From Candidatus Omnitrophota bacterium (GTDB lineage Bacteria; Omnitrophota; Gorgyraeia; Ghiorseimicrobiales; Ghiorseimicrobiaceae), in assembly GCA_030681595.1 (NCBI GenBank), contig JAUXSB010000010.1:1-40598 (forward strand): a stretch of DNA of 40,598 nt. The letters run 5' to 3'. The notes under the pieces are model-generated. The model ran no database searches and was not told the origin of the DNA. It saw nothing but the letters and a program-made list of their open reading frames with translations. The position numbers and the translations under genes are program-made. Below, piece by piece: positions 1 to 40,598 of the stretch; position 1 is the first letter of the stretch; each line of letters begins with the position of its first letter.

Positions 1-627
1 CCGGCACTTGCCACGATGTTATCGGTCATTATGACGGATGCAGTTGTCTCCGAAAATCTTCACAGTATTTTTGCCAGATCTACTGATCGCACATTTAATC
101 GCATTGACTCTGATGGTTGTACATCAACTAACGACACAGTGTTGCTGATGTCATCTGGTGCTAGTGGAGTTGAAATTAGTGATGATCAACTTGAAGAACT
201 ACTTATGGAGATTTGCGGATCGCTATCTAATCAACTTATCGCCGATGCAGAAGGCTCAACAAAGAGTGTTGCCATACACGTTACTCATGCAGCCTCAGAG
301 CGTGATGCTGTAGAAATTGGACGTGCCTGTGCACGAAATAATTTATTGAAAGCGGCATTATTTGGTGGAGATCCAAATTGGGGCCGAGTACTTGCTGCCG
401 TGGGTACTGCCGATGCTCAAATGAATCCTTTGACAATTGACGTAAAACTCAATGGAGTTCAGGTAGCCACTAATAGTGCACCGGATGCCGATAAAACTTT
501 AGTTGATTTTTCTAATAGGTTAGTTGAGATCGAGATTGACATGCATAATGGTGAACATTCTGCGGTAATTGTGACTAATGATTTGTCTCATGATTACGTT
601 CACGAGAATTCGGCTTACTCAACATGA
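1..627 (+). CDS. argJ: Bifunctional glutamate N-acetyltransferase/amino-acid acetyltransferase ArgJ, C-terminal part (5' truncated by window edge)
   Basis: Frame open from base 1 (PALATMLSVIMTDAVV); ATML matches the ArgJ self-cleavage/nucleophile motif; GGDPNWGRVLAAVG motif; followed by argB. Confidence 0.93.
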   Translation, partial: PALATMLSVIMTDAVVSENLHSIFARSTDRTFNRIDSDGCTSTNDTVLLMSSGASGVEISDDQLEELLMEICGSLSNQLIADAEGSTKSVAIHVTHAASERDAVEIGRACARNNLLKAALFGGDPNWGRVLAAVGTADAQMNPLTIDVKLNGVQVATNSAPDADKTLVDFSNRLVEIEIDMHNGEHSAVIVTNDLSHDYVHENSAYST

Positions 628-1409
628 TTGTCGTAAAATTTGGCGGTCATGCAATGGTGAATGAGAGCGGAAATTTTGCTAAGGCGATTGAGGCCGCCCA
701 AAAGATGGGCGAAACGGTCGTTGTAGTCCATGGAGGTGGACCCCAGATAGACCAAGGATTGAATGCAGCGGGTATCGTAAGTAGATTCCTGGGTGGCTTT
801 AGAGTTACTTCTCCCGAAGTTTTCGCGGTAGTTGAAGCGGTTTTAGCTGGAGAAATTGGTCCGAGCATTGCTCGCACACTCAACGATTTTGGTATCAAAG
901 CGCAAGCCATATCTGGACGAACACTTCCGACCCTAAAAGCTAAGAAAAGGAGTTCACTAGTCGATGGCACGAAAGTTGATCTGGGTTTAGTAGGAGATGT
1001 AGTTTCTGTGGATACTTCTAAGATTATGACACTAGTGAGAGAAAATGTAGTTCCGGTTCTTTCACCAATAGCTGCAGATATAGCGTCTGACAATGGACTC
1101 AATGTAAATGCAGATTTTGCCGCGGCGGCTGTTGCAGGCGCACTTGATGCCTCAGTTTTGATTATTATGACCGATGTTGAAGGTATCTACCGAAATTGGC
1201 CAGATAAATCCTCGTTGATACAGGAGATATGTGCAGAAGAGCTTGAATCTCTTAAATCTACATTTTCCCAAGGCATGGCGCCAAAAGTTCAGGCCGCACT
1301 CGATGCAATCGCCCATGGCGCTAAAGCCGTGAGAATTATTGACGGTACTGATCCTGAAAGCTTCGCCGCCGCCCTCGCTGGCACAGGCGGAACCTTGGTG
1401 GTCGCATGA
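624..1409 (+). CDS. argB: Acetylglutamate kinase
   Basis: VVKFGGHAM and VVVHGGGPQI motifs; ATGA overlap with argJ; arg operon context. Confidence 0.95.
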   Translation: MIVVKFGGHAMVNESGNFAKAIEAAQKMGETVVVVHGGGPQIDQGLNAAGIVSRFLGGFRVTSPEVFAVVEAVLAGEIGPSIARTLNDFGIKAQAISGRTLPTLKAKKRSSLVDGTKVDLGLVGDVVSVDTSKIMTLVRENVVPVLSPIAADIASDNGLNVNADFAAAAVAGALDASVLIIMTDVEGIYRNWPDKSSLIQEICAEELESLKSTFSQGMAPKVQAALDAIAHGAKAVRIIDGTDPESFAAALAGTGGTLVVA

Positions 1410-2575
1410 AGAATAGTGATTTCACTCAACGTTGGAACTCTGCCATTCAAAATAACTACGGTACTCCAAGAATTGCTCTTGTGAAAGGCAAAGGTATTGT
1501 CGTCACCGATGCTGATGGGAAATCCTATTTAGATTTTCTCGGTGGTATTTCTACAAATCTTCTTGGACATGCACATCCAGTTATCACAAAGGCAGTTAGC
1601 AAACAGATCTCCATTTTGTCACATGTCAGCAATTTCTACGCTCATCCAAATGTGATAGAGCTTGCCGAAAAACTTATTTCAATGACGGGTGCGCAAAGTG
1701 GACGAGTTTTCTTTTGTCAGTCAGGTGCCGAAGCTAATGAAGCCGCCTTCAAACTCTCACGCAAAACAGGGAGAGTTCGTGTAGTTGCTGCCCTTGGGGC
1801 ATTTCACGGTCGAACGATGGGAGCCTTATCTTTAACTGGGCAACCTTCAAAGCGAGAAGCATTTCTACCGTTGATTAAAGGCGTGAAACACGTGCCTTTT
1901 GGAGATATTACCGCGATGCGTAAAGCCGTCACCAAAAAAACAGCAATGGTAATTATCGAACCAATCATGGGTGAGGCGGGGGTAATTGTTCCGCCACCCG
2001 GTTACTTGCAAGCAGTTCGTGAATTATGCGATGAAAAAGGCGCCTTACTTGTCATTGATGCGGTACAAACCGGAATGGGTCGCACGGGGGATTGGTTTGG
2101 TTATGAATACTCTGGAATCACACCTGATGTAATTACTTTAGCTAAAGGGCTAGGCGGAGGCCTTCCACTTGGTGCCATGATCGCCCTCGGAAAAGCCGCT
2201 GATTTATTTCATCCAGGAGATCATGGATCAACTTTCGGGGGAAATCCAGTTACGACCGCTGCAGGTCTGGCAGCGATAAAATTTATTGAAAACAAAAATC
2301 TGCTCAGTACGGTTATAGTGCAAGGGGATTATTTGATGCAAGAGCTTGCGCTAATCCCAGGAGTCAAAGAGGTGCGCGGTGCTGGTTTATTACTGGGAAT
2401 TGAGCTTGAGAGCCTGGATGCTGCAGTAGTTGCACGCGCCCTTGAAGAAAACGGTGTTCTAGTAAATGCGGCCACCGCTTCAACTATTCGAATTGCACCA
2501 GCATTAATTGTCACGGATTCACAAATCAAGAAATTTATTTCAATTTTTCGAAAGGTGCTCATCGATGCCAATTAA
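1406..2575 (+). CDS. argD: Acetylornithine aminotransferase
   Basis: Class-III aminotransferase motifs: FCQSGAEANEAAFKL, ALGAFHGRTMGALS, LLVIDAVQTGMGRTG, TLAKGLGGGLPLGA. Confidence 0.95.
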   Translation: MKNSDFTQRWNSAIQNNYGTPRIALVKGKGIVVTDADGKSYLDFLGGISTNLLGHAHPVITKAVSKQISILSHVSNFYAHPNVIELAEKLISMTGAQSGRVFFCQSGAEANEAAFKLSRKTGRVRVVAALGAFHGRTMGALSLTGQPSKREAFLPLIKGVKHVPFGDITAMRKAVTKKTAMVIIEPIMGEAGVIVPPPGYLQAVRELCDEKGALLVIDAVQTGMGRTGDWFGYEYSGITPDVITLAKGLGGGLPLGAMIALGKAADLFHPGDHGSTFGGNPVTTAAGLAAIKFIENKNLLSTVIVQGDYLMQELALIPGVKEVRGAGLLLGIELESLDAAVVARALEENGVLVNAATASTIRIAPALIVTDSQIKKFISIFRKVLIDAN

Positions 2576-3047
2576 TGCACAATCTGTTGCAGCACGAAGA
2601 GCTAAGGCCATCTCTCTCATTCAAGAGGGATTGGTTCACTCGCAATCGGATTTAGTTGTCTTACTCAAGAAAGCCGGCTATAAAGTAACGCAAGCTACTG
2701 CTAGTCGTGATTTAGAGGAGATTGGTGCAATCCGTGCACGAAACACGGTTGGTGAATCAACATATGAAATTCGTGAAAGCTCAGACGATGCAATCGTTCG
2801 AAGTACGCCTGTGCCTTCTCAGCTCATTCTCTCCGTTGACCACAGTGCGAATTTAGCTGTTATTCATACTCCACCTGGTGCGGCGCAGTTTCTTGCAAGT
2901 TCTCTCGATCACGCTAACCTGACAGGAGTAATCGGTACTATCGCTGGTGACGACACGATAATTTTGGTATCCAAGAAAGCAACTGGCGGAGCGAATTTAG
3001 CGAAAGAATTGCTGGCATATGCACGTGGTGCGGGAAAGAGGAAGTAA
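2565..3047 (+). CDS. argR: Arginine repressor
   Basis: N-terminal winged-helix (QSDLVVLLKKAGYKVTQATASRDLEEIGAIR) and C-terminal oligomerisation/Arg-binding region. Start moved from ORF-track 2508 to ATG 2565 (MPINAQSVAARRAKA). Confidence 0.9.
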   Translation: MPINAQSVAARRAKAISLIQEGLVHSQSDLVVLLKKAGYKVTQATASRDLEEIGAIRARNTVGESTYEIRESSDDAIVRSTPVPSQLILSVDHSANLAVIHTPPGAAQFLASSLDHANLTGVIGTIAGDDTIILVSKKATGGANLAKELLAYARGAGKRK

Positions 3048-4474
3048 TGGCGCTGTGGGGTGGACGTTTCAGTCAAGGACCCGAGGAATCAGTATTTGCT
3101 CTCTCTAGAAGTATTCAGTTTGACTGGCGTTTAGCCCAGTATGACCTTCGCTCCTCAAGGGCACATTTAGCAATCCTGAAAAAGAATGGATTGGTAAATA
3201 TTGATGATGCCGCTGCAATTCTTGTTGGATTAAAAGCGCTTAGCGTTGAAGTGGCCAATGGTGAATTTAAACCCATCGCAAGTGACGAAGATGTTCATAG
3301 CGCTCTAGAGCGTGGATTGACCGAAAAACTCGGCGAAATTGGGGGATCCTTGCGTGCCGGTCGATCTCGCAATGATCAAGTCACGACAGATCTTCGTCTC
3401 TTTGCAATCGATCACATGTTAGAGATTGCGATGCTACTTACCAAACTTCAAGATGCAATCTTAAGTAAATCCGCGGAATACATCAATGATCCAGCACCTG
3501 GCTTCACCCATATTCAACATGCTCAACCCGTCTCATTTGCACATGAATTAGCTAAGCATGCACATGCCTTTGCCCGCGATCTTGATCGGATAGATGATTG
3601 GTTAACGCGTACATCTGTTAGTTCATTGGGTGCTGGTGCTTTGGCTGGATCTTCACTTGCGCTAGATCCCGCATTCACCGCGACAAATCTAGGTTTTGCA
3701 ACTTCTTTTGCCAACAGTATTGACGCCGTCAGCGATCGCGATTATGTCGCAGAGGCGCTCTTTATATATGCAATGATCGGAACGCATCTCTCGCGAATCG
3801 GCGAAGAGTGGACACTCTGGTCATCTACCGAGTTTGCTTGGGCCAAAGTGGCCGATGGATATTCGACTGGCTCATCGATTATGCCTCAGAAGAAAAATCC
3901 AGATATGGCCGAATTAGCACGCGGTAAATCAGGAAGGCTCATCGGCAATCTCATGAGTGTATTAACTATGCTCAAAGGTCTTCCATTTGCATATAACCGA
4001 GATCTACAAGAAGACAAAGAGCCTTTGTTTGACAGTATCGACACATTGTTGCTCGTTCTTCCCGCGCTCACTGGAATGATTGCAACAACGGATTTTGACC
4101 GCGATAAAATGGCGCTAGCCGCACCAACTGGTTTCTCATTAGCCACGGAAATCGCCGATTATTTAGCTAAAAAACGCGTTCCGTTTTCCGAGGCCCATGA
4201 AGCGGCAGGAAAGTGTGTGGCTCTGTGTGAGGCCTCAAATCTTCAACTTCATCAACTCACCGATGCTCAGTTTCTTCAGGTACATCCACAACTCGACGGG
4301 GGAGTGCGCGCGGTATTAACAGTCCATGGCGCATTGAATTCGCGCACAACGCTAGGTGGCACTGCGCCGGCACTTGTCGCTACGCAGATTAAAGAGGCCC
4401 AGATTGCTAATGCAAAGACCGAGCAGAAAATTGCCAACGGGAAGCAGGCATTTTCAGAGATGATGAGCGCATGA
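3047..4474 (+). CDS. argH: Argininosuccinate lyase
   Basis: GSSIMPQKKNPD signature; N-terminal LWGGRFSQGP; operon position. Confidence 0.96.
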   Translation: MALWGGRFSQGPEESVFALSRSIQFDWRLAQYDLRSSRAHLAILKKNGLVNIDDAAAILVGLKALSVEVANGEFKPIASDEDVHSALERGLTEKLGEIGGSLRAGRSRNDQVTTDLRLFAIDHMLEIAMLLTKLQDAILSKSAEYINDPAPGFTHIQHAQPVSFAHELAKHAHAFARDLDRIDDWLTRTSVSSLGAGALAGSSLALDPAFTATNLGFATSFANSIDAVSDRDYVAEALFIYAMIGTHLSRIGEEWTLWSSTEFAWAKVADGYSTGSSIMPQKKNPDMAELARGKSGRLIGNLMSVLTMLKGLPFAYNRDLQEDKEPLFDSIDTLLLVLPALTGMIATTDFDRDKMALAAPTGFSLATEIADYLAKKRVPFSEAHEAAGKCVALCEASNLQLHQLTDAQFLQVHPQLDGGVRAVLTVHGALNSRTTLGGTAPALVATQIKEAQIANAKTEQKIANGKQAFSEMMSA

Positions 4475-5736
4475 ATCTCATTGAAGATCTTCGCTGGCGT
4501 GGCTTGATTGCACAATCGACCGATGAAAAAGAACTGATTGAAGCGCTTAAGAAGCCAACAACACTGTACATTGGCTTTGATCCCACCGCAGCTTCATTAC
4601 ATGTGGGCAATCTTGTGGTTCTTTTAGTCTTGCGCCGTTTCCAATTGGCTGGACATAATCCCATCGCTTTAGTAGGAGGCGCTACTGGCTTAGTTGGCGA
4701 TCCAAGTGGGCGAAATGATGAGCGCACACTTAACAGCAGTGAAGTTGTTGAGGGCTGGGTTAAAGGAATTCGTAAACAAGTTGCAGCGTTTCTAGATTTT
4801 GATACTCACGTAAATCCAGCGGTTGTAGTAAATAATTTAGATTGGACCGCACCTCTTAGCGCAATTGAATTCCTTCGAGATATTGGTAAACATTTTTCCG
4901 TCAACCAAATGCTTTCGAAAGAATCGGTATCAGCACGTTTAGATGCCGGTGGCATTTCATACACTGAATTTTCCTACCAAGTCTTGCAGTCATATGATTT
5001 TCTAGAATTGTACCGACGCAATAACTGTACGCTTCAACTTGGGGGCTCTGATCAATGGGGCAACATCGTTGCCGGCTTAGATTTAATTCGCCGTGTTGAA
5101 TCAAGAAGTGCCCACGCACTGACTGTTCCATTATTAGCAAAATCAGATGGCTCAAAATTCGGTAAAACCGCGGGTGGTAGTATTTGGTTAGATCCTACGA
5201 TGACTTCTCCGTATGCTTTTTTCCAATTCTGGCTTAACTCAGAAGACAAAGACGTTGTTACTTTTCTGAAAATATTTTCTTTTAAATCACATGAAGAGAT
5301 AACGGAGTTGGAAAATTCGCATGCGTTAAATCCGGGTTTACGTGAAGCCCATCGGGCATTGGCACAAGAGCTCACAACGCTGGTTCATGGAGCCGATGCA
5401 ACAACTCGAGTTGAAAATGCGGCACGTGCACTTTTTGGTCAAGGCGATCTAGCAGAACTCGATGAAGCCACTCTTGCAAGTGCTTTAGCTGAACTTCCGC
5501 GGACTGTAATTTCAAAGAATCAAGAGTTTCCTACATGGGTAGAACTCTTAGCAGCAACAGGTGTCGTAGATTCGAAATCAGCTGCGCGTCGCGTAATAAA
5601 AGATGGTGGCGCATATCTCAATAATGAGAAGGTCGCATCTGAAGAGTTTGCTCTGACGAAATCCTCGTTTTTATGCGGCAAATATGCGGTTTTAAGAAAA
5701 GGCAAGCGCGATCTTGCCGCAGTGGAGCTAATTTAA
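4471..5736 (+). CDS. tyrS: Tyrosyl-tRNA synthetase
   Basis: YIGFDPTAASLHVGNL (HIGH-like), GGSDQWGNI, KFGKTAGG (KMSKS-like), C-terminal S4-like domain. Confidence 0.96.
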   Translation: MNLIEDLRWRGLIAQSTDEKELIEALKKPTTLYIGFDPTAASLHVGNLVVLLVLRRFQLAGHNPIALVGGATGLVGDPSGRNDERTLNSSEVVEGWVKGIRKQVAAFLDFDTHVNPAVVVNNLDWTAPLSAIEFLRDIGKHFSVNQMLSKESVSARLDAGGISYTEFSYQVLQSYDFLELYRRNNCTLQLGGSDQWGNIVAGLDLIRRVESRSAHALTVPLLAKSDGSKFGKTAGGSIWLDPTMTSPYAFFQFWLNSEDKDVVTFLKIFSFKSHEEITELENSHALNPGLREAHRALAQELTTLVHGADATTRVENAARALFGQGDLAELDEATLASALAELPRTVISKNQEFPTWVELLAATGVVDSKSAARRVIKDGGAYLNNEKVASEEFALTKSSFLCGKYAVLRKGKRDLAAVELI

Positions 5737-5818
5737 CCTTCATTTTTGTTGGCTAAAAGCTTAGCCCGCTAGCGTTATTTCATGTTTTCTCGTAATGGAG
5801 AATTTCAAGAGAGCCGAT

Positions 5819-5847
5819 TTGACCCATAAGAGCGTGCAAGTTATAGT
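5819..5847 (+). promoter_or_regulatory. Candidate rrn promoter (TTGACC - 17 nt - TATAGT)
   Basis: TTGACC at 5819-5824 and TATAGT at 5842-5847 with 17-bp spacing, in the ~500-bp leader upstream of 16S. Confidence 0.6.
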
Positions 5848-6007
5848 TTGCATCTTGTTGTGAATCGGACGTCTTAGGCCGAACAGCATCGATTATCAGC
5901 TCTAACTCATACATGTAGCCCGGTTTGACCGCGCCCGCCTGTATGGGCTAGGTTTGGCAGTCTGCCCTGAAAACAGGATAAAACCTGGGACCAGTGCGCA
6001 TCCGTAC

Positions 6008-6028
6008 CTTGAGAACTCAACAGCGTGC
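6008..6028 (+). promoter_or_regulatory. Actinobacterial rRNA leader motif (CTTGAGAACTCAACAGCGTGC)
   Basis: Matches the TTGAGAACTCAACAGYGTGC word recurrent in actinobacterial rrn leaders/spacers; a TTTGTTTGTCTGTACGCCAG word follows at 6211-6230, just before 16S. Confidence 0.6.
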
Positions 6029-6240
6029 TATAAGTCAATGCAATATATGCCATATGTGGCTCTATTTGACATGCTTTAAATAGCGCAAAGTGCGTGTTTT
6101 ACACTCGCTTTTTGATAATACCCACGGCAAAATAAATACTTCAATGAGGTATGACCGTTAAAAGTTATACCCGTTGATTTCCTTTGGATATAAGACAAAA
6201 TAAACGTTAGTTTGTTTGTCTGTACGCCAGATAAAACTTT

Positions 6241-7758
<1,518 letters not shown>

Positions 7759-7826
7759 AATTTATTACTTCGGTAATAAATTGCAATTATCGAAAGATAA
7801 TTGCGTAATCCTAAGAGAAGGGTTAC
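7759..7826 (+). other. Three back-to-back hairpins directly downstream of 16S
   Basis: AATTTATTAC-TTCG-GTAATAAATT (7759-7782), GCAATTATC-GAAA-GATAATTGC (7783-7804), GTAATCC-loop-GGGTTAC (7805-7826, one G-T). Confidence 0.75.
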
Positions 7827-8088
7827 GGAAGATTATGTGATATAAAGAATGATATAGAGCCTATTAGATTCTCTCTAGAGGCTTGGCTATTTTAAATTTT
7901 TTTCTCCGAAGGCGAATTCCCGCCCGGCATTATTGAGGCGGGGGCCTTCGGTAGAAAATTTTTTGGAGTCATCTCTCTCGCGAATAATCAGCGTGGGCAG
8001 AGGGCTTCTAATTTTGCAAATGGTAAATAGCAAATAGCAAATTGAATCAGGGCAATTTGCTGTAAGCCATGAGCGATTTGCCAAAGTT

Positions 8089-8162
8089 GGGCCCATAGCT
8101 CAGTTGGTTAGAGCACAGCCCTGATAAGACTGGGGTCAGTGGTTCGAATCCACTTGGGCCCA
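8089..8162 (+). tRNA. tRNA-Ile (GAT)
   Basis: GGGCCCATAGCTCAGTTGGTTAGAGCACAGCCCTGATAAGACTGGGGTCAGTGGTTCGAATCCACTTGGGCCCA; acceptor GGGCCCA/TGGGCCC; anticodon GAT; between 16S and 23S. Confidence 0.95.
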
Positions 8163-8246
8163 TTAAAACAGATTTAAGATTAAAGAGCTAAGAACCAAGA
8201 TGTTTTTTCTTAAATTTTAACTCTTAGTTCTTTATTCTGATTTTCT

Positions 8247-8322
8247 GGGGGCGTAGCTCAGCTGGGAGAGCATCTGCTTTGCAAGCAGGGGGTCGCCAGT
8301 TCAACTCTGGTCGCCTCCACCA
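8247..8322 (+). tRNA. tRNA-Ala (TGC), encoded CCA
   Basis: GGGGGCGTAGCTCAGCTGGGAGAGCATCTGCTTTGCAAGCAGGGGGTCGCCAGTTCAACTCTGGTCGCCTCCACCA; cloverleaf and anticodon TGC. Confidence 0.96.
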
Positions 8323-8460
8323 AGAAAATTTATACATAAATTTTAGTTCACAGTAAACAGTTAATTGTGAACGTGCGAACTCGTTCGCATTTATGTTCTT
8401 TGACAATTTTTCGTCAATATGCATTAATCCGCTAAGTCTCTTTTATTTTAAGGGATAGTT

Positions 8461-11444
<2,984 letters not shown>

Positions 11445-11580
11445 TATTTTTATCCCGTGATCTTATTAAAATTAGTAACTTGCGGATTAAATGTATATTG
11501 ACGAAAGATTGTCAAACAAAATTTGCCAATGCCGCCGTTGGCGGCACCCCGCCATTAGGCGGTGGCTAGCGATTAGATTT

Positions 11581-11695
11581 GGAGTGCTTTTGCCGAGGGG
11601 GAAACACCCGTTCCCATTCCGAATACGGTAGTTAAGCCCCTCAGGGCCGATGGTAGTGTAGTCGCAAGGCTATGTGAGAGTAGGTCGGTGCTCCA
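11581..11695 (+). rRNA. rrf: 5S rRNA
   Basis: GGGGAAACACCCGTTCCCATTCCGAATACGG...TTAAGCCCCTCAGGGCCGATGGTAGTG...GAGAGTAGGTCGGTGCTCC; closing helix GGAGTGC/GGTGCTCC. Confidence 0.95.
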
Positions 11696-11705
11696 TTAAA
11701 TTTAA

Positions 11706-11735
11706 AAAGCCCATCATTGAAAAATGGTGGGCTTT
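11706..11735 (+). terminator. Likely rrn operon terminator hairpin
   Basis: AAAGCCCATCATT/AATGGTGGGCTTT inverted repeat just after 5S. Confidence 0.7.
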
Positions 11736-11857
11736 GCTATTTTATATTGACATTCGGAAAAGCTGTGGTATTATAATTCTACATAGGAGATCATCCCTTC
11801 AAATATCCGCAAATTTCTTAAAAAATCAAAAAAATTAAGAGGGAGGTGAGAAAAAAA

Positions 11858-12274
11858 ATGAAGAAGTTAAGTTTGTTGGTGCTCGCGTTCTGTTTAGTTT
11901 GTTCTTATGCCTTTGCGCAGGAGGCAGCCACTCTTGGTTCGGAGGCCTCTGTACCGGCGGTAACTGATGAAACGGTTACGATTACCGGAACCATCATTGA
12001 TAATATATGCGTAGGTCTACAGAAACCGGAAGAGTTAGGTGAGTTTGTAAAGACTCATCCGAAGTCCTGTGCGGTCATGCCGCAATGTGCAGCAAGTGGT
12101 TATGCTATCTATGCCGACGGAATTATTACTAAGTTTGATAAGGATAGCAGCGTTAAGATTACGGAGTTCCTGGATAAGGAAGACAGCAGTCTTAATGTAG
12201 TAATAACTGCTAAAAAGGCTGGCGAAGAGTTAAGCCTTGTCTCAATAGAAAGCCAAAAAGAAGCTAAGGAATAG
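11858..12274 (+). CDS. Small secreted/periplasmic protein of unknown function
   Basis: Signal peptide MKKLSLLVLAFCLVCSYAFAQ; GGAGG Shine-Dalgarno at 11842-11846 makes ATG 11858 the better start than ORF-track 11846. Confidence 0.7.
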   Translation: MKKLSLLVLAFCLVCSYAFAQEAATLGSEASVPAVTDETVTITGTIIDNICVGLQKPEELGEFVKTHPKSCAVMPQCAASGYAIYADGIITKFDKDSSVKITEFLDKEDSSLNVVITAKKAGEELSLVSIESQKEAKE

Positions 12275-12294
12275 CTAGCTTTTTATAGATTAAG

Positions 12295-12326
12295 GGCCGC
12301 TTCCGGTCTTGGAGGCGGCCTTTTTA
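12295..12326 (+). terminator. Rho-independent terminator
   Basis: GGCCGCTTCC-ggtctt-GGAGGCGGCC followed by TTTTT. Confidence 0.85.
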
Positions 12327-12448
12327 TTGACGCTACCCATATATGTCAAGTTTTGTGTTTCCGTTTTTTCTTTAGGAATATAAGTGGTATAATATTAAAA
12401 ATAGGTATATAAGTTAACCCAAAAATTGTGATTAAAGGAGCAGGTCTT

Positions 12449-13285
12449 ATGTTTAGGCGTTCTGTTTGGGTAGTGATGCTTTTTTTATTGGTTGGCTGTA
12501 CAGGATTGCCGGCTATAAAAAATATACAGGTCTTTGATGAGAAAGATTATATTGCCGGCGGCCTGCAGGATACCATAAATCAGGCGGTATACTCGCGCCT
12601 GCCTGATTACGAAAAGCTTACCTATGAAGTTAAATGGCTTGGCTTAAAGATTGGTACCCTTACTACTTCCATAATGGGGATAAAGAATTATAAAGGAAGG
12701 GATGTCTATGTCCTTGAGGCAACGATGAAGACAGACGATTTTTTCTCCAGAGTTTATAAAATAGAGGACCGCTTTGTCTCTTATCTGGACGCAGAGAAAC
12801 TTCATACTTTGCATCATGAAGTATACCGCAGGGATGGTAGCTATAGAAAGGACGCGGTTACGGAATTTGACCAGATAAATCACAAAGCTTATTTTAAAAA
12901 TTTTATTGATAACTCGGAAAAAATTTTTGATATCCCAATAGGTACGCACGATATATTAAGCGCTTGTTATTATTTTATGATTCTGCCGTTAAAATTAGGA
13001 GGCGGGGTCAATTACTATGTATGCAACAATGAAAGCAATTACCAGTTTTTTGGTTTTGTCCGCTCCAAGGCGTCAATAAGGCTGCCTGCCATGGGTAAAA
13101 AAAAGTGGGAAGCTATTCTTCTTGAGCCGTACGCTCAACTTAAAGGTAAAAAAGTAGATAAGGGCAGAGTCAGAGCTTATTTTAGCACGGATAAGCGCAG
13201 GATCCCTTTAATGGCAACTGTCAAAGGCCCGATATTTAGCGAGGTGACGATTTCGCTGGTGAAGATAGAGGAGGGGAGCAAATAA
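12449..13285 (+). CDS. DUF3108-like lipoprotein
   Basis: Lipobox MLFLLVGCTG; LTYEVKWLGLKIGTLT and RAYFSTDKRRIPLMA resemble DUF3108. Start could also be 12428. Confidence 0.65.
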   Translation: MFRRSVWVVMLFLLVGCTGLPAIKNIQVFDEKDYIAGGLQDTINQAVYSRLPDYEKLTYEVKWLGLKIGTLTTSIMGIKNYKGRDVYVLEATMKTDDFFSRVYKIEDRFVSYLDAEKLHTLHHEVYRRDGSYRKDAVTEFDQINHKAYFKNFIDNSEKIFDIPIGTHDILSACYYFMILPLKLGGGVNYYVCNNESNYQFFGFVRSKASIRLPAMGKKKWEAILLEPYAQLKGKKVDKGRVRAYFSTDKRRIPLMATVKGPIFSEVTISLVKIEEGSK

Positions 13286-13728
13286 CCCGCTCCACTTACT
13301 CTCTCGCCCGCTAAAGTTTCCTGTTAATGGCGTTAGTTATTTTTTCGCTCAGATGATTTTCTTCACGCAAAGTTTTTTATCATTTCGGTACTGCGGAACT
13401 CGTTCTTCGGCGCTTACAGCGCCAGGAATGAACTCAGACAGTCCTCGTACCCCGCCTGCGGCGGGGTTCCCTCAATGCTAAAAACTGCTTTGCTAAAAAT
13501 CATAATTTGCTCAAAAATGCTAACCCATTAACTATATAACGAGGGGCTCGTTCGCAAGTAGAGCCGATTATTCGTAAAAAAAGGAGAGGTAGAAAACAAT
13601 TCCACCCCTGCGGTGGAATTAAGGTTCTTTGTGGCTCCCAGCATTTAGTTTCAACGCGCGATTCTCAAATTTCTTAATGAAAATTTTGGCTGAAGGGTGC
13701 ATAATTTAAAGAAACCGGGAGGTTAAGA

Positions 13729-14817
13729 ATGAACAGAAAGAAAATATTGATTATCTTGGTGTGTATGTACGTTTTTTTTGGTAAGCCTTATGCCGGCGCA
13801 AGTAATGATAATTCAAAGCATTTACGGCTTAAGCATCCATTAACCTATAAAGAAGAAGCGGGCGTGTCTAGAGGCTATGATTCTGGCGGGGTATTAGGGG
13901 AAGAAATCCCTCACAGAAACGGTAAACGTGAAGGTATTGTTAAGCGATATTTTTCAGATGGGAAGACATTATTTTCCGAAACGCCTTACAAAAACGGCAA
14001 GAAAGAGGGCGTAGGAAAAGAGTATCGAGCAGATGGAACTATATTTAGAAAAACCATTCATAAAGACGATAGAGCAGAAAAAGATTTTATATATTATGAT
14101 AATGGGCAATTAAAAGAAGAGAATGTTTATAGCCGGCAATATGGATTGGAGCAAAAAAAGGCTTATTATGAAAAAAGCGGTAAGATAAAATATGAAGTAA
14201 GGTATGGCAGTGGCGGCAGAGTAATAGAAACAAAGAATTATGAAGATGACCCGCGTTTTTGGCCAAGAGGCGTAGTAGAATATGGAAGGGATGATTTCGG
14301 TAAGTGGCATTGCAGAAAGGACGGAGTTTATGTTAATCCGGCACATTTTTTTGGTACCGATACATTAAGTATGGAGACTCCATGTAGAAATTACGAGGTA
14401 GAGGGAATATTAAAAGAATATTATCCTGATGGCGAGAGTGTCAATAGGGAAACGCCGTATCGCAACAGCAAGCGAGAAGGGGAGGAGAAAAAATATTTTC
14501 AAAATGGAGCAGTTGAGTCGATAATAACTTATAAAAACGATCAAAGAAACGGTTTAACAAAGCAGTATAATATGGATGGCAGCTTGGTGTCTGAGACTAT
14601 GTGGCAGGATAATATACCCATGGCTGGTAAAGACTATAAAAACGGAAGATTGGATATGGAAACCATATACGAAGACGGCTATTTAAAAATGAAACGAAAA
14701 GTTTACGATGATAAAGGAAACCTGATTCGCCATGTTGGATTCGATAGCATAGAAGGGGTAGAAATATATTACGATAAAGATGGCAATGAGATTTCTCGTA
14801 AAAAATGGAACCATTAG
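13729..14817 (+). CDS. YwqK/MORN-like repeat protein, probably secreted
   Basis: N-terminal hydrophobic signal; repeated xxxYxDGxxxxETPYKNGKxEGxxKxYxxDG units. Confidence 0.75.
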   Translation: MNRKKILIILVCMYVFFGKPYAGASNDNSKHLRLKHPLTYKEEAGVSRGYDSGGVLGEEIPHRNGKREGIVKRYFSDGKTLFSETPYKNGKKEGVGKEYRADGTIFRKTIHKDDRAEKDFIYYDNGQLKEENVYSRQYGLEQKKAYYEKSGKIKYEVRYGSGGRVIETKNYEDDPRFWPRGVVEYGRDDFGKWHCRKDGVYVNPAHFFGTDTLSMETPCRNYEVEGILKEYYPDGESVNRETPYRNSKREGEEKKYFQNGAVESIITYKNDQRNGLTKQYNMDGSLVSETMWQDNIPMAGKDYKNGRLDMETIYEDGYLKMKRKVYDDKGNLIRHVGFDSIEGVEIYYDKDGNEISRKKWNH

Positions 14818-14877
14818 TGTCGTTTCTGAATAGTGCCCCGAGCGGAATATTGTTTGGGGTTTTTGGTTTAGGGAGTG

Positions 14878-15219
14878 CTAGGTGCGCGAATTAATCCATT
14901 TGCTATAAGCGTAGTCAAGAAGGGATGCGTGGGATTCGGGGAGGATGTTGATTAGCTTTACGCCGGCTTCGGATTTTCCTTCAATGTTTCTTTTCCAGAT
15001 GACTTTTGCGGCGAGCGAGATGAAGGAATCGGTATTTGGTTCTTCTATCCGCATATTAATGCGGGAATTAATATCGTAGTCAAATTTGTCGCAAATAAGC
15101 CTTAAGCCTCTCCTTGAGATATCGCGCACCTCGACAGGGAAGCTGTCGTCGTTGAGTTTTAATACCTCTGCTTTAAGGTTTATGTTAAACCTTATTGGTT
15201 CTTGTCTTCTTTCATCCAT
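14878..15219 (-). CDS. PilZ-domain protein (c-di-GMP binding family)
   Basis: MDERRQEPIRFN...VEVRDISRRGLRL...GVKLINI matches PilZ RxxxR / DxSxxG pattern; start trimmed from ORF-track 15459 to ATG at 15219. Confidence 0.75.
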   Translation of the reverse strand: MDERRQEPIRFNINLKAEVLKLNDDSFPVEVRDISRRGLRLICDKFDYDINSRINMRIEEPNTDSFISLAAKVIWKRNIEGKSEAGVKLINILPESHASLLDYAYSKWINSRT

Positions 15220-15319
15220 ACCGAAATTATACTCTCCTGTATTTCTATATTCAAGATAAAATTTGTCTGCTTTTTTAATTTTTGATGCAAAATTCCGGCT
15301 AAACGGTATAATAGAATAT

Positions 15320-15595
15320 ATGAATATCGATAATGATAGATACATGGAAAAGCAAGAAGATGAATTCGCCAAACATGAGGCAAGGTGTGTGCGGTGCGGC
15401 TCATGCTGCGGCGTAACGGATGGCAATCTTTGCGTTAAGCTCGGAAGAGACGCATGCAATAAATATTTCTGTAAGGATTATGAAAATAGGATAGGCCAGC
15501 AGGTTACTGTGTCGGGAAAACATTTTAGTTGTATACCGATAAGGGTTTTTTTGCAATTTAATCCGCCATATCCGAAGTGTGCTTATTCAAGGTAG
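15320..15595 (+). CDS. Cysteine-cluster protein (YkgJ-like)
   Basis: CVRCGSCCGV...C...C...YFCKDY cysteine pattern; ATG 15320. Confidence 0.5.
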   Translation: MNIDNDRYMEKQEDEFAKHEARCVRCGSCCGVTDGNLCVKLGRDACNKYFCKDYENRIGQQVTVSGKHFSCIPIRVFLQFNPPYPKCAYSR

Positions 15596-15600
15596 AAAAG

Positions 15601-15933
15601 GTGATTGTGCAATTTAATCTGCTTAAAGAAGAAATAAAGGTTATTTTATCGGGCGCGTTGCGTATTGATGATAGTAACTACCTTGAGGCGGTAGCTACAA
15701 AAGGCGAAATGCGCCAACTTATTAAAAGATTTGAAGCTTTTTTTGGTTTACCCGTATGGCCTTCTGCGATAGAACTGCCTATTCATGTCCGTAAGATAAT
15801 TGATAATTACGGCGGAATTATGCCTCAGCAAACATTGTATTTTCTTTGGGAAGGAAACGATGCTGTCTTCGCTATGCTTTGGCCGTGGCAAGACGGAAAT
15901 CATACTACCGTAAAAATCATTAAAACTCCCTAA
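15601..15933 (+). CDS. Hypothetical protein
   Basis: 110-aa ORF following the Cys-cluster gene; GTG 15601 more plausible than ORF-track 15577, which overlaps it. Confidence 0.5.
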   Translation: MIVQFNLLKEEIKVILSGALRIDDSNYLEAVATKGEMRQLIKRFEAFFGLPVWPSAIELPIHVRKIIDNYGGIMPQQTLYFLWEGNDAVFAMLWPWQDGNHTTVKIIKTP

Positions 15934-16027
15934 TTTTCTGTTCCCTACCTTTTAAATTTATGCTAATATATTTGGGCTAAATATATAGTTTCATCATAAC
16001 CGCAACTTTTAAACGAAAGGGTGAGGT

Positions 16028-16978
16028 ATGTTTAGAGAAAAAATTAAGGTATTGGATTGTACAATTCGAGACGGCGGTTTAATCAATAACCACGATTTTG
16101 ACCTGTCGTTTGTGCGCGAGGTATATAAGGCGCTATCGCAGGCAGGCGTGGATTATATGGAAATCGGCTATAAAAATTCCAAGCGGCTGTTTTCTAGCAA
16201 AGAATACGGAAAGTGGAAATTCTGCGACGACGAGGATATAAAACGGGTTATTGACGGCATAGACTCAAAAACTAAAATATCCGTAATGGTAGATGTGGAT
16301 AGAGTAGATATGGAAGATATCCCTGAGCGCAAGAACAGCCCGGTAAGCATGGTCAGAGTCGCCTCCTATGTTAAGGACATCGATAAGGCGATACATCTCG
16401 CGAACCATTTTGCCGATAAGGGCTATGAGACTACGGTAAATATTATGGCCATATCGCGCGCCTTGGATAACGAGTTGAACGAAGCATTGGAGCAGCTGGA
16501 GAAGGAAAGTAAGGCGGATGTAATATATATCGTTGATAGTTTTGGCGCGTTATACCAAGAGACAACAGAATTTTTGATTAAGAAAGCAAAAAATATTATC
16601 AAGACTAAGGAAATAGGCATACACGCGCATAATAATCAGCAGTTGGCTTTTGGCAATACCATAGAGGCGATAATACACAATGCCAATTATATTGACGCGA
16701 CTGTTTATGGCTTAGGCAGGGCCGCTGGGAATTGCCCGCTAGAGTTAGTTCTTGGATTTTTGAAGAACCCGAAATTTGATATCCGGCCGGTGTTGGACCT
16801 CATTTCTAAAGAGTTTATACCGTTGCGTGAAAAAATGGAGTGGGGGTATATTATACCTTACGCAATAACCGGAATTTTAGATGAACATCCCCGCTCAGCA
16901 ATGGCGTTACGCGAGAGCGACAAAAAAGAAAATTACCGCGAGTTTTACGAGAGCCTAGTCAGTGATATTGAAAAATAA
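16028..16978 (+). CDS. HMGL-like (DRE-TIM metallolyase family) aldolase
   Basis: VLDCTIRDGGLINN metal/catalytic motif; IGIHAHNNQQLAFGN; ATVYGLGRAAGNCPLE. Confidence 0.8.
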   Translation: MFREKIKVLDCTIRDGGLINNHDFDLSFVREVYKALSQAGVDYMEIGYKNSKRLFSSKEYGKWKFCDDEDIKRVIDGIDSKTKISVMVDVDRVDMEDIPERKNSPVSMVRVASYVKDIDKAIHLANHFADKGYETTVNIMAISRALDNELNEALEQLEKESKADVIYIVDSFGALYQETTEFLIKKAKNIIKTKEIGIHAHNNQQLAFGNTIEAIIHNANYIDATVYGLGRAAGNCPLELVLGFLKNPKFDIRPVLDLISKEFIPLREKMEWGYIIPYAITGILDEHPRSAMALRESDKKENYREFYESLVSDIEK

Positions 16979-16981
16979 TTT

Positions 16982-17602
16982 ATGGATATAAAAAGGTTTA
17001 AGAAAAAACCATTAATGGGGATTTTAAGAGGAATAGAATCAGGCAGTTTGGGGCCGTTGATAGAAACTATTTTGTTGAGCGGGCTTGAGACTATAGAGAT
17101 AACCATGAACACAAAAAATGCGCCGCAATTAATTCGCCAGGCGCAAAAATTATCCCGCGGTAAACTGATGATTGGCGCCGGCACCGTGCTTAGTATGGAT
17201 AATTTGATAACGGCTTTGGATTATGGCGCAACCTTTATTGTTATGCCCGTCTTTGTTAAGGAGGTAATCGGGTATTGCCTGAAAAAGAGAATACCGGTTT
17301 TTCCCGGAGCGCTTAGCCCTCAGGAAATATATAATGCCTGGAACGAGGGCGTAACCATGGTTAAAGTTTTTCCGGCTAAAGTTTTCGGGCCGGATTATTT
17401 TAACGAACTAAAAGGCCCTTTCAATGATATTGAGCTTTTGGCATGCGGCGGCGTGACACCGGAAAATTTAAAAGAATACTTTGCAAGCGGTGCAAGCGCA
17501 GTTGCTTTTGGTAGTAATGTCTTTAAAAAAGCGTGGCTTGAGGCGGGAAGTTTTGAGAGTATTGGCCAGGAAATAAAGAAGTATTTAACTTTTTTTAAAT
17601 GA
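16982..17602 (+). CDS. eda: KDPG/KHG aldolase family protein
   Basis: LETIEITMNTKNA, MIGAGTVLS, VKVFPAKVFGPDYFNELKGPFNDIELLACGGVTPENL. Confidence 0.88.
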   Translation: MDIKRFKKKPLMGILRGIESGSLGPLIETILLSGLETIEITMNTKNAPQLIRQAQKLSRGKLMIGAGTVLSMDNLITALDYGATFIVMPVFVKEVIGYCLKKRIPVFPGALSPQEIYNAWNEGVTMVKVFPAKVFGPDYFNELKGPFNDIELLACGGVTPENLKEYFASGASAVAFGSNVFKKAWLEAGSFESIGQEIKKYLTFFK

Positions 17603-17603
17603 G

Positions 17604-18062
17604 GTGGTTGGCGTGAAAATAAAGAGAAGAACAGCAATAGATCTATCGATACACTTTATTTCTACGGGTTTATTTGCGGCAATAATTTATAAAATAAGCG
17701 CTAACTTTATTTACGTTGGTATCTTTATGGTAGGTGGGATTTTGATAGATCTGGATCATTTTATCGACCATTTTATTCACTTTAAAAATCGATTTAGGTT
17801 AAGCGATTTTTTAGGCAGTACCTATCTTAAGTCAGGCAAGGTTTATCTGTTCCTGCATTCTTGGGAGCTTAATCTTGTTATTCTTTTGGCCGCCTTAGTT
17901 ATTAAATCTTACGGTTTATTTATACTTTTTCTAAGCTTATCTATTCATCTATGCATAGATAATATTCAGAGGAGAAACCGTTTAACCTATTTTCTTATTT
18001 ATAGATACTATAAAGAATTTGACCGGGATATTCTCCTGCCGGAATTGAAAGGCGAATTTTAA
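17604..18062 (+). CDS. Hypothetical membrane protein
   Basis: Several hydrophobic segments; start overlaps end of eda region, stop overlaps next ATG. Confidence 0.6.
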   Translation: MVGVKIKRRTAIDLSIHFISTGLFAAIIYKISANFIYVGIFMVGGILIDLDHFIDHFIHFKNRFRLSDFLGSTYLKSGKVYLFLHSWELNLVILLAALVIKSYGLFILFLSLSIHLCIDNIQRRNRLTYFLIYRYYKEFDRDILLPELKGEF

Positions 18063-18532
18063 TGCTAAAAATAACCGGTGATTTTATCGGCAAGGTAAAA
18101 TCCGGGCTAGATTTATCAAAAAGGGGCAGGGCGAATTATAATATCCACAAAGATTATAATGATCCGGTCCAGCGCCTTTTTAATATCGCAAACAAAGCTA
18201 CCTATGTCCGGCCGCATAAACACGAAAATCCCGATAAATTAGAGATATTTGTTATTTTAAAAGGCAGGATTTTACTCGTAGAATTCGACGATAGCGGGAA
18301 CGTTACGGATTATGTCGTGTTAGATAAAGAAAAGGGAAACTTTGCGGTTGAGATTCCCCCTAGGGTTTGGCATTCATTTATATGCTTAGAAGACGGCTCC
18401 TGCCTTTATGAAATAAAACAAGGGCCTTATATTCTCAAGACGGATAAAAATTTTGCTCCTTGGGCGCCGGAAGAATTTAGTGGTGAAGCGCGATTGTATA
18501 ACAAAAAGATCCTTTTACAGTTAAGCCTATAA
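18062..18532 (+). CDS. WbuC-family cupin
   Basis: R..YN.H....DPVQRLFNI...TYVRPHKHENPDKLEIFVILKGR...EIPPRVWHSF resembles WbuC cupins. Confidence 0.75.
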   Translation: MLKITGDFIGKVKSGLDLSKRGRANYNIHKDYNDPVQRLFNIANKATYVRPHKHENPDKLEIFVILKGRILLVEFDDSGNVTDYVVLDKEKGNFAVEIPPRVWHSFICLEDGSCLYEIKQGPYILKTDKNFAPWAPEEFSGEARLYNKKILLQLSL

Positions 18533-18545
18533 GCGGAGGTAGAAA

Positions 18546-19124
18546 ATGGCTAAATCAATAAAGGGGACGCGTACGGAGAAAAATTTACTGGCTGCTTTTG
18601 CCGGTGAATCACAGGCAAGGAATAGGTACACCTATTTTGCAAGTAAAGCCAGGAAGGAAGGCTTTGAACAGATCGCGAATATTTTTAGCGAAACCGCCGA
18701 GAACGAAAAAGAACATGCCAAATTATTTTTTAAGTATCTAGAAGGAGGGGACGTAGAGATTACCGCTTCATATCCGGCCGGAATGATAAAAGATGCCAAG
18801 TGTAACCTTGAGGCGGCTGCAGCCGGTGAAAATTTAGAGTGGACTATGCTTTACGCGGATTTTTCTAAAGTTGCCAAAGACGAGGGTTTTGCCGAAATCG
18901 CGCGGACTTTTGAGCAGGTGGCAAAGGTAGAAGAATTTCATGAATCAAGATATCGAAAGCTGATTAATAATATCGTAAATAATGAGGTATTTAGGAAAAA
19001 GACGCCTGTGAAGTGGCATTGCATAAACTGCGGCTATGTCGTTGAGGGGACAGACGCACCGAAAGAATGCCCTGTCTGTAAGCATCCGCAAGGCTTTTAT
19101 GAGGTTTTAGCGGAAAATATTTAA
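18546..19124 (+). CDS. Rubrerythrin
   Basis: GTRTEKNLLAAFAGESQARNRYTYFA; EHAKLFFKYLE; rubredoxin-like C-terminus CINCGYVVEGTDAPKECPVCKHPQ. Confidence 0.95.
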   Translation: MAKSIKGTRTEKNLLAAFAGESQARNRYTYFASKARKEGFEQIANIFSETAENEKEHAKLFFKYLEGGDVEITASYPAGMIKDAKCNLEAAAAGENLEWTMLYADFSKVAKDEGFAEIARTFEQVAKVEEFHESRYRKLINNIVNNEVFRKKTPVKWHCINCGYVVEGTDAPKECPVCKHPQGFYEVLAENI

Positions 19125-19222
19125 TTTCCTTGCCAGTCGTTGAGAGGGGAATTCTATGCAGTTTACGTTAACCCAAGGCTTGTCATCCGTTATTATCATG
19201 AGCTAAAACGACGGTAATCTGT

Positions 19223-19251
19223 TTGACAGCAGCGGAGTTATATAATATAAT
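19223..19251 (+). promoter_or_regulatory. Candidate sigma70 promoter for recA
   Basis: TTGACA (19223-19228) - 17 bp - TATAAT (19246-19251). Confidence 0.75.
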
Positions 19252-19295
19252 AAAAGCTTCAAAAGTATTTAAAATATTTTAAATAAGGAGGCAGA

Positions 19296-20324
19296 ATGAG
19301 CCAGGAGATTAAGAAAAAGGATGATGCAGTTAAGGTAGATAACAATCGCCAGAAAGCGCTGGAGCTTGCTTTAGCCCAGATTGAGAAGCAGTTTGGCAAA
19401 GGTTCAATTATGACCTTAAGCAGTACAGCTAAGATGGATATTCCGGTTATACCGACGGGTGCTCTTTCTCTGGATATGGCCTTGGGGGTGGGTGGGATTC
19501 CCCGCGGAAGAGTAATTGAAATTTTCGGCCCAGAGGCTTCGGGTAAGACCACGCTTACTTTAAGCACAATTTCTCAGGCTCAGAAACAAGGCGGGACCGC
19601 GGCATTTATTGATGCCGAGCACGCCTTTGATTCTACCTATGCGAAAAAAATAGGGGTGAAGCTGGATGACCTTTTAATCTCTCAGCCGGACACAGGAGAA
19701 CAGGCGTTGGAGATTACGGAGACTTTAGTCAGGTCTAACGCCGTAGATTTAATCGTAATTGATTCGGTGGCGGCACTTACTCCTCGCGCCGAGATTGAAG
19801 GCGAAATGGGCGATTCGCACATGGGGTTGCATGCGCGGCTTATGTCGCAGGCGTTAAGAAAACTTACCGGCGCAATAAGCAAATCCAAGACCTGCGTAAT
19901 ATTTATTAACCAGATACGCGAAAAAATCGGTGTTGTGTTTGGCAACCCCGAAACCACTACTGGAGGAAGGGCGCTAAAGTTTTATTCTTCCGTGCGTATT
20001 GATGTGCGCAGGATTGCCTCTATTAAAGAAGGCGAGACCGTCATCGGCGGAAGGGTAAGGGCGCGAATAGTGAAGAATAAAGTTGCTCCGCCTTTTCGTG
20101 AGGCAGAGTTTGAGATTTTGCACGATGAAGGGATTTCCCGTTCCGGCAACATTTTGGATATCGCGGTAGAAAAAAATATCATAGAAAAAAGCGGCGCCTG
20201 GTTTACTTATAAAACAGAGAAAATAGGGCAAGGACGAGAAGCGGCGCGAGCTTATTTAAAAGAGCACGCTAAAGCTTTGGATGATATTGAGAAGGAGATA
20301 AGGAAAAATCAGTCAATCGCATAG
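19296..20324 (+). CDS. recA: Recombinase RecA
   Basis: GPEASGKTT Walker A; full-length 342 aa with [44 protein letters not shown]. Confidence 0.98.
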
Positions 20325-20342
20325 AGAGGCCATATTAAGATA

Positions 20343-20813
20343 ATGCCGGAAAATAAAGAATTAAACCGAGCGTACAATTACGCATCGCGTCTTTTAAAAA
20401 TCAGGCCACGCTCAGAGAACGAAATAAGATTTAGGTTAAGTCAAAAAAAATACAGCCAAGATGTAGCCGAGGCGCTGATTAAGTCGCTTAAAGATTCAGG
20501 ATATGTTGATGATTTTAATTTTGCCGTAAGCTGGGTAAGGGAAAGGATAGCCAAGCCGTTAGGTATAAGGCGACTTGAGTTTGAGTTAAGAGAAAAAGGC
20601 GTAGCTAAAGAGATAATAGGGACGGTCATTGCGCAGGCAAAAAAAGATTATCCCGAGCGTAAGATAATCGACGGATTAATAGAAGAGAAGTTTGCTAAAT
20701 TTTTAAATAATCCAATAGATGAAAAAGTGCGGCGTAAAATTCAGGGGTTTTTGCTGCGTCGGGGTTTTAGCCCGGATAAGGTGATAGAAGCGATAGAAAA
20801 ATTAGTAGCATAA
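20343..20813 (+). CDS. recX: Regulatory protein RecX
   Basis: RxRSENEIRFRLSQK...GYVDDFNFAVSWVRERI...GIRRLEFELREKGV; follows recA. Confidence 0.88.
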   Translation: MPENKELNRAYNYASRLLKIRPRSENEIRFRLSQKKYSQDVAEALIKSLKDSGYVDDFNFAVSWVRERIAKPLGIRRLEFELREKGVAKEIIGTVIAQAKKDYPERKIIDGLIEEKFAKFLNNPIDEKVRRKIQGFLLRRGFSPDKVIEAIEKLVA

Positions 20814-20821
20814 ATTTATAG

Positions 20822-23401
20822 ATGACAACAAACGAATTACGTCATAAATATTTAGAGTTTTTTGAGCTAAAAGGCCACAAAATAGTCCCTTCGGACCTGC
20901 TTGTTCCGGCAGATGACCCGACAGTTCTTTTTACTTCAGCCGGGATGAACCAGTTTAAGAAGCAATTCTTAGGTCAAATTACTGATTTTCGTAGGGCTTC
21001 CACCTGCCAGAAATGCCTCAGGACAGACGATCTGGATAAGGTAGGCAAGACCGCCTCCCATCATACTTTCTTTGAAATGCTGGGAAATTTTTCCTTTGGA
21101 GATTATTTTAAAAAAGAGGCGATTAGCTGGGCATGGGAATTTATGACTGTAGCCCTTAAAGTACCCGAAGATAAACTTTTGGTTTCAGTGTATAAAGATG
21201 ACGCTGAAGCGTATAAAATCTGGAAAGACATAGTAAAAATTCCTGAAGCAAAAATTGTAAAATTAGGCGATCATGATAATTTCTGGCCGGCGGACGCGAT
21301 TATCGAGGGGCCCAACGGGCCGTGCGGGCCGTGTTCGGAGATTTTTTACGACTGGGGAAAAGACGCTGGGTGTGGTAAGCCGGACTGTTCGCCCGTATGT
21401 AGTTGTGGAAGGTTTGTCGAGGTATGGAATTTAGTTTTTACGCAGTTTAACCGTAAAGGACAAATTGGCGTAAGGGGTGATTTAGAGCCTCTGCCGAATA
21501 AGAATATTGATACCGGCATGGGCCTTGAGCGGATGGCCTCGGTTTTGCAGGGCGTAAAAACTAATTTTGAAATTGACATTTTTGAACCGATAATAAAAGA
21601 GATAGTATCGGGCATCAAATATCAAACATCAAGCAGGGGAGCGGTTAACGCGGTAGCAGACCATGTCCGTGCCGTTACCTTTGCTATTTCAGACGGTGTT
21701 ATGCCGTCTAACGAGGATAGGGGTTATGTTATAAGAAAGCTTATCCGCTTGGCTTATTTACGCGGGAAATCCTTAGGGCATAAAAAACCGTTTATTTATA
21801 AGATCGTACCTTTAGTGGCCGAAGTAATGAAAGAGCCGTATCCTGAATTGACTTCGCATCGTGAAAATATCTCATTGATTATTAAGGCGGAAGAAGAAAG
21901 ATTTTGTGAAACGCTTTCCGAGGGTGAGAGGATTATTGCCGATAGAAAAGAGCTGTCCGCAAAAGATGCTTTTATGCTTTATGATACGCACGGCTATCCT
22001 TTGGAGCTATTAAGAGAAAAAGGGGTCAAGTTTAACGAAAAAGAAGTAAACGTTATGCTGGAAGAGCAGCGCGCTCAATCCAAGAAATCCAGCCTTTTAT
22101 CCGGAGATGTTTTTGGAGTAGCTGCTTCAAGCACGGATTTTAAAACCGAATTTTTAGGGCATAAGCAGGAAAGTTCTCAAGCGCTGGTCCTTGCCGTGCG
22201 CCAAGATAAAGAAGGTACCGCGATAATTTTAGATAAGACGCCGTTTTATGCAGAATGCGGCGGGCAAATCGGCGACAAGGGCAAGATAGAATCCGGGTCC
22301 GCTTACGCCGAAGTTCTTGATACAAAAAAAATAAACGATACAACCGTGCATCTTGTCAAAATCATAAAGGGAGAATTTAAAACAGGCGATGAAGTGAGGG
22401 CAGGAATAGATAAAGAAAGGCGTTTAGATATCGCACGAAATCACACCGCTACTCATTTACTTCAGGCGGCATTACGTAAGGTTTTGGGCGAACACGTCCG
22501 TCAGCAGGGTTCGCTTGTTTCGGACGAATATTTGAGGTTTGATTTTACTCATTTTAAGGCGCTGACTAAAGAAGAACTTTTACGCGTTGAAGAACTGGCC
22601 AATGAATATATCCGTAATAATGATAGTGTATGCAAAGAAGAATTGGGCCTCGATGCGGCAAAGAAATCCGGGGCGCTAGCTTTTTTTACGGAAAAATATA
22701 GCGATAAAGTGAGAGTTATCTCGGTAGCCGATTATTCAAAAGAATTCTGCGGCGGCACCCATCTAGATAGCACCGGCCAGATTGGGCTTTTTAGGGTTGT
22801 TTCGGAAAGTTCCATTGCCTCAGGGATACGCCGTATTGAGGCCATTACAGGCAGGACAGCTTACAAAAAAATGCAGGAAGATGTGGCATTGATTAGGGAT
22901 TTAAGTGAAATGCTTAAGGCTCAGCCAGAAAACTTAAAGGGCGAAGTGGAAAATATATTGGAACAGAATAAAGAATTGAAAAAGCAAATATCTGATTATA
23001 AAATATCTGATTTTGAAAATACAATTCCAGAATTACTGAAGAAAAGTATAATTATCAAAAACAATATTAATTTAATAGTTCTTCATCTTGAATTTAATAA
23101 TATGCAATTTTTGCGGCAGGCAGCCGATAAATTGAAGGATAAGATAAAGGGTTCGTATGTTGTTTTCCTTTTTTATAGGGATTTGTCTACAGGAGATTAT
23201 ATTTTTACATTCTCGATATCCGCTGATTTAAAAGATAAAGGGTATGATGCAAGACAACTTATTTCGAGATTTGGTCTTAAGGGCGGCGGTAGGCCGGATT
23301 TAGTTCAAGGCGGCATGAAAGGGAGAGATTGGCATAGCGGGCAAGAGGAATTATGGCAGAATCAAGAAACAATTAAAACATATTTAAAGAATAATTTATG
23401 A
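20822..23401 (+). CDS. alaS: Alanyl-tRNA synthetase
   Basis: LRHKYLEFFELKGH, TSAGMNQFK, HNFWPADAIIEGPNGPCGPCSEI, RNHTATHLLQAALRKVLG; 859 aa. Confidence 0.97.
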   Translation: MTTNELRHKYLEFFELKGHKIVPSDLLVPADDPTVLFTSAGMNQFKKQFLGQITDFRRASTCQKCLRTDDLDKVGKTASHHTFFEMLGNFSFGDYFKKEAISWAWEFMTVALKVPEDKLLVSVYKDDAEAYKIWKDIVKIPEAKIVKLGDHDNFWPADAIIEGPNGPCGPCSEIFYDWGKDAGCGKPDCSPVCSCGRFVEVWNLVFTQFNRKGQIGVRGDLEPLPNKNIDTGMGLERMASVLQGVKTNFEIDIFEPIIKEIVSGIKYQTSSRGAVNAVADHVRAVTFAISDGVMPSNEDRGYVIRKLIRLAYLRGKSLGHKKPFIYKIVPLVAEVMKEPYPELTSHRENISLIIKAEEERFCETLSEGERIIADRKELSAKDAFMLYDTHGYPLELLREKGVKFNEKEVNVMLEEQRAQSKKSSLLSGDVFGVAASSTDFKTEFLGHKQESSQALVLAVRQDKEGTAIILDKTPFYAECGGQIGDKGKIESGSAYAEVLDTKKINDTTVHLVKIIKGEFKTGDEVRAGIDKERRLDIARNHTATHLLQAALRKVLGEHVRQQGSLVSDEYLRFDFTHFKALTKEELLRVEELANEYIRNNDSVCKEELGLDAAKKSGALAFFTEKYSDKVRVISVADYSKEFCGGTHLDSTGQIGLFRVVSESSIASGIRRIEAITGRTAYKKMQEDVALIRDLSEMLKAQPENLKGEVENILEQNKELKKQISDYKISDFENTIPELLKKSIIIKNNINLIVLHLEFNNMQFLRQAADKLKDKIKGSYVVFLFYRDLSTGDYIFTFSISADLKDKGYDARQLISRFGLKGGGRPDLVQGGMKGRDWHSGQEELWQNQETIKTYLKNNL

Positions 23402-24627
23402 AACTCATCCGTTCCACCAATACAAAAGAATTAGGAAAGATTTGCTCGCGGTATCTCTTGCGCAAAAAGCGTATTGAGGAAGTAGTGCGCAATGTTATTG
23501 AAGATGTGCGGTTATACGGAGACGATGCTTTAATAAAATATACCCGTCGGTTTGATAAGGTGAAGCTTTCTTCTAAATCTATCCGTGTAACCCAGGCCGA
23601 AATAAGTAGCGCATACCAGAATATCAGCCCGGATTTTGTGGCAAATTTAAAGTTAGTCATTGAAAACGTAAACAAGTTTTATCGTAAGCAAATAAAAAAA
23701 TCATGGAAGATAAAAAATGAGGACGGCGTTATCTTAGGAGAAAAAATAACCCCGATTGAAAGCGTAGGCGTTTATGTGCCGGCAGGAACCGCGCCTTTGG
23801 TTTCGTCTGTTTATATGAGTGTGCTTCCGGCAAAAATGGCCGGGGTAAAAAGAATTGCCTTGGTAAGCCCGCCGGATAAATTCGGAAATATCAACCCGCA
23901 TATTCTGGTGGTTGCGGATTTATTAAAGGTTAACGAGGTATATAAAGTCGGAGGAGCGCAGGCAATTGCGGCTTTGGCTTTCGGTACAAAGACTATTTTA
24001 GGGGTAGATAAAATTGTCGGCCCGGGCAACAGCTATGTAACTGAGGCAAAACGCCAAGTTTTCGGCTTTGTGGATATTGATATGGTAGCAGGGCCAACGG
24101 AACTGGTGGTAATTGCTGATCAGAACGCTAACATCGATTATGTCTCTGCTGATTTATCCGCCCAGGCAGAGCATGCCGGGGGGCTTGCGATACTTGTTAC
24201 TACCAACAAAAATTTTGCCCGCCAGATGAAAGATAAAATTAGTTTAGGTTATGTTATCTTAGCAAAAAATTTAAATGAGGCGGCGGAAATTTCAAACCGT
24301 ATCGCTCCCGAACATCTGCAGATAATGCTTAAAAATCCCAAAAAGTTACTTTCAAGGATAAAAAATGCCGGCGCGATATTTTTAGGCGATTTTACACCTG
24401 TTGTAGTCGGTGATTATGTGGCAGGGCCCAGCCATGTCCTTCCTACGACAGGAACGGCGAAGTTTTTCTCCGGGCTATCGCTTACGGATTTTTTGAAATC
24501 AAGCCATATTATATCTTATTCTAAAAGGGCCCTTGAGAAGGTGAGAGTGCTCTTAGAAAAGTTAGCCGGTATTGAAAGCTTAACTAAACATGCGGAATCA
24601 GTGAAGATAAGATTTGAGGATAAATGA
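23398..24627 (+). CDS. hisD: Histidinol dehydrogenase
   Basis: ESVGVYVPAGTAPLVSSVYM, GGAQAIAALAFGT, DKIVGPGNSYVTEAKR, GPTELVVIAD, SHVLPTTGTAKF. Confidence 0.97.
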   Translation: MKLIRSTNTKELGKICSRYLLRKKRIEEVVRNVIEDVRLYGDDALIKYTRRFDKVKLSSKSIRVTQAEISSAYQNISPDFVANLKLVIENVNKFYRKQIKKSWKIKNEDGVILGEKITPIESVGVYVPAGTAPLVSSVYMSVLPAKMAGVKRIALVSPPDKFGNINPHILVVADLLKVNEVYKVGGAQAIAALAFGTKTILGVDKIVGPGNSYVTEAKRQVFGFVDIDMVAGPTELVVIADQNANIDYVSADLSAQAEHAGGLAILVTTNKNFARQMKDKISLGYVILAKNLNEAAEISNRIAPEHLQIMLKNPKKLLSRIKNAGAIFLGDFTPVVVGDYVAGPSHVLPTTGTAKFFSGLSLTDFLKSSHIISYSKRALEKVRVLLEKLAGIESLTKHAESVKIRFEDK

Positions 24628-24675
24628 GTTTTTGCATCGAATTCTATACGCCGGATTCATTAATATATTTAATTT

Positions 24676-24772
24676 ATCCCGCCTCGTAATATGTATCAAA
24701 ATTTTGTTCCATAATTTTGATACACTCAGCGGGATCAATTCGTCCCGAAGCTACGGGGCTCATCGAGAGGAC
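24676..24772 (+). promoter_or_regulatory. Composite double-hairpin leader element, copy 1 (upstream of hisB)
   Basis: ATCCCGC(24676-24682)/GCGGGAT(24729-24735) enclosing TGTATCAAAATT/AATTTTGATACA (24692-24703/24713-24724), then ATCAATTC, CCCG/CGGG hairpin, CTCATCGAGAGG. Confidence 0.75.
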
Positions 24773-24777
24773 AAAAA

Positions 24778-25380
24778 ATGAAAAATAGAGAGTTTATTAT
24801 AGCGCGCAGAACTAACGAGGTTGACATAAACGGAAAATTAGTAATCGATGGCACCGGAAAGACTAAGATAAAGACGGGGTTTGAATCACTCGACCATTTA
24901 TTAACGCTCTTTGCCTTTCATGGATTTTTTGATTTAGAGCTGTCCGCAAAAGGAGACTTAACCCATCATATTCTTGAGGATATTGGAATCGCCTTAGGCG
25001 ATGCTTTTAAGAAAGCATTGGGGGTATCATCAAGCATAAAAAGATACGGCTATGCTTCAGTTCCAATGGATGAAATACTGGCCAAGGTTTCAGTAGATTT
25101 AGGCGGCAGGGATTCTTTTGTATGGCATGGAGTGGCTGGAGTGGTTAATGTTAAAGATAGCTTGGATTTAAATGCCGGCGAATTAAAGTTATTTCTAGGA
25201 TCTATCGCAAAGCATATAAAGATGAATTTATTTATAGAGTATCTTTCGAATGTTGGCGAGATAGACACCCATCATCTTTTTGAGGCAATATTTAAGGCGT
25301 TAGGCATAGCTTTAGACCAAGCCACGCAGATTGATCCGCGCAGGAAGGGTATTCCCTCCACCAAGGGTATAATCGATTAA
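24778..25380 (+). CDS. hisB: Imidazoleglycerol-phosphate dehydratase
   Basis: THHILEDIGIALGDA and DTHHLFEAIFKALG di-histidine metal motifs; his operon. Confidence 0.93.
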   Translation: MKNREFIIARRTNEVDINGKLVIDGTGKTKIKTGFESLDHLLTLFAFHGFFDLELSAKGDLTHHILEDIGIALGDAFKKALGVSSSIKRYGYASVPMDEILAKVSVDLGGRDSFVWHGVAGVVNVKDSLDLNAGELKLFLGSIAKHIKMNLFIEYLSNVGEIDTHHLFEAIFKALGIALDQATQIDPRRKGIPSTKGIID

Positions 25381-25390
25381 ATGAACCCCG

Positions 25391-25426
25391 TTAGAGATAG
25401 TCCCCGCTTTTAGCGGGGACGTCTAA
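25391..25426 (+). other. Nested hairpin in hisB-hisH gap
   Basis: GTCCCCGC-tttta-GCGGGGAC (25400-25420) inside TTAGA/TCTAA. Confidence 0.6.
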
Positions 25427-25465
25427 AATGGATAAATGCTTGAATAGGCTATAGCTTACAGAATT

Positions 25466-26134
25466 ATGAATACAGTAGGTATAAATACAAGAAAAGGTAT
25501 CTCTAGCGGGGTGAAAATTGCAATCATTGACTACGGGATGGGCAATATCGCAAGTGTCAGGAAAGCCTGTATTCATTTTGGCGCAAGCGCGGGTGTCGTT
25601 ACTAGACCTAAGGAGTTGGGCAGGGTTGATAAGATTATTTTACCGGGGGTGGGTGCGTTTGGCGATGCGATGCGTCAGCTTACCAAGATGGGCTTAGATA
25701 GCGAAATAGAAGAAAAGATATCAGCAGGCATGCCTTTTCTGGGGATATGCCTAGGGATGCATTTGTTATTTGAAAAAAGCGAAGAATCTAAAGGGGTAAA
25801 AGGGTTGGGTATTTTAAAGGGTAGGGTGGTGAAGTTTAAGGGGATGGAAATCAAAGTGCCGCATATGGGGTGGAATCAAATAAAAATCAAATATCAAAAA
25901 TCCAATATCAAAAATGCAGTACTAAAAGGCGTAAAAGATAATTCTTATGTGTATTTTTGCCACTCATATTATGTAGCGCCGGTTGATAAGAATATAGTTG
26001 CGGCAACGACTGATTACGGCGGAAAATTCGCCTCAGTTATCGCGAAAGATAATATTTTCGGAATACAGTTTCATCCGGAAAAAAGTCAACGTACTGGCCT
26101 TAAAATATTGGAGGATTTTATTAAATTATGCTGA
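25466..26134 (+). CDS. hisH: Imidazole glycerol phosphate synthase glutaminase subunit
   Basis: IIDYGMGNIASVRKA, GICLGMHLLF nucleophile elbow, GIQFHPEKSQ. True start may be internal (e.g. near VKIAIIDYGMGN). Confidence 0.94.
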   Translation: MNTVGINTRKGISSGVKIAIIDYGMGNIASVRKACIHFGASAGVVTRPKELGRVDKIILPGVGAFGDAMRQLTKMGLDSEIEEKISAGMPFLGICLGMHLLFEKSEESKGVKGLGILKGRVVKFKGMEIKVPHMGWNQIKIKYQKSNIKNAVLKGVKDNSYVYFCHSYYVAPVDKNIVAATTDYGGKFASVIAKDNIFGIQFHPEKSQRTGLKILEDFIKLC

Positions 26135-26853
26135 TTATTCCCGCAATTGATATAAAAGATGGTAAAGTAGTTCGGCTCTGGCAGGGTGATTTCAATAAAA
26201 TTAAAGCCTATTCGGATAGCCCTGAGTCGGTGGCTTTGGAATGGCAGCGGCAGGGGGCAAAATTTTTACATATCGTGGATTTAGACGGCGCCTGTTCAGG
26301 GAAACTGGAGAATTTATCGGCGATTAAAAAAATAGCCAAGATAATCAAGATTCCTTTTGAAGTCGGAGGTGGGATACGTAGCCTTACAACAATTAAACAG
26401 TTGATAAACTTAGGCGTCAAAAGAATAGTTTTGGGAACAAAGGTTTTGCAGGATAAGAATTTCCTGAAGGAGGCAATTGTAAAGTTTAGGGGTATGATTA
26501 TCGTCAGTATTGACGTGCGGGAGAATAAGGTTGCTTCAGACGGCTGGCTGCGGGTAGGAAATTTAGATGCCATGGATTTTGCCCGGGAATTAAAAAGGTT
26601 AGGCCTTGAGACAATTATCTATACTGATATCAAACGCGACGGTACCCTCACCGGGCCTAATTTTGGCGCAATCGAAGAAATGGTTAATGATGCGGATTTA
26701 AAGGTTATCGCTTCCGGAGGCGTCTCTTCTTTAAAGGATTTAAGAGAATTAAGAAAATTGGAAAAGAAAGGCCTGATAGGCGTAGTTGTGGGAAAAGCCC
26801 TCTACGAAAATAGGTTTATTTTACGAGAGGCGATTAAGGTGGCGGGAAAATAA
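26128..26853 (+). CDS. hisA: ProFAR isomerase
   Basis: [44 protein letters not shown]. Confidence 0.95.
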
Positions 26854-27256
26854 AAGTGTTGGCAAAGCGGATAATTCCTTGTCTAGATGTAAAAGCCGGC
26901 CGCGTAGTAAAGGGGGTAAAATTTTTAAACCTGCGCGATGCCGGAGACCCAGTAGATGCGGCTCGGTTTTATGATCAAGAAGGGGCTGACGAACTGGTTT
27001 TTTTGGATATTACCGCAAGCGCTGAAGAAAGAAAAATTATTCTGGATGTAGTACGCAGGACCGCAGAAAATATCTATATCCCTTTTACTGTAGGCGGAGG
27101 GGTAGGTAATATAGAGGATATAAGGAATTTACTTAATGCCGGAGCGGATAAGGTTTCTATAAATACCGCGGCAGTAAAGAATCCGCAGTTAATAAAAGAG
27201 AGCGCGTTTCGCTTCGGAAGCCAGTGTATTGTAGTGGCAATCGATGCTAAAAGAAG

Positions 27257-27280
27257 TTGGCCAGTTGGCCAGTTGGCCAG
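27257..27280 (+). repeat. (TTGGCCAG)x3 tandem repeat inside hisF
   Basis: Three exact 8-bp units. Confidence 0.97.
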
Positions 27281-27314
27281 ATAAAAAAATAAATGTTGAT
27301 AAACAGATAAATAA

Positions 27315-27346
27315 CCGGCAAACCGGCAAACCGGACAACAGGCAAA
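27315..27346 (+). repeat. 8-bp tandem array CCGGCAAA x2 plus two variant units, inside hisF insert
   Basis: CCGGCAAA CCGGCAAA CCGGACAA CAGGCAAA. Confidence 0.9.
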
Positions 27347-27695
27347 CACAAAAATGGGAAGTATATATTAACGGAGGGCGTACCCCTACGGGTTTAGACG
27401 CGGTGAAGTGGGCAAAGAAAGCGGCGCGATTGGGCGCGGGAGAGATTTTACTTACGAGCATGGATTGTGACGGGACTAAAAATGGCTATGATTTAGATTT
27501 AACCCGTAAGATAACCCAGGCCGTAAATATCCCGGTGATTGCCTCGGGCGGCGCAGGGAAATTAGGGCATTTTTATCAAGTATTTAGGCAGGCGTCTGCT
27601 GATGCGGCGCTGGCGGCATCATTGTTCCACTATCGGGAACTAAGTATAAAACAAGTTAAGCGGTATCTAAGAAGAAGGGGCGTAAACGTTAGGTT

Positions 27696-28061
27696 ATGAA
27701 TAAAAAATGCGGAATGCGGAATGCGGAATGCGGAATTAAAACGAAGAAACTTCCGAAATTAAAATTTGATGATAAAGGGTTGATTCCCGCGATAATTCAG
27801 GATTACAAAACTAAAGAAGTATTGATGGTCGCTTATATGAATAAAGAGTCTGTTAGGCGCACTATAAAATTAGGGAAGACCTGTTTTTGGTCGCGCTCCC
27901 GAAGTGAATATTGGATTAAGGGTAAAACCTCAGGGCATTTTCAATTTGTAAAAAGTATTGCCTATGATTGTGATGCTGATGCGTTGCTGATTAAGGTGCG
28001 CCAGGTAGGCGTTGCCTGCCATACCGGGAATTACTCGTGTTTTTATAGAGAAATTAAATAA
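27696..28061 (+). CDS. hisI: Phosphoribosyl-AMP cyclohydrolase
   Basis: [69 protein letters not shown]. Confidence 0.94.
27708..27735 (+). repeat. (TGCGGAA)x4 tandem repeat at hisI 5' end
   Basis: Four exact 7-bp units. Confidence 0.97.
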
Positions 28062-28068
28062 TTTTTCT

Positions 28069-28138
28069 GATTACACTGATTATAATTCGATTACACCGAT
28101 TAGAATTTGTGTAATCATTTTTAGAAATCAGTGTAATC
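28069..28138 (+). repeat. Nested inverted repeat between hisI and trpE
   Basis: GATTACACTGATT (28069-28081)/AATCAGTGTAATC (28126-28138) enclosing GATTACAC (28089-28096)/GTGTAATC (28109-28116). Confidence 0.85.
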
Positions 28139-28139
28139 T

Positions 28140-29621
28140 GTGTCTATGTATTATCCCAGCGAAACACAATTTATAAAGTTAGCTAAAAAAAATAACCTTA
28201 TTCCGGTTTATAAGGAAATCTTTGCCGATACCGAAACACCGGTATCGGCTTACCTAAAGCTTAAGAAAGAGGGCTGTTCCTATCTATTAGAGTCTATCGA
28301 AGGCACAGAAAAAATAGCCCGTTTTTCTTTTTTGGGGACAAGCCCGTTAGTTATTTTTAAGGCTAAGAAGAATATTGTTTCGGTCGCCGGCTTTGGCGAG
28401 AAGCCCGTGAAAAAAGATTTTACCGCTAGAGAAAACCCTTTAGCAGAATTAAAAAAAATAATTAGTGGTTTTAGCTTTGCTGAAGTAAAAGGCCTCCCGC
28501 GGTTTTCCGGAGGATTTGTCGGTTACTTAGGATACGATATGGTGCGGTTCTTTGAGCCAAAATTAGCCAAGAATAAGATAAGGGATGAGTTAGGGCTGCC
28601 GGATGCATGCTTTATGCTTGCTGAAAATTTGATTATTTTTGACCATGTGCGGCATTGCCTTAAGATTATAATAAATGTGGATTTAAGAACTAAGAACTTA
28701 GAGGCAAGAAGAAGATATAGAGGGGTGGTTAAAAAAATCGAAGAAATAGAAGCAGAATTAAAAACGCCTATTGTTAATTTGCAAAAGACTCATGGTAAGG
28801 CAGCAGTTCAAATTAAGTCCAATATTAAGAAAGCAGATTTTAAGAAGATGGTGCTTAAGGCGAAAGAATATATAAAAAAGGGCGATGTTATTCAGGTAGT
28901 TTTGTCGCAGAGGTTTTCTTCTCCGGTTAAATTTCCACCATTTGATATTTACCGGAATTTGCGTTCAATTAACCCGTCGTCTTATATGTATTATCTTGAT
29001 TTCGGCGATGTTAAACTGGCTGGTTCGTCTCCGGAGATGTTTGTTCGGTGTGAGAACGGTTTGGTTCAGACGCGGCCTATTGCCGGAACGCGCCGGCGCG
29101 GTAAGAATGCCGAAGAGGATGCAAAGCTTTCGCGTAATTTATTGTCTGACGCTAAGGAAAAAGCCGAACATTTAATGCTTGTCGATTTAGGCAGGAATGA
29201 TCTAGGCAGGGTTTGTAAATACGGCACAGTCAGCGTAAATGAGTTTATGAATATTGAGAAATATTCGCATGTTATGCATATCGTTAGCAATGTAAGGGGT
29301 AAATTACGTAAAGATAAAGATGTCTTTGATGTGTTAAGCGCGACTTTTCCCGCGGGTACGGTAACGGGTGCCCCAAAAGTCAGGGCGATGGAGATAATCG
29401 ATGAGCTGGAAAAAGTTTCGCGCGGGCCATACGCCGGGTGTGTAGGTTACTTTAGTTTTTCCGGGAATTTAGATACCTGTATTACTATCAGGACAATCGT
29501 AATAAAGAGAAATACAGTTTATATTCAAGCCGGCGCAGGAATTGTAGCGGATTCTGACCCGGATAAGGAATATCTTGAGACGGTAAGCAAGGCAATGGCG
29601 CAGATAGAAGCGTTAAAGTAA
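28140..29621 (+). CDS. trpE: Anthranilate synthase component I
   Basis: SPEMFVRCENGLVQTRPIAGTRRRG, DLGRNDLGRVCKYG, FPAGTVTGAPKVRAMEIIDELE, QAGAGIVADSDPDKEYLET. Start may be ATG 28146. Confidence 0.95.
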   Translation: MSMYYPSETQFIKLAKKNNLIPVYKEIFADTETPVSAYLKLKKEGCSYLLESIEGTEKIARFSFLGTSPLVIFKAKKNIVSVAGFGEKPVKKDFTARENPLAELKKIISGFSFAEVKGLPRFSGGFVGYLGYDMVRFFEPKLAKNKIRDELGLPDACFMLAENLIIFDHVRHCLKIIINVDLRTKNLEARRRYRGVVKKIEEIEAELKTPIVNLQKTHGKAAVQIKSNIKKADFKKMVLKAKEYIKKGDVIQVVLSQRFSSPVKFPPFDIYRNLRSINPSSYMYYLDFGDVKLAGSSPEMFVRCENGLVQTRPIAGTRRRGKNAEEDAKLSRNLLSDAKEKAEHLMLVDLGRNDLGRVCKYGTVSVNEFMNIEKYSHVMHIVSNVRGKLRKDKDVFDVLSATFPAGTVTGAPKVRAMEIIDELEKVSRGPYAGCVGYFSFSGNLDTCITIRTIVIKRNTVYIQAGAGIVADSDPDKEYLETVSKAMAQIEALK

Positions 29622-29642
29622 AAGTTGATTCGTACACATTTA

Positions 29643-29761
29643 TACCGAAAGCAGAACGCTGTGAAAATTTCTTTGAAATTTTCTTGCAGCTTTCGGTATC
29701 AATTCGCGCACATAATTTACCTCGTCTTTCGGACTCCGTAAATTATGTGCTCATTGAGGAG
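29643..29761 (+). promoter_or_regulatory. Composite double-hairpin leader element, copy 2 (upstream of rpsP)
   Basis: TACCGAAAGC/GCTTTCGGTA (29643-29652/29689-29698) enclosing GAAAATTTC-ttt-GAAATTTTC; ATCAATTC; GCACATAATTTAC/GTAAATTATGTGC (29708-29720/29738-29750); TCATTGAGGAG. Confidence 0.85.
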
Positions 29762-29769
29762 AGAAAAAA

Positions 29770-30012
29770 ATGGCAGTAACGATTAGGTTGTCAAGGCCGG
29801 GTAAATCGGCAAAAAAGAAGATCTTTTTTAGGGTTGGCGTGATGGATGCGAGAAAGGCACGGGATTCGCGCCTTATCGAACAAGTCGGTTATTATGACCC
29901 GAGCAAAAATCCGGCAGTCGTATCTTTAAAAAAAGACAGAATCGATTATTGGGTTTCTAAAGGAGCGACTTTAAGCCCAACGGTAAAAAACTTATTAAAA
30001 AAAGTAAAATAG
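29770..30012 (+). CDS. rpsP: 30S ribosomal protein S16
   Basis: VTIRLSRPGKSAKKKIFFRVGVMDARKARDSRLIEQVGYYDPSKNPA. Confidence 0.95.
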   Translation: MAVTIRLSRPGKSAKKKIFFRVGVMDARKARDSRLIEQVGYYDPSKNPAVVSLKKDRIDYWVSKGATLSPTVKNLLKKVK

Positions 30013-30051
30013 GAAGAAAGGTTAATTCTCCCGCCTAGTGCGGGGTCATTG

Positions 30052-30167
30052 TCCCGATAGTAAAACACTGCGAAAATTTATACTAAATTTTCTTGTAACT
30101 ATCGGGATCAATTCCGGCATATAACTTATGAGCGCTTCGCTCCATAAGTTATACCGTCATTGAGGAG
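30052..30167 (+). promoter_or_regulatory. Composite double-hairpin leader element, copy 3 (upstream of yajC)
   Basis: TCCCGATAGT/ACTATCGGGA (30052-30061/30098-30107) enclosing GAAAATTTA-tac-TAAATTTTC; ATCAATTC; ATAACTTATG...CATAAGTTAT; TCATTGAGGAG. Confidence 0.85.
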
Positions 30168-30173
30168 AAGAAT

Positions 30174-30452
30174 ATGACACAGGCAATGCCAAATCCGCTT
30201 ATGCAGCTTATTCCCTTTATTTTTATTTTTTTAATTTTTTATTTTTTAGTGATTAGGCCTGAAAAAAATAAAACCAAAGAACGGCAGAGAAAAATAGCGG
30301 CATTAAAGAAAAACGATGAAATAGTTACTGCCGGCGGGATTCACGGCACAGTGATAAACGTTAAAGAAAAAACGCTGACAGTAAGAATAGATGATAATAC
30401 TAAGATAGAGATAGATAAAACTGCGGTTGGCAGGATCGAGAAAGTGGCATAA
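30174..30452 (+). CDS. yajC: Preprotein translocase subunit YajC
   Basis: Single TM helix IPFIFIFLIFYFLVIRPEKNKTKERQRKIAALKKNDEIVTAGGIHGTV. Confidence 0.93.
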   Translation: MTQAMPNPLMQLIPFIFIFLIFYFLVIRPEKNKTKERQRKIAALKKNDEIVTAGGIHGTVINVKEKTLTVRIDDNTKIEIDKTAVGRIEKVA

Positions 30453-30542
30453 GCCGGTAAGGCAATGGTTTGGCTTTCCGCTTAGCCAAAGCCATAAGCC
30501 GGTAAGGCAATGGTTTGGCTTTCCGCTTAGCCAAAGCCATAA
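30448..30542 (+). repeat. 45-bp tandem direct repeat (2.1 copies), each unit imperfectly palindromic
   Basis: CATAAGCCGGTAAGGCAATGGTTTGGCTTTCCGCTTAGCCAAAGC at 30448-30492 and 30493-30537, exact. Confidence 0.97.
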
Positions 30543-30567
30543 ACAGGGGAGTTAGAGGAAGGGAGAT

Positions 30568-32754
30568 ATGAATAAAAAACTATTCTGGAAGATCGGTTTT
30601 ATTTTAGCATTAATTGCGGCGAGTATCTGGTATGCGTTTCCGCTGGATAAGCGCATAAATTTGGGGCTTGACCTGCAAGGCGGGATGCATTTAGTTTTAA
30701 AAGTAGATACCTCAAGGCTTCCTAAAGAGGCAAAAAAAGCCGATGTCCAGGAGCGGGCGTTGGAAATAATCCGCAACCGCATAGATTTATTCGGTGTAAA
30801 AGAGCCCACGATACACCTTCAGGGTGAAGACGAAATCATAGTACAGCTGCCCGGCCTGACAGATAGGACTCGCGCGTTAGAGCTAATCGGAAAAACCGCG
30901 CTTTTAGAATTTAAACTGGTCAGTGACAGTACCGATGATTTCAGGGCCGCTCTAGAGGGTAAGGTGCTGGAAGGCTATGAATTAAAATATGTAGAGAACG
31001 ATAAGGACCAGCCGGTGCTTTTAAAGAAAACAACAGAATTAACCGGAGACAGCCTGATTAACGCGAATGTAGAGTTTGACCAAAGTGGTTTTGGCGAGCC
31101 GCAAGTAGGTATTGAGTTTAATGCTGATGGCGGTAAAAAGTTCTCTGAACTAACCCAGGCTAACGTCGGAAGGCGGCTAGCCATTGTTTTGGATGATAAA
31201 GTTTTATCCGCGCCGCGCATAAATGAGCATATTCCTTCGGGAAAAGCTGTAATTACCGGGCAGTTTAGCCCGGATGAAGCAAAAGATTTAGCTATACAAT
31301 TAAAAGCCGGTGCGCTTCCCGCTCCTTTATACGTGGAAGAAGAGCGTACTGTCGGCCCGCTCCTGGGGCAGGATTCTATCCAAAAAGGCATTCACGCCAC
31401 CATTATCGGCGCAAGCTGTGTATTTATTTTTATGGCGGTTTATTATCTTTTAGCCGGCGTCATCGCGGATATCGCGTTAATCATGAACTTTCTTTTAATA
31501 TTGGCAGGGTTGAGCTTATTTAACGCCACTCTGACCCTGCCCGGTATTGCCGGTATTGTGCTTACGTTGGGTATGGCGGTGGACGCAAATGTCTTAATTA
31601 ATGAACGTATCCGTGAAGAATTAAAATTGGGCAGGCCGCTTCGTTTAGCGATAAGTAACGGCTACAATAAGGCTTTTAGCGCGATATTTGATTCTAATAT
31701 TACTACGCTTATCGCGGCATTTTTACTTTTTCAATTCGGCACCGGCCCTATCCGCGGCTTTGCCGTAACTTTAAGCATAGGCCTTATCGCCAGTATGTTT
31801 ACGGCAATTGTGGTTACGCGTACTATTTTTGAACTGTTGCTTTTGACGAAAGCCGTCAAATCGCTTCCGATGCTTAGTTTTATTAAAGAAAACACCAAAC
31901 TTGATTTTATCAGTAAAAGAAAAATATTTTTTACTTTATCTATTTTGACGATTGTTATCGGTACCGGGCTATTTATCTCTAAAGGAAAACGGATGTACGG
32001 CATTGATTTTTCCGGGGGGCAGGTGCAGGAATATAGCATATCGCCCGCGGCAGGCATTGAAGAGCTAAGGGGAGTGTTAAAAGAAGCAGGTTTCGGCGAT
32101 GCCGTAATCCAGCAGGCAAAAGATAATCCTAAATTTGTGATTATTCGCACACAAGAGGATTCCGCGCAAATAGTTGAGAAAAAAATAAAAGAGCGTTTCA
32201 AGGAGCGGAAAGTCGATATTTTAAAAATTGAAAAAGTCGGCCCTTCGGTAGGCAGGCAATTAAAAGAGAAAGCTGTGCTTGCGATTTTGTATTCTTTGGC
32301 GGGCATACTTGTTTATGTCGGGTTTAGGTTTAAGAGGTTTGATTTTGCCGTAGCCGGCATTGTCGCTCTTTTTCATGATATTTTAGTAGCGTTAGGGTTT
32401 ATGGCATTTAGCGGCCGCGAAGTAGATTTACTGATTGTCAGCGCACTTTTGACCATAGCCGGTTTTTCAATTAACGACACGATAGTCATCTATGACCGTA
32501 TACGGGAATTAATGCGCCTTTCCCGTAAAGTAACCATGGGTGAGGTGATAAATTTAGCGGTTAACCAGTGTTTAGGCCGTACCATCCTTACCAGTTTTGT
32601 TACGCTTCTTACGGTTATTGCTTTATTTATATTCGGAGGCGAAATATTGAATAACTTCGCGTATTGCCTTTTGGTTGGTTTTATTTCCGGTGTTTATTCT
32701 ACGGTTTATATTGCCAGCCCATTAATTCTTCTCTGGCACAGAAGGGTAAGATGA
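30568..32754 (+). CDS. secDF: Protein translocase subunits SecD and SecF as one polypeptide
   Basis: SecD region LGLDLQGGMHLVLKVD...GIAGIVLTLGMAVDANVLINERIREEL; SecF region MYGIDFSGGQVQEY...SINDTIVIYDRIREL; one uninterrupted 728-aa ORF. Confidence 0.95.
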   Translation: MNKKLFWKIGFILALIAASIWYAFPLDKRINLGLDLQGGMHLVLKVDTSRLPKEAKKADVQERALEIIRNRIDLFGVKEPTIHLQGEDEIIVQLPGLTDRTRALELIGKTALLEFKLVSDSTDDFRAALEGKVLEGYELKYVENDKDQPVLLKKTTELTGDSLINANVEFDQSGFGEPQVGIEFNADGGKKFSELTQANVGRRLAIVLDDKVLSAPRINEHIPSGKAVITGQFSPDEAKDLAIQLKAGALPAPLYVEEERTVGPLLGQDSIQKGIHATIIGASCVFIFMAVYYLLAGVIADIALIMNFLLILAGLSLFNATLTLPGIAGIVLTLGMAVDANVLINERIREELKLGRPLRLAISNGYNKAFSAIFDSNITTLIAAFLLFQFGTGPIRGFAVTLSIGLIASMFTAIVVTRTIFELLLLTKAVKSLPMLSFIKENTKLDFISKRKIFFTLSILTIVIGTGLFISKGKRMYGIDFSGGQVQEYSISPAAGIEELRGVLKEAGFGDAVIQQAKDNPKFVIIRTQEDSAQIVEKKIKERFKERKVDILKIEKVGPSVGRQLKEKAVLAILYSLAGILVYVGFRFKRFDFAVAGIVALFHDILVALGFMAFSGREVDLLIVSALLTIAGFSINDTIVIYDRIRELMRLSRKVTMGEVINLAVNQCLGRTILTSFVTLLTVIALFIFGGEILNNFAYCLLVGFISGVYSTVYIASPLILLWHRRVR

Positions 32755-32818
32755 GTAAAAAACAATCCTTTTAAACGAGGGTTGGGGAATATAGAAAGAT
32801 TAATCGAGGAAGAGCGGC

Positions 32819-34714
32819 GTGAACTTCAGATCCATCAAGCTTTATAAACAAGAAAGCATTGATTTGGATAAACTCTTAGAGTCTCTTTCAGATTTTGCCT
32901 ATAGCCGCCAGCATAAAGTTGCCGAAGAAGGCGATTTTGCCTTAAGGGGAGGGATACTGGATATCTTTCCCGTCACTTTTGAGTATCCGGTACGCATTGA
33001 ATTAGAAGGGGCCCGGATAGAGCATATCAATAGTTTTGAGCTTTCAAGCGGAAAACCGCTTTTTGAGCATACCTTAATTATAATCCTGCCTAAAAGGAAG
33101 TCAGAGTACCGTAAGGTTAAACATTTTAGTTCCGAAGAGCCTTTAGAAAATTTTATTGATTTAAATGCCGGGGATTATGTGGTGCATAACCAATACGGCA
33201 TAGGCCGTTTCGTAGGTTTAGAAAAAATTGAAAAAGGAGATAGTGCGCGCGAGCATATGGTAATAGAATATGCCGAAGGTGATAAGCTGTATGTGCCGGA
33301 AGGTTTTATGCATCTGGTGCAGAAATATGTCGGTTTTGAGAAAAGGCCTCCGCGGATATATAAAATAAACAGCCCGCAATGGCAAAAAGTAAAAAATCAG
33401 GCAAAAAAAGGTATACAAAAAACGGCTTTTGAGCTTTTAAGGATTCAGGCGGTTCGGGCCGCGCTTTCCGGTTTTAAGTTTTCTCGTGATTCCGAATGGC
33501 AGAAGGAGTTTGAGAAAACATTTCCTTATGTGGAAACGCCAGACCAGTTAAAAGCGACCCAAGAAGTAAAAGAGGACATGGAAAACGAACGCCCGATGGA
33601 TAGGCTTCTTTGCGGAGATGTCGGATATGGGAAAACCGAGGTGGCAATGCGGGCGGCTTTTAAGGCGGTGATGGATAACAAGCAGGTTGCCTTTTTGGTA
33701 CCTACGACAATTTTAGCCGAACAGCATTATCAGAATTTAGCCGCGCGCCTGGCGGCTTTTCCGGTAAAATTAGCCATGCTTTCGCGTTTTAAAACCCAGA
33801 AAGAGCAGAAAGAAATCGTCGGCGAATTAAGCCAGGGAAGAATTGATATTGTTATCGGCACACATCGGCTTTTATCCGGAGATATTACTTTTAAAGATTT
33901 GGGTTTACTGATAATTGATGAAGAACAGCGTTTCGGTGTTAAAGCCAAAGAAAAACTTAAGTCTTTACGCCTTAGCGTCGATGTTTTGACTCTGACGGCA
34001 ACGCCGATACCGCGCACTTTATATATGAGTTTAATGCAGGCGCGCGATATGTCTGTTATTAATACTCCTCCAAAGGACCGCATCGCGGTAAAAACTCAAG
34101 TAGCGCAATTTGACGAAGCTTTGGTAACGCAGGCAATCCATAGTGAATTAAAGCGGGGCGGACAGGTTTTTTTTGTGCATAACCGTGTTTTAGATATCGA
34201 GGATATCTTTAGCCGGGTTAAGCGGCTTTCGCCGAAAGATTCCCGCGTTACGATTATCCATGGGCAGATGCCGGCGCAAGAATTAGAAAAAGTAATGGTG
34301 GCCTTTTTAAAGGGCGAGATTGATGTTCTGGTCTGTACAATGATTATTGAGTCGGGCATAGACGTTCCAAACGCCAATACCTTGATTGTTAATGAAGCAG
34401 AGAACTTTGGCCTTTCGGATTTACATCAATTGCGCGGAAGGGTCGGCAGGTTTAACCGCCAGGCGTATGCTTTTTTGCTTGTCTCGGACAAAACAGGTTT
34501 AAACAAAGACGCGGTCATGCGGCTTGAGGCAATCTCTGCCTACAGCGAATTGGGCAGCGGTTTTAAAATCGCCTTTGAGGACCTGATGATAAGAGGGGCA
34601 GGTAATTTATTAGGGATAGAACAGCATGGCTATATTAATGTGATAGGTTTTGATTTATATTGCCGCCTGCTTCGCGAGGTTATCAGCGATTATAAGGCGG
34701 CCAGCGTTAATTAA
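32819..34714 (+). CDS. mfd: Mfd-like transcription-repair coupling translocase, short form
   Basis: RNAP-interaction-domain-like GDYVVHNQYGIGRFVGLEK; Walker A GDVGYGKTEVAMRAAF; DEEQRFGV; LTATPIPRTLYMSL; HQLRGRVGR; 631 aa only. Confidence 0.9.
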   Translation: MNFRSIKLYKQESIDLDKLLESLSDFAYSRQHKVAEEGDFALRGGILDIFPVTFEYPVRIELEGARIEHINSFELSSGKPLFEHTLIIILPKRKSEYRKVKHFSSEEPLENFIDLNAGDYVVHNQYGIGRFVGLEKIEKGDSAREHMVIEYAEGDKLYVPEGFMHLVQKYVGFEKRPPRIYKINSPQWQKVKNQAKKGIQKTAFELLRIQAVRAALSGFKFSRDSEWQKEFEKTFPYVETPDQLKATQEVKEDMENERPMDRLLCGDVGYGKTEVAMRAAFKAVMDNKQVAFLVPTTILAEQHYQNLAARLAAFPVKLAMLSRFKTQKEQKEIVGELSQGRIDIVIGTHRLLSGDITFKDLGLLIIDEEQRFGVKAKEKLKSLRLSVDVLTLTATPIPRTLYMSLMQARDMSVINTPPKDRIAVKTQVAQFDEALVTQAIHSELKRGGQVFFVHNRVLDIEDIFSRVKRLSPKDSRVTIIHGQMPAQELEKVMVAFLKGEIDVLVCTMIIESGIDVPNANTLIVNEAENFGLSDLHQLRGRVGRFNRQAYAFLLVSDKTGLNKDAVMRLEAISAYSELGSGFKIAFEDLMIRGAGNLLGIEQHGYINVIGFDLYCRLLREVISDYKAASVN

Positions 34715-34740
34715 ATTAACCAAAGGGATGAGGGGATAAT

Positions 34741-35652
34741 ATGAAAAAGTATGTTTTAAGTTTAGTTTTTTTACTTTCTTTGTCTGGCTTAAGCTATACT
34801 CAAGACGCAATGAGCACGGACAGGATTATCGCCGTAGTAAATAATGAGCCGATTACGCAGAGCGATGTGGAGGAATTATTGGCGGTTTATTATATGCAGG
34901 GCGCATCTGTTGGACGGACCGAAAAAGAAATAGTTGAGGAAATAAAAAAAATGCAGCCGCTTGCGTTAAACAGGTTGATTGAAGATAAGCTAATTTTGAC
35001 CGAGGCAAAAAAACAAAAAATTGAGGTTGATGAAAAGGTGGTGGAAGAAAGGATTGCCGAGATAAAAAGAAGTTTCCCCCAAAACCACGATTTTGAGCAA
35101 GCAATTATTGAGCAAGGGCTGACGCCATCCGGCCTAAGAAACAAAATAAAAGAGCAGCAGATGATGTCTTTGCTTGTTGAGACGGCCGTAAAAAGAAATA
35201 TTCGTGTCTCTCCTACGGAAGTAGCTGCTTATTATCAGGTAAATCAGGATCAGTTTAACATCCCTGAATCAGCCGAAGTTGATTCTATCTTTTGCGATTC
35301 CCTCAAAAAAGCTGATGAGGCGCTTTCGCGCCTAAAAGAAGGCAAAGATTTTGAAGCGATAAGGCAGGAGTTTTCACTAAGTTCGCCTTTGGGTTTAATA
35401 AAGAAAGGCGAATTGATTAAAGATATAGACGGTGCCATATTTTCCCTAAGCGAAGGAGCGATATCCGATGTAGTTAAGGCAAATAACGGTTTTTATATTT
35501 TTAAGTTAGTGAAAAAAAATTCCGCCGCCAAGCTTTCGCTCGTAGAGGCGGAGGATAAAATTAAAGATAGGCTTTTTAAGGAAAAAATGGATGAAGGTTT
35601 TAAGAAATGGATAGAAGGGCTTAAAAAGAGCGCTTATATTGTGATTAAATAA
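34741..35652 (+). CDS. SurA/PpiC-type peptidylprolyl isomerase, secreted
   Basis: Signal peptide; DRIIAVVNNEPITQSDVEELL; parvulin-like segment EVDSIFCDSLKKADEALSRLKEGKDFEAIRQEFS...KKGEL...FSLSEGAISDVVKANNGFYIFKL. Confidence 0.9.
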   Translation: MKKYVLSLVFLLSLSGLSYTQDAMSTDRIIAVVNNEPITQSDVEELLAVYYMQGASVGRTEKEIVEEIKKMQPLALNRLIEDKLILTEAKKQKIEVDEKVVEERIAEIKRSFPQNHDFEQAIIEQGLTPSGLRNKIKEQQMMSLLVETAVKRNIRVSPTEVAAYYQVNQDQFNIPESAEVDSIFCDSLKKADEALSRLKEGKDFEAIRQEFSLSSPLGLIKKGELIKDIDGAIFSLSEGAISDVVKANNGFYIFKLVKKNSAAKLSLVEAEDKIKDRLFKEKMDEGFKKWIEGLKKSAYIVIK

Positions 35653-35674
35653 TTTCAATTGGCTGATAGAGGTT

Positions 35675-35722
35675 TATGGCTTTGGCTAATCGGAAAGCCA
35701 AACCATTACCTTGCCGGATTAG
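35675..35722 (-). repeat. Inverted, diverged copy of the 45-bp repeat
   Basis: TATGGCTTTGGCTAATCGGAAAGCCAAACCATTACCTTGCCGGATTAG is the near reverse complement of the 30448-30537 units. Confidence 0.9.
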
Positions 35723-35745
35723 AAGATGTTTGCGTTAGGAGTTGA

Positions 35746-38700
35746 GTGAGGTGCAGGATGAGGATTAACTTTGAAGCTATTAAGATTTGGCTTTTCTGTA
35801 TCTTATGTTTAAGCGTATTTTCCGCACCTTTCGTTGAAGCGGCGAGCTTTAATGATGCCGCCAACGGTAACTGGAATGACGGGGCAACTTGGGGCAATGT
35901 TTCGCCCGGCGTAGCAGGCACGGATTATCCGGGCGCAGGGGATACGGTGACAATTAATTCCAATACCGTAACCTTAGCCGCGGATGCCGCATGCGGCGAT
36001 ATTACAGTTGCCTTAGGCGGAACGCTTAGCGCAGGAACTTATACGATAATTGTCTCCGGCAACTGGGATTCAAGCGCAGGGACGTTTACGTATGGGACGA
36101 GCACGCTGAAGATGACCGGAAGCAATAAAACTTTCAAGGGCGTCCCGTGGAATTTGAGCATCGGCGATGGTGCTAATCCGGCAAGCGTGTCTTACTCGGT
36201 AGCTACATGGTATAACGTTGTTGACAATGATCTCGCTGTGGCAAATAATGCTACCTTGACTATTACTGGTGGCTATTATATATATCTGCCAGCGACCGGT
36301 GATATAACTGTAAACACAGGGGCTACGCTTAATGTTAATAATCCCGGCGCTTTAACTCGTTATATCACTGACAGCAGTTCACATATTAATAGCACTCTGC
36401 CTGATCCTAGCGTCGGGATAATTACCGGTACAGGAACTTTTGAGTACTTTGTGGGTACAGGAAATACTAATGCGCCGGTTACTGCCCGCACTTATGGCTG
36501 TAATTTAGCTGTGGCCGGGTCACTTAACGCTAAGGGAATTCTGGGCGGAGGAACCAGCTTAAATTTAGGCGCTAAAACCCTGTATTTGTACGATGTAGAC
36601 ACAAATAATGATTTCTACGGCATATTGGATAACACCGGCAATATCCCGGTTACGGCTTACGCATTACAAGTGGGGGGCGGCCCGTACTACGTAACGGGAA
36701 AACTAATCTCCCGTGGAGCTGTTTATACCTTTACTAACGTGAATGTTTATTCTTCGCAGGGTTTTGCAAGCCCGACCATAGACTGTTTAACCGGAGGAGA
36801 ATCATCTACATGGAACGTTTCCGGCAACGTGACTATCGACGGCGTGAAAACAAATAAAGGCCTGATAACAGCCGGATCATCCACATGGAACGTCGGCGGC
36901 AACTGGACGAATAGCGGCACCTTTACCGCCGGTACCTCAACCGTAGATTTCAATAAATCCAGCGGTACCCAGACGTTAACCAGCGGCGGCATCGGTAGTG
37001 GGAGAAAATTCTATAATTTAAACCATTCCGGAGCCGGCACATTGTCCATCGCTACCAATAATGTAGAGGTAGATAACAACGGAAGTATCGCTAATGCCGC
37101 AGGTACAATAGCTGAGGCAAGCGGATATATTGTTCACCCCGCGTCTTCTTTGTTGCTTACTGATTCTTCCGGCTCTGAAGTATCCGAATACATTATCCGT
37201 ACCGATAAAATCTATGTGCGTTTGGTTGATGAAGATGAAAACATAGACGGCGCATCCGCTGATACTACCACTGTTACGGTTTCCGGAGCTACCAACGGCG
37301 ACGGCGAACAAATTACCCTAACCGAAACCGGCAACACTACCGAGATATTTATGAATTCAGGCGGCCTAACTACTGCGAGCTTTGATGGTTCAAAAACTAA
37401 TAATGATGGGACACTGGAGTTATCTAGCGGTGAAACTATTACTGTTAGCTATACCGATTCTGAAGACGGCTCTGATACTAAAACCGATACTGCCACATCG
37501 CGCAATCCCGCGGCAAACTTTCTTGTCTCAATATCCAGCCCGCAGGTTGCAGGCTCTACTTTTGATATGACGATCACCGCCCGAAATGCCGATAATAGCA
37601 CGGCGACAGGATATAGCGGTACAGTTAATCTTGCATTAACTTATGTAACTCCTTCAAGTGGCACAAAAACTCTTTCTACGGCGAGTATTTCTAGTTTTAC
37701 CAACGGTGTTGCTGCTATAAGCCAAAGATACGATGATGCGGGCATAATTTCTATTACTGCAACCGATTCCGGCGATTCATCAATGTACGGAACAAGCAGC
37801 AATATTACTTTTGTTCCGGACAGCTTTACTGTATCGGTAAGTAAGACTACTTTATCCGTAAATGAGCCATTTACATTGACTGTAACTGCCAAGAATTCGG
37901 CAGGTTCAACTTGCGCTAATTATCAAGGTAGCGCTACGTTATCAATAAACTATGTTATCCCTTCGACTGATCAGTCAGGAAGCCTTTCTAAAGCACTATT
38001 TTCTTCAAGCGACTGGTCAAGCGGTGTCGCCGCTTTAACAAGTTTTACTTATAATAAATTCGGCGTTATCACTATTACCGTAAAAGACCCTACTAATACA
38101 AGCAAAGCTGAAACATCCAGTCAGTTGACGTTTTTACCTAAAGAACTCTTAGTTCAGCTTGATTTACCCAGCGGAGGAAGGGATTTTTACTATAAGGGCG
38201 AGGATATTGCTACCACGGTAACAGCTAAAGACTATAACGGTAATGCCGTCGCTAACTATGCAAACACTATTTCTTTTACCGGGAAAAACCTAATTTTGCC
38301 CGCGAATTATTCTTTTTCTTCCTCTGATTCCGGAGCGCATACTTTCTTAGGCCTGTCGGGTTCCATGAAAGGCAAAACTTCTGTTACTGCCACTGACAGC
38401 GTTTATTCCGCAGTCAGCGGTAAATCTTCAAAATTTACTATTAAGGAAGGGGTTATCCGTGTAATAGATACACAAGGCCCGGTAGGGACATTACCCGTTA
38501 ATATAAAACTAATTGACTCTGACGGTAAAAATATTACCAATGACAGCTCTATTAGTTTTATGGTGAAACTTTCTGAAGCCATCCCAAATAAGAGTGCTAC
38601 GTCTTCGGCCCAGGTTTCCGCGGTTACCTTTGATTCCGGGGCAGCCCAAATAGATGTAACCGATGATCAGGTTGAGATTGTAACAGTAACTCCTGTTTCA

Positions 38701-38823
38701 AAATATTACCTTGATGTTGTACCGGGTAAAGTTGCTTTCGGAGGAGTAGGCGCGCCGCGCCTTGGTGCCGGAGCACGTGTGCTTTGGTGGAGGGAGTTAA
38801 GGCAGGATGAGGAGAGGAAGTAA
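35746..38823 (+). CDS. Large secreted repeat-rich surface protein with Ig/invasin-like repeats
   Basis: Signal sequence (LFCILCLSVFSAPFVEA); Ser/Thr/Gly/Asn-rich beta repeats; repeated F.VS...V..PF.LTVTAKN..G....Y.G...L modules. Confidence 0.8.
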   Translation: MRCRMRINFEAIKIWLFCILCLSVFSAPFVEAASFNDAANGNWNDGATWGNVSPGVAGTDYPGAGDTVTINSNTVTLAADAACGDITVALGGTLSAGTYTIIVSGNWDSSAGTFTYGTSTLKMTGSNKTFKGVPWNLSIGDGANPASVSYSVATWYNVVDNDLAVANNATLTITGGYYIYLPATGDITVNTGATLNVNNPGALTRYITDSSSHINSTLPDPSVGIITGTGTFEYFVGTGNTNAPVTARTYGCNLAVAGSLNAKGILGGGTSLNLGAKTLYLYDVDTNNDFYGILDNTGNIPVTAYALQVGGGPYYVTGKLISRGAVYTFTNVNVYSSQGFASPTIDCLTGGESSTWNVSGNVTIDGVKTNKGLITAGSSTWNVGGNWTNSGTFTAGTSTVDFNKSSGTQTLTSGGIGSGRKFYNLNHSGAGTLSIATNNVEVDNNGSIANAAGTIAEASGYIVHPASSLLLTDSSGSEVSEYIIRTDKIYVRLVDEDENIDGASADTTTVTVSGATNGDGEQITLTETGNTTEIFMNSGGLTTASFDGSKTNNDGTLELSSGETITVSYTDSEDGSDTKTDTATSRNPAANFLVSISSPQVAGSTFDMTITARNADNSTATGYSGTVNLALTYVTPSSGTKTLSTASISSFTNGVAAISQRYDDAGIISITATDSGDSSMYGTSSNITFVPDSFTVSVSKTTLSVNEPFTLTVTAKNSAGSTCANYQGSATLSINYVIPSTDQSGSLSKALFSSSDWSSGVAALTSFTYNKFGVITITVKDPTNTSKAETSSQLTFLPKELLVQLDLPSGGRDFYYKGEDIATTVTAKDYNGNAVANYANTISFTGKNLILPANYSFSSSDSGAHTFLGLSGSMKGKTSVTATDSVYSAVSGKSSKFTIKEGVIRVIDTQGPVGTLPVNIKLIDSDGKNITNDSSISFMVKLSEAIPNKSATSSAQVSAVTFDSGAAQIDVTDDQVEIVTVTPVSKYYLDVVPGKVAFGGVGAPRLGAGARVLWWRELRQDEERK

Positions 38824-38829
38824 TTCGCT

Positions 38830-39777
38830 ATGTCGGCCAAAAAGATTATCATAACAATGGGAGATCCGTCCGGGATAGGGCCGGAGGTGACGGTTAAGGC
38901 GCTCTCAAAAGGCGATATAGGCAAACAAAACAATTTTATCATTGTGGGGGATGTTTTTGTCCTTAGTAAAATAAAGGGGTTTAAGAAACTTATAGGAAAA
39001 ATAGAAATGATTGATTTAAAGAATGTAAATCACAAAGATTTTTCTTTCGGAAAAACTAGTGTCGAATATGGCAAAGCGTCTTTAGAATATATAGATAAGG
39101 CGTTGGATTTGATAAATGATGAGGGGATTAAAGCCTTAGTGACCGGGCCGGTGAATAAAGAGGCAGTTGCCTTATATAAAAGTGGTTTTTCCGGACAAAC
39201 CGGCTATTTGGCGGAAAAAACAGGCAGCCGAAAATCAGCGATGCTGCTTACTAATGATAAGATGATTCTTGCTTTGGTTACACAGCATATTCCTTTAAGA
39301 GAAGTGGCAGGTCAAATTAGCGTTGACAAGATTTGCGAGGTTATTGAGCTGACCAGCGTTTTTTTGAAAAAACTCTACCGTATAAAAAATCCTCATATTG
39401 CTGTATCCGGGCTTAATCCGCATGCTTCAGACAGCGGGCTTATCGGAGACGAAGAGGAAAATAAAATAATTCCGGCAATTAGAGAAATGCAAGGTAAGAT
39501 TAAATGCAGCGGGCCTTATCCCGCCGATACCCTATTAAGTCTAGCTCTAAACAATAGATTTGACGCCGTGGTGGTGATGTATCATGATCAGGCGCTTATT
39601 CCTTTAAAGCTGACAGGTAAAGAAAGCGGAGTAAATATAACTCTCGGCCTTCCCTTTATCCGGACTTCGCCTTTACATGGCACCGCTTTTGATATTGCCT
39701 CTAAATTTAAAGCAGACCCTTCAAGCATGATTTCCGCCATAAAGACAGCCCAAAGGTTGCTACTGAGCCTCCAATAA
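38830..39777 (+). CDS. pdxA: 4-hydroxythreonine-4-phosphate dehydrogenase
   Basis: ITMGDPSGIGPEVTVKAL; VTGPVNKEAV; VSGLNPHASDSGLIGDEE; VVMYHDQALIPLKL; FIRTSPLHGTAFDIA. Confidence 0.96.
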   Translation: MSAKKIIITMGDPSGIGPEVTVKALSKGDIGKQNNFIIVGDVFVLSKIKGFKKLIGKIEMIDLKNVNHKDFSFGKTSVEYGKASLEYIDKALDLINDEGIKALVTGPVNKEAVALYKSGFSGQTGYLAEKTGSRKSAMLLTNDKMILALVTQHIPLREVAGQISVDKICEVIELTSVFLKKLYRIKNPHIAVSGLNPHASDSGLIGDEEENKIIPAIREMQGKIKCSGPYPADTLLSLALNNRFDAVVVMYHDQALIPLKLTGKESGVNITLGLPFIRTSPLHGTAFDIASKFKADPSSMISAIKTAQRLLLSLQ

Positions 39778-40035
39778 ATAATGGATACATTGGCTGTGAC
39801 GATTTTGGAGCGAGACAAGGAACGAGGACGCAGGCGTAGTCTATGTGCTACGCCAAGGACGAGCGACGCAGTCGCAGCCCAAAAGCGGCCAGCCCCGAAG
39901 GGGGAACCTATCTTTGGCCTGCTGCTTCGTTGCTTCTCCTCTGCGTACCGCATTGGGTACGCCTTCGTCGCCGCGCCTTGCATCAGGCTCAAACATAGGT
40001 CTCCAATGTGCCCATTATTTATTGGAGGTTCAGTA
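39761..40035. repeat. ~275-bp MITE-like palindromic element between pdxA and ksgA
   Basis: 33-nt terminal inverted repeats TACTGAGCCTCCAATAAATAATGGATACATTGG (39761-39793)/CCAATGTGCCCATTATTTATTGGAGGTTCAGTA (40003-40035), 3 mismatches; internal hairpins 39833-39854 and 39943-39962. Confidence 0.85.
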
Positions 40036-40039
40036 AGTA

Positions 40040-40598
40040 ATGCATATTAAATTTCTTCCTAAAAAGAGCCTCGGCCAGAATTTTATTTTCGATGAAAATA
40101 TCCTTAAAAAAATAGTTTCACATTTGGGCCTGGAGAAGAAAGATACGGTGCTTGAAATCGGAGCCGGCTTAGGCACGCTTACCAATTTTTTGATTAAGAG
40201 TGCCGGAGAAGTTATTGCCTTAGAGATTGATAAGCGGGCTGTGGAGGTACTGCATGATAAATTCAAGGATGAAAAAAACATTGAAATTGTCAATCAGGAT
40301 ATTTTAAAATATGTTATTCCTAGAAAATTCATTCGAAAAAAGCTTATCGTTGTAGGCAATATCCCTTTTTATATTACTTCGCCCATAATCGAGCGTTTAT
40401 TTGGTTTTCGTGACAGGATAGATTCTATTTTTCTTACCGTGCAAAAGGAAGTGGCAAAGAGGATCGCAGCAAAACCCTCAACGAAAGATTATGGCGCCCT
40501 GACTTGTTTTGTACGGTATCATTCTCGGCCGGAAATCTTGTTTGATATTAAAGCCGGCTCTTTCTCTCCTGCGCCTAAAGTGGACGCCGCATTTATAA
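40040..40598 (+). CDS. ksgA: 16S rRNA (adenine1518/1519-N6) dimethyltransferase, 3' truncated by window edge
   Basis: Not in ORF track (no stop). Frame MHIKFLPKKSLGQNFIFDENILKKIV...DTVLEIGAGLGTLTNFLI...VVGNIPFYITSPIIERL...YGALTCFVRYHSRPEILFDIKAGSFSPAPKVDAAFI. Confidence 0.94.
   Translation, partial: MHIKFLPKKSLGQNFIFDENILKKIVSHLGLEKKDTVLEIGAGLGTLTNFLIKSAGEVIALEIDKRAVEVLHDKFKDEKNIEIVNQDILKYVIPRKFIRKKLIVVGNIPFYITSPIIERLFGFRDRIDSIFLTVQKEVAKRIAAKPSTKDYGALTCFVRYHSRPEILFDIKAGSFSPAPKVDAAFI

Follow-up and report, generated by a model that had tools for sequence, protein, structure and literature searches.

The window analysed here, a stretch of 40,598 nucleotides of contig JAUXSB010000010.1 (assembly GCA_030681595.1, Candidatus Omnitrophota bacterium), carries on its forward strand the gene for ribosomal protein S16 (rpsP, 29,770–30,012; TIGR00002, 85.1 bits) and, downstream of it, yajC (30,174–30,452; TIGR00739, 88.9 bits). 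Both genes are preceded by a leader of the same layout: a first hairpin (H1), in which an asymmetric internal loop separates an outer from an inner stem, precedes a second one (H2) enclosed by TCAATTC and TCATTGA and joined straight to the Shine-Dalgarno (SD) sequence. In the rpsP copy, H1 (type A by its sequence, its fold and comparison of type-A copies) spans 29,643–29,698, with outer arms at 29,643–29,652 and 29,689–29,698 and inner arms at 29,663–29,671 and 29,675–29,683. It is followed by H2 (29,699–29,757; TCAAT-TC...TC-ATTGA), which was identified by an exact pattern and by the covariance model R1 described below (77.9 bits), and by the SD AGGAG (29,757–29,761; located by sequence and offset statistics). 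The yajC copy consists of a type-A H1 (30,052–30,107; sequence, fold and an exact match elsewhere), with outer arms at 30,052–30,061 and 30,098–30,107 and inner arms at 30,072–30,080 and 30,084–30,092, followed by H2 (30,108–30,163; exact pattern; R1, 74.5 bits) and the SD AGGAG (30,163–30,167; sequence). The terminal pair of H2 lies at the SD in both leaders, the terminal A of the stem being the first base of AGGAG, and the spacing from SD to ATG is 6–8 nt. On its upstream side, the H1 of yajC adjoins a short H2-like hairpin (TTAATTC-tCCCGCctagtGCGGGg-TCATTG; 30,022–30,051), and this tandem of a short H2-like hairpin and H1 recurs in other copies.

The structure model of H2 contains a 2-nt bulge in the stem and shows strong covariation, and the two leaders fold well below dinucleotide shuffles of their sequences (z = −5.2 and −6.2; 0 of 200 shuffles as good). 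An earlier note on this DNA, which covered H1 and not the second hairpin that stands 3′ of each H1, had described a near-identical layout of the two leaders with complementary changes in the stems. The layout was borne out, both sets of arms being located in the sequence, as were the inner-stem closing pair, C-G in one copy and A-T in the other, and the assignment of the two structured leaders with their paired changes to one family.

A third, diverged copy lies 5′ of hisB (24,778–25,380), where an H1 of type B (24,677–24,734, forward strand; sequence and loop class) is followed by a short H2 (24,735–24,766, forward strand; R1, 18.6 bits, E 0.1). Other repeats occupy neighbouring gaps. A different palindrome (CCCCGTTAGAGAT..) stands immediately 3′ of the hisB stop codon (25,381–25,465), and relatives of this palindrome, with CCCCGTTAGAGA..TCTCTAACGGGG, are found in other parts of the genome (L258). 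The gap between yajC and secDF (30,452–30,567) contains another repeat in tandem, GCCGGTAAGGCAATGGTTTGGCTTTCCGCTTAGCCAAAGCCATAA, similar to a repeat in locus L259. Long palindromes of further families (GATTACACTGATTA, GCGTATAGCG and CCAGATACCAG types) are found at 28,061–28,145 and in other gaps of loci L252–L270; such long palindromes fill many gaps of the studied genome.

The exact pattern of H2 plus SD has 10 copies in the studied genome (G000; 1.94 Mb) and its reversed control none. A search with R1, the covariance model built from those 10 copies, located about 75 distinct copies of H2. Both H1 and H2 are modules with dozens of copies, and they combine into H1-H2 units, tandems and inverted units of the form H2(−)-H1-H2(+). 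Identical stretches of 73–97 nt are found between dispersed copies, the H1 of yajC being part of a stretch of 73 nt that recurs unchanged in a copy on a different contig (C57; L019). A second double-hairpin family (..GGGACTAAGTCCTCG..AGAGGG) has six occurrences in the genome (L006, L029, L033, L038, L054 and also upstream in L019), mostly inside the loop of H1; at L006, L029, L033 and L038 this different double hairpin sits in the inner loop.

R1 matches were obtained in 42 of 59 relatives, with 0–84 copies each (E ≤ 1e-5), and in 45 of 97 genomes across the phylum, including other classes (E ≤ 1e-7); in the latter set, presence differs strongly within families and genera. In a pattern scan of named genomes, almost all matches fell in Omnitrophota, with about 10 of the 80 matches listed lying outside the phylum and about 14 estimated by chance for the pattern. 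Six IMG/VR contigs (L297–L302), which may be viral or misbinned host DNA, also match the H2 plus SD pattern. The genes 3′ of the copies are unrelated and include those for serine hydroxymethyltransferase (glyA), phosphofructokinase (pfkA), release factor 1 (prfA), ribosomal protein L6, a Clp-type ATPase, McsB, HisB and PurH, as well as dapB and dnaK. Autoregulation by a ribosomal protein was rejected because these genes are unrelated, and H2 does not look like an intrinsic terminator, an SD rather than a T run standing 3′ of it.

Placement was assessed for 163 distinct copies drawn from many genomes; 136 of them lie directly 5′ of a start codon. The foot of H2 coincides either with the SD of the gene that follows or with the TAA stop codon of a neighbouring gene: an SD-like motif is found at offset 0–1 from the terminal A of H2 in 117 of the 136 start-side copies, a share that is overestimated because GAGGAG was part of the R1 seeds and of the pattern used for named genomes, and TAA is found in the last 3–4 stem bases of all 14 stop-side copies abutting the end of an antiparallel gene, which were found regardless of that motif. 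At L053, L060, L061, L072 and L074, the element makes up the entire gap between the stop codon and the next start codon or SD.

Turnover of the element was followed at orthologous start codons of the studied genome and a congener, Omnitrophica bacterium GWA2_41_15 isolate Hainich-H51-bin333-1 (G001), using about 440 kb of G000 together with the copy loci, and about 383 kb of G001, regions partly picked for copies; the counts cover the sites listed. Both congeners carry the element at seven of these sites. Both hairpins are kept at one (L035, an acyl-CoA dehydrogenase-like gene), H1 is kept and H2 exchanged at two (dnaK and L024, an Lrp-like regulator), and both hairpins differ at four, including yajC. 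Three further sites have the element in G000 only and six in G001 only; at rplF, G001 has TGATAGATG where G000 holds the whole element between stop and start, and at one more site (L002), an unrelated two-hairpin leader occupies the same position in G001. At dnaK, H2 reads GCCCGCC..GGCGGGC in G000 but GCGCTTATAAGTTAC..GTAACTTATGCGC in G001, and the loops of H1 (ATCGTAGAG in G000, CTCTACGAT in G001) are exact reverse complements, the one clear case of an inverted H1 loop. Among 58 comparable H1 loops, 25 are clearly oriented as in G001 and one clearly in the opposite sense, and the loop CTCTACGAT is shared between genera.

The paired changes in the stems have to be read against this background. 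If selection acted on the transcript, G.U pairs would be expected to exceed A.C pairs, because A.C is what the opposite strand shows for G.U. The stems of 96 well-framed leader copies are nearly perfectly Watson-Crick, with 12 G.U and 10 A.C among 1,632 pairs (framing required at least 14 of 17 Watson-Crick pairs, a filter that lowers both counts and should favour neither), whereas the acceptor stems of 50 tRNAs from the same DNA have 18 G.U and 3 A.C among 350 pairs; the difference in ratio (p = 0.045) and that in G.U rate (p = 2e-7) come from statistics that ignore the relatedness of copies. There is no excess of G.U over A.C, which makes the paired changes resemble the swapping of entire palindromes; compensatory stem changes are also reported to be common in REPINs (PMC3116915). 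The changes that the earlier note had called compensatory are real as paired changes, but their interpretation as compensatory evolution of an RNA leader is not supported, since the copies are dispersed paralogues: the yajC H1 is part of a 73-nt exact match elsewhere, and the changes recur as interchangeable cassettes among the roughly 75 copies.

The rpsP and yajC leaders probably both belong to a composite DNA repeat of two hairpins that is dispersed in Omnitrophota and that spreads and exchanges at the DNA level. The best reading is a new family of composite double-hairpin repeats, similar to REP/BIME/REPIN sequences and to mitochondrial double-hairpin elements (DHE), that sit at gene junctions and are transcribed as leaders; the repeats look mobile and swappable rather than like a gene-specific RNA switch. 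Counting for a DNA repeat are the copy number of about 75, the patchy spread in the phylum, the unrelated genes, the exact matches of 73–97 nt, presence and absence between congeners, H2 exchange, loop inversion, hairpin insertions, the near-equality of G.U and A.C, and the position of SD and TAA at the foot of H2. Counting against it are the lack of transposase linkage, the absence of a definable target-site duplication, and the retention of both hairpins at L035. Of the two hallmarks of a MITE, terminal inverted repeats and a target-site duplication, the H2(−)-H1-H2(+) units have inverted ends, and no duplication could be delimited at the few congeneric empty sites. Copies may arise and exchange via hairpin-forming DNA intermediates, with transposition in trans by some enzyme, template switching during replication and gene conversion as candidate routes. 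They would survive at very short stop-to-start junctions because the ends of the element leave a usable stop codon and SD, and most copies would thereby end up as 5′ leaders of whatever gene follows, with no regulatory role specific to that gene.

Mobilization as a REP sequence by a RAYT is not supported, as no linkage to Y1_Tnp genes was found: R1 copies were near none of them in 18 loci examined in element-bearing genomes. The studied genome has three Y1_Tnp genes, and 48 of the 59 relatives have such genes, the number of which correlates weakly with the number of copies (rho 0.36, a statistic that ignores phylogeny). One relative (G053) has 54 copies of the element and no detected Y1_Tnp, the opposite of the expectation for a repeat driven by a RAYT. 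Two of the genome's own three Y1_Tnp genes have a near-perfect palindrome of their own on both sides (L082, 921–961 and 1,881–1,923; L083, 1,244–1,272 and 1,982–2,016), a REPtron-like arrangement unrelated to the studied element.

A further point against the DNA-repeat reading is that a function could underlie both the precise fusion of the element to SD and stop codons and the recurrence of the loop CTCTACGAT across genera. Guide sequences specify the cleavage sites of IS200/IS605 elements. By extension, the repeats might be phylum-wide, interchangeable hairpin cassettes that mark gene boundaries and are moved and swapped as single-stranded DNA: the TYAAT strand on the 5′ side of H2 would specify the ATTRA site on its 3′ side, the covarying pairs would represent targeting information, and the base of each cassette would be fused to the SD or stop codon. 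This is an unlikely proposal; if true, junction-seeking mobile DNA would reshape translation starts genome-wide.

A function could also lie in the RNA. The H1-H2 5′ UTR could be the leader of a trans-acting regulon, bound by a protein or ligand and controlling dozens of genes through the SD, which would account for the precise SD joining of most start-side copies, the conserved internal-loop and loop motifs, the strong folding and the strong covariation of H2. However, G.U does not exceed A.C, some copies end on stop codons with no SD, the target genes are unrelated and mostly not conserved between congeners, and Rfam contains no family matching the element at gathering score, and none at E ≤ 1 for 29,600–30,200, so that such a regulon is doubtful. 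Quite improbable is a passive translation or stability module, for which selection would keep any hairpin 5′ of the SD, the repeats merely supplying hairpins that would hold the SD open or block 5′ nucleases whatever their sequence. The unrelated yet two-hairpin leader of the congener at L002 and the replacement of the dnaK H2 by a hairpin with the same ends are consistent with such a module, as is the share of gaps with z < −3 (37–49% in G000 and G001 versus 0–24% in three repeat-free relatives, in same-strand gaps of 40–260 nt from regions partly picked for copies), but the congener lacks any hairpin element at several orthologous junctions, and the substitution pattern is strand-symmetric.

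The three-strand RNA switch put forward in the earlier note, in which a 5′ mini-hairpin (AGC-agaac-GCT) would compete with the outer stem of H1, is extremely unlikely and was rejected: the three-base complementarity can be written in the rpsP and yajC copies, but it is not kept in the family, its third pair being broken in about half of the type-A copies with no coupling between arm base and partner (Fisher p = 1.0; 18 type-A H1 copies), and in neither window copy does it pair with a probability above 0.0004, compared with 0.8–1.0 for the neighbouring outer-stem pairs. The mini-hairpin is not a conserved alternative state. The orthologous leaders likewise argue against a switch, as neither rpsP nor yajC has an H1-H2-SD leader in the two other genera of the same family read for these leaders (G002 and G003). 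In the congener, the yajC leader has an H1-H2-SD element with different stems; its rpsP leader (L094) consists of a string of N and then GAGGAGAG, which precludes direct comparison of the orthologues.

If the DNA-repeat reading is right, swappable repeats that include the ribosome-binding site or lie next to it are rewriting the junctions of essential genes such as rpsP, dnaK, prfA and rplF in a large uncultured phylum, which provides a natural experiment on the spread, inversion and tip exchange of DNA palindromes. It would also serve as a warning that paired changes between leaders of one genome are not on their own evidence of an RNA structure, since an exchange of repeats produces an identical pattern; the asymmetry of G.U and A.C is a cheap test that separates the two.

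The repeat family appears undescribed in the literature searched: publications on the phylum combined with riboswitches, palindromic repeats or intergenic hairpins, in a search covering few subscription journals, yielded no such repeat. Like riboswitches and ribosomal-protein leaders, the element forms structure immediately 5′ of the SD (rpsP, yajC and others), but it differs from them in having no Rfam family, no substitution bias toward the transcript strand, and targets that are unrelated; neither a G.U excess nor conservation at orthologous genes was found.

The element also resembles REP, BIME and REPIN sequences, which are short, mostly intergenic palindromes with many copies, inverted pairs and frequent complementary stem changes (PMC3116915; PMC8266576); the copies studied here are likewise many (about 75) and situated in junctions, and the 2-nt bulge of H2 recalls that of E. 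coli REP. REP and REPIN palindromes are 20–50 nt long and have a conserved tetranucleotide on their 5′ side, in most cases GTAG (PMC8266576), whereas the studied element comprises two successive hairpins of about 55–60 nt each. It lacks two REP features: a constant GTAG-like tetranucleotide is absent at the foot of H2, where the 5′ neighbour is the 3′ arm of H1 (GGAG stands 5′ of H1 in some type-A copies only), and RAYT linkage was not found. Mitochondrial DHE and other repetitive hairpin-forming elements are dispersed, in some cases double, intergenic and presumed to move, though how is not known (PMC2800124; also Paquin et al., 2000, as cited in PMC5910586). The studied element resembles them in its two consecutive hairpins, its dispersal and its variability between relatives, a likeness of kind only, and differs from them in its location in a bacterial chromosome and its unrelated sequence. 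Its unusual traits, which set it apart from REP sequences as well, are the joining of its end to an SD or stop codon, a difference from both REP and DHE, and the swapping of its hairpins as modules.
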